DNA of 37,594 nucleotides, from IMG/VR virus record IMGVR_UViG_3300042542_003213, positions 1 to 37,594 of that record, one strand, 5' to 3'. The translations under genes and the position numbers were made by a program. A model generated the notes under the pieces. It searched no databases, had not been told where the DNA came from, and worked only from the letters and a program-made list of their open reading frames with translations. Origin of the DNA: a virus. Positions 1 to 37,594 of this stretch are shown piece by piece. How positions within the stretch are numbered: the first letter of the stretch is position 1; each line of letters opens with the position of its first letter.

Positions 1-1
1 G

Positions 2-106
2 CAGCTACGCGCGGTGATTGGCTGGCATGAGGATGCAGCCGAGTGCCAGATCGCGCGGCTGACCGATGAGGGCTATGCGCTTTGCACGGGGGCTTGGCGA
101 CTATGA
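2..106 (+). CDS. 3' end of an unidentified tail-region gene (partial)
   Basis: An open frame runs in from the left edge for 34 residues (QLRAVIGWHEDAAECQ... ending TGAWRL) and stops at 104-106. The stop overlaps the ATG of the large tail protein as ATGA, the same coupling used through the rest of the genome, so this is very probably the end of a real gene. In siphoviruses the gene before the J-like protein is usually a tail assembly or NlpC/P60-type protein. The visible tail is too short to identify. It holds two Cys and three Trp and no recognisable motif. Confidence 0.6.
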   Translation, partial: QLRAVIGWHEDAAECQIARLTDEGYALCTGAWRL

Positions 107-3100
107 GCAAGACCCTTCGCACCGTTGCCACCATCGCCGCCGCCGCTGCGCTAATCGCCACGGGTGTGGGCGCGGTCGCGGGGTCTGCCGTTGTTGTCGC
201 GGGCGTCAAGATTGGCACCATTGCAGCGATTGCCAGCACAACCGCAGGTGTGGCTTCAGCCGCCTCACAACTCACCGCGCCCAAGCCAATCGCGCGCGGT
301 TCGCCAGCACAAGTCGTGATCGACATCGAGCCGCCGCGACCATACATCGTCGGGCAGGTAATGACGGGCGGCGTGATGCGCCACGATGTCGCCTATGGTG
401 CTACGCTCAAGAAGGTGCCTAACCCCTTCCGCTGGCAGGTGCGCGTCCTGTCTGGCGTCGGGCCAATTCAGGGCATCGTGGGCGAGTATTTCGATTTTGC
501 CCTTATCGACAACGGCTATTTCGGTGGGTTCTTCAACAGCGTCCAGAACCTCGGCACGCGCCCGCAAACGACTGCGCTGGTTCCGCCCTACGGTGCCGCG
601 CCGGGATGGACGACCTCGAGCCGCCTGTCGGGCTGCGCCCATGTCGGGCTGAATTTCAATTTTGACCGCGATGGCAAGGTGTTTGCCTCGGGCCTGCCGA
701 TCTACACGGCGCTGTGCGATGGCGAAAGGGTCTATGACCCCCGGCAGGACAGCACCTATCCGGGCGGCTCCGGTGCCTGCCGTGCTGGTGTCGAAAGTAC
801 CTACGTCTACAACCGCAACCCCGCTTGCCATGCCGTGACCTATGCCCTCGGGCGGTTTCAGAACGGCGTCCGCGTGTTCGGCCTCGGCCAGCCTGTCGAT
901 ACGCTCGACATGGCAGCAATCGTCGATTGGGCGAATGACTGCGATGCGAACGAGTGGACGGTCAACATGATCCTGACCGAAGGCGGCACGGGCGCGAACC
1001 TGCGCGAGCAGCGGGTGCGCAACCTTGACGACCTTTGTGCAGCGGGCGGCGCGCGCTGGTATCAGGCAGGCGGCTTGCTGTCGTTCGATTGGCACCGTCC
1101 GCGCCTTGCGCTTGCCACGCTGACCGATGACGATATTCTTGATGCTGGCGGCGGCACTGATGCGGTGCAGACCGTGCGCGACCGGATGAACGGCGTGCGC
1201 CCGCAATACGTCTCGCCGGATCATAACTGGCAGCAGATCACGGCGGCGGAAATTGTCGGATCCACCTATCGCACCGAAGACGGCGGCGCAAAGCTAACAC
1301 AGGTTTACCCGCTCAACGGCGTGACGAATGCGGCGCAGGCGGGCGAGTTGGCCGCTTATGCGATGACGGACAGCCGCGAAATCGGCCCGATGGACTTGCA
1401 GGCCAAGGCAAGTTGGCGCTTTTACCGTCCTGGCGATTGCATCGAGATCGACAGCAGCCTTGTCGCCTATGACGGGCTGGCGGTGATTAACCAGCGCAGC
1501 CTCAATCCGCAGAGCCTTGCGGTGTCGCTGTCGCTCAAGTCTGAAACCCCCGGCAAGCATGACTTCGCTTTGGGCAGGGTTGCATCTCCCCCGCCGACCC
1601 CGACGCTGTTGCAGACGACCGAAGAGCGCGACCTACTGGCGGCTGCGGCGATTACCCCGCGCGCGGTCGATGTCGAGTTCGATGACGGCCGCACCGCCGA
1701 GGAATTGCAGCCCGGTGAGGCTGGCTCGACCCGCAACGTCCCGCGCGGCACCTATGCGGCGGGCACGACCTATGTGCGCGGCGATAGCGTGCTGTTCTCG
1801 GGTTCGTCCTATCAGTTGATTGTGGCGAGCAGCACGGGCAATGCGCCGCCTGATGTGGCGCGGTGGGCCTTGCTGGCGAATGCGGGCAGCGGGCCTGCGG
1901 GGGCGGACGGGCTTCCCGGCATCAGCGTGATCGTGAGCAACGAGGCGCACGTTGTCGCCACGGCTGCGGATGGCAGCGGCGGGGATTACAGCAGCGCGGG
2001 CGGCACAATGCGCTTGCTGCGCGGCGAAACAGTGCTGACCCCGACCTTCTCGATTGCGGCACAGACACCCGCATCGCCAAGCTGGATCAGCATCAATTCC
2101 AGTAGCGGCGTTTACACGGTGAGCGACCCCGGCGTTGATCTGGCGACGGCGACGATCCGCGCGGCGTGGGCGGGCGTGAACTACGACCGCACCTACACGC
2201 TGGCGAAGTCGAAGCAGGGCGTGACCGGCCCGAGGCTGCAACTGACCGTTGACGCGCAGGCGTTCACCTTCACCGATGGCGCGGCGGCACCGAGTTCGCA
2301 GACGATCACGCTTGAGGCGCTGCTGAATAACCTGAGCGGCACGGCCACTTGGTCAACCTCGCCTTCGGTGACGCTGGGCGGCTCGGGCAACACGCGCACG
2401 CTTTCGGTCGCCAATTTCGGCGCGAACCGGCAGGTGACGGTTACGGCCACGCTGGGCGGGATCACCGACAAGATCACGCTGGTGCGGGTGGATCGGGATG
2501 CCAGCGGCAGCAATGCGGTGGTCAACAGCGACTTCACACGCGGCAAGTTCGGGTGGCGCTGGCGGGGCGGCGCATTTGAAGCCGATTGGGGCGTGAACTT
2601 GCCGGGAACCCCTACCAATTGGTTCGGGCAGCGCAATGTGATGTGGGCGAACGTGCCAGGAACGCTCGCAGCGGGTGCTGTCGCTGATCTCGCGCCTAAT
2701 GCCCTTTGGGGCGGGGCCAGCATTGCCAATGCCCCCTTATTTGCCATGCCTGTGGTGCAGGGGGACAGGCTTGCTGCGACTGTCCTTGCTGCACCGCACC
2801 GCTGCACGTTCCAGTTGTTCATGCTCTTTTTCGACGGGGCAGGCGCGTGGATAGCCTACGCACCGTCAGCATCGGGCGGGACTCCCGGTGGCGCGCAAAA
2901 CGGTGATCCGGCTAACTTTGGCCTTTTGACTGTCGTGGACACCGCACCCGCCAATGCGCGGTGGGCCATCCCGATGATGCGGATGCTGGGGACAGGCGAG
3001 AGCGAGCCCTACATCTTCTTCACCGAGCCAATGCTGTCGAAAATTGCAGCAGGGCAGACGACCGCACCGCGCTATTCGTCGGGCCGCGCTGATAGCCTCG

Positions 3101-4668
3101 GCCAACCGAACAGCGACATCACTGTCGATGGAAGCGGCGTCATCAATGGCATCGGCACTGCCGGCATCCCGGTGAACAACAACCTGCTGCCACTTGGCAA
3201 CGCTAACCGCGTGCCGTTCTCGCGGTTTGAAGGTGGGCGCGGGTGGAGCGGCTCTGGCGCTCCTATCGGCGGAAACCCTTTCCCGATTACATTCGACGGG
3301 CGGCAATTCATCGTTTCGCAGCCGACCTTTACGGCAAGCGGACAATTTCATTTCTTGTTTAATAATCCTCCTTTCCCCGTGGTTCCCGGTGAGCGACTTT
3401 CAATTTCAAGTTTGCTTCAGGCGTTTTCTATTAGCGGCCCGAACCCTATTAATTGGCTGCTTTTTGTCGATTATCGGGATGCAGCAAATAATCAAGTTGG
3501 TAGCACATCCATAGCGACGGCCTTGCTAGGGGTGAGTGAGGCGTCGGGCCGATTCTCTGGTTTTTCAACTGTGCCCGCCAGCGCACGCAGCGCCGTAATA
3601 GCAATAAGCGCGCAATCGGCAGGCGCGGGGCAGTTGCAGGTTGGCTTTCTTGAACCGATGGTCACTTCGGCGGCAACAGGCCAGACTACGCATCCGCCGT
3701 TCACTCCGGGCCCGAACGCCAGCGACGGGGCTGACCCGAACAACATCATCACCATCGACGGAAGCGGCGTCATCAACGGCATCGGGACTGCGAGTATCAG
3801 CGTCGATAACCGCCGCAGCGCGCTTCAGGGGCTGCTTTCTGCGCGGCCTGCCTCGGGCCAGTTCATCGGGCAGGAATACCACGCAACCGACACGCGCGAG
3901 ATTTACCAATGGGACGGCTCCAACTGGCGGACATCGGCTGACATCACCGCCACCGCCCAGCGCAGCATTGAGCCGCAGTTCCCGAGCATCGAGATAAAGC
4001 AGGGCGAGGCGGGCCACACCGGCAACCGCACCGTGACGCATACAGCCAAGCGCGGCACCGCTACGCTGACGGGCGGCACATGGTCGCTGCCCTCGTCCAA
4101 CCTTGGCGCAGGTTCGGCAAGCATCAGTTCCAGCACTGGCACGGTGACGCTTTCGGGCATCGTCCAGTCTGGTGCCTATGCAGTGCGTTACACGCACACC
4201 GATAGCCTCGCGACCGATCTGGCGGTGAATGTCACCTACGTCCCGACGCCGGCTAGCGGGGTGGTTTCCGCCAAGACTGGCAACACGACTTCCAGTTCTG
4301 GTGTCGGCAACACGGGTGCATGGACGAACGTTATCACCTTGACGCTGACAGGCTGCCCCACTGGTCGATTGTTCTTCAACAACATTGGCCTGTCAGGTGG
4401 AAACCGGATTGATGTTTCGTCTGGGACTGGAACTTGTGACCATCAGGCCCGCGTCCAGATTAATGGCACAACGGTGGATACGTCTGCCTCGCAGAACACG
4501 GTTTCAGGCGGTGTCATTCAGTTGGTGGACTACTCAGACCTGTTCGATGCAGTTCATAGCGTTTCGTCTGGGACGGTCACGGTGACTGTGGACTTACAGA
4601 GAACGTCGGGCACCGGCACCATCAGCACCATGTCCAACTCGCTTGATGTCACCGTCATCGCAACCTGA
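103..4668 (+). CDS. J-like tail tip / host-specificity protein, multidomain
   Basis: This 1521-residue protein starts at ATG 103, overlapping the previous stop. Residues 5-60 are very Ala/Gly-rich and hydrophobic, as in many J-like proteins. Residues about 60-510 form the baseplate-hub-like core, with an acidic aromatic stretch and 'YRPGD', typical of lambda J-type tip attachment proteins. About residues 545-600 is a short aromatic module beginning 'AAGTTYVRGDSVLFSG', resembling carbohydrate-binding ChiC/CBM5-12 repeats. Ig-like beta segments follow. Two related beta-rich modules (about 805-1020 and 1020-1235) each end in 'EPM', 'GQTT' and 'DGSGVINGIGTA'. More Ser/Thr/Gly-rich beta repeats fill the C-terminus. 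It is expected at the tail tip, contacting the host surface. The second module is visibly more A+T-rich around 3340-3520, suggesting an acquired binding domain. The general class is secure; the receptor is unknown. Confidence 0.85.
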   Translation: MSKTLRTVATIAAAAALIATGVGAVAGSAVVVAGVKIGTIAAIASTTAGVASAASQLTAPKPIARGSPAQVVIDIEPPRPYIVGQVMTGGVMRHDVAYGATLKKVPNPFRWQVRVLSGVGPIQGIVGEYFDFALIDNGYFGGFFNSVQNLGTRPQTTALVPPYGAAPGWTTSSRLSGCAHVGLNFNFDRDGKVFASGLPIYTALCDGERVYDPRQDSTYPGGSGACRAGVESTYVYNRNPACHAVTYALGRFQNGVRVFGLGQPVDTLDMAAIVDWANDCDANEWTVNMILTEGGTGANLREQRVRNLDDLCAAGGARWYQAGGLLSFDWHRPRLALATLTDDDILDAGGGTDAVQTVRDRMNGVRPQYVSPDHNWQQITAAEIVGSTYRTEDGGAKLTQVYPLNGVTNAAQAGELAAYAMTDSREIGPMDLQAKASWRFYRPGDCIEIDSSLVAYDGLAVINQRSLNPQSLAVSLSLKSETPGKHDFALGRVASPPPTPTLLQTTEERDLLAAAAITPRAVDVEFDDGRTAEELQPGEAGSTRNVPRGTYAAGTTYVRGDSVLFSGSSYQLIVASSTGNAPPDVARWALLANAGSGPAGADGLPGISVIVSNEAHVVATAADGSGGDYSSAGGTMRLLRGETVLTPTFSIAAQTPASPSWISINSSSGVYTVSDPGVDLATATIRAAWAGVNYDRTYTLAKSKQGVTGPRLQLTVDAQAFTFTDGAAAPSSQTITLEALLNNLSGTATWSTSPSVTLGGSGNTRTLSVANFGANRQVTVTATLGGITDKITLVRVDRDASGSNAVVNSDFTRGKFGWRWRGGAFEADWGVNLPGTPTNWFGQRNVMWANVPGTLAAGAVADLAPNALWGGASIANAPLFAMPVVQGDRLAATVLAAPHRCTFQLFMLFFDGAGAWIAYAPSASGGTPGGAQNGDPANFGLLTVVDTAPANARWAIPMMRMLGTGESEPYIFFTEPMLSKIAAGQTTAPRYSSGRADSLGQPNSDITVDGSGVINGIGTAGIPVNNNLLPLGNANRVPFSRFEGGRGWSGSGAPIGGNPFPITFDGRQFIVSQPTFTASGQFHFLFNNPPFPVVPGERLSISSLLQAFSISGPNPINWLLFVDYRDAANNQVGSTSIATALLGVSEASGRFSGFSTVPASARSAVIAISAQSAGAGQLQVGFLEPMVTSAATGQTTHPPFTPGPNASDGADPNNIITIDGSGVINGIGTASISVDNRRSALQGLLSARPASGQFIGQEYHATDTREIYQWDGSNWRTSADITATAQRSIEPQFPSIEIKQGEAGHTGNRTVTHTAKRGTATLTGGTWSLPSSNLGAGSASISSSTGTVTLSGIVQSGAYAVRYTHTDSLATDLAVNVTYVPTPASGVVSAKTGNTTSSSGVGNTGAWTNVITLTLTGCPTGRLFFNNIGLSGGNRIDVSSGTGTCDHQARVQINGTTVDTSASQNTVSGGVIQLVDYSDLFDAVHSVSSGTVTVTVDLQRTSGTGTISTMSNSLDVTVIAT
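2515..3800 (+). repeat. Duplicated beta-module with repeated linker inside the tail-tip gene
   Basis: Two consecutive modules of about 210 residues end in the same signature: EPM, then GQTT, then a linker, then DGSGVINGIGTA. The linker DNA is nearly identical around 3118-3165 and 3745-3795. Module bodies are diverged, and the second has a markedly A+T-rich stretch near 3340-3520. This looks like an old duplication, or replacement of a receptor-binding module between conserved linkers. Confidence 0.6.
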
Positions 4669-4678
4669 GGCGACAAGC

Positions 4679-4801
4679 ATGACAAAAGAACAGGCAATTG
4701 CCGCCGTGGAGAACGGCGCGGCGGAGCGCATCTGCGCGCCCGGTGAATGGGTGGTCTGGCGCGAGAACGAAATTGTTATGAGCAAGGACTTGCCGGCATG
4801 A
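4679..4801 (+). CDS. Small hypothetical protein (40 aa)
   Basis: Begins ATG at 4679, ten bases after the tail-tip stop, and encodes MTKEQAIAAVENGAAERI..., with two Trp near 'GEWVVWRENEIV'. Its stop overlaps the next ATG as ATGA (4798-4801), which supports it as a real coupled gene. It has no membrane segment and no motif that I recognise. The position between tail tip and lysis genes suggests a minor late protein; function unknown. Confidence 0.6.
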   Translation: MTKEQAIAAVENGAAERICAPGEWVVWRENEIVMSKDLPA

Positions 4802-4995
4802 ACGACCCCTTCCACGACCTGCCCGAAAACCTGAAAATGGCGGGGGATGTGCTGTCGATAGCTACCCTGCTCGGTTCGCTTGCCAGCATTCTTCCCGCAG
4901 TCGCGGCGATCCTGACCATCATTTGGACGACAATCCGCATCTACGAAACCGACACCGTTCAAGGGCTGTTTGGCAAGGAAAGGGACGACCTATGA
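4798..4995 (+). CDS. Small membrane protein of the lysis block (65 aa)
   Basis: ATG at 4798 overlaps the previous stop. The N-terminus (MNDPFHDLPENLKMAGDVLS) is amphipathic. It is followed by one strong hydrophobic segment at about residues 21-45 (IATLLGSLASILPAVAAILT) and a charged tail ending GKERDDL. Size, single membrane helix and position immediately before the holin candidate and endolysin suggest a holin-associated or second holin protein. No family signature beyond that is visible. Confidence 0.65.
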   Translation: MNDPFHDLPENLKMAGDVLSIATLLGSLASILPAVAAILTIIWTTIRIYETDTVQGLFGKERDDL

Positions 4996-5258
4996 TTGAC
5001 TGGCTCGACAAGCATTTGATCCCCGAGTGGCGCAAGGCGTGGCGGTTTTCGAGCGTGCAGCTTGCCGCGCTGATTGGCGCTGTGGTCACGGCGTTCGCGT
5101 CCAATCCGCAACTGCTGCTTGGCATCATCAACTTCATGCCGACTGATCCAACGCAGCGCGCGGTTGCTGCCGTGGCTGTGGGCGCGGTGGCGTTCTTCGG
5201 CCCGACCGTTCTGAGACTGTGGCAGCAGGGGAGCAAGCCCGATGGCACAGCAGCCTGA
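4992..5258 (+). CDS. Putative holin (88 aa, two membrane segments)
   Basis: The start at ATG 4992 overlaps the preceding stop. The protein has a charged N-terminus (MIDWLDKHLIPEWRKAWRF), a hydrophobic segment at about 24-48, a short polar turn, a second hydrophobic segment at about 56-78 (AVAAVAVGAVAFFGPTVL) and a polar tail. It lies directly upstream of, and overlaps by 17 bases, the endolysin gene. Two helices, small size and this position fit a class II holin that forms inner-membrane lesions to trigger lysis. The call rests on topology and context, not a sequence signature. Confidence 0.7.
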   Translation: MIDWLDKHLIPEWRKAWRFSSVQLAALIGAVVTAFASNPQLLLGIINFMPTDPTQRAVAAVAVGAVAFFGPTVLRLWQQGSKPDGTAA

Positions 5259-5808
5259 CCCGGACGTTTCGCCCAAGAGCGCGCTTGTCGCACTGGTGGG
5301 GGCAACCGCTGCCGCTGCCTTGGCCGTGATGCTCCCGCATGACGAAAGCGGTCGCAAGGTGGAAGCGAGCGTCACCGATGACGGCGCGCTTGTCGTCAAG
5401 CACGTCAGCGGCCCGCAATATCTGCGCGCCTATGCCGACATCGTGGGCGTGTGGACGATCTGCGACGGCGACACGAAGAACGTCCGCCCTGGCATGGCGG
5501 AAACCGAAGCGGGCTGCACCCGGCGCCTCGAACAGCAGCTGGTCGCGCACGCCAAGCCCGTCCTCGCTTGCGTGCCGGCGCTGGCCCGACCGGAGCGCCA
5601 GAACCAGCTCGTCGCCTCGGTGAGCCTTGCTTACAATATCGGCACCACTGGCTTCTGCCGCTCGACCGCTGCCCGCCGGTTCAACGCGGGCGACTGGCGC
5701 GGCGGATGCGATGCGTTCTTGCGTTGGAATAAGGCGGGCGGGCGCGAAGTGCGCGGTCTGACCCTGCGCCGCCAGCGCGAGCGCGATCTGTGCTTGAAGG
5801 GGCTGTGA
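5242..5808 (+). CDS. Signal-anchor lysozyme-like endolysin (GH24-like)
   Basis: 188 residues. Residues 14-30 form an Ala/Gly-rich, weakly hydrophobic segment after a polar start, as in signal-anchor-release endolysins exported by Sec and held in the inner membrane. Residues about 50-188 match T4/P21-type lysozymes: 'YLRAYADIVGVWTICDGDT', then 'SVSLAYNIGTTGFC', and a C-terminal 'RFNAGDWRGGCDAFLRWNKAGG'. The Asp-x5-Thr pair of the GH24 active site is present (D66, T72). The catalytic Glu expected nine residues before the Asp is not: the local sequence is HVSGPQY, with Gly there. It should cut peptidoglycan in the periplasm, but the missing Glu leaves the mechanism open. Four or more Cys could support disulfide control of activation. 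Confidence 0.82.
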   Translation: MAQQPDPDVSPKSALVALVGATAAAALAVMLPHDESGRKVEASVTDDGALVVKHVSGPQYLRAYADIVGVWTICDGDTKNVRPGMAETEAGCTRRLEQQLVAHAKPVLACVPALARPERQNQLVASVSLAYNIGTTGFCRSTAARRFNAGDWRGGCDAFLRWNKAGGREVRGLTLRRQRERDLCLKGL

Positions 5809-5810
5809 CG

Positions 5811-5954
5811 ATGCTCCCCAGCCCTGAGCAAGAGCGCAAGGCCATCGTGGCCTTCACCGCGTTCGCCGTGCTGTCGCTGCTTGGCGCGGGGGCGGCGCTG
5901 TTCGCCATCGCAACCGTGCTGGTGAAAGCCGCGCAATGGGTTTGGAGTTTCTGA
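5811..5954 (+). CDS. Small single-span membrane protein (47 aa)
   Basis: Starts ATG 5811, two bases after the endolysin stop. It encodes MLPSPEQERKAIVAF followed by a hydrophobic stretch (FAVLSLLGAGAALFAIATVL) and a short aromatic tail ending QWVWSF. Its stop overlaps the spanin ATG as TGATG at 5952-5956, so it sits inside the coupled lysis operon. It could be an accessory holin or antiholin; nothing more specific is visible. Confidence 0.6.
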   Translation: MLPSPEQERKAIVAFTAFAVLSLLGAGAALFAIATVLVKAAQWVWSF

Positions 5955-6589
5955 TGCTGCCGCCTCTCCCGCCGTGGCTCGCGCCGCGATACGCCCTGAC
6001 CGGCATCAAGCTGGGGCTGTCGGCTCTGTTACTGCTTGTCGCCGTTGTCGGGTGCAGCACCCAGACCGTGCGGCTTGAAGGCTTTCGGATCCAGCTTCCG
6101 CTGATCGGCACCATCGGCCCGCAGGGATGGAAGCCCTACGCCAAGGAACTTGAAGGCGAGGTTCGCTCGATCCGCATTGACCTGGAGCTTTCCGAAGCCC
6201 GCCACATCGCCACGAAGCGCGCTTACGAGGACGCGCAGGCCGAAGCCGCTCACATGGAAGCCGAACGACTGGCCCGCGTTGTGGCCCGTCAAGAGGAGAT
6301 CACCGATGAAGTCCGCCAAGATTACAGCCGCCGCATTGCTGACCTTCGCGCTCGCGCTGCCCGCTTGCAAGCCCAAGCCCGCGCCAGTGTTGGAGGTGCG
6401 TCCGGTGGTTTGCCAGTGCCCGAAACCGGCGACCCCGCCGCCCGAACTGATGCAGCGCCCGACTGTCGAGCACTTCCTGCCCCAGACCTGACCACTGAAA
6501 TCCACTGCCGCGAGATCGCAGAACAGCAGGCGACCCAACTGGGCGCGCTGATCGAATGGGTCGAGCGGCAGTTTCACATCAAGCCCTGA
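5954..6589 (+). CDS. Rz-like inner-membrane spanin subunit
   Basis: 211 residues from ATG 5954, chosen because it overlaps the previous stop as TGATG; an ATG at 5936 would add six residues. It has a membrane segment at about residues 15-34 (ALTGIKLGLSALLLLVAVVG), then a long charged, coiled-coil-prone region rich in Glu, Arg and Ala ('EAEAAHMEAERLARVVARQEE'-like content), as in i-spanins. The VVGC at the end of the membrane segment resembles a lipobox, which is unusual for Rz. With the nested lipoprotein it should span the periplasm and fuse the membranes at the last lysis step. Confidence 0.75.
   Translation: MLPPLPPWLAPRYALTGIKLGLSALLLLVAVVGCSTQTVRLEGFRIQLPLIGTIGPQGWKPYAKELEGEVRSIRIDLELSEARHIATKRAYEDAQAEAAHMEAERLARVVARQEEITDEVRQDYSRRIADLRARAARLQAQARASVGGASGGLPVPETGDPAARTDAAPDCRALPAPDLTTEIHCREIAEQQATQLGALIEWVERQFHIKP
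6306..6491 (+). CDS. Rz1-like outer-membrane lipoprotein spanin, nested in Rz
   Basis: A 61-residue frame lies wholly inside the Rz-like gene, shifted by one base. It begins MKSAKITAAALLTFALALPA, a classic lipoprotein signal with lipobox LPAC (Cys at about residue 21). A short Pro-rich mature part follows (KPKPAP, PKPATPPPEL). Signal, size, proline content and nested position are the textbook features of an o-spanin. Upstream 'GAGGAGATCACCG' inside Rz can serve as ribosome binding site. It is easily lost in automated calls because the overlap is total. Confidence 0.82.
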   Translation: MKSAKITAAALLTFALALPACKPKPAPVLEVRPVVCQCPKPATPPPELMQRPTVEHFLPQT

Positions 6590-6611
6590 TTTTCACGAAA
6601 GGAATTACCCC

Positions 6612-7049
6612 ATGGGAACTTTTGCTTCTGCCTCGCGCACCACTGGCGCGAACGCTGCCCGCGATGCGGCGCTTAATGCCATCACTGCTACCGTCAACAA
6701 CGGAAGCCTGCGCATTTACTCGGGCACCGCACCGGCGAATGCTGACGGCGCGCTTTCGGGCAACACGCTGCTGGCGCAGTTGACCCTCGGCGCAACCGCG
6801 TTTGGCGCGGCGTCTTCGGGTGTTGCCACCGCCAACGCCATCTCGGCTGACACCAGCGCGGACGCGACCGGCACGCCGACCTTCTTCCGGCTGCTGGCAT
6901 CAAACGGCACGACCGTTGTCTATCAGGGCACGGCGGGCGCATCGGGTCAGGAACTGAACCTGTCGAACCTGTCTGGCGGTCAGATCGTGGCGGGCGGCTC
7001 GGTTTCCGTCACCTCGCTCACCGTCACCCAGACCGCCTCTTACGCCTAA
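6612..7049 (+). CDS. Virion-associated fibre-region protein (145 aa)
   Basis: ATG 6612 follows an AAGGAA Shine-Dalgarno. The protein is Ala/Ser/Thr/Gly-rich with alternating beta character (IYSGTAPANADGALSGN, FFRLLASNGTTVVYQG, VTSLTVTQTASYA) and no membrane segment. Such compositions occur in small tail-fibre or decoration proteins, and similar proteins lie between lysis and fibre genes in alphaproteobacterial siphophages. A structural role is inferred from composition and from the adhesins immediately downstream. Exact function unknown. Confidence 0.65.
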   Translation: MGTFASASRTTGANAARDAALNAITATVNNGSLRIYSGTAPANADGALSGNTLLAQLTLGATAFGAASSGVATANAISADTSADATGTPTFFRLLASNGTTVVYQGTAGASGQELNLSNLSGGQIVAGGSVSVTSLTVTQTASYA

Positions 7050-7084
7050 TAGGAGGCCCAAGTGGCCGATAAGAGGAGCGACGT

Positions 7085-8386
7085 ATGATCCTACTCAATT
7101 CTACATCCGACACGCTGCGGCTAGTCACAGCGCAGGCGGGCGATGTTCGCGTCCATTCGGCTTTTGCCGATCTCGCCAGCGGTGCGGTGACGGTGGGGCG
7201 GCTCAATACATCCATCTCGACCGCGACCACGACTGACATTGTGGCGAGCCCTGCCGCTTCGACCTCGCGTGCCGTGCAATTCGTCAACATCTGGAACGAC
7301 AGCACGACGGACGCGAACAAGGTCACTATCCAGCACACGGATGGCACGACCACGGTTGACCTGTATGCGGTGTCGCTGCCCGCGCAGTCGGGGATTGTCT
7401 ATGTTGAGGGCGAGGGCTGGACTGTAACCGGCAATTCGCGGCCCACGAATATCCAAATATTTGCCGCCAGTGGCACATGGAACAAGCCGACCAGCTTTAC
7501 TCCTGCGGTGGTTATGGCTCGCGTCTGGGGTGCAGGCGGTGGCGGCGGTGGGGGATCGTCTCTGGCGACTGCGACCGTTACCAAAGGCGGCGGTGGCGGC
7601 GGTGGGGGCTGCTTTGTTGAGCGCATTTTCCGCGCCAGTGATCTTGGCGATACGGTAAGCGTGACCATTGGCGCAGGCGGTTCGGCAGGCACGGGCGCGA
7701 CGGCGGGCGGGTCAGGCGGTGACGGCGGCGTTGGGGGCAACACGACATTCGGCGCGCTGCTGACCGGCTATGGTGGCGGCGGCGGGAGAGGCGGGCAAAA
7801 CTCCGCGCTTGCAACTGGTGGTGGCGGCGGCGGGGGTGGTCACTCCGCAGGCACATCGGCGTCTGCTGCGATTGCCGGTACCGGCGGACAGCCAACATCG
7901 ACAGGGCCGGGGTTCGACATTCAAGGAATCACCGGGACGATTGGCGCTGGTAGCTCCCACTACGCCCATTTGGGCGGCGGCGGTGGGGGAGGTTCGTCCG
8001 CAGCGGCAGCGGTGACGGCGGGCGGCGGGTCGCTGTTCGGTGGCGGTGGCGGCGGATCGGGCGGCGGAACGTCCGCAGTTCCTGCTGTGATTACCGGGTC
8101 TTCTGGCGGCGGCTTTAGTTCTGTGGCTGGCGGTGGCGGTGTAAGCGGCCTTTCTGGCCCAGCACCGCAGCCCGGTGATGCGGGCGGGCCGACTAACGGC
8201 AACACTGGCGGCGCGGGCGGCGGCGGTGGCGGATCGACTGTGCAGGCTTCTACAAGCGGCGCTGCGGGCGGCGCAGGCGGGCTTGGCGGTGGTGGTGGCG
8301 GCGGCGGTGGCCGTGGCAGCAATCCGGGCCTTGGCGGCGCGGGCGGCGTCGGCGGTGATGGCTACTGCATCGTGATTTCGTGGTGA
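7085..8386 (+). CDS. Glycine-rich tail fibre tip adhesin, copy 1
   Basis: 433 residues. About residues 1-115 form a globular beta-rich N-terminal domain (MILLNSTSDTLRLVTAQ... HTDGTTTVDLYAVSLPAQSG). From about 120 a connector (FAASGTWNKP) leads into a glycine-rich region with repeated runs of 5-8 Gly, ending GYCIVISW. That architecture matches glycine-rich receptor-binding domains of phage distal adhesins (T4-group gp38 type), where loops between polyglycine sandwich motifs bind the receptor. The next gene is a paralogue of identical length. A GAGGAG site precedes the ATG; the start also overlaps a possible eight-codon minigene (7062-7088). Confidence 0.8.
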   Translation: MILLNSTSDTLRLVTAQAGDVRVHSAFADLASGAVTVGRLNTSISTATTTDIVASPAASTSRAVQFVNIWNDSTTDANKVTIQHTDGTTTVDLYAVSLPAQSGIVYVEGEGWTVTGNSRPTNIQIFAASGTWNKPTSFTPAVVMARVWGAGGGGGGGSSLATATVTKGGGGGGGGCFVERIFRASDLGDTVSVTIGAGGSAGTGATAGGSGGDGGVGGNTTFGALLTGYGGGGGRGGQNSALATGGGGGGGGHSAGTSASAAIAGTGGQPTSTGPGFDIQGITGTIGAGSSHYAHLGGGGGGGSSAAAAVTAGGGSLFGGGGGGSGGGTSAVPAVITGSSGGGFSSVAGGGGVSGLSGPAPQPGDAGGPTNGNTGGAGGGGGGSTVQASTSGAAGGAGGLGGGGGGGGGRGSNPGLGGAGGVGGDGYCIVISW

Positions 8387-8390
8387 CGCG

Positions 8391-9692
8391 ATGATCTATC
8401 TGGCATCCACCTCCGACAAATTGCAGGTCGTGACATCGAGCGCAAACCCGGTGCATGTTCATGCGACCTTCACGGACTTGTCTGGCACGACTGTAACGCC
8501 AGACCGCACAGACACCAGCATTGGGGCGGCAACCACGACGGACGTTGTGGCTAGTCCCGGTGCATCGACCACGCGCAAGATCAAGTTCCTGAGCGTGTTT
8601 AACGACCACGCCACGGCGGCGCAGAACATCGTTATCCGCCACACTGACGGCACGACTGTTGCCGATCTGTGGGCGGGGTCTGTGCCAGCGCAGACCGGCG
8701 TGACCTTTGACGAGAAATGCGGATGGCGAGTAGCTTCGCCGTTCCCCTCGGCTAACATCCAGACGTTTGACGCTCCCGGCGGGACTTGGACTAAACCCGC
8801 AGGCCCGCGCACCGGGCTGACCCTGATCCGGCTGTGGGGCGGAGGCGGTGGCGGCGGTGGCGGTGCCTCGCTCGCAACTGCCGCTGTCGCTAAGGGCGGC
8901 TCGGGCGGTGGCGGGGGCGCGTGCGTCAGCCAGCTTTATCTGACCGATGAACTGCCTGAACAATTTCGTGTGATTATCGGCGCTGGCGGCGGCGGTGGCC
9001 CTGGCGGGTTAGCTGGTCAAGCTGGCACGACTGGCGCTGATGGAAGATACTCGGCTGCCCGCGCATCGACCTATACGTTGCTGTTTGCTTATGGCGGGGC
9101 TGCGGGAACTGGCGGTCAGACCAGTGCTCTTGCTACTACGGGCGGCGGCGGCGCAGGTTTTCATGGCATCAATCAAGGGGCTGTGAACGCCTCGGCGGCT
9201 TCCGGGCAACCCACAAACGGCAGCAACTCATCGCCGTTTGGCCCAACATGGGAAGGCGGTTCTGGCGGGGGTGGATCGAGCAACAGCGCAACCGTGCCTG
9301 TGATGGTGGCGGGCGGCAATGCCCGGTTTGGCGGCGGCGGTGGCGGCTCGGGCGGTTGTCACAGTAACGTCCCGGCAAACATAGGCGCTACGGCGGGCGG
9401 CGGCACAGGCAACAGCGTTGGCGCTACGGCGGGCGGGCTTGGTGGCGCGGCAGGCACGAGCGGTGCATCGCCCACGGCAGGCCAAAACGGCGTTGACACT
9501 GACGGCATCGTAGGCGGCACAGGTGGGGGCGGGGGCGGCACAACTGTCACGGCATCCACGGCAGGCGCGGCGGGCGGCAATGGCGGCAAAGGTGGCGGCG
9601 GTGGTGGGGGCGGCGGTGTCGGCATGAACCCCGGCGTCGGTGGCAAAGGTGGCAACGGCGGCGCGGGCTTCGGGATTATCATATCATGGTGA
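8391..9692 (+). CDS. Glycine-rich tail fibre tip adhesin, copy 2
   Basis: Also 433 residues and plainly paralogous to the upstream gene. N-termini align throughout (STSDKLQVVTSS, ATTTDVVASPGAST, RHTDGTTVADLWAGSVPAQT). Both have a 'G-TW-KP' connector and a polyglycine body, and both end in I-I/V-SW. The glycine-rich loops differ more than the N-terminal domains. Tandem duplication followed by loop divergence would give alternative receptor specificity, or a two-protein tip. The gene starts four bases after the first copy's stop. Location at the distal tail is inferred from family architecture. Confidence 0.8.
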   Translation: MIYLASTSDKLQVVTSSANPVHVHATFTDLSGTTVTPDRTDTSIGAATTTDVVASPGASTTRKIKFLSVFNDHATAAQNIVIRHTDGTTVADLWAGSVPAQTGVTFDEKCGWRVASPFPSANIQTFDAPGGTWTKPAGPRTGLTLIRLWGGGGGGGGGASLATAAVAKGGSGGGGGACVSQLYLTDELPEQFRVIIGAGGGGGPGGLAGQAGTTGADGRYSAARASTYTLLFAYGGAAGTGGQTSALATTGGGGAGFHGINQGAVNASAASGQPTNGSNSSPFGPTWEGGSGGGGSSNSATVPVMVAGGNARFGGGGGGSGGCHSNVPANIGATAGGGTGNSVGATAGGLGGAAGTSGASPTAGQNGVDTDGIVGGTGGGGGGTTVTASTAGAAGGNGGKGGGGGGGGGVGMNPGVGGKGGNGGAGFGIIISW

Positions 9693-9904
9693 GCGGGAAG
9701 AAATTCGCCTTGGTGCGTGTCGCGGATGGCTGGGTGTGGAACACCTGCCGTTGGGACGGCGTGACGTATTGGAACCATCTGCCTGATGGCATTGATGAGA
9801 TCGAATGTCCTGAATATGTCGGGCCGGGATGGTTCTATGCTGGTGGCGAATGGCTAGCCCCGCCGCCACCAGAGCCTGAGCCCGATCCTCTGCTAGAGGA
9901 GTAA
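9686..9904 (+). CDS. Small aromatic-rich fibre accessory protein (72 aa)
   Basis: ATG 9686 overlaps the adhesin stop by seven bases. The protein is rich in Trp, Tyr, Gly and acidic residues (DGWVWNTCRWDGVTYWNHLP) and ends in a Pro/Glu tail (PPPPEPEPDPLLEE). Small proteins of this composition often follow phage fibre genes as caps, chaperones or host-recognition accessories. No named family is recognisable. Confidence 0.65.
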   Translation: MVSGKKFALVRVADGWVWNTCRWDGVTYWNHLPDGIDEIECPEYVGPGWFYAGGEWLAPPPPEPEPDPLLEE

Positions 9905-9907
9905 GCG

Positions 9908-11977
9908 ATGGCCCGTTTTGGTGCGTTCGATGCAACCCTAGACCCGAAGGCTTGGTTTGGCGCCAAGGTTCTGCCGGAAGGTTGGTTCGCGGATGAATTG
10001 ATCCCCACACCCGCGTCTGGCGCTGTTACTGTCCAGCACCTGATCGTCGCTGGCGGTGGGGCGGGTGGCCGGGGTGACTTCGGGCTTGCGTCCGGCGGTG
10101 GCGGGGCGGGTGGCTTACTCACCGGCACTTCATCCATCACGGCGACGGGTTCTTACACCGTCACGGTCGGCGCTGGCGGCGTTCCTGCAAGTTCGGGCTA
10201 CACTGACCGTGGCGGCAACGGCGGCAACTCGTCGTTCAATAGCCTGATCGCTATTGGCGGTGGCGGCGGTAACGCACTGGATACGCCTGACGGCGCTTCG
10301 GGCGGTTCGGGCGGCGGCGGGGGGCGCACAACCGGCGTTGGCGGTTCCGGCACATCTGGGCAAGGCAACGCGGGCGGCGATCTTGGCACCGGAGATGAAA
10401 ACTTCATCGCTGGTGGCGGGGGCGGCGCGGGGGCGGTTGGCGGCGACGGTATCGCGGGAACCATTGCGCCTATCGGCGGTGATGGCGGCGCGGGTGTTAG
10501 CTCATCAATCAGTGGTTCGGCTGTTACCTATGCAGGCGGGGGCGGCGCTGGGCGTTCTGGCCTAGGTGGCAGCGGCGGTGGCGGTGCTGGCGCGGACAAC
10601 GCAACTGGTGGCGCTGGCACAGCCAACACGGGCGGGGGTGGCGGCGGCGCAAGACAAGGGTTTGGCGGCGCAGGCGGCTCTGGCGTAGTCATCCTCCGCT
10701 ACGCCACGGCTGCTATGACCGCCACGGGCGGGACGGTCACGACCGTTGGCTCTGACACGGTTCACACGTTCAACAGCAGTGGCACGTTTACGGTTACGGC
10801 GATTGGCGGCGCGGGTGTAACTGGCACGGGTGCAGCGGTTGCGCCGAACCTGACGCTTGCCGCGCCTACCGCTGCGGGCGACGGCGCTTTCACGGTCGCG
10901 GGCATTACCGGCACCGCGGAAGCTGTCGCGCCGAACCTGACGCTTGATGCACCTGTTGCATCGGCTTCCGGTGCTTATGCGGTTGATGCTGTCACTGGCA
11001 CGGGCGATGCTGTTGCGCCTGCCCTGACGCTTGATGCGCCTACCGCAGCGGGCGACGGTGCATATACGGTTGCCGGTGTCACTGGCACCGCCGAGGCTAT
11101 CGCCCCTGCGATCACGCTTGATGCGCCTACCGCAGCGGCTTCCGGCGAGTATGTCGTATCCGGTGTCACCGGCACAGGTGCGGCGGTTGCGCCGAACCTG
11201 ACGCTTGACGCGCCGACCGCATCAGCCTCGGGCACGTTTGGCGCTGCCGTTACCGGCACTGCCGAAGCCATCGCTCCGGCTCTGACGCTCGACGCTCCGG
11301 TGGCCTCGGCGGCGGGGGACTATTCCGTCGATCCCGTCACCGGCACAGGCGTGGCGGTTGCGCCGAACCTTACCCTCGACAATCCGGCGGCGGCAGCGTC
11401 TGGCGAGTTTGTCGTCTCAGGCGTTACAGGCACGGCCAGCGCAGTTGCGCCGAACCTCACGCTCGACGCGCCTGTTGCCAGCGCAAGTGGTGATTTTGTC
11501 GCAGCAGGCGTTACCGGCACCGCCGAGGCCACGGCCCCCGCGCTGACGCTATCCGCCACGGCTGACGGCGCGGCAGCACATATCGCGCCGGTCAGCGGCA
11601 CGGCTGCTGCTGTCGCCCCAGCCCTGACACTCGACGCTCCGGTCGCATCCGCGTCTGGCGAGTTTGTCGTTTCTGGTGTCACTGGCACTGGTGCCGCTGT
11701 CGCCCCCGCGCTGTCTCTATCGCAGCCGGTTGCATCGGGCGACGGTTCCACTGCGGCCCAGCCTGTCGAGGGTTCCGGCGCGGCGGTCGCTCCTGCCCTA
11801 ACGCTGGTCGCAACGGCAAGCGCGCTTGGCAGCTATAGCGATTTCGTTATTTTCGCTCCGAGCCTCACCTTCACTGTCGAGCCCGAGCAGACTGTCTTCA
11901 CTGTCGAGTCCGAGCAGACCGTCTTCACTGTCGAGCCTGAGCAGACCGTTTTCATCGTCATACAAGAGGCCGCTTGA
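9908..11977 (+). CDS. Third glycine-rich fibre protein with a 12-unit repeat stalk
   Basis: 689 residues. A short N-terminal segment (about 1-42, FDATLDPKAWFGAKVLPEGW) is followed by a glycine-rich domain (about 43-265) beginning VQHLIVAGGGAGG and ending VVILRYA, the hallmark of glycine-rich adhesin domains. Residues about 300-635 comprise twelve degenerate units of about 29 residues with cores like VTGTGAAVAPNLTLDAP. The C-terminus has three exact-type copies of FTVEPEQTV. The protein looks like a binding domain plus an extended beta stalk or a repetitive display surface. It completes a three-adhesin block. It starts four bases after the preceding gene. Confidence 0.75.
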   Translation: MARFGAFDATLDPKAWFGAKVLPEGWFADELIPTPASGAVTVQHLIVAGGGAGGRGDFGLASGGGGAGGLLTGTSSITATGSYTVTVGAGGVPASSGYTDRGGNGGNSSFNSLIAIGGGGGNALDTPDGASGGSGGGGGRTTGVGGSGTSGQGNAGGDLGTGDENFIAGGGGGAGAVGGDGIAGTIAPIGGDGGAGVSSSISGSAVTYAGGGGAGRSGLGGSGGGGAGADNATGGAGTANTGGGGGGARQGFGGAGGSGVVILRYATAAMTATGGTVTTVGSDTVHTFNSSGTFTVTAIGGAGVTGTGAAVAPNLTLAAPTAAGDGAFTVAGITGTAEAVAPNLTLDAPVASASGAYAVDAVTGTGDAVAPALTLDAPTAAGDGAYTVAGVTGTAEAIAPAITLDAPTAAASGEYVVSGVTGTGAAVAPNLTLDAPTASASGTFGAAVTGTAEAIAPALTLDAPVASAAGDYSVDPVTGTGVAVAPNLTLDNPAAAASGEFVVSGVTGTASAVAPNLTLDAPVASASGDFVAAGVTGTAEATAPALTLSATADGAAAHIAPVSGTAAAVAPALTLDAPVASASGEFVVSGVTGTGAAVAPALSLSQPVASGDGSTAAQPVEGSGAAVAPALTLVATASALGSYSDFVIFAPSLTFTVEPEQTVFTVESEQTVFTVEPEQTVFIVIQEAA
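10817..11815 (+). repeat. Twelve degenerate ~29-residue tandem repeats in the third fibre gene
   Basis: Units begin V-T-G-T and continue A-V-A-P-(N/A)-L-T-L-(D)-A-P, with a variable half after each. Most neighbouring units alternate GTG and GTA-E forms, hinting at a two-unit (about 58-residue) period of expansion. DNA of units is similar but not identical, so duplication is not very recent. Confidence 0.75.
11870..11950 (+). repeat. Three tandem 27-bp repeats at the 3' end of the fibre gene
   Basis: Three consecutive 27-base units encode FTVE(P/S)EQTV. They differ at only a few bases and are followed by a partial TTC-ATC-GTC. The near identity, unlike the older 29-residue repeats upstream, indicates recent slippage expansion. 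Confidence 0.85.
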
Positions 11978-12258
11978 TGAACTACACATTCACCGCACCA
12001 CCGAAAGACCCGCAGGCCACTTTGCGCCACGGGATCAACTGGGCAGATTGGCTTCAAAACGGCGAAACAATCACCGCGCAATCAATAACCGCCACGGTTG
12101 GCATCACCGTAGATCAGGTGACGCAAGCAACCGGCGTGGTTTCCTATCGCATCAGCGGCGGGACTGCGGGCGCGGATTATGTCGTGACCTGCCAGATCAC
12201 GACCAGCCAAGGCCGGATTGACGAGCGCAGCGTCCGCTACCGGGTGCGCAACAGGTAA
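11977..12258 (+). CDS. Phage fibre-associated protein (93 aa)
   Basis: ATG 11977 overlaps the previous stop as TGATG. The protein starts MNYTFTAPPKDPQATLRHGI with 'NWADWLQNGETI', then a compact beta domain (VGITVDQVTQATGVVSYRIS, YVVTCQITTSQGRIDERSVR). This layout is shared by small phage proteins that bind or cap fibres and contain a bacterial-Ig-like fold. It closes the fibre block. Structural role inferred; exact partner unknown. Confidence 0.65.
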   Translation: MNYTFTAPPKDPQATLRHGINWADWLQNGETITAQSITATVGITVDQVTQATGVVSYRISGGTAGADYVVTCQITTSQGRIDERSVRYRVRNR

Positions 12259-12297
12259 CCTGATCAGCCTATCCCAGAAACAACGCGAGTAAGCCAT

Positions 12298-13356
12298 GTG
12301 CCAACACCACCACTCAGCGATGATACCCTGATTGAAACCGTCAACGCCTATCAGGCAAATGAAGCAAACCAGCGGGCAGCATCGGAGGCACTAGGCATAT
12401 CGCGCAGCGCCCTGCAAGACAGGTTGCGCATGGCCAAAGCGCGGGGGATGATCCACGAGGCACCCGCGCCCGAGGTTCCGCAGGCCACACCCTTGCCCGA
12501 CCCTGACCTGCCGATTGAGCAGCTTGTAACGTACAAGAAAAGCGCCTTTGAGCGCAAGCACGCGACCGTATTGGCCAAACGCTGGCGGCGGTTCAACGTG
12601 CCGACGCATGGCCCCTACGCGCTGATGTTCGTGGGCGATCCGCACCTCGATGATGACGGCTGCAATCTCCCGCTGTGGGAGGATCATTGCGAGCTTATGG
12701 CTCGCACCGAACACCTGTATGCTGTCAATATCGGCGACGTTACGAACGACTGGGTTGGTCGCTTGGCAAAGCTTTACGCCAACCAAGAGATGGGTGCACA
12801 CAACGCCAAAAGGCTTGTGAAGCACTATCTGGCCGAAAGAGGTATCCCATGGTTCCTTTGGCTTCATGGGAACCACGACATGTGGGATGGCCCTGTAGGG
12901 CGAGACTTTTTTGAAGGCATTCGCCCGAATTATGTGACCATGGAGGATTGGCAGGCCAAGGTCACAATGGTTAGCCCCAACGGCAAACAAATCCGTCTCT
13001 GGGCTGCCCACAACTTCAAGGGCAACAGCATTTGGAACCCGATGCACGGCCCGCTTCGGGCGGCGCAGATGGAAGACTGGGCGCATCTGTATGTAGCTGG
13101 CCACCATCACAACTGCGGGCTGTTCCAGCACGAAAACGCGCACCGCGATTTTGTGGCCAATGGGATGCGTGTTCGTGGTTATAAATTTATCGATAGCTAT
13201 GCCGATCTACACCAGTTTGGCTCGCATCAATACGGCGCGTCTGGGATCGCAATAATTGACCCTGATGCAGACAAATTAAACGCGGTCACCTGCTTCCTAG
13301 ACCCGTTTGAGGGCGCTGACTTCCTCGCGTGGAAGCGCCGCAAAGCCGCAGCGTGA
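12298..13356 (+). CDS. Metallophosphoesterase with N-terminal helix-turn-helix
   Basis: 352 residues from GTG 12298; an ATG at 12296 is out of frame and ends after 11 codons. Residues about 8-45 look like a DNA-binding helix-turn-helix (NQRAASEALGISRSALQDRL). The rest carries calcineurin-like metallophosphoesterase motifs in order: GDPHLDDDG (D-x-H), GDVTND (GD), GNHD and GHHH. These bind two metals and cleave phosphate esters. The fusion to an HTH suggests a nucleic-acid substrate or DNA-targeted role. Its place between fibres and the early region is unusual for virion genes. Chemistry is secure; substrate unknown. Confidence 0.85.
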   Translation: MPTPPLSDDTLIETVNAYQANEANQRAASEALGISRSALQDRLRMAKARGMIHEAPAPEVPQATPLPDPDLPIEQLVTYKKSAFERKHATVLAKRWRRFNVPTHGPYALMFVGDPHLDDDGCNLPLWEDHCELMARTEHLYAVNIGDVTNDWVGRLAKLYANQEMGAHNAKRLVKHYLAERGIPWFLWLHGNHDMWDGPVGRDFFEGIRPNYVTMEDWQAKVTMVSPNGKQIRLWAAHNFKGNSIWNPMHGPLRAAQMEDWAHLYVAGHHHNCGLFQHENAHRDFVANGMRVRGYKFIDSYADLHQFGSHQYGASGIAIIDPDADKLNAVTCFLDPFEGADFLAWKRRKAAA

Positions 13357-13523
13357 CAACCGCCGACAAAATCCGCCACGTTGCCGATGTGGTCGAGCAA
13401 TCAGCCATGGGTCGGCGCAAGGAGATAGCAATTGAGTTGCTTTGCCTTCACATAGTGCGAGCTTGCGGGTCAGGCGAGAATGCCGCCGAGGCGCGCTTGC
13501 TGCTGGAGTTGCTGGAGGGTTAG
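13353..13523 (+). CDS. Small helical hypothetical protein (56 aa)
   Basis: GTG 13353 overlaps the phosphoesterase stop as GTGA, the coupling style of this genome. The product is predicted helical (ADKIRHVADVVEQSAMGRRK, AEARLLLELLEG). Its last 54 bases overlap the minus-strand gene ending at 13470, so one of the two calls could be wrong. Function unknown. Confidence 0.5.
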   Translation: MTTADKIRHVADVVEQSAMGRRKEIAIELLCLHIVRACGSGENAAEARLLLELLEG

Positions 13524-13592
13524 CCCGCGCTCTTGGGCAAGGTTCAGCACCCGCTCAATCTCGACGCTAGGCACTAAGACACGGCGGGTCAT
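13470..13592 (-). CDS. Last gene of the minus-strand operon (40 aa)
   Basis: Starts at 13592 behind an excellent Shine-Dalgarno (GGAAAGGAGAG, then CAAG, then ATG). It encodes MTRRVLVPSVEIERVLNLAQ..., a helical peptide ending QARLGGILA. It overlaps the upstream 61-codon gene by 26 bases and the convergent plus-strand gene by 54 bases. The strong ribosome binding site is the main support. Function unknown. Confidence 0.55.
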   Translation of the reverse strand: MTRRVLVPSVEIERVLNLAQERGLTLQQLQQQARLGGILA

Positions 13593-13752
13593 CTTGCTCT
13601 CCTTTCCAGACGCTCAAATAATCCGACCCAGCCGGTTCCCGTTCGGGTGCATCTTCTGGGGCTTGGGCGATTTTGTCGGGTTTAGTTCCCGTTCGGGTGC
13701 GCCATAACGTTCGCGCTATCTTGCTTAATGCGCAAGATATGGCGCGGGTCAT
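13567..13752 (-). CDS. Small hypothetical protein (61 aa), minus-strand operon
   Basis: The ATG (13752) overlaps the upstream stop as ATGA. The product is basic at the N-terminus (MTRAISCALSKIARTLWRTR) and acidic and Pro-rich later. Two copies of a 16-bp sequence fall inside it in different reading frames, so that repeat is a DNA-level feature. No recognisable domain. Confidence 0.55.
   Translation of the reverse strand: MTRAISCALSKIARTLWRTRTGTKPDKIAQAPEDAPEREPAGSDYLSVWKGEQDDPPCLSA
13635..13700. repeat. Two direct copies of a 16-bp sequence containing an inverted core
   Basis: GTTCCCGTTCGGGTGC occurs exactly at 13635-13650 and 13685-13700, a 50-bp period. Each copy contains CCCG-TT-CGGG, an inverted core. 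Fifty base pairs is not a multiple of three, so protein coding does not explain the repeat. Candidates are paired protein-binding sites or small hairpins near the end of the operon. Confidence 0.6.
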
Positions 13753-14126
13753 GGCTTCGGAGCCGCCTGCGCCAACGCATCCTTGTGCGCTTGAAGCTCG
13801 TTCATCAGGTGGCGTTGATGTTCTTCAATCGCCTCATCCACAATCTCGCGCACATTGAGACGCGGTTCGTCACGACCGGCTGAAACAGCACGGCGACAAG
13901 CTCGCAACGCCTTACGCAACCGCTCGACCTCGGCCCGCAGCCCTTCGATCTCCCGCCGCTGTACACACGGCAGGCGCGGGCAGTCGTCGTGGCAAGTGTG
14001 GATGCCGTCGTAGGTCAACCGCTCCACTTTGGCTTGCAGGGCTTCGATAGCGTCGGCGGCTTCTTTGCCTGTCGTTTCGCCTAGCCAGCGACCAGAACGC
14101 AGCCGCTTCACCAGTTCCTCGGTCAT
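13749..14126 (-). CDS. Coiled-coil hypothetical protein (125 aa)
   Basis: Starts at 14126, overlapping the upstream stop as ATGA. It begins MTEELVKRLRSGRWLGETTG, a start common to small phage early proteins, followed by heptad-like helices (EAADAIEALQAKVERL, IEGLRAEVERLRKALRA). A short Cys/His cluster (HTCHDDCPRLPC) sits between them, possibly a metal site. The C-terminal part is helical (VDEAIEEHQRHLMNELQAHK). Likely an early regulatory or host-interaction protein; function unknown. Confidence 0.7.
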   Translation of the reverse strand: MTEELVKRLRSGRWLGETTGKEAADAIEALQAKVERLTYDGIHTCHDDCPRLPCVQRREIEGLRAEVERLRKALRACRRAVSAGRDEPRLNVREIVDEAIEEHQRHLMNELQAHKDALAQAAPKP

Positions 14127-14260
14127 GCCCGTTTCTCCCGTTCGCGCTCCTGGCGCAGTTTCCAAAACTCGGCATCCTCGCGGGACATCGGCTGAATAGG
14201 GCCGTGATACCAGCGCGAGGGCTTGGCCGTAGCGAAAATGTTCAGGGCGGTGCGGCTCAT
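14123..14260 (-). CDS. Small hypothetical protein (45 aa)
   Basis: Begins at 14260 (MSRTALNIFATAKPSRWYHG) and its start overlaps the upstream stop as ATGA; its own stop overlaps the next start the same way. It ends in a strongly charged helix (WKLRQEREREKRA). Being coupled on both sides is the main evidence for translation. No known family recognised. Confidence 0.65.
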   Translation of the reverse strand: MSRTALNIFATAKPSRWYHGPIQPMSREDAEFWKLRQEREREKRA

Positions 14261-14463
14261 GGCTGTTCTCCCTTTGTGTCTGCGATTGCGGCGGCGCAGC
14301 GACGGCAAGTGAAGCCGCTTTCGATCACGTCTTTTAAGGCTGCTCCAGTGACGCTCCACCCGTAGGAATTGCGACCGCAAAGCGTCGTTACTGCCTTGCG
14401 CGCCCTGATATGGTTGGCGCTGTTTGGGTTGCCATATGGCACGACTATCTCAATTTCCTCCAT
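14257..14463 (-). CDS. Small Cys-containing protein (68 aa)
   Basis: Starts at 14463 with GGAG eight bases upstream, overlapping the previous gene by 14 bases. It encodes MEEIEIVVPYGNPNSANHIR and ends with 'FTCRRCAAAIADTKGEQP'. CRRC plus an earlier Cys ('TTLCGRN') may form part of a zinc site. Coupled by ATGA to the next gene. Function unknown. Confidence 0.65.
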   Translation of the reverse strand: MEEIEIVVPYGNPNSANHIRARKAVTTLCGRNSYGWSVTGAALKDVIESGFTCRRCAAAIADTKGEQP

Positions 14464-14830
14464 CGGGGGCACTCCTTTGTCCGTCCTGATAGGTAAGAGC
14501 GGCAAGAGCGCGCCCATCACACTCAGCGTCTCCCTCAATCTTGGCGATGGCGGCGGTGAGGCGGGTGAACGCATCACCTGCAACTTTGCCACAGTCCGTC
14601 CGGCACTGTTCTTTGCTTCTGCGGCACGGAGCTTCTGCCCCACCGTGGCAGGCATATTCGCGCAAAGCCTCCCGCGCCTCCCGCATTGCTTCCAGCGCCT
14701 CGGCTGTCGCTGTGTGGCGGTGGCGGGCGAAGGCTTCTGCAAGTGTGTCCGTGCTGTGCCAACGCGCCCATGCGAATGCCGCAGCATCCCGATCCGCTTG
14801 CGTCACCTGCACCTGCTCTTGTTCGGTCAT
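14450..14830 (-). CDS. Hypothetical helical protein (126 aa)
   Basis: Start chosen at 14830 because of the upstream GGGAGAA and the single base separating it from the previous stop. The product (MTEQEQVQVTQADRDAAAFA) has 'RHRHTATAEALEAMREAREA', a typical phage early-protein composition, and Cys residues around 'CHGGAEAPC' and 'KEQCRTDC'. No catalytic motif is visible. Probably an accessory early protein. Confidence 0.7.
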   Translation of the reverse strand: MTEQEQVQVTQADRDAAAFAWARWHSTDTLAEAFARHRHTATAEALEAMREAREALREYACHGGAEAPCRRSKEQCRTDCGKVAGDAFTRLTAAIAKIEGDAECDGRALAALTYQDGQRSAPDGGN

Positions 14831-14831
14831 G

Positions 14832-15185
14832 TCATTCTCCCGTCTGATAGGCGCGGATGCGGCGGGCCATTTGCTTCGCGGCTGCATAAAGAGAATTGCA
14901 CCATTCCGATGACTCGTGAGCCATCTCATCCAACTCTGCTTCACTCGGCCACCGTGGCTGGCACTCACCCATCGGCGGGGCTTTGGCGAAGGCTGCGATG
15001 AGGCCGCGGATGTTAGCCTTGTCAATTTCGTCTAACGGGTCGCACGTCAGGTCGAGCTCTCCGTCTCTCATGTAATACGCCTCAAGCGCCGGTCGCCATG
15101 CCTCGTAATCCGGCTCGGCGTCGATCTCAGCAAGTCGGGCCTGTCGCTCGGCAATCTCTGCCAGCAGGGTTTCGCGTTCGGTCAT
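14832..15185 (-). CDS. Hypothetical helical protein (117 aa)
   Basis: Starts at 15185 (MTERETLLAEIAERQARLAE) after AAAGGAG, and the start overlaps the upstream stop as ATGA. The N-terminal helix is coiled-coil-prone. The remainder is acidic with aromatic residues (YEAWRPALEAYYMRDGELDL) and a C-terminal helix (LYAAAKQMARRIRAYQ). No recognised domain. Confidence 0.7.
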   Translation of the reverse strand: MTERETLLAEIAERQARLAEIDAEPDYEAWRPALEAYYMRDGELDLTCDPLDEIDKANIRGLIAAFAKAPPMGECQPRWPSEAELDEMAHESSEWCNSLYAAAKQMARRIRAYQTGE

Positions 15186-15355
15186 GCGGGTTGCTCCTTT
15201 CGGGCGGATTCAACGGTTACGATGCGCCGCTTGCCCCGCCATTCAATTTCAAAAACGGCCCTTGTGCCGATTGTTTGTGACTCAAGACCGGCAACAGCGA
15301 ACAACAGTTCCGAGCCAAACGCCTGCACCGTCTCTTGAATGTCAGGATCGGTCAC
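15182..15355 (-). CDS. Small hypothetical protein (57 aa), GTG start
   Basis: Begins with GTG at 15355 overlapping the upstream stop as GTGA, and ends overlapping the next ATG as ATGA. The product is MTDPDIQETVQAFGSELLFA then a short beta region (AVFEIEWRGKRRIVTVES). Coupling on both sides supports translation. It is easy to miss because of its length and GTG start. Function unknown. Confidence 0.65.
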   Translation of the reverse strand: MTDPDIQETVQAFGSELLFAVAGLESQTIGTRAVFEIEWRGKRRIVTVESARKEQPA

Positions 15356-15537
15356 AGACTGCGCTCTTGATTATGGTAATCTTCATAGCCCAAAAGCGCC
15401 GCGCGCAGGGTTTCCAAATCACCTATTGCGCATGTTTCCCAATCGGGGCGGCGCTCACCACGTTCGGCGCTTTCCCAACCAAAGCGGTAAGCGTCGGTTT
15501 CTTGGATTTCGATGCGGTGGTTTCCAATTTTACTCAT
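15352..15537 (-). CDS. Small hypothetical protein (61 aa)
   Basis: Start at 15537 (MSKIGNHRIEIQETDAYRFG), overlapping the stop of the 25-residue gene as ATGA, with GGGAGACG upstream. Content is charged and aromatic (WESAERGERRPDWETCAIGD). It resembles small phage early proteins of unknown function. Confidence 0.65.
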   Translation of the reverse strand: MSKIGNHRIEIQETDAYRFGWESAERGERRPDWETCAIGDLETLRAALLGYEDYHNQERSL

Positions 15538-15611
15538 GCTTCGTCTCCCCCACAATGGAAGCATCGTGTTTCATAAACCGCAGATAGCGGTAAGCGATGT
15601 TGCCGCGTCAT
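15534..15611 (-). CDS. 25-residue microprotein with a CxxC motif
   Basis: ATG at 15611 overlaps the upstream stop as ATGA, and its TGA overlaps the downstream ATG as ATGA, so it fills exactly the space between two genes. The product starts MTRQHRLPLSAVYETRC and continues FHCGGDEA. The CFHCGG sequence resembles half of a zinc ribbon. Perfect fitting at both ends argues against chance. It could dimerise around a metal, or act as a coupling peptide. Confidence 0.6.
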   Translation of the reverse strand: MTRQHRLPLSAVYETRCFHCGGDEA

Positions 15612-15916
15612 CCGTCGATACGGGCGAGAAGGGCGCGGGCGGTGACTTCAGCACGCTTAAGGTCGCTTTGTGCCCAACCCTTGAACGCGCCCCGCCCATC
15701 CATCGTGGGGTCATAGCGAGCGCTTTCGACAAACCCCCGCAGCGCCTCGACCAGTTCCGGCGCGGCTGCGATCAGGCGGGCGTTGGCTTCGTTCGGCATT
15801 TCCGAATAGCGCGGGATTTTAGCAATGCGCGGAACCCATGTTGACTTGTCGCCAATAATCCAGCGGTCGCCGTTAGGATCGGTATCCCAAGCCCAAGGCC
15901 CATTCGTGTAAGTCAT
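15608..15916 (-). CDS. Phage early protein of the 'NARLIAAAPEL' type (102 aa)
   Basis: Start at 15916 overlaps the upstream stop as ATGA. The N-terminus MTYTNGPWAWDTDPNGDRWI and the 'NEANARLIAAAPELVEALRG' motif are characteristic of a very widespread phage protein group found in early, often ead/Ea22-like, regions. Its biochemical role is not established. C-terminal helices are charged. It is the most family-typical of this operon's small proteins. Confidence 0.75.
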   Translation of the reverse strand: MTYTNGPWAWDTDPNGDRWIIGDKSTWVPRIAKIPRYSEMPNEANARLIAAAPELVEALRGFVESARYDPTMDGRGAFKGWAQSDLKRAEVTARALLARIDG

Positions 15917-16011
15917 CGTGCAATCTCCATAATCAAGGCCATCACGATCAGGCCGGATGATAGCAGCAGGGTGCCGCCGAATATGCGGGCGAGGTTGTAG
16001 GCTGCGGTCAT
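15913..16011 (-). CDS. 32-residue membrane microprotein
   Basis: Start at 16011 overlaps the upstream stop as TGATG; its stop overlaps the next ATG as ATGA. The product (MTAAYNLARIFGGTLLLSSG then LIVMALIMEIAR) is almost entirely one hydrophobic helix. It follows another single-span membrane gene, suggesting a pair acting at the inner membrane. Function unknown. Confidence 0.6.
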   Translation of the reverse strand: MTAAYNLARIFGGTLLLSSGLIVMALIMEIAR

Positions 16012-16172
16012 CACATCACCCCCTTAAACGCGGCCCAAATGCCGCCGCCAATTGCCAGCCAAGCGATCCCGCTAAAACAAAGCCCCCAGCCCATACCCCG
16101 CCAGAACGCCCAATCATCGGGCTGCTCAGGCTCCATCAGGTCGAGCATGTGTTCAAACTCTTGGGGGGTCAT
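16011..16172 (-). CDS. Small membrane protein (53 aa)
   Basis: Starts at 16172, overlapping the HNH gene's stop as ATGA. The N-terminal half is acidic (MTPQEFEHMLDLMEPEQPDD). The C-terminal half is a Trp/Gly-rich membrane helix (LCFSGIAWLAIGGGIWAAF) with a Lys at the end. Together with the downstream 32-residue protein it may affect the host membrane early in infection. Confidence 0.62.
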   Translation of the reverse strand: MTPQEFEHMLDLMEPEQPDDWAFWRGMGWGLCFSGIAWLAIGGGIWAAFKGVM

Positions 16173-16702
16173 GCTGCTCTCCCAAATTCACCATGATGAA
16201 GGTCAACCGCCTGGCAGTAAGCAGCGTAAGCGGCTTCTCGGGTTCCGAAACTGCCGAGATGGATTTGCTTGCCGTTCTTCCTGATGTCGGCGCGCCAGCA
16301 ATTAGCGCGCTTATGCCAAGAAACGCCCTTGAAGCCGGACGTGTTGTTGATCTGCGCCCCACGGTTCATGTTGTTTTGGGAAAATGTGGCCTCGCGCAAA
16401 TTGCAAATGCGGTTATCCATTCTATCCCCGTTGATGTGATCAACATGGGTCTCGGGCCAGCGACCGTAATGCATCGCCCATATGACCCTATGGGCCAGGT
16501 ATTGGGTGCCAAGAATGCCACCGACGCGATAACCGTTTGAATTGGCAGTCATGGCGGGTTTCCCCGCAAGAGCCGAATTAAATTGCTTTGCCCTTCCGCC
16601 ATCGCCCGCAATTTCTGCCGTGCGGGGCTTCCACCGCAATTCACCTGTCGCAGGGTCATAATCTAGCAATTGCCGCAAAACTTGTGGGTCTGGATTGCTC
16701 AC
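16169..16702 (-). CDS. HNH endonuclease with C-terminal AP2 DNA-binding domain
   Basis: 177 residues. The HNH core at about 80-112 reads YLAHRVIWAMHYGRWPETHV, then DHINGDRMDNR and NLREAT, matching HNH_3-type homing-like nucleases (His and Asn ligands visible). A C-terminal AP2 domain at about 120-165 (GFKGVSWHKRANCWRADIRK, LGSFGTREAAYAAY) gives DNA recognition. Such genes are mobile within phage genomes and cut DNA. It is coupled by ATGA at both ends, so it has become an integral operon member rather than a recent loose insertion. Confidence 0.9.
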   Translation of the reverse strand: MSNPDPQVLRQLLDYDPATGELRWKPRTAEIAGDGGRAKQFNSALAGKPAMTANSNGYRVGGILGTQYLAHRVIWAMHYGRWPETHVDHINGDRMDNRICNLREATFSQNNMNRGAQINNTSGFKGVSWHKRANCWRADIRKNGKQIHLGSFGTREAAYAAYCQAVDLHHGEFGRAA

Positions 16703-16887
16703 AGCCAGTCCCTTTCGAGTTCCGCGCGGCGTTCCGGCGACATTGCGGCAAGCGATGCTGTTGCGCGTGCAATCTCGGGAAACGCATCTGCATCGGTTAC
16801 GTCAACCGGAGCGGCGATGGGCTTGAACGGCGCAAGGTCTGCGAGAACGGCGTCCATGACGCGGGCGTTTTGGGCTGTGCGGCTCAT
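16699..16887 (-). CDS. Small hypothetical protein (62 aa)
   Basis: Starts at 16887, overlapping the first operon gene's stop as ATGA, and ends coupled to the HNH gene. It encodes MSRTAQNARVMDAVLADLAP and ends helical (ARATASLAAMSPERRAELER). Acidic with no recognised domain. Confidence 0.65.
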   Translation of the reverse strand: MSRTAQNARVMDAVLADLAPFKPIAAPVDVTDADAFPEIARATASLAAMSPERRAELERDWL

Positions 16888-17174
16888 GCCGACACCATGC
16901 CGTAAGTGCTGCGAACAGGGGCAAGCAACAAATCGCAGCCATCGGGATCGTCAAACATCGGGACGATAGTGATTTTGTTGGGCCACTTGCGACCGTGTAC
17001 CCACTGCGTCCGCGCATTGTGCAGCGCATGGCTCTCGGCCACCTGAGGCAGAGCATAGCTGTAGCATTCCCAGCTATACACGGTCGGCTCTGCCAGCGAC
17101 TTGCCGAAGCAATCCACGTCAAGCGTGATCGTCGCAAGCCACTTCTGGCGATAGGTGCGCGGGGTGTTGGTCAT
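16884..17174 (-). CDS. First gene of the leftward operon, hypothetical (96 aa)
   Basis: Start at 17174 (MTNTPRTYRQKWLATITLDV) is preceded by GGAGA and lies about 27 bases downstream of a candidate leftward -10. The protein has beta-type segments with aromatic residues (WECYSYALPQVAESHALHNA) and no catalytic motif. As the promoter-proximal gene it should be the most strongly expressed early product. Function unknown. Confidence 0.7.
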   Translation of the reverse strand: MTNTPRTYRQKWLATITLDVDCFGKSLAEPTVYSWECYSYALPQVAESHALHNARTQWVHGRKWPNKITIVPMFDDPDGCDLLLAPVRSTYGMVSA

Positions 17175-17200
17175 CTCGTTTCTCCGTGTTGGTGTCACCA

Positions 17201-17229
17201 TCATTAGACGCAGCCAAAACACATTGCAA
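17201..17229 (-). promoter_or_regulatory. Candidate leftward early promoter
   Basis: On the minus strand TTGCAA (17224-17229) and TAATGA (17201-17206) are separated by exactly 17 bases. This resembles sigma-70 -35 and -10 boxes and points into the 16-gene leftward operon. It is the only A+T-rich spot in the divergent region suited to this role. Confidence 0.55.
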
Positions 17230-17251
17230 GCACAAAAATGCACAACAGTGC
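17230..17251. promoter_or_regulatory. Candidate operator between divergent promoters
   Basis: GCACAA is repeated at 17230-17235 and 17240-17245. The second copy belongs to an inverted repeat GCAC-AACA-GTGC (17240-17251). The cluster lies between the two divergent promoter candidates, next to the Cro-like gene, which is where its product would be expected to bind. Confidence 0.5.
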
Positions 17252-17253
17252 GC

Positions 17254-17282
17254 TTGACTAGAAACAAATGCGCGGCTATCGG
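17254..17282 (+). promoter_or_regulatory. Candidate rightward early promoter
   Basis: TTGACT (17254-17259) is a near-consensus -35. Seventeen bases on is TATCGG (17277-17282), a weak -10. Predicted transcription would start at or beside the ATG at 17289, so the regulator mRNA may be leaderless. No Shine-Dalgarno is visible there, which is consistent. Confidence 0.5.
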
Positions 17283-17288
17283 TTGGCT

Positions 17289-17477
17289 ATGGAAAACGCA
17301 ATCACCCCCGAACAAGTGCGCCAGGCTGCGTTTGATGCGCGGCTTACGCTGTCCGATTTTCTGAACGGTGCGGGCGTGTCCCGATCCACGTTCTACGCAT
17401 GGGAGCGCACAAAGCAGCCCCCCAAGCGCCCCCTTACGCTCGCCAAGCTGGCGGATGCTGTGCAGGCCGTGGCATGA
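17289..17477 (+). CDS. Cro-like helix-turn-helix regulator (62 aa)
   Basis: Start at ATG 17289 (MENAITPEQVRQAAFDARLT). The helix-turn-helix is TLSDFLNGAGVSRSTFYAWE, followed by a basic/Pro stretch (RTKQPPKRP) and a helix. Size and position beside a divergent promoter fit a Cro-type repressor. The likely targets are the GCAC-containing repeats at 17230-17251. The regulator's stop overlaps the RusA start, so it leads the rightward early operon. No CI partner is visible in the window. Confidence 0.78.
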   Translation: MENAITPEQVRQAAFDARLTLSDFLNGAGVSRSTFYAWERTKQPPKRPLTLAKLADAVQAVA

Positions 17478-17890
17478 ACGCGCCCCTGATCGCAGCGCAG
17501 TCCCGCGATGGCGCATTAACCACGGGCGGCGTTAAGTGCGGCGGCATTGTCCTCCCGTTTCCTCCGAAGGTGCTTTGGCCGAACGGTCGCACCCTTAACC
17601 ACAAGTTCAAGGCGGCGGCTTTCAAGAAGGCCCGCGAGCAAGCGGCATGGGCCGCCAAGGCGGCGAACGTGCGCGTCGGCGATAGCCCGATCCCCGTTCA
17701 CCTGATCATCAAACCGAAGGCCAAGGGGCCAGCGCCAGACGCGGATAACTGTGTCTCGGCGGCAAAAGCCTACTTGGACGGCATCGCCGCAGCCATTGGA
17801 ATTAACGACCGCCACTTCGCCGCGCCCACGGTGGAGATTGATGGCGAACGCTCTGGGCAGTTTATCATCACGGTAGGAGAACCGCAATGA
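17474..17890 (+). CDS. RusA-like Holliday junction resolvase
   Basis: 138 residues from ATG 17474, overlapping the regulator stop as ATGA. It starts with an internal beta strand (IVLPFPPKVLWPNGRTLNHK) typical of RusA. The conserved acidic motif PDADNCVSAAKAYLDGIAAA is followed by 'GINDRHF', where the family's catalytic acidic residues lie (D-x-DN and ND). It should resolve Holliday or branched junctions during phage replication and before packaging. It is the first gene of a recombination block. Confidence 0.88.
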   Translation: MNAPLIAAQSRDGALTTGGVKCGGIVLPFPPKVLWPNGRTLNHKFKAAAFKKAREQAAWAAKAANVRVGDSPIPVHLIIKPKAKGPAPDADNCVSAAKAYLDGIAAAIGINDRHFAAPTVEIDGERSGQFIITVGEPQ

Positions 17891-18615
17891 CGACGCAGAC
17901 CAAGACCAAACCTCCGCAAAACGTATATCAAAAGATTGCCACGGTGCAGGCCGAATTGGCGAAGATCGGCATCAGCAAGAGCCGCAAGAACCAAACACCC
18001 GGCGCGCAATACAACTTTCGCGGCATTGACGAGGTGTATAACACGCTCGCCCCGCTGATGGCGGATAACGGGCTTTGCATCCTGCCCCGCATTGTTGAAC
18101 ACACAATGTCAGATCGCGGCAAGACCCGCAACGGCAACGCGATCTATTCCGCAATCGTCACGGCAGAGTTCGACTTCGTGAGCGCAGACGATGGCACAAT
18201 TCACGTTGTCCGCACAATGGGCGAGGCAATGGATAGCAGCGACAAGGCCACGAACAAAGCCATGTCGGCAGCTTACAAATACGCGGCGCTGATGACGTTT
18301 GCCATCCCGACTGAAGGTGACAATGACGCGGACGCGCACACGCATGAAGTTATCCCCACCGCGCCCGCTGAGAAAGTAGCACCGCCGCCTGTGAACGACG
18401 CACAGCTTGACGAACTGCAAATTCTTTTCGACCAGCTCGACGTTCCCGTTGCCGACTTCCTCGCTGTCGCCAAGGTGCCCAACCTGAAGGCACTGCCCGC
18501 ACCCTGGTTTGACCGCGCTAAGAAGTGGGTCAACGACAAGGCAGCGGAAAAGCGCGCCAAGCAAGACGACACGCTTGCGGATGACGCTGCGTTTCTGGCG
18601 GGAGATGTGGCATGA
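17887..18615 (+). CDS. ERF-family single-strand annealing recombinase
   Basis: 242 residues, coupled to RusA by ATGA. The N-terminal 135 residues match the ERF family: 'YQKIATVQAELAKIGISKS', 'YNFRGIDEVYNTLAPLMADN', 'DDGTIHVVRTMGEAMDSSDK' and 'NKAMSAAYKYAALMTFAIPT'. The C-terminal part is acidic and helical. ERF proteins anneal complementary single strands and promote circularisation or recombination. Neighbouring exonuclease, SSB-like and NinB genes form the rest of the pathway. Confidence 0.92.
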   Translation: MTTQTKTKPPQNVYQKIATVQAELAKIGISKSRKNQTPGAQYNFRGIDEVYNTLAPLMADNGLCILPRIVEHTMSDRGKTRNGNAIYSAIVTAEFDFVSADDGTIHVVRTMGEAMDSSDKATNKAMSAAYKYAALMTFAIPTEGDNDADAHTHEVIPTAPAEKVAPPPVNDAQLDELQILFDQLDVPVADFLAVAKVPNLKALPAPWFDRAKKWVNDKAAEKRAKQDDTLADDAAFLAGDVA

Positions 18616-19286
18616 TCGACGTGTATATTGATATAGAGACAGTGCCGAACCAGTCGCCCGAATACCGCGCCAAGGTTCGCGCTGGCATCAAAGCACCTGC
18701 GTCATACAAAAAGCCCGAAAGCATCGCGCAATGGCTTGCCGAGAACGCAGACGCGGAAGCAGACACGCAGATTGCCAAGACCAGCTTTGACCCTGCGGCA
18801 GGGCATATTGTGTGCATCGGCTTTTCAATCGCAGGCGGGCCTACCTATGCATTGTCCGCTACATCGGTGGAAGATGAAAAGACCATCCTGATTGCGTTCT
18901 TTGAAGCGTTGCGCCACCAGTTGCCAGACAACCCCGGCGTTGTGCGTTTCATCGGCCACTACATCACCGGCTTCGACTTGCGTTTCATCATCAACCGCGC
19001 AATCGTTCTCGGCGTGCCGATCCCGTCAATTATCCCCCGCGACATCAAGCCGTGGTCGCAAGATATTTTCGACACAATGGTCGCATGGTCAGGCCCGAAA
19101 GACCGCATCAGCCAAGCCAACCTTGCCGATGCACTAGGTATCGACGGGAACAAGGGCGACTTTGACGGTTCGCAAGTTGCCGAGGCTTGGGCGCGCGGCG
19201 AACATGAACGGATTGCAGAATATTGCCGGGGTGACGTTGAGACTGTCCGCGCAATTCATCGCCGCTTTGTTGCGGTTGGATATTAA
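18612..19286 (+). CDS. DnaQ-like 3'-5' exonuclease (PolB-proofreading-like)
   Basis: 224 residues, coupled by ATGA to the ERF gene. ExoI motif is VYIDIETVP (D7, E9). ExoII is 'FIGHYITGFDLRFIINRAIV', with D near residue 118. ExoIII is 'YCRGDVETVRAIHRRF', giving the conserved Tyr and Asp. These are the metal-binding residues of DEDDy exonucleases. It probably makes or trims single strands for the ERF protein. Confidence 0.88.
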   Translation: MIDVYIDIETVPNQSPEYRAKVRAGIKAPASYKKPESIAQWLAENADAEADTQIAKTSFDPAAGHIVCIGFSIAGGPTYALSATSVEDEKTILIAFFEALRHQLPDNPGVVRFIGHYITGFDLRFIINRAIVLGVPIPSIIPRDIKPWSQDIFDTMVAWSGPKDRISQANLADALGIDGNKGDFDGSQVAEAWARGEHERIAEYCRGDVETVRAIHRRFVAVGY

Positions 19287-19297
19287 GGAGAACACAC

Positions 19298-19573
19298 ATG
19301 AGCAACCGTAAAGACATCATGACCCCCCGCGCTGGCAAGGACGGCAAGACCTACTGGACGCGCATCGGCACGGCATGGGAAGGCCCGAAAGGCATCCAGC
19401 TTGTGTTTGACGCGCTGCCGATCCCTGACAGCGAGGGCCGCGTGGTCGCCAACCTGTTCGAGCCGCGTGAGCCTAACGGCGGGCGGCGTGACGAACAGCA
19501 CCGGCAGAACCTCGGGCGCGGGCAGCAGTCCGGTGGCTTCGACGACTTGGACGACGAAATCCCGCCTTTCTGA
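19298..19573 (+). CDS. Small protein with SSB-like acidic C-terminal tail (91 aa)
   Basis: ATG 19298 follows AAGGAG. The N-terminal part is a short beta-rich basic segment (DGKTYWTRIGTAWEGPKGIQ), too short for a complete bacterial SSB OB-fold. The C-terminus is Gly/Gln-rich then DDLDDEIPPF, strikingly like the SSB tail (DDDIPF) that recruits repair proteins. Sitting between the exonuclease and NinB, it may be a minimal single-strand binding protein or a decoy tail for host SSB partners. Confidence 0.7.
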   Translation: MSNRKDIMTPRAGKDGKTYWTRIGTAWEGPKGIQLVFDALPIPDSEGRVVANLFEPREPNGGRRDEQHRQNLGRGQQSGGFDDLDDEIPPF

Positions 19574-19605
19574 CGCGGTGGGGCCGGGTCCCCCTCTCCC
19601 TCCGC

Positions 19606-19636
19606 TGGCAGACCGGGGCCGCGTTGGCGTCTGCCA
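19606..19636 (+). other. Intergenic hairpin in the recombination operon
   Basis: TGGCAGAC (19606-19613) and GTCTGCCA (19629-19636) form a perfect eight-base stem around a 15-base G+C-rich loop, in the 86-base gap between the SSB-tail gene and the HNH-like gene. There is no U-tract, so it is more likely a processing or stability element than a terminator. Confidence 0.5.
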
Positions 19637-19659
19637 CCTTTACAGCCTAGGAGACGGCT

Positions 19660-19995
19660 ATGCTAATCCGCAAACTCCCCAAGAAACCTAAGCGCGAAAG
19701 CCGCTTCCGCTCGCAACGGCACTTAAACTTTGTCCGCAGCCATGCCTGCGTGGTCTGTGACGCTGAGGCACCGATTGAGGCCGCGCACGTTCGCTTGGGA
19801 TCGGGCGCTGGTATGGGGCAAAAGCCGCACGATTACTTAGCCGTCCCGCTGTGCAAGACCTGCCACGCTGCGCAACATAGGCATGGGGAGCGCACGTTCT
19901 GGCAAGACGACGATGTGCAAGCCATCATGGGCGAGTTGATCCGCACCAGCCCCGTAAGGCGCGAGATAGAGGCACACAGGGCGGAACATGGCTAA
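19660..19995 (+). CDS. HNH-like nuclease of the YbcO/Ref/DUF968 type
   Basis: 111 residues with a basic N-terminus (KLPKKPKRESRFRSQRHLNF). The metal and catalytic pattern is C-V-V-C, 'AAHVRLGSGAGMGQKPHDYL', 'VPLCKTCHAAQHRHGE'. This arrangement (Cys pair, His, KP-D, C-x2-CH, H) is that of small phage recombination nucleases. GGAG precedes the ATG. It overlaps ninB by eight bases. The likely role is cutting DNA during recombination or replication. Confidence 0.8.
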   Translation: MLIRKLPKKPKRESRFRSQRHLNFVRSHACVVCDAEAPIEAAHVRLGSGAGMGQKPHDYLAVPLCKTCHAAQHRHGERTFWQDDDVQAIMGELIRTSPVRREIEAHRAEHG

Positions 19996-20365
19996 TATCT
20001 TCCTGCTAGGCCCAAGCCAAAAAGCCTACGCCAAGCGCCTTATCGACGAAGCCTCGCCGGACATGGTTTGCAGGCTAGGCAAGGCCACGCGCTCCGACAA
20101 GCAGAACCGCAAGCTGTGGCCGATGATTGCCGATCTGAAGCGCCAGGTGCCGGACATGGCCCCGTTCACCGCCGAGCAAATCAAACTGCGGTTTCTTAAC
20201 GCGCTGGGTGTGGAAATGCAATTCCTGCCAGCGATTGAGGGCGGCGGAATGTTCCCAGTTGGAATGCGCAGTTCGACGCTGACGAAAGAGCAATTTGCCG
20301 GATTGATCGAGCTGCTTTACGCCTATGGGACGCAGCACGATGTCCAATGGACTGACCCCGCATAG
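19988..20365 (+). CDS. ninB: NinB (Orf) recombination mediator, complete copy
   Basis: 125 residues. The N-terminus reads 'FLLGPSQKAYAKRLIDEA', then 'RSDKQNRKLWPMIADLKRQV', 'EQIKLRFLNALGVEMQFLPA' and 'MRSSTLTKEQFAGLIELLYA'. This is the full pattern and length of lambda-type NinB/Orf. Orf binds SSB-coated DNA and helps load recombinases. A second, N-terminally lost copy lies at 22044-22310, fused to a methyltransferase piece. The last 85 residues of the two copies differ at nine positions by my count. Confidence 0.92.
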   Translation: MANIFLLGPSQKAYAKRLIDEASPDMVCRLGKATRSDKQNRKLWPMIADLKRQVPDMAPFTAEQIKLRFLNALGVEMQFLPAIEGGGMFPVGMRSSTLTKEQFAGLIELLYAYGTQHDVQWTDPA

Positions 20366-20469
20366 CCGCTTGCAATCGGTTCCGGGTATGTTAAACAAGT
20401 CGGGCGGGGTGATGCGCAAACATCTGCCCCGCCCTAACACAAACGCGGAGACACGCGCCTATGCCTTCC
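20099..20469 (+). repeat. Duplicated ninB segment, copy A
   Basis: From AAGCAG at 20099 through the ninB 3' end, the following intergenic hairpin and the first codons of the next gene, this DNA is strongly similar to 22044-22438 in direct orientation. Divergence is visible (about one residue in ten), so it is either an older duplication or recombination between related phages. Confidence 0.8.
20402..20434 (+). ncRNA. Intergenic hairpin after ninB, copy A (possible structured RNA)
   Basis: Outer arms GGGCGGGG (20402-20409) and CCCCGCCC (20427-20434) pair perfectly. Inner arms GATG (20411-20414) and CATC (20421-20424) pair around CGCAAA. No U-tract follows. The homologous hairpin at 22370-22402 has different bases in both arms but keeps pairing, so the structure itself seems to be conserved. 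It lies 26 bases before a start codon. Confidence 0.6.
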
Positions 20470-20997
20470 CAAGATATTACCGCCACCGATGCGTCTGCGC
20501 AAGCTGCGGACGACCTAAAACGCTATCGGGCGTTTATTGCGTCACGCGCGGTTGCCGGACAGATGCAGGGATTTACCCCGCACGAATTGAACCCGATGGC
20601 AAAGGCGCACCAGCGCGCTGCGTTGGACTTTGCGCTGCGCCGGGGCAAGTCGGCTGCGTTCCTTGATACCGGCCTAGGCAAGTCGTTTATTGAATTGGAA
20701 TTTGCGCGCCAGTGCGCCGAGGAAACCGGCAAGCCTTCACTTATCCTTACGCCGCTCGCGGTCGCTGGGCAGATGGTGCGCGAGGGCAATAAGTTTGGCA
20801 TCGACGCGCGCCAGATACGCGAGCAATCCGAAGTCGGCGCGGGCGTTATGGTGGCAAACTATGAGCGCCTGCCCAAGCTTGACCCTGAAACATTTGGCGC
20901 TGTCATTCTTGACGAAAGCAGCATCCTGAAAAGCTACGCAGGCCAGGCTTTAGAGACGATTTTGCGACCCACGCGAGCACCTTCGGCCTCACGTTAG
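20461..20997 (+). pseudogene. N-terminal fragment of a SNF2/DEAD-type helicase
   Basis: 178 residues. It contains the Q-like and Walker A region (HQRAALDFALRRGKSAAFLD then TGLGKS), motif Ia (LILTPLAVAGQMVREG) and a DEAD-box equivalent 'VILDESSILK'. Homology ends there at 'KSYAGQ', after which 'ALETILRPTRAPSASR' runs to a stop. The rest of the helicase, usually fused to a DNA methylase in such phages, is missing. A methylase piece appears 730 bases downstream. The fragment retains ATP-binding motifs but is unlikely to be a working helicase. The start ATG 20461 is shared with the duplicated segment. Confidence 0.8.
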
Positions 20998-21069
20998 ATG
21001 CGGCGGCCTCGCTTGCGATCCGCGACGAATTGCAAACCCGGTGGCTGGGGACACAACTAGGGATCGAAG

Positions 21070-21086
21070 GGAATCATCTTGATTCC
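21070..21086. promoter_or_regulatory. Inverted repeat upstream of the inserted gene
   Basis: GGAATCA (21070-21076) and TGATTCC (21080-21086) are perfect complements around TCT. The surrounding 170 bases between the helicase remnant and the next ATG have no convincing gene and are A+T-richer than flanks. The site could be an operator or a short hairpin controlling an autonomously expressed inserted gene. Confidence 0.45.
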
Positions 21087-21170
21087 TGAAAGTGAAAATG
21101 AGACAAAGACGGGAGGAACGTAGGGTTGGACGCGCATGATCGCCGCATCGATCCTTCAAGGACATGCATA

Positions 21171-21719
21171 ATGGCACTTTCGGTCATAAACACTGAGGCT
21201 CCCAATCGCATGGGCGCGGTGCTCGACTGGGCATCGATTCAGTGGGCTCAATTTGAACATGACGAGAAGTACCATCGGGAGATTAGCCGGCTCTCGGTGC
21301 AAGACCGCTTGCGCCACATGGCCCTTCATTTCGCAAAGTATGCCGGTCGCCTAAATGACCGCCCAACTGACGAAGTTGTAAAGAAGACCGCGGTCGATAC
21401 CCTGATCATTGCCATTTCCTGCGCCAATATCCTCAACATGGACTTGAGCAAGAAATCGCTCATAGCGATCGGCAAAGAGGTCAATAACAGCGAATTTTCG
21501 AGATTGCTCATTGTCGCTGCTGGAAAGATGGCGGGCGCGTGCGAGCGCATTGACCATCTCGAAGATTTTCCTTTTCGAAAGGTGATCGCAGAACAAGTCG
21601 AAGTTATCTTGTCTACTGCGCTTGCCTTTCTAATCGATAATGGCTGGAATGTCGTTTCCGAGATGAACGACCGGCTTTCCGGGGTGAAAGAAAAATCTAT
21701 CTTTCACGGTAAGTTGTAA
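21171..21719 (+). CDS. Inserted gene of unknown function (182 aa), possibly MazG-like
   Basis: Start at ATG 21171 with AAGGA eight bases upstream. The sequence is visibly lower in G+C than all neighbours. It is helical: 'LSVQDRLRHMALHFAKYAGR', 'KKTAVDTLIIAISCANILNM', 'IAEQVEVILSTALAFLIDNG'. The first two segments resemble the spacing of all-alpha NTP pyrophosphatases (MazG-like). However, the metal-binding E-x-x-E is not evident, so any such fold would be degenerate or different. It sits exactly where a helicase-methylase gene has been lost, with its own possible regulatory repeat, so it looks like an acquired accessory gene (moron). Confidence 0.65.
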   Translation: MALSVINTEAPNRMGAVLDWASIQWAQFEHDEKYHREISRLSVQDRLRHMALHFAKYAGRLNDRPTDEVVKKTAVDTLIIAISCANILNMDLSKKSLIAIGKEVNNSEFSRLLIVAAGKMAGACERIDHLEDFPFRKVIAEQVEVILSTALAFLIDNGWNVVSEMNDRLSGVKEKSIFHGKL

Positions 21720-21728
21720 GCTCGCGCA

Positions 21729-22310
21729 ATGGCGTTCTGGGGTGGCGCGAAGATCCTTATTGAGGTCGAAAAGCAAGGGATTGTGCAGCCCTTTTGCAAA
21801 GACCAGATTGATTGTTCTGCATACACATTGACGCGCGTGATGAAGCCGGGGCGTATTGCCTGCGTCCATTGCACCGACTTGCCGATGCGCAAGGGCCGCG
21901 ATGGAGCAATCGGGCTGCAAGACTTTAGCGGCGATCTGATAAATGCGCACACTGAAGCGGGCCTAATCTATCATGGCCGTGCGACGATATGGAAAGACCC
22001 CGTAGTCGAGATGCAGCGCACCAAGGCTCTCGGGTTGCTGTATAAGCAGATCCGCAAGCTGTGGCCCATGATTGCCGATCTAAAGCGCCAGGTGCCGGAC
22101 ATGACCCCGTTCACTGCCGAGCAAATCAAGCTGCGGTTTCTTAACGCGCTAGGTGTGGAAATGCAATTTCTGCCAGCGATTGAAGGGCAAGGCGTCTTTC
22201 CCGTGGGCCTGCGCAGCTCAACGCTGACGAAAGAACAATTCGCCGGATTGATCGAGCTGCTTTACGCATACGGGGCGCAGCATGGCGTGGTGTGGAGCGA
22301 CCCCGAATAG
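21729..22310 (+). CDS. Chimera: DNA methylase piece fused in frame to NinB C-terminus
   Basis: 193 residues. Residues about 30-105 match the C-terminal half of phage DNA methylases linked to helicases: 'LTRVMKPGRIACVHCTDLPM', 'RKGRDGAIGLQDFSGDLI', 'YHGRATIWKDPVVEMQRTKA'. At 'GLLYKQ' it switches to 'RKLWPMIADLKRQV' and continues as NinB to 'WSDPE'. The switch coincides with AAGCAG, shared with the intact ninB. Upstream methylase motifs (the SAM-binding DPF/GxG and DPPY) are missing, so methylation is unlikely. The NinB half also lacks about 39 N-terminal residues. The open frame is intact, suggesting recent formation or a retained use. Confidence 0.8.
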   Translation: MAFWGGAKILIEVEKQGIVQPFCKDQIDCSAYTLTRVMKPGRIACVHCTDLPMRKGRDGAIGLQDFSGDLINAHTEAGLIYHGRATIWKDPVVEMQRTKALGLLYKQIRKLWPMIADLKRQVPDMTPFTAEQIKLRFLNALGVEMQFLPAIEGQGVFPVGLRSSTLTKEQFAGLIELLYAYGAQHGVVWSDPE

Positions 22311-22438
22311 CAACCCTCGGGAACTACGCATAGGCGCTTGCAATCAGTTGCGGGTGTGTTAGAAAGGTCGGGCGGAGAGGTGTTTGCGCGCCTGCTCCGC
22401 CCTATCATCAACGCGAAGGAACCGCGCCTATGACTTCC
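22044..22438 (+). repeat. Duplicated ninB segment, copy B
   Basis: Direct repeat of 20099-20469, starting at AAGCAG (22044) inside the chimera. It includes a hairpin at 22370-22402 and a shared leader into the next ATG (GCGCCTATG). A roughly 24-base longer stretch follows its stop codon. Recombination between copies would delete the intervening 1.9 kb and leave a normal ninB followed by the 60-residue gene. Confidence 0.8.
22370..22402 (+). ncRNA. Intergenic hairpin after ninB, copy B (covaries with copy A)
   Basis: Outer arms GGGCGGAG (22370-22377) and CTCCGCCC (22395-22402) pair perfectly, with a compensating change relative to copy A (G-C to A-T pair). Inner arms GGTG and CGCC pair with one T-G wobble. 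Total length is 33 bases in both copies. Paired changes in both arms are evidence that the structure, not just the sequence, is maintained. Confidence 0.6.
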
Positions 22439-22612
22439 GAATATGATACCGCTAGCAGTGCGCCTGCGCAAGGGCTGGTTGACCCTATCATCACAAACGC
22501 CCGCATTGCCAACTGGCACGCCGAGATCGAGCGCAAACTTGCGGCGCGTAGGGCATTGCGTCCTGCCCGCTCCGATGCCGCACGCAAAGGCTGGGAGGTG
22601 CGCCGTGGCTGA
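22430..22612 (+). CDS. Small hypothetical protein (60 aa)
   Basis: ATG 22430 lies in the same leader that precedes the helicase fragment at 20461, and their first codons are similar. The product (MTSEYDTASSAPAQGLVDPI) continues with a basic helix (HAEIERKLAARRALRPARSD). Its end overlaps the next GTG by eight bases. Function unknown. It is the gene that would directly follow ninB if the rearranged segment were lost. Confidence 0.65.
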   Translation: MTSEYDTASSAPAQGLVDPIITNARIANWHAEIERKLAARRALRPARSDAARKGWEVRRG

Positions 22613-22847
22613 CCCCCCGCGCAAACTTGACGCCGTGTTGGCCGCGATGCGCGCCGATAACTGGCGTGAGGCAATTTTGCTTGCCGCTAAGTTCCCGCGC
22701 CTCGGCGCACAGGAAAAGGCGATCACCCGCGCCCGCGAGGCGCTGCTGCGCCCTGATTTTCAGAAACAACTAGGCCGCGAACCTGCTGCGCTGATCGAAG
22801 CGGGCAAGGCGGCACTCATCGAAAGGTATGGCGATGCAGGAAACTGA
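22605..22847 (+). CDS. Small helical protein (80 aa), GTG start
   Basis: GTG 22605 overlaps the previous stop. The product starts MADPPRKLDAVLAAMRADNW and includes 'REAILLAAKFPRLGAQEKAI' and 'REPAALIEAGKAALIERYGD'. This helical pattern is common in replication regions of alphaproteobacterial phages, next to helicase and methylase genes. Exact role unknown. Confidence 0.72.
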   Translation: MADPPRKLDAVLAAMRADNWREAILLAAKFPRLGAQEKAITRAREALLRPDFQKQLGREPAALIEAGKAALIERYGDAGN

Positions 22848-23148
22848 CTTGTTCGGGGAGCCCGTCGTTAACGGCCACAAATCCGTGCTGGCGAGGACGT
22901 TTGATTACCCGCCCTTTTCTGTCCTCAATGCCCGCGAAGGCTGGTGGCAGGAGCGCAAGCGGCAATGGCTTGCGCTGGGCATTAAAAGCGAGGTCGGGCG
23001 CGGTGGCGATATGCTTGGCAACGGGGGGGGGGCTGACATGGGGGGACAGCCCGCAGATCACGGAGCGCGGCCTCAATTTCTACAGGAAACAAAAGGCTGC
23101 GTCACTTTCGGCGCAAGGCTCGGCAAATTCCGGCGAGGTGCAAGATGA
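22834..23148 (+). CDS. N-terminal part of a frameshifted DNA methyltransferase
   Basis: Start at ATG 22834, with GAAAGG seven bases upstream (the ATG at 22828 is too close). The first 66 residues are family-like (ETDLFGEPVV, 'YPPFSVLNAREGWWQERKRQ', 'WLALGIKSEVGRG'), the usual opening of phage N4/N6 methyltransferases. Then a run of ten G (23023-23032) puts the sequence out of frame: the family-like continuation 'LTWGDSPQITERGLNFYRKQ' is in the next frame. As read, the protein ends with an unrelated tail at 23148. See the C-terminal part at 23216. Confidence 0.7.
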   Translation: MQETDLFGEPVVNGHKSVLARTFDYPPFSVLNAREGWWQERKRQWLALGIKSEVGRGGDMLGNGGGADMGGQPADHGARPQFLQETKGCVTFGARLGKFRRGAR

Positions 23149-23219
23149 CTAAGCAATACGCACGCACCTTCGGGCAAGACCTAATGCGCGGCGAACACCG
23201 CGTAGGGGGGGGCAAGTGA
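23145..23219 (+). pseudogene. Middle fragment of the frameshifted methyltransferase
   Basis: A 24-codon frame (MTKQYARTFGQDLMRGEHRV then GGGK) lies between the two larger methyltransferase parts and stops just after a run of eight G (23205-23212). Its content fits the linker of the same enzyme. It could also be a tiny overlapping gene, since its ATG overlaps the stop of the preceding frame, but a fragment is more likely. Confidence 0.45.
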
Positions 23220-24010
23220 GCGCGCCCGCAACAGACTTGGCCGCACGTAAGGCTTGCCCCGGCGGGCATAGCGGCTCGCCCTTGTCTGCTTACACTGTCA
23301 GCGAAGAAAGCGGCAGCGGCACCAGCATTTTTGACCCCGTGCTTACTGAGCTTTGCTACCGTTGGTTTTGCCCGCCGGGGGGCGTAATTGCCGACCCCTT
23401 CGCGGGCGGCAGCGTGCGCGGCATCGTCGCAAGCGTCCTCGGCTTCCAATATCACGGATTTGAATTGCGGCCCGAACAGGTTGCGGCAAACGAAGCGCAA
23501 GCAGCGGCTATTACGCCGGACTGCCCGCCGCGCTGGTATTGCGGCGATAGCGCGGAAACCCTGCCCGCATGGGGCGGCGCTGCTGACTTCCTGTTTAGCT
23601 GCCCGCCTTACGGCGATTTAGAAGTCTACAGCGACTTGCCGGAAGACCTTAGCGCAATGCCGCACGAGGAATTTCTGCACAGCTACAAGCGTATCATTGC
23701 GGCAGGAGTTGCAAAACTAAAGCCTGACCGTTTTGCTTGCTTCGTTGTGGGGGACTACCGATGCAAGAAGGGCTTTTACCGCAACTTTACGGGCGCAACG
23801 GTTGAGGCGTTCGAGGCGGCGGGTGCGCGGCTTTATAACGAGGCGATTTTGGTCACGGCGGTCGGTTCACTGCCCATTCGCATAACCAAGCAATTCAAGG
23901 CGGGGCGCAAGCTGGGCAAGACGCACCAAAACATTCTTGTTTTCTGCAAGGGCGACCCGAAGCGCGCCGCCGATGCCTGCGAAGGCCGGGAGGTGCGCCG
24001 TGACCGTTGA
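23216..24010 (+). CDS. DNA methyltransferase, C-terminal catalytic part (N4/N6 type)
   Basis: 264 residues from GTG 23216. It carries 'TSIFDPVLTELCYRWFCPPG', the SAM-binding motif DPFAGGSVRG (motif I), and the catalytic SCPPY (motif IV), followed by 'KTHQNILVFCKGDPKRA'. These are beta-class adenine/cytosine-N4 methyltransferase hallmarks. It lacks the N-terminal domain, which is upstream in other frames, separated by G10 and G8 runs. If translated alone it keeps both core motifs. The arrangement could be sequence error, real decay, or slippage-controlled expression. Confidence 0.75.
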   Translation: MSAPATDLAARKACPGGHSGSPLSAYTVSEESGSGTSIFDPVLTELCYRWFCPPGGVIADPFAGGSVRGIVASVLGFQYHGFELRPEQVAANEAQAAAITPDCPPRWYCGDSAETLPAWGGAADFLFSCPPYGDLEVYSDLPEDLSAMPHEEFLHSYKRIIAAGVAKLKPDRFACFVVGDYRCKKGFYRNFTGATVEAFEAAGARLYNEAILVTAVGSLPIRITKQFKAGRKLGKTHQNILVFCKGDPKRAADACEGREVRRDR

Positions 24011-24632
24011 AGAACTCAAATACCTGCGCTGCCCCGACAAGATCAGGGCCAACCTAATCAACATGGGCGGGCCGCGTCTTAGCATTGCCGAGATCGAGCG
24101 CCGCCTCGCACGGTTGCCGGTCAAGGTCGAGGGCGCACACATCGGCGATCCAACCGAAGGCGACGGCATAGACTTTCGCGTGCGCGGTATCGTCAAGCCG
24201 CTCCCGGCGCGGCGCGGCACATCGACCATCACTGCCGAGGAACGCAAGCGCATTGCCGAACTGGCAAAGGGCATCCCCGACAAGCCCAAGCAGAAAACAG
24301 CGGTGCTTCGCTACAAAGGCCCGCCGCCTGTTTACGGCAGCACCAACTACGCCGACAGCGTGATCGAGCGGGTCTGCGATGCGATGGATTTGCCGCGTGA
24401 GACGTTCTTTAGTGCGTCTCGGCAAAAGTATGTCGTGGCAGCTCGGTCGCTTGTCACGCGCGTCCTGCGCGACCGTAACACGGCGATATATTCCTACCCG
24501 CGCATTGCCGAGATTGTGGGCCGGAACGATCATAGCACGATGATCTGGGCATATCAGCAGTTTGACCACTACTGCACGCTCTTTCCGATCCTGCGCCCGA
24601 TTTATGACGAATTGCGGGAGGTGGGCAAGTGA
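24000..24632 (+). CDS. Protein with C-terminal DnaA domain-IV-like DNA-binding region
   Basis: 210 residues from GTG 24000, overlapping the methyltransferase end. The N-terminal half has an HTH-like stretch (INMGGPRLSIAEIERRLARL) and a basic linker. Residues about 130-205 match the DnaA C-terminal domain: 'SRQKYVVAARSLVTRVLRDR', 'SYPRIAEIVGRNDHSTMIWA', the second like the DnaA signature GGRDHTT. It has no AAA+ ATPase. It likely binds DnaA-box-like sites as a phage replication or regulatory factor, next to the O-like gene. Confidence 0.82.
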   Translation: MTVEELKYLRCPDKIRANLINMGGPRLSIAEIERRLARLPVKVEGAHIGDPTEGDGIDFRVRGIVKPLPARRGTSTITAEERKRIAELAKGIPDKPKQKTAVLRYKGPPPVYGSTNYADSVIERVCDAMDLPRETFFSASRQKYVVAARSLVTRVLRDRNTAIYSYPRIAEIVGRNDHSTMIWAYQQFDHYCTLFPILRPIYDELREVGK

Positions 24633-25351
24633 GCGCGCTTCCGTGGTTCCGGCTGTATCACCGGATTATCGACGATGAAAAGCTGCGGCTTCTTGCGTTC
24701 GAGGATCGCTGGCATTTTGTGGCGCTGTGCTGCCTCAAGGCAGACGGCCTTCTGGATGAAGAGCGCAGCCCCCTTTGGGAGCGCAAGGTTGCCGTAAAGC
24801 TGGGCGTGCAGCTTCGTGAATTGGATGAGATCAGCCGCCGATTGCACGAAGTCGGATTGATCGACGGGGGCATGAACCCGGTCGCATGGGACGAACTTCA
24901 ATACAAGAGCGACAATAGCACTCAGCGTGTTCGTGCCTTCCGAGAAAAGCAAAAGAAACAATACCGTAACAACGTGAAACGTTTCGGAAACGTTACCGTA
25001 ACGGCCCAAGAGACAGATACAGATACAGATACAGAAGCAGATACAGAAGAAGAAAAGAAAGACCCCCCAACCCCCAAGGGGGTGCAGCGGCCTGATGGTG
25101 TGTCTGCCGAGGTTTGGTCTGATTGGAAGCGGGTTCGCAAAAAGCCGATCACCGCAACTGTTCTCAAGCGCATGGAAACCGAGGCCGCAAAGGTGGGCTG
25201 GACGCTCGCTCAAGCCGTGACCGAAGCCGCCGAAAGCGGATGGCAGGGCTTCAAGGCCGAATATGTGAAAGACCGCGCGCAAGGCGGGCAATCCCGAGGC
25301 GCATCAATGAACGACATAGGCGAGGAAGTGAGGAGGCTTTATGGAATGTGA
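24629..25351 (+). CDS. O-like replication initiator / helix-turn-helix protein
   Basis: 240 residues from GTG 24629 (GTGA overlap). The N-terminal 95 residues form a winged-helix-like domain typical of phage replication proteins: 'PWFRLYHRIIDDEKLRLLAF', 'WHFVALCCLKADGLLDEERS', 'LDEISRRLHEVGLIDGG'. A central low-complexity linker follows (TDTDTDTEADTEEEKK), then a C-terminal domain (WSDWKRVRKKPITATVLKRM) ending 'EEVRRLYGM'. The linker DNA contains repeats and may be the origin, as in lambda O. The protein would bind the origin and recruit helicase. Confidence 0.78.
   Translation: MSALPWFRLYHRIIDDEKLRLLAFEDRWHFVALCCLKADGLLDEERSPLWERKVAVKLGVQLRELDEISRRLHEVGLIDGGMNPVAWDELQYKSDNSTQRVRAFREKQKKQYRNNVKRFGNVTVTAQETDTDTDTEADTEEEKKDPPTPKGVQRPDGVSAEVWSDWKRVRKKPITATVLKRMETEAAKVGWTLAQAVTEAAESGWQGFKAEYVKDRAQGGQSRGASMNDIGEEVRRLYGM
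24962..25058. other. Candidate replication origin inside the O-like gene
   Basis: Two direct copies of TACCGTAAC (24962-24970, 24994-25002) flank a perfect inverted repeat AACGTTTC-G-GAAACGTT (24978-24994), itself overlapping the palindrome GAAACGTTTC. A tandem hexanucleotide stretch (ACAGAT units, about 25013-25035) and a purine-rich segment (GAAGAAGAAAAG, 25046-25057) follow. Iterons plus an easily melted purine tract within the initiator gene is the lambda-ori layout. Inference from structure only. Confidence 0.5.
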
Positions 25352-25694
25352 TCCGATCACCGAATTGCAGCGGTGCTTTGCGCTTGTTCGCCCTGTGGGC
25401 ATGACAGACAGTGCCGCCCGCGATTGGTTGGCTGTTGCCGTTGCCGAGGTGCGGAATATTCCGCCAGCTACGTTGCAACGCGCCTGCGCCGAGGTTCGCC
25501 AGACTGCCACACATCACGGGCAGATCATTCCGGCGCTTGTGAAGGCCGCGCAAGAGGTGAGTAAGCCCGATCCGTTTGCGTGGGCGTTGGCCTGTCACCG
25601 GCCTGAGCAGACTGTTGTTGCGCTGACAGACGACCGGCAAGGCCAACCGAAGCGCCTGGGCACGCTAATCAAGCAGATTGAAACCGATGATTAA
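25341..25694 (+). CDS. Helical hypothetical protein after the O-like gene (117 aa)
   Basis: ATG 25341 overlaps the O-like gene by 11 bases. Sequence is helical: 'MTDSAARDWLAVAVAEVRNI', 'ATLQRACAEVRQTATHHGQI', and ends 'LGTLIKQIETDD'. The position right behind the initiator resembles lambda P or other helicase loaders, but no loader motif is visible, so it is only a replication-associated protein by context. Confidence 0.68.
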   Translation: MECDPITELQRCFALVRPVGMTDSAARDWLAVAVAEVRNIPPATLQRACAEVRQTATHHGQIIPALVKAAQEVSKPDPFAWALACHRPEQTVVALTDDRQGQPKRLGTLIKQIETDD

Positions 25695-25881
25695 GCCGAT
25701 CCCCGCCCCCGGCTATCAGCTTATCACCGGCAAGCAAAAGCCACCTGCATCATGGGGCGAGCGCCTGTTCACGCAACTGCGCATGGGCTGGTGCGATCCG
25801 CTGCCTTGGCCAGTTTCGACAACCGTATTCATTCACACCGGAAGCGCGGGCGATGTCGTCGCAGTGCGCAGGGAGGACTGA
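25687..25881 (+). CDS. Small hypothetical protein (64 aa)
   Basis: Start ATG 25687 (MIKPIPAPGYQLITGKQKPP) overlaps the preceding stop. It contains aromatic segments (MGWCDPLPWPVSTTVFIHTG) and ends VVAVRRED. No membrane helix or motif recognised. Confidence 0.6.
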   Translation: MIKPIPAPGYQLITGKQKPPASWGERLFTQLRMGWCDPLPWPVSTTVFIHTGSAGDVVAVRRED

Positions 25882-25883
25882 CC

Positions 25884-26069
25884 GTGACTGACCCGAATGT
25901 GTTTTCGCAGACCGATCTTTTGGAAGCCCGTGAGCTAGTCAAGACCATGCTGCCCCCGTCATTCATCAAGGCAATCGACGCTGGTGAGCTTGACGGATGG
26001 GGGTTGCACAAGCGCGCCGAGGCCATGCTGATCCAGCGGCGTAAGGATGAGGAGGCGGTCGATGGTTGA
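25884..26069 (+). CDS. Small helical protein (61 aa), GTG start with strong SD
   Basis: GTG 25884 follows GGGAGGA (25871-25877), one of the better ribosome sites in the region. It encodes MTDPNVFSQTDLLEARELVK and 'GWGLHKRAEAMLIQRRKDEE'. The last eight bases overlap the next methyltransferase start. Function unknown. Confidence 0.62.
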   Translation: MTDPNVFSQTDLLEARELVKTMLPPSFIKAIDAGELDGWGLHKRAEAMLIQRRKDEEAVDG

Positions 26070-26757
26070 GCCTGTCGTGATCGGTAATGCCACGCTTTAC
26101 CTTGGCGATTGCCGCGACGTTCTGCCGACGCTGGGCAAGGTGGACGCGGTGGTGACCGATCCGCCTTATGGGCTTGGCGACTTGTGGCAGGGTGGCGGCG
26201 GCAAGGGTAGGTCAAGCTGGGCGTTCAATCCTGCCGAGGCGCGAGGCTGGGACATAAAAGCGCCGAACTTTGTCGCGGCGATTGTTGGCGACCTGCCTGC
26301 AATTGTTTGGGGCGGGAACTACTTCGACCTGCCTTTGGCGCGCGGTTGGCTTGTGTGGGACAAAGGCATTCCCGACTTCACAACCGGTCACTCCGAATTG
26401 GCATGGACTACGCTCGATCAACCGATCCGCAACTTTAAGCTTTGCCCCAACGTAATGACGCCGACCGGCACAGACGGCAGCAAGGTTCACCCGACGCAAA
26501 AGCCGTTAGCTCTTATGCGCTGGTGCTTGGGCTTTCTCCCCGCCGCTCAAACCATCCTCGACCCCTTTATGGGCAGCGGCACCACTGGCGTTGCAGCCGT
26601 CCAGATGGGCAGGCGCTTCATCGGGATCGAACGCGAACAGCGGTATTTCGACATCGCCTGCCGCCGCATCGAGGAAGCGCAGAAACAATCCGACCTGTTC
26701 ATCGAGGCACCCAAGCCCAAGCCGGTGCAGCCTGACTTTCTGAAAGGTGCAGCATGA
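26062..26757 (+). CDS. Site-specific DNA methyltransferase (N4/N6, DPPY type)
   Basis: 231 residues from ATG 26062. Catalytic motif IV DPPYGLGD is at about residue 33. It is followed by a target region, then 'VHPTQKPLALMRWCL' and the SAM-binding motif DPFMGSGTTGVAAVQMGRRF near the C-terminus. The order IV-then-I marks a beta-type adenine or cytosine-N4 methylase. It is complete, unlike the two other methylase remnants in the window. No partner restriction gene is seen, so it probably protects phage DNA or modifies regulation. Confidence 0.92.
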   Translation: MVEPVVIGNATLYLGDCRDVLPTLGKVDAVVTDPPYGLGDLWQGGGGKGRSSWAFNPAEARGWDIKAPNFVAAIVGDLPAIVWGGNYFDLPLARGWLVWDKGIPDFTTGHSELAWTTLDQPIRNFKLCPNVMTPTGTDGSKVHPTQKPLALMRWCLGFLPAAQTILDPFMGSGTTGVAAVQMGRRFIGIEREQRYFDIACRRIEEAQKQSDLFIEAPKPKPVQPDFLKGAA

Positions 26758-27284
26758 CCCGAGCCAAGCGTAAAGCCCGCAAGCCAATCGCCGCCGAGCC
26801 AATGGACTTGCCGACACCTGAGCAGCTTAAGACCGGCGACTACATCCGCGAGTTCGTCACCGACGCCGAGAGCAACACCAAGGCAATGGCGCATCGCTGC
26901 GTGCGTGACCCCGTGCTGCGCTGGGAACGTGAACGGCGCATCACCGATATGCAGGCCAGCACGATCCGCCGGATGCAAGGGCTTTGGCAGGCTGTTTACG
27001 GCTCGCAGAAGCTAACGGGGCGCTACGGCGAGCCGGTGCCAGCATCAACGGGCGACGATGGCCTAGGGCGCGTCCTGGAGCATCGTGACGATCTGCGGCG
27101 CATCGAAGGCTACTTCGACGGGGTGACGGCTTGGTATATGGTTTTCGAGCGCGTGTGCCGTTGGGGTATGACAGGGCCAGAGGCTTGTGAGACTGCCGCA
27201 GTTAGCGAACGGGCTGCGCGTGACAAGGCGCTGGTGATTGTCCAATTTGTGGCGGATTTTATTGCAGCGAAGGAGCGTTGGTGA
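26754..27284 (+). CDS. Helical DNA-binding candidate, late-regulation region (176 aa)
   Basis: Coupled to the methyltransferase by ATGA. The basic start (MTRAKRKARKPIAAEP) precedes a helical body. The C-terminal third has 'VFERVCRWGMTGPEACETAA', then VSERAARDKALVIVQFV, a helix-turn-helix-like arrangement seen in alphaproteobacterial phage proteins of the DUF6456 kind (assignment tentative). Being just ahead of the zinc-ribbon/HTH gene and the terminase, it may regulate late genes. Confidence 0.65.
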   Translation: MTRAKRKARKPIAAEPMDLPTPEQLKTGDYIREFVTDAESNTKAMAHRCVRDPVLRWERERRITDMQASTIRRMQGLWQAVYGSQKLTGRYGEPVPASTGDDGLGRVLEHRDDLRRIEGYFDGVTAWYMVFERVCRWGMTGPEACETAAVSERAARDKALVIVQFVADFIAAKERW

Positions 27285-27853
27285 TGGTCGCTCCGAACGC
27301 AAACTATACCCGCATCGCCGCGCCTGTCGAACTTCTAAATCGGATGGGAAGGGTCGCTGCGCGTATCGAGTGTGCCCAGTGCGGCGGGCATGACGAATGG
27401 CAGATACCGGGCAGGACACCACCGCCTGAAGCCTTGCCGAAGCATTTCACGCAAAGGGGCTGGATCTTACGAAAGCGGCCCGTATGCCCCGTATGTAATT
27501 CATCGAAGCCAGAAAAGGAAATTGCCGTGTCTAATGTAGCAACCTTGAAGTCTGCCCCCGCCAACAGCAATGAGGCTCGCCAAGCCCGCTCCGCAGCTGT
27601 GACTGCTTTGGTTACTTATTTTAATCCCGAGACTGGCAGCTATGAAGACGGCTGGTCTGATGAGCGAATTGCCAAAGAGACTGGCTTGTCTAAGGACTTC
27701 GTGGCCAAGAGGCGCGAAGAGGATTTTGGCCCTATTCGTGAGCCAAGCGAGTTTGCCGAGGTGCGCGCCGAAGCGAAGGCTCTTGCGTCCGAAATCGGTA
27801 AGCTGCAAGAAAAGCTGAACGCGATGGCAAAGCGCAATGGATGGGGCAACTGA
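27284..27853 (+). CDS. Zinc-ribbon plus helix-turn-helix protein (189 aa)
   Basis: Start at ATG 27284, overlapping the previous stop as TGATG. A zinc ribbon is formed by CAQC (about residue 31) and CPVC (about residue 68). Residues about 122-150 are a helix-turn-helix (WSDERIAKETGLSKDFVAKR). A C-terminal coiled coil follows (EVRAEAKALASEIGKLQEKL). This domain mix suits a sequence-specific transcription regulator. It is positioned like a late activator or antiterminator, directly before the late-gene block. Not a known named family to me. Confidence 0.7.
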   Translation: MVAPNANYTRIAAPVELLNRMGRVAARIECAQCGGHDEWQIPGRTPPPEALPKHFTQRGWILRKRPVCPVCNSSKPEKEIAVSNVATLKSAPANSNEARQARSAAVTALVTYFNPETGSYEDGWSDERIAKETGLSKDFVAKRREEDFGPIREPSEFAEVRAEAKALASEIGKLQEKLNAMAKRNGWGN

Positions 27854-28233
27854 TGGAAGCCGTGATTAGGCCCGTATTGGGTAAGCAGGAAATGCAAGAA
27901 TTGGCCGCGCTCTTAGGCCGCATCCACGAGGCTTCAAGAAAGGCTTGGGAGCAGAAAACTAAGCTACCGCACCCCAAGGACGCATTGCCCATCATGACGG
28001 GTTTGGATTTCCGCACACCCAAATCACTCATGGCCGAAGTAGATGATCGCGCAACCGGCTTGGATTACGCCGCCCACTGCATTGGGATTGCACTTGCTTC
28101 ATGCGGAGGACTTGAGTTGATGACTTTGGTTCACAGCATGGTGGAGGATCAGCACGGGATGCGCGCTAGTCACTGGCTGGATCATCGCTGGAATTGTGTG
28201 CAGGAGCCTGGTGGCGGTATGTGGTGCTCATGA
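27853..28233 (+). CDS. Hypothetical protein (126 aa)
   Basis: ATG 27853 overlaps the preceding stop as TGATG. It includes 'MQELAALLGRIHEASRKAWE', then DRATGLDYAAHCIGIALASC and a Trp/His-rich end (RASHWLDHRWNCVQEPGG). No recognisable motif. It is the last gene of the early operon. Confidence 0.62.
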   Translation: MEAVIRPVLGKQEMQELAALLGRIHEASRKAWEQKTKLPHPKDALPIMTGLDFRTPKSLMAEVDDRATGLDYAAHCIGIALASCGGLELMTLVHSMVEDQHGMRASHWLDHRWNCVQEPGGGMWCS

Positions 28234-28237
28234 GGAC

Positions 28238-28266
28238 TTGACGCATTCGGCCCATTGTGGTAAGCG
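28238..28266 (+). promoter_or_regulatory. Candidate promoter ahead of the late genes
   Basis: TTGACG (28238-28243) and TAAGCG (28261-28266) are separated by 17 bases in a 175-base gene-free gap, just before terminase. The -10 is poor, which would be consistent with activator dependence. It is a candidate only. Confidence 0.35.
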
Positions 28267-28285
28267 AAACGCCAATATCTAGAAT

Positions 28286-28318
28286 AGCGCCTTGTGGGGA
28301 AGCCTGCGAGGCGCTTTC
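28286..28318 (+). terminator. Candidate terminator at the end of the early operon
   Basis: AGCGCCT (28286-28292) pairs with AGGCGCT (28309-28315) around a 16-base loop, followed by TT. The stem is short and the U-tract minimal. It could be a weak terminator, or an antitermination target between early and late genes. Confidence 0.4.
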
Positions 28319-28408
28319 GCGTTAGGGGCTACGGCTCCTGCCCCTCGACAGCCGAGCGAGTAATGCACAGCGGCAGTTCGTAGCGGGCAAACACACGGAG
28401 GCCAGTCA

Positions 28409-28522
28409 ATGCGCCTCGCCGCAATCTGCCTCTGCATAGCAACAGCCCTATTTCTGGTGGGCAGTCTTGCAGGCATAGCGGTTCTGATGATCGGCGCAGG
28501 CATTGGTAAGCTGTGGCGGTGA
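28409..28522 (+). CDS. 37-residue membrane peptide
   Basis: ATG 28409 follows GGAGG. The peptide (MRLAAICLCIATALFLVGSL then AGIAVLMIGAGIGKLWR) is one long hydrophobic helix with a basic end. It stands alone between the early operon and terminase. The good ribosome site supports translation. Function unknown. Confidence 0.6.
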   Translation: MRLAAICLCIATALFLVGSLAGIAVLMIGAGIGKLWR

Positions 28523-28581
28523 GGCGCAATCCGCACGTGGTCGCGGCAAACATTCCTTGAAAAAGAATTGAGGGTTTCAAG

Positions 28582-28881
28582 ATGGCTCATGGCGGCGCTC
28601 GTCGCGGCGCTGGCAGGCCCAAAGGTAGGGTTACGCAAGCAAAGCGCGACTTAATGGATATGGCGAAAGATCACGGCGAAACGGCTTTGAGCGTTCTTGT
28701 CGAGATCGCCACTAACAAAGCAGCAAGCGAGGGCGCTAGGGTCAGTGCCGCGAATGCGTTGCTGGATCGCGGTTACGGTAAGCCGACACAGACGGTCGAT
28801 AATAAGTCCACTGACGGCAGCATGACGCCGCCGCCATCTCGCATTGAAATCGTGGCAGTGAGTGGCAACGCTCAAGATTAA
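28582..28881 (+). CDS. Small terminase subunit-like protein (99 aa)
   Basis: ATG 28582. The N-terminus MAHGGARRGAGRPKGRVTQA, with the G-A-G-R-P-K motif, is the typical opening of phage terminase small-subunit-like proteins (DUF5681 type). A short helix-rich segment follows (SEGARVSAANALLDRGYGKP). It overlaps the large subunit by 20 bases. Expected role is DNA recognition at the packaging start. Confidence 0.75.
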   Translation: MAHGGARRGAGRPKGRVTQAKRDLMDMAKDHGETALSVLVEIATNKAASEGARVSAANALLDRGYGKPTQTVDNKSTDGSMTPPPSRIEIVAVSGNAQD

Positions 28882-30121
28882 GCTGGCAGCAAAGCTGGCA
28901 ACCGCCCTAACGCCGGAACTTGGCACATACGCCTACAGGGCATTCCATGGTGGGCGCGGATCGGCCAAGTCTTTCAGCGTTGCCAAGATGGCTGCGATAT
29001 TCGGGGCGCGTGAGCCGCTGCGCATTTTGTGCGTCCGCGAGTTTCAGGCTTCGATTGCCGAAAGTTTTCACGCCGAATTGAAGGCGGCGATTGCCTCCGA
29101 ACCATGGCTGACTGCGGCGTATGATGTCGGCAAGGACTATCTGCGCGGGCACAACGGGACGGAGTTCATCTTTCGCGGGATGCGGCGCAACATCCAGTCG
29201 ATTAAGTCGCTCGCGCAAATCGACCTGACGATTGTCGAAGAGGCCGAGGATGTCCCCGAAGAGGCGTGGCTTGCGCTTGAGGCCACCGTCTTCCGCCAGC
29301 CTAAGTCTGAATTGTGGGCAGTGTGGAACCCGCCTGAGCAAGCCCGCCAAGAGGAAGGCGGCAAGTGGGTTGGTTCGCCGGTTGATGCGCGGTTCCGCAA
29401 AATGCCGCCGCCCCGCTCTGTCGTGGTCGAAGTCAATCACAGGGATAACCCGTTCTTTCCGTCCGGTCTTGAGGCTCTGCGACAACGCGAACAAGAGCGG
29501 CTTGATCCTGGCACCTATCACCATGTCTGGGAAGGTGGCTATCTTGAGAACAGCGAACGCCAGGTTCTCGCAAACAAGTGGCGGATCGCAGAGTTTGAAC
29601 CCGCCGCCGGTTGGGATGGGCCTTATCAGGGCTTGGACTTCGGTTTTAACCCTGACCCACTAGCAGCCGTCCGCTGCTGGGTGTTCAACGAACGGCTTTA
29701 TGTCGAACATGAAGCCTACAAAACTGGCGTTGAAATTGACGGTATGTCCGCTTTCGTAACCGGCAAGATACCGAGCTTTGAGAATTACACGACCCGCGCT
29801 GATAGCGCCGAACCCAAGACCATCAGCTACGCAATCCGCAATGGCCTCCCCCGTGTTGTGCCGGTCAAGAAATGGCCAAACAGTGTCATGGAAGGGGTGC
29901 GGTTCTTGCGCGGCTTCAAGGAAATCGTGGTTCACCCGCGCTGCAAGCACACGGCGACCGAATGCCGCCTTTACGCGCACAAGGTCAATTCGGCGGGCGA
30001 TGTTCTGCCTGATCTGATGGACGCAAACAACCATGCGATTGACGCAATCCGCTACGCCATCGCGCCTCTGATCAAGGCTGTGGGCGAGACAAAAACACGC
30101 GCCGTGAAGGGGGCTTACTGA
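28862..30121 (+). CDS. terL: Terminase large subunit
   Basis: 419 residues from GTG 28862. Walker A is GGRGSAKSFSVAKM, and Walker B with catalytic acidic residues is LTIVEEAEDVPEEAW. The nuclease domain begins GLDFGFNPDPLAAVRCWVF and includes a late Asp region, 'DANNHAIDAIRYA'. This is the Terminase_3/PBSX-like layout at normal length. It powers packaging and cuts concatemers. It starts inside the small-subunit gene. Confidence 0.95.
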   Translation: MATLKIKLAAKLATALTPELGTYAYRAFHGGRGSAKSFSVAKMAAIFGAREPLRILCVREFQASIAESFHAELKAAIASEPWLTAAYDVGKDYLRGHNGTEFIFRGMRRNIQSIKSLAQIDLTIVEEAEDVPEEAWLALEATVFRQPKSELWAVWNPPEQARQEEGGKWVGSPVDARFRKMPPPRSVVVEVNHRDNPFFPSGLEALRQREQERLDPGTYHHVWEGGYLENSERQVLANKWRIAEFEPAAGWDGPYQGLDFGFNPDPLAAVRCWVFNERLYVEHEAYKTGVEIDGMSAFVTGKIPSFENYTTRADSAEPKTISYAIRNGLPRVVPVKKWPNSVMEGVRFLRGFKEIVVHPRCKHTATECRLYAHKVNSAGDVLPDLMDANNHAIDAIRYAIAPLIKAVGETKTRAVKGAY

Positions 30122-30123
30122 AT

Positions 30124-31476
30124 ATGTCAGGAGTCAAAACTCTTCACCCCGCAATAACGACCATCCGCCGCTCCGAATGGCAGTTGATGCGCGATTGCAT
30201 GGATGGGGAGGAAGCGATCAAGGCGCGCGGCACGGAATATCTGCCGATGCCTTCAGGGTTCGCCTCTCAGGATGACAGCGGCAAGGCGATGTATGCCGCT
30301 TATGCCAACCGGGCGCAGTTCCCGGAGTTCCTTGCGCCCTCCGTAGGCGCGATGATCGGCATCATCCACGGGCAGGAATGGCAAGTCGAAATGCCGACTG
30401 CCATGGAATATCTTTATGAGGACAGTGACGGCAACGGACTGCCCTTAGAGGCGTTCTCCCGGCGCATCACGCGCGAGTTGCTTGTGATTGGCTCCTATGC
30501 CGTTCTGACCGATGCTCCAGCAGGTGACGGGCCGGGAACGGGCGGCAATCCTTGGCTGCGCGGTTATCGCCGCGACAAGGTGCTGAACTGGGACTCCGAA
30601 TGGTGGGTGCTGGACGAAAGCACGATGAGCCGCGACGGTTTCGTGTGGAAGCAGATCGAACGCTATCTGGTGCTGAGTGTCATCGGTGCTGGATACGTCC
30701 CGACGCTGCTGGATGAAAACGGCAACACCATTAAGCAGATGCAGGTTCGGGCGCGGGGCGGCGGTTTCCTGCCTCGCATTCCGTTTGTCATCGGCAGCGC
30801 AATGGATTTATCGCCGCGCATCGAAGCCCCGCCCCTGATCGGCGTGGCACGGGCTGCAAAGGCGTTTTACCAACTCTCGGCAGACTACCGCCACCAGCTT
30901 TACATGAGCGGGCAGGAAACGCTTGTCGCCATCAATGGCAAGGGGCCAGACTATATCGGCGCGGGCGTTGTGCATGAAATGCCCGGCAGCGATACCATGA
31001 CGCCGGATTTGAAATATGTCTCGCCCACTTGCGCAGGCATCGAGGCCCATGACGAGGCCATGACCCGCCAGCGCGAGGCTGCGGTGCAAGCTGGTGCGAG
31101 GTTGTTTGAACAGACGGCACAGGGTGCAGAAAGCGGCGAGGCTAAGAAGCTGCGCTATCATAGCGAGACCGCGACCCTGACCAGTGTCGCGCAGAACTCG
31201 GCCTTGCTGCTTGAGCGCGCTTTGAAAAATGCGGCCATGATTATGGGCCTGCCCGAAGATGACATCGTGGTCACGCCGCCCAAGGATTTGATGGATCGCA
31301 CCATGTCGCCGCAGGACTTTGCGGCGCTATTCGGCGTCTATTCGGAAGGCGGCATGTCCTGGGATACCTATTTCGAGAACGGCCAGCGAGGCGGCATTTT
31401 CTCGAATGAAATCACGGCAGAGGAAGAAAACGCGCGCCTTGATGCGCCGTCCGATGCTGCTGATGAACCTGTCTAA
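30124..31476 (+). CDS. Portal protein (DUF4055 type)
   Basis: 450 residues, two bases after terminase. It contains 'YANRAQFPEFLAPSVGAMIG' near residue 60, 'RRITRELLVIGSYAVLTDAP', 'FYQLSADYRHQLYMSGQETL', and a C-terminal 'YHSETATLTSVAQNSALLLE'. These are the features of DUF4055 portals, which form the dodecameric head entry. Position after terminase and before scaffold agrees. Confidence 0.88.
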   Translation: MSGVKTLHPAITTIRRSEWQLMRDCMDGEEAIKARGTEYLPMPSGFASQDDSGKAMYAAYANRAQFPEFLAPSVGAMIGIIHGQEWQVEMPTAMEYLYEDSDGNGLPLEAFSRRITRELLVIGSYAVLTDAPAGDGPGTGGNPWLRGYRRDKVLNWDSEWWVLDESTMSRDGFVWKQIERYLVLSVIGAGYVPTLLDENGNTIKQMQVRARGGGFLPRIPFVIGSAMDLSPRIEAPPLIGVARAAKAFYQLSADYRHQLYMSGQETLVAINGKGPDYIGAGVVHEMPGSDTMTPDLKYVSPTCAGIEAHDEAMTRQREAAVQAGARLFEQTAQGAESGEAKKLRYHSETATLTSVAQNSALLLERALKNAAMIMGLPEDDIVVTPPKDLMDRTMSPQDFAALFGVYSEGGMSWDTYFENGQRGGIFSNEITAEEENARLDAPSDAADEPV

Positions 31477-31516
31477 ACCCCGCCCGATGGGCAATCGCTA
31501 ACCAAAGGAGAGGCCG

Positions 31517-32185
31517 ATGGCCCTCAAGACCGTTCTTGAATCGACCGATGGCCTCGATGAAGCCATTGCAGCACTCTACACCGAAGCGGACGGGAGATTC
31601 ATTCTCGCCCTCGAAGGTGTGGATGACCACCCTGAAGTCGCCAGCCTTCGCAATGCCTATGCCCGAACGAAAGAACGGGATGCGGCTGCACGCGCGGAAG
31701 CTGCCAAGCTCAAGGCGCAGATCGATGAATTGCAGGCGGGCGCACCGGATACGGCAGCAACGCAAGCAAAGATCAGTGCGCTAGAGGACAAGCTTTCGGC
31801 GCTGTCTGCCGAAGCGAGCGACTGGAAGGGCAAATACACGGGCGTCACCCGCGATCAATCGCTTCAGGGTGCGCTGCAACTTGCCGGGATCACCGAGCCA
31901 GCTTTCCTGAAGGCCGCAACAGCGATGCTGGCGGGCGATGTGAAGCTGGCGGATGACGGCACCGCATACGTGGAAAGCACCATGGGGCCAAAGGTTCTTG
32001 GCGATTACGTCAAGGCGTGGGCCGCTGGTGAGGGTGCTGCATTTGTCTCCAAGCCGCAGGGCGCGGGGCTCAAGGACAACGATTTTGGTAGCGGCAAACC
32101 AACCGCGTCAAAGGGCGATCTGGCCGGCTCGAAAACCGAGCGGCAGGCCGCACTGAAGGCGCGTTTCCCCGACCTTCCCTCCTAA
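31517..32185 (+). CDS. Capsid scaffolding protein
   Basis: 222 residues after AAAGGAGAGG. A central coiled coil (RDAAARAEAAKLKAQIDELQ, KISALEDKLSALSAEAS) and a C-terminal basic stretch (KTERQAALKARFPDLPS) fit phage scaffolds that guide shell assembly. It sits directly before the major capsid gene. No protease motif is visible. Confidence 0.83.
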   Translation: MALKTVLESTDGLDEAIAALYTEADGRFILALEGVDDHPEVASLRNAYARTKERDAAARAEAAKLKAQIDELQAGAPDTAATQAKISALEDKLSALSAEASDWKGKYTGVTRDQSLQGALQLAGITEPAFLKAATAMLAGDVKLADDGTAYVESTMGPKVLGDYVKAWAAGEGAAFVSKPQGAGLKDNDFGSGKPTASKGDLAGSKTERQAALKARFPDLPS

Positions 32186-32198
32186 AAGGATCTGAATT

Positions 32199-33173
32199 AT
32201 GTCTCTCTCCCAGATGCAGGTATTCAATGAATACATCATGCCTGCCACCATCGAAACGCTTGGCCAGATGGTTGACAAGTTCAACGCTGCCTCGGCAGGT
32301 TCGATCACGCTGACCACCAGCGGCTTCGACGGCGACTTCCTTCAGGAATCGTTCTTCGCTGCCATCCACACTGCTCAGCGCCGCGTTGACCGTTACGCTG
32401 CACAGTCTTCGGCAGCAGCGACTGACCTGACCCAGCTTCGCAATTCGTCTGTAAAGGTTGGCGGCGGCTTCGGCCCCATCCGCTATGAGCCCTCGCAGTT
32501 GACTTGGCTGAACAAGCCGACCACCGAAGGCATCGAAGTCGCTTCGCGCAACTTCGCTGAAGCCATGCTGCGCGACCAGCTGAACACCGCGATTGCGGCG
32601 CTTCGTGCGGCCATCGTCAACCAGGGCGCTGCCACCACGGTGGACATCACCGCTGGCACCAACGCCGTGATCACCTACAACACGCTGAACGACAGCCACG
32701 CGCTGTTCGGCGACCGTTCGGGCGATCTGGTGGCGCAGGTGATGACGGGTTCGATGTATCACAAGCTGATCGGGCAGAACCTGATCAACGCCCGTCAGTT
32801 GTTCCTTGCGCAGGGCGTCACCATCGTGGACATCCTGAACAAGGCGGTGATCGTGACCGATGCGCCTTCGCTTGTGGCTGCTGGCTCGCCGGGGACTGAC
32901 ACTGTGCTTTCGCTGGCGACCGGCGCTGCCACTGTGTTCGATGGCGGTGACGTTATCAGCAACATCGAAACCAACAACGGCCAGCAGCGCATCGAAACCA
33001 CGATGCAGGTTGATTACAGCTTCGGCCTCGGCCTGAAGGGCTATTCGTGGGATGAGACGAACGGCGGCAAGTCGCCGACCGACGCCGAACTCGCGACCGG
33101 CACCAACTGGGATAAGACTGCAACCGACATCAAGCACACCGCTGGTGTGGCTGCTGTGGGCGACCGTAGCTAA
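32199..33173 (+). CDS. Major capsid protein
   Basis: 324 residues after AAAAGGA. Length, the position between scaffold and connectors, and the content ('QVFNEYIMPATIETLGQMVD', 'IGQNLINARQLFLAQGVTIV', 'VDYSFGLGLKGYSWDETN') match major capsid proteins of siphophages with this gene order. A strong terminator follows, a common way to raise capsid mRNA yield. Codons look highly optimised, with many C-ending forms. Confidence 0.88.
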   Translation: MSLSQMQVFNEYIMPATIETLGQMVDKFNAASAGSITLTTSGFDGDFLQESFFAAIHTAQRRVDRYAAQSSAAATDLTQLRNSSVKVGGGFGPIRYEPSQLTWLNKPTTEGIEVASRNFAEAMLRDQLNTAIAALRAAIVNQGAATTVDITAGTNAVITYNTLNDSHALFGDRSGDLVAQVMTGSMYHKLIGQNLINARQLFLAQGVTIVDILNKAVIVTDAPSLVAAGSPGTDTVLSLATGAATVFDGGDVISNIETNNGQQRIETTMQVDYSFGLGLKGYSWDETNGGKSPTDAELATGTNWDKTATDIKHTAGVAAVGDRS

Positions 33174-33180
33174 TGATTGC

Positions 33181-33206
33181 GGGGAGGGTTTCGGCCCTCC
33201 CCCTTT
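33181..33206 (+). terminator. Rho-independent terminator after the capsid gene
   Basis: GGGGAGGG (33181-33188) and CCCTCCCC (33195-33202) form a perfect eight-base stem with a six-base loop (TTTCGG), followed by CTTT. It is the clearest terminator in the window. It would boost capsid transcripts relative to downstream connector genes. Confidence 0.8.
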
Positions 33207-33224
33207 CGCCTGAAGGGGTGAATT

Positions 33225-33416
33225 ATGATCCATTACGAACCTCACCCCGTTAGCCCCGAGCGCAAGGCGGAATTGCGCGCGCAGGGGTTTAAGATCATCG
33301 ACGCGGCGTTCAAGCCTGCGGATTGGAATGCACCCGATGGCCTACAAGCCGAAGAAACCGAAACCCAAGCCGAAGCCCCGGTGAAGCGGCGCGGTCGCCC
33401 AAGAAAGGCTGACTGA
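33225..33416 (+). CDS. Small protein with AT-hook-like C-terminus (63 aa)
   Basis: ATG 33225 shortly after the terminator. The product is MIHYEPHPVSPERKAELRAQ, a Glu/Thr-rich middle, then a basic end containing RRGRPRK, the core of an AT-hook. Next to capsid and connector genes, it may bind DNA in the head or simply be a disordered tail. Coupled to the next gene by TGATG. Confidence 0.68.
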   Translation: MIHYEPHPVSPERKAELRAQGFKIIDAAFKPADWNAPDGLQAEETETQAEAPVKRRGRPRKAD

Positions 33417-33871
33417 TGGCGCTCACCATCGAGAACGGCACCGGCATCGCGGGGGCGGATAGCTTCGTCACGCTTGTCGAATATGCCGACACGCAAACCG
33501 ATCTGTTTGGTGCTGCGCTCGATGGCACGGACGTTCTAAGGGAGGCGGCGCTTCGGCGTGCGTTTCTCTATCTCAAGTCGCTTACGTGGAAGTCGGACTA
33601 TCCGTTCCCTACGCTGGGTGGCACAATTCCTGCCGATGTGAAGTCGGCACAGGCTATTCTGGCACGCTATGAGGAAGCGACCCCCGGCGGGTTGCAGCCC
33701 ACGGTTGTGCCAGGACAGCAAAAGGTTCTGACCCGCGTGGGCGAACTGTCATGGACTGTCATGGGACAGACGGGCGCGGATGCGCAGCGAGCGGTTGTTA
33801 TGATGGCCGCTGATCTGCTAAAGCCATTTGTTAATGACACAGGAAACACCCGGTTCCTCCTCCGTGCCTAG
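33416..33871 (+). CDS. Head-tail connector protein (DnaT-like annotation family)
   Basis: 151 residues from ATG 33416. It opens 'ENGTGIAGADSFVTLVEYAD', has 'LREAALRRAFLYLKSL', and later 'ADVKSAQAILARYEEATPGG'. These are typical of the helical head-completion proteins often labelled putative DnaT-like. It should bind beneath the portal. Overlaps the next gene by 38 bases. Confidence 0.8.
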   Translation: MALTIENGTGIAGADSFVTLVEYADTQTDLFGAALDGTDVLREAALRRAFLYLKSLTWKSDYPFPTLGGTIPADVKSAQAILARYEEATPGGLQPTVVPGQQKVLTRVGELSWTVMGQTGADAQRAVVMMAADLLKPFVNDTGNTRFLLRA

Positions 33872-34118
33872 TGTGGTGAGCCTTCGCGGCGGCGAGGTGA
33901 ATACCTTCACGCCGAACGAGGGTTGCATCAAGGCGCTCCGCGAAATGCTGGAAATGGCAGAGGCGGGCGAGATTACCGGCATTGTTTGTGCAAGGCTGCA
34001 CGGCGACAATCTCGGCAGTTACACGATTGCCGGGATGGCCGGCCCTTATTCATTGCTGGGGGCGCTTGTCATGGCTCAAAAGGAAATGACCGATCTGATG
34101 GCGAGCCGCTTTGAATGA
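33834..34118 (+). CDS. Hypothetical protein in connector region (94 aa)
   Basis: Start at ATG 33834, within the end of the connector gene; a TTG at 33828 is less likely. The product includes 'NEGCIKALREMLEMAEAGEI' and 'GMAGPYSLLGALVMAQKEMT'. It is coupled to the next gene by ATGA. Similar small proteins appear in many phages and some bacterial genomes without known function. Confidence 0.68.
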   Translation: MTQETPGSSSVPSVVSLRGGEVNTFTPNEGCIKALREMLEMAEAGEITGIVCARLHGDNLGSYTIAGMAGPYSLLGALVMAQKEMTDLMASRFE

Positions 34119-34486
34119 GCGGCGCATCTATCGCGGCGGAAGTCGCACAGGCACTTAGCGACGTTGCCCGCGATGTGGGAACGGGCGAGTTCATTGTCAC
34201 GCTGATCGAAAAGCCCGACAACCCTGCGACACCGTGGGATACGGGGTATTATGGCGAGCCTACCGAATACGAGTTGCCCGCGATTGTAAGCGACTTTCCG
34301 CAGACGATGATTGACGGGACTTTGATCCAGCAAGGCGACCGGCGCGTGATGCTGGCGGCTACGGGGCCAAAGCCCAGCACCTCTGGCACGTTGAATATTC
34401 TCGGCACGGTTTATCGCATCATCAGCGTTCGGGAGACCGGGCCTAGCGGGGTGCCGCTTTATTATTTCGCGCAATGTAGGGTCTAA
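34115..34486 (+). CDS. Head-tail joining protein candidate (123 aa)
   Basis: ATG 34115 (ATGA overlap). The beta-rich content ('GEFIVTLIEKPDNPATPWDT', 'YRIISVRETGPSGVPLYYFA') and position between connector and head morphogenesis genes fit head-tail stopper or joining proteins. Ends 'AQCRV'. Family not named with confidence. Confidence 0.7.
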   Translation: MSGASIAAEVAQALSDVARDVGTGEFIVTLIEKPDNPATPWDTGYYGEPTEYELPAIVSDFPQTMIDGTLIQQGDRRVMLAATGPKPSTSGTLNILGTVYRIISVRETGPSGVPLYYFAQCRV

Positions 34487-34488
34487 GC

Positions 34489-35496
34489 ATGGGCAACCGC
34501 CGCCGCCTGCAAAACAGACTGGCGGCGCTGCTCAAGGAATATGATGGACAGATCGAGCGCGCATTTCTTGATGCGATCCGCAGCAAGGCAGGCAGCATCA
34601 ATTTGGCCGAATTGGTTGCAGCAATCGAGGCGCGGGACTTTAACCGTGCCATAAACATCGCGGGCATGACCCGTGCTGATTTGTTTCCGTTCGATCAGTC
34701 AATCACTAGCGCATATGTTGCGGGCGGGCAGACGGTATCAGCCGCAGCCCCGGCTTTCGCCGTGTCGTTCGGTTTTGATGGTCGAGCGACCCGCGCCGAG
34801 GCGTGGGCGCGCAGCCATGTAGGCGGGCTTGTGACGGGTATCGTCAATGAGCAGTTGGACATGCTGCGCGAGACTATCGGCACGCAACTGGCCGCAGGGA
34901 TTAACCCGCGCAAGATTGCGGTGCAGATCGCGGGGCCAATCGGGCCGGGTAACGTGCGGCAAGGCGGCTTCATCGGCCTGTCGCGGCCTCAAGTGGGATA
35001 CCTGGCCAACGCGCGGGCCGAATTAGAAACGCTGGACGCGGGGTATTTCAGCCGCAAGCTACGGGATCGCAGGTTTGACCCGCTGGTGCGCAAGGCGATT
35101 AAGGACGGCAGGCCGCTGGCACAGGCCGATATAGACCGGATTGCAGCCCGCTACAGTGACCGGATGCTGAAGCATAGGGCTGAGACCATCGCCCGGACGG
35201 AAAGCATCACAGCCCTACGCGCAGGGCGGCGTGAGGGGATGCAACAGGGCATCGAAGCGGGCGCGATTGCGCAGGACGCGGTTAAGCGGGTTTGGAACGC
35301 GACAATGGACAGCCGCACACGGCCTGACCATGCGCAGGTTAGCGGGCAAGAGGTTGATGGCATGCAAACGCCATTCACCCTGCCCGATGGCTCGCGGATG
35401 CTTTACCCCGGCGACACATCGCTAGGGGCTTCGGCAGATCAAACGATCAACTGCCGGTGCTATGACGAATACGTAGTGGATTGGCTCCGTGGCTGA
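34489..35496 (+). CDS. Head morphogenesis protein (SPP1 gp7 / Mu F-like)
   Basis: 335 residues, starting two bases after the preceding stop. The C-terminal third holds the family signature: 'AETIARTESITALRAGRREG', 'RVWNATMDSRTRPDHAQVSG' and 'SADQTINCRCYDEYVVDW'. These residues are typical of minor head proteins injected with, or needed for, DNA delivery. The N-terminal part is helical. Length is normal. Confidence 0.87.
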   Translation: MGNRRRLQNRLAALLKEYDGQIERAFLDAIRSKAGSINLAELVAAIEARDFNRAINIAGMTRADLFPFDQSITSAYVAGGQTVSAAAPAFAVSFGFDGRATRAEAWARSHVGGLVTGIVNEQLDMLRETIGTQLAAGINPRKIAVQIAGPIGPGNVRQGGFIGLSRPQVGYLANARAELETLDAGYFSRKLRDRRFDPLVRKAIKDGRPLAQADIDRIAARYSDRMLKHRAETIARTESITALRAGRREGMQQGIEAGAIAQDAVKRVWNATMDSRTRPDHAQVSGQEVDGMQTPFTLPDGSRMLYPGDTSLGASADQTINCRCYDEYVVDWLRG

Positions 35497-35887
35497 CAAC
35501 CGCAAGTTTGTCGCGGACGTTTCCAAGTTCGCCGACAAGACCGCCGATCAGATGCTCAAGGTCGCACGGCAGTCAATTCAGGATACGGTGCGGATTGCAC
35601 AGCGCACGGTTGCCGATGGCGGGGATATGCCGGTCGATACCGGCTTTCTGCGCAACAGCTTGGTGACTGAATTGCGAGGCGCACAGGTTGCCGAGGGCGG
35701 CGATAGCTACGTGCTTGGCCTGAGCGCCCTGCAACTTGGCGACCCGTTCCAAGTGGCGTGGACTGCCGAATACGCAATTCCGCGTCACTACATGGTCGGC
35801 GTCGGCCAAGGCGGCGGGTTGTGGCGCGATAAGGCTGCGCAACAGTGGTCGCGTCTTGTGGCTCAAAATGCGGCGAGGGTGCGATGA
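35489..35887 (+). CDS. HK97 gp10-like tail completion protein (132 aa)
   Basis: GTG 35489 overlaps the previous stop by eight bases. It contains 'MPVDTGFLRNSLVTEL', the VDTG-x-LR-x-S signature of HK97 gp10-type proteins, and 'WTAEYAIPRHYMVGVGQG'. These proteins join the tail to the head. Coupled to the next gene by ATGA. Confidence 0.87.
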   Translation: MADNRKFVADVSKFADKTADQMLKVARQSIQDTVRIAQRTVADGGDMPVDTGFLRNSLVTELRGAQVAEGGDSYVLGLSALQLGDPFQVAWTAEYAIPRHYMVGVGQGGGLWRDKAAQQWSRLVAQNAARVR

Positions 35888-36273
35888 ACGAAAACGACAT
35901 CGAGCAGGCCATCGGCCAGCACCTCGCAGGCATGGGTTCAACCCCGATTGCATGGCCGAATGACGACTTTACGCCGAGCGGCACATACATCGAGTTCCGC
36001 CATGTCCCCGGCGAGCGGTTCGATGATACGATTGACGCAAATGGCCCCATCCAAACTGGGATTGTCCTGCTGACCGTTGTGACGCGCTCAGGGGGCTTTG
36101 CGAACGAAGCGAACGCATTGGCGGCGCAGATTGCCGACAGGTTCCCGAAGGCTCTCAGATTGACCGCAGGGGCCGGTAAGCTGGTGTTCTACGCGCCCGC
36201 CTCTCCCGGCACTCCGTTTCAGGACGGAGCCTATTTCCGCAAGCCGGTGCGCATCTTCTACATAACGGAGTGA
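35884..36273 (+). CDS. Tail terminator-like protein (DUF4128 type, 129 aa)
   Basis: Start ATG 35884. Features include 'IEQAIGQHLAGMG', 'GTYIEFRHVPGERFDDTIDA', 'GIVLLTVVTRSGGFANEANA' and 'PFQDGAYFRKPVRIFYITE', as in DUF4128-like tail terminators that cap the tail tube. Location immediately before the tube protein agrees. Confidence 0.82.
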   Translation: MNENDIEQAIGQHLAGMGSTPIAWPNDDFTPSGTYIEFRHVPGERFDDTIDANGPIQTGIVLLTVVTRSGGFANEANALAAQIADRFPKALRLTAGAGKLVFYAPASPGTPFQDGAYFRKPVRIFYITE

Positions 36274-36275
36274 CC

Positions 36276-36416
36276 ATGAAAGTTCGGATGACGAACAAGT
36301 CCTTCCCGCTCGGGGAGGCGAATGTGCTGCCTGAAGATCAGGCGACTTGGGAAGCAGCCGGATGGGTTGCCGATCCCGCTCTCTCAGAAACCACTGACAA
36401 GGAAACCAAGAAATGA
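36276..36416 (+). CDS. Small tail-region protein (46 aa)
   Basis: ATG 36276 lies just after the tail terminator stop. It encodes MKVRMTNKSFPLGEANVLPE, then 'WEAAGWVADPALSETTDK'. Its stop overlaps the tube protein start as ATGA. Such short proteins occur before tube genes in related phages. Function unknown. Confidence 0.68.
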   Translation: MKVRMTNKSFPLGEANVLPEDQATWEAAGWVADPALSETTDKETKK

Positions 36417-36892
36417 GCCGTTCCCACATTGGCAAAACCTTCTGGGTTGCTCCCGCAGCCCCGGCAACTGAAAATGCAGCGGGCTTTGCGGCCCTGACCT
36501 GGACTAAGGTCAATGGGGTTCAGACCCTTCCGCAGATCGGCTTTTCGCACGCTAACATTGATGTGCCAGACCTTCAGACTGGGATCACTCGCGGCGTGAA
36601 AGGTGCCGGGGCTGGGAACGACAGCACGGCGACCTTCCGCATTGTGACCTCCGATGCCGGTCAGGCATCTGTCCGCACTTTGGCAAATGCTGGTGGGGTT
36701 GCGGCTATCGGCTCGATCCGCATCACGCGGGGAACCGGCACTGACGGCGCGCCGGCAGCAGGCAATGAACTGCAATATGCGACAGGCTACTTCCACAGCT
36801 ATGTCGAAGTGCAGGGGGATGACACTTCGTTCGAGGGGTTCAGCGTCAATTTCAAGCAGAACTCGCCCACTGTTGACGCGACGTTCCCGTAA
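36413..36892 (+). CDS. Major tail (tube) protein
   Basis: 159 residues. 'HIGKTFWVAPAAPATENAAG', 'VNGVQTLPQIGFSHANIDVP', 'ATFRIVTSDAGQASVRTLAN' and 'YVEVQGDDTSFEGFSVNFKQ' reflect the beta-sandwich of siphophage tube proteins. Position between the tail terminator and the tail chaperones is standard. Its stop overlaps the next start. Confidence 0.85.
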   Translation: MSRSHIGKTFWVAPAAPATENAAGFAALTWTKVNGVQTLPQIGFSHANIDVPDLQTGITRGVKGAGAGNDSTATFRIVTSDAGQASVRTLANAGGVAAIGSIRITRGTGTDGAPAAGNELQYATGYFHSYVEVQGDDTSFEGFSVNFKQNSPTVDATFP

Positions 36893-37326
36893 TGGACTTT
36901 GCAAAGCTTGACCTGCGAGCCGCGTCTGAGCGTGGTTCGTGGGTCACCTTGCGCCATCCGCGCATTCCTGAAGGCGAAAGCCCGAAGCTGCGCATCAAGG
37001 GCATGGGCGCTAAAGGTGTAATGGACGCATTCCGGCGCGTGGAGCGTGTGCAGGCGCTTAAGGGCGAGCGCATGGCACGCACCAGCGACCGCGATGCAGA
37101 CGGTGTTCTTGCCAAGTTTCAGGACGAACTAGAGCAGGCCATGGCCGCGCTGGTGGTGGCATCTGTCGCCGAATGGGATGGCATTGAATGGGACGGTGTT
37201 GCGCTTGAACTGACCGCCGAAAACATCCTGAAAGTCTGCGGCCCCGGCACGCTGTTCTTCGGGCAGGTCAATTCAGCAATTGCGGAAGAACACCGCCTTT
37301 TTACCGAAGCCGACAGCGCCTCGTAA
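36892..37326 (+). CDS. Tail assembly chaperone (gpG-like)
   Basis: 144 residues, coupled to the tube gene. It has a beta start (SWVTLRHPRIPEGE) and a helical body (GVMDAFRRVERVQALKGERM, LAKFQDELEQAMAALVVASV), as in gpG-like chaperones. Near its end CTT-TTT-ACC (37297-37305) contains a T-run where a -1 slip would join the following frame, giving a gpGT-type product that loads the tape measure. Confidence 0.82.
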   Translation: MDFAKLDLRAASERGSWVTLRHPRIPEGESPKLRIKGMGAKGVMDAFRRVERVQALKGERMARTSDRDADGVLAKFQDELEQAMAALVVASVAEWDGIEWDGVALELTAENILKVCGPGTLFFGQVNSAIAEEHRLFTEADSAS

Positions 37327-37594
37327 CCTTCGCTGCGCAGGTCGGGTGGCTTTATGCGAAGCCCGAGGGGCAAGAAGAAAACCGCCTTGCCCTGTTTGGC
37401 GAAACTCTGCCTGAACTGCCAGAAACCGAACGTCTGGCCGATCTATGGCAGGCGCTTGGATATGCCAGTGACAGCATGGCAGGCGCTGCCCCGCTTGAGT
37501 GGGCCGAAATTGAGGCATTCAACCGCCTCACACAAGCCGATCTGGCACCCTGCGAGGCGTCCTGTCTCGCCGATATGTCCCGAGCCTATTGCGT
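37299..37594 (+). CDS. Tail chaperone extension (gpT-like), reached by -1 frameshift, partial
   Basis: In the -1 frame relative to the upstream chaperone, an open frame runs from the T-run past the upstream stop to the right edge. It encodes 'VTFAAQVGWLYAKPEGQEEN' and continues 'LADLWQALGY', 'WAEIEAFNRLTQADLAPCEA' and 'CLADMSRAYC'. The last parts match phage tail chaperone C-termini. There is no start codon near its beginning, so translation by frameshift is the likely route, as in lambda G/T. The gene is cut by the window edge. Confidence 0.75.

Follow-up and report, generated by a model that had tools for sequence, protein, structure and literature searches.

The window analysed here is an IMG/VR virus contig of 37,594 nucleotides, carrying genes for a terminase, a lysozyme, ERF, a PolB-type exonuclease, HNH, NinB and a protein with a DnaA C-terminal domain. 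ERF, a Rad52-like recombinase, was encoded at 17887-18615 (PF04404, E 6e-20). Long glycine-rich genes and genes with 87-nt repeats lay at 7500-11960 and probably encode tail or adhesin proteins with tandem repeats. Relatives of NinB at 60% adjoined an HNH gene in 2 of 401 Sphingomonadales genomes; together with the origin of the insert described below, these relatives suggest that the host may be a sphingomonad. The features of the locus were as follows.

19284-22607, no strand: block common to the window and phage contig L006, 99.8% identical, both flanks differing
19660-19995, plus strand: HNH endonuclease-like gene (DUF968; Pfam DUF968 E 4e-14)
19988-20365, plus strand: ninB copy 1, complete, 125 aa, lambda Orf/NinB family (PF05772 E 2e-19)
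20099-20503, plus strand: repeat copy 1, with the ninB 3' part, the hairpin and the leader with the first codons of the next gene
20402-20434, plus strand: hairpin 3' of ninB copy 1 (97-nt stretch, z -2.5)
20461-20997, plus strand: helicase fragment, made of the leader peptide MPSQDITATDASAQ and the N-terminal part of a Pan4-type helicase
20947-21830, plus strand: Sphingomonadales chromosomal operon fragment, in place of 1161 bp of helicase/methylase
20950-21089, plus strand: 3' end of operon gene A, no family, 41-51% aa identity to L017 and L019
21171-21719, plus strand: operon gene B, complete, 182 aa from MALS; phrog_19333
21729-22310, plus strand: in-frame chimeric ORF of 193 codons (gene C about 34, methylase about 76, NinB 88)
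21831-22057, plus strand: methylase middle segment, DNA identity 86% to L029 and 78% to Pan4
22044-22058, plus strand: methylase/ninB junction, AAGCAGATCCGCAAG vs AAGCAGAACCGCAAG in ninB
22044-22472, plus strand: repeat copy 2, with the C-terminal 88 codons of ninB, the hairpin and the leader
22370-22402, plus strand: hairpin 3' of ninB copy 2 (103-nt stretch, z -3.8)
22430-22612, plus strand: 60-residue gene, the uninterrupted counterpart of the L007 gene split by helicase and methylase
22593-22607, plus strand: linker GGGAGGTGCGCCGTG (ribosome-binding site and start codon), right edge of the block
22608-24002, plus strand: extra 1395 bp with a methylase at 23216-24010 (phrog_12517), between two linker copies
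24000-24632, plus strand: DnaA C-terminal-domain gene, right flank common to L006, L007, L027 and L028

The 3' part of ninB, the hairpin behind it and the leader of the next gene were present twice in direct orientation with both copies starting at AAGCAG, as the sequence-only reading had claimed. The ungapped core of the repeat (20099-20366 and 22044-22311) covered 268 nt at 86% identity with a spacing of 1945, its longest exact word common to both copies was 26 bp, and similarity extended through the leader at 82% (20359-20414 and 22327-22382) and 80% (20454-20503 and 22423-22472). A chance origin was excluded, because the gapped alignment of both copies as one (78% over 436 columns) reached E 8e-103. 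The earlier count of 9 differing residues out of 85 in the NinB parts also held, the amino acid being changed in 10 of 88 codons, one of which was at the junction itself. The helicase fragment, low-G+C gene (about 50% versus about 58% G+C) and methylase piece of that reading were all found between the copies. The hairpin that it placed downstream of ninB was recovered as a G+C-rich fold in copy 1, copy 2 and the phage contig L007, and the stem of copy 2 was preserved by a G-C to A-T change matching on both sides. The hairpin was kept in the three alleles with matching stem changes, and a T run behind it was absent. No sigma-70 promoters above chance were found.

Copy 1 was a complete member of the NinB/Orf recombination mediator family (PF05772), full-length and above the gathering score (70 bits, positions 15-131 of 131), whereas copy 2 covered positions 42-131 only (its last 88 codons) and stood behind fused deaminase-like and methylase pieces. 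L007 carried a single ninB, with 97% DNA identity to copy 1 through the leader. Over the common ninB part, copy 1 was 96.2% identical to L007, and identities were 85.6% between copies 1 and 2 and 85% between copy 2 and L007. Both copies were equidistant (68-72% DNA identity) from the outgroups L008, L009 and L015, and copy 2 was therefore not a decaying duplicate. With dS of 0.58 and dN of 0.067 between the copies, dN/dS was about 0.12, which indicated that they diverged as working genes; the substitution pattern is that of two working genes in separate lineages. Since copy 1 was nearer to L007 than to copy 2 and the outgroup distances were equal, the copies are best explained as two alleles of different lineages rather than as a duplication in situ, copy 2 being an older, separately evolved ninB allele. 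These relationships rest on DNA identities in place of a NinB protein tree, which remained unresolved, partly because the L008 row was one base out of frame. The suggestion that the locus is a mosaic of two related phage lineages was supported by the 96-97% identity of L007 ninB to copy 1 and by copy 2 as a separate allele. The exact parent alleles, namely the copy-2 phage and the donor operon, were not found.

Between the two copies, each segment could be assigned a parentage, and every broken gene had intact relatives. Helicase homology ended at about 20946, after DESSILKSYAG. The helicase fragment had 85% amino acid identity to Pseudanabaena phage Pan4 (ON968455) and 87% to contig L029, and differed in type from the L007 helicase behind the same leader. 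The methylase segment was 86% identical to that of Pan4 in amino acids and to that of L029 in DNA. Helicase and methylase were intact and adjacent in Pan4 and L029, whereas the window held fragments only. Positions 20946-21831 of the window matched 6459-7620 of L029, 1161 bp being replaced by about 885 bp. Among the 79 helicase loci compared (L029-L107), nearly all of those with enough contig showed a full helicase and then a methylase. L069 was alone in having the helicase cut at the codon of the window, through a deletion at the break codon and without insert; at 6040-7499 of this locus, the truncated helicase (SFAG) was directly followed by an intact methylase.

Past the leader, L007 encoded a full helicase (470 aa), a full methylase (321 aa) and then the small gene. 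The first 14 codons of its helicase were those of the leader (MPSQDITATDAPAQ), and its small gene started with GTG ACA GAC CCC CTT (TDPLI...). The second leader of the window (MTSEYDTASSAPAQ) read directly into the remainder of the small gene (GLVDPIITNARIANWH...), which was also unsplit in L027 and L028 (in the form MATILPTAWSPSAQLTDPLIVNARL... in L028). These two contigs were without ninB and helicase at the locus; L028 had a DUF1367 gene there, and the L027 gene at the ninB position encoded nearly the same protein. On the simplest reading, helicase and methylase would have entered the small gene past its first ~14 codons, and its start region would have passed to the helicase. Copy 2 would then stand for the empty state of the locus, and copy 1 would mark the left end of an occupied one. 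Accessory genes did come and go here, as had been proposed, the sequence behind the leader of ninB or of the small gene differing among L007, L006 and window copy 1, window copy 2, L028 and L027.

The methylase piece and the second NinB part formed one ORF, a point that the sequence-only reading had left out. They were joined in frame at the 15-base near-identity AAGCAGANCCGCAAG, the methylase segment ending with LLYKQIRK and entering NinB at AAGCAGA(T/A)CCGCAAG (KQIRK / KQNRK). In a same-strand comparison of ninB with the L052 methylase gene, the word AAGCAGATCCGCAA ranked first, and with that of Pan4 it was tied for first, in the frame register. It was outside the top matches with the L029 methylase, and 6 of 100 trials with codon-shuffled ninB attained a score of 12; the microhomology is for these two reasons suggestive only, and would be a likely but not proven cause of the join. 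Among other viral contigs, the exact junction was found in L006 only.

The segment behind the helicase break was a piece of a Sphingomonadales operon, in which the low-G+C gene (gene B) was flanked by the end of gene A and the start of gene C, both absent from the sequence-only reading. The insert was colinear with A-B-C of L017 and L019, with B-C matches in L018 and L020 too. Gene order and sequence were shared with the operon of Qipengyuania, Blastomonas and other Sphingomonadales (L017-L020; gene B at 45-61% aa), but A and C were cut in the phage and B alone was whole. Counterparts of gene B showed 58-61% identity in Qipengyuania pacifica, Blastomonas natatoria and a Sphingomonadales MAG; in a fourth genome the value was 45%. 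Of 351 genomes from the order, 2 had gene B (the search-centre genome and the MAG already known). The operon is rare, and gene B is accompanied in it by a dCTP-deaminase-like protein that may be membrane-tethered. That protein, gene C, belonged to PF22769 and had a hydrophobic C-terminal stretch; the full domain was present in L017, L018, L020 and L022, and the window retained about 34 N-terminal codons (MAFWGG...IDCSAYTL, 51-57% aa). No donor of the deaminase start and gene A end was found among phages.

The whole arrangement was not confined to the window. From 19460 to 22607, L006 was identical to the window, with six differences in 19284-19459, and outside the block the flanks aligned at 86-93% or were unalignable. 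The block thus defined, reaching from about 19284 to 22607, was larger than the cassette first described. Its left edge coincided with the start of an SSB-like gene found in both contigs, differences occurring only up to 19459, and its right edge with the linker GGGAGGTGCGCCGTG, again in both. Since 19460-22607 was base-identical in L006 while the flanks had diverged, an assembly error is improbable, and the block probably travels as one unit. The 15 linker bases recurred at 23988-24002, and the extra 1395 bp between both linkers was absent from L006, L007 and L028, which passed straight to the DnaA-domain gene. The stretch at 22608-24002 forms a second accessory slot adjoining the first. Long G runs (about 10, 6 and 8 G) occurred within it at 23015-23050 and 23200-23225, at which pieces of the phrog_12517 gene were split over ORFs 22828-23148 and 23216-24010, which may reflect a slippage-prone tract, a gene that is broken, or indel errors.

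The cassette is very probably the scar of recombination in a mosaic phage that encodes Erf, where two alleles were joined out of register and the composite spread as a block. Allele 1 would have consisted of ninB, the leader, the helicase gene, the methylase gene and the remainder of the small gene, and allele 2 of ninB followed by the leader running straight into the intact small gene. An out-of-register crossover at the 15-base near-identity would have joined the methylase of allele 1 to the ninB of allele 2, keeping the frame and leaving a partial second ninB. In a separate event, which may have preceded or followed the crossover, a piece of a host chromosomal operon would have replaced the helicase/methylase junction region. 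The composite would then have spread as one block to another phage via homology at its ends. The recombinase responsible was presumably the phage Erf with NinB/Orf and the SSB-like protein, and working proteins would be expected only from ninB copy 1, gene B and the small gene.

A tandem duplication of ninB and its leader within one phage, with later insertion between the copies and divergence, could account for direct copies 1.9 kb apart, but is very unlikely. A recent duplication would leave the copies nearer to each other than to orthologues, and they were 86% identical as against 96% between copy 1 and L007 ninB. Copy 2 displayed no rate excess, the divergence between the copies was mostly synonymous, and the 3' neighbour of copy 2 was the other allele state (leader joined to small gene); duplication in place was rejected on the identities and the equal outgroup distances. 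Three broken genes joined at one place in a metagenomic contig could also be a chimera assembled from two co-occurring phages. This is improbable, and so is the assembly artefact that the sequence-only reading had named as its refuter, given that L006 had every join base for base over 3.1 kb between different flanks; a short-read assembler, confronted with a shared block, would be expected to break there and not to make identical false joins in two contigs. If both contigs came from the same assembly, they would count less as independent evidence. For a mobile cassette (transposon, integron cassette or homing element) ending in the repeats, the flanking direct repeats and the common end codon of the window and L069 helicases could be put forward. 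Such an origin is scarcely credible, the repeats being gene parts diverged by 14%, L069 having a deletion only and no insert, no transposase, integrase or homing nuclease occurring between the copies, and the inverted repeats of the region being short, imperfect and chance-like, with no terminal inverted repeat. This candidate was rejected for want of both recombinase gene and terminal repeats.

Selection for gene B might instead have kept the composite, the phage then carrying one component of a host operon for nucleotide metabolism or defence (e.g., for counter-defence). B was the only complete gene of the insert and adjoined the dCTP-deaminase-like gene C in L017-L020, L022 and L115, and L020 and L022 also held nearby genes with a 5-hmdU kinase domain, which, with a thymidylate synthase, is reported as newly validated in phage defence (PMC13092281). 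This is nevertheless unlikely, as B had no PADLOC match and no fold relative, and the two phage copies of the block showed zero divergence, for which reason selection on B is not measurable. That B acts in counter-defence in the phage while the 193-residue chimera is expressed and modulates recombination through its NinB C-terminal domain is more doubtful still. Apart from these readings, recombination between the ninB copies is predicted to yield ninB followed by the small gene; no collapsed product of this kind was found among the viral contigs scanned, nor any amplified form, and the proposal of an amplifiable module found no support in these contigs.

The scar is best compared with the mosaicism of temperate (lambdoid) phages formed by relaxed homologous recombination (De Paepe 2014, PMC3945230; Martinsohn 2008, PMC2327257), with which it shares sharp-edged near-identical blocks in otherwise diverged phages, Erf and Orf/NinB encoded nearby and short homology at the block edge. 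Temperate phages that encode Rad52-like recombinases are known to exchange DNA through short stretches of homology at expression signals, and the linker-bounded block fits such exchange. Rad52-like recombinases and Orf (NinB) promote mosaics in lambda, where Orf raises Red-beta-dependent exchange about tenfold (PMC3945230), and Red efficiently recombines genes diverged by 22% (PMC2327257). Unlike the lambdoid cases, the block of the window has part of an allele duplicated and part of a host operon captured within it, and the host of the phage is probably a sphingomonad. The mechanism is ordinary and already known; the locus is a clear new example of it, and an unusually readable one. The steps by which phage mosaics form are usually erased by later selection, whereas at this locus intact relatives exist for every piece and allow the joins to be placed within a few bases. 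The steps are an in-frame out-of-register crossover between two alleles, the replacement of 1.2 kb by host operon sequence and the later passage of the composite to another phage. Accessory genes are also seen here to enter inside a small gene whose start region is kept.

The insert further points to an undescribed Sphingomonadales A-B-C operon with a dCTP-deaminase-like protein, and gene B and its operon are the best open lead. Gene B had no match in Pfam, NCBIfam or PADLOC and was rejected as a known defence protein on this ground; its AlphaFold model (all-helical, pLDDT 83) had no PDB neighbour at E<=0.001. The operon was located at 4551-6835 of L017, 4538-6855 of L018 and 4540-6398 of L019, with a DUF1643 gene on the opposite strand, and may be a nucleotide-based conflict system. 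In L022 (2433-7420), B and C stood in a row with genes for an IrrE-type peptidase, a papain-like protease and a 5-hmdU kinase-domain protein, and with a 273-aa gene that had no Pfam match and appeared thymidylate-synthase-like by eye.
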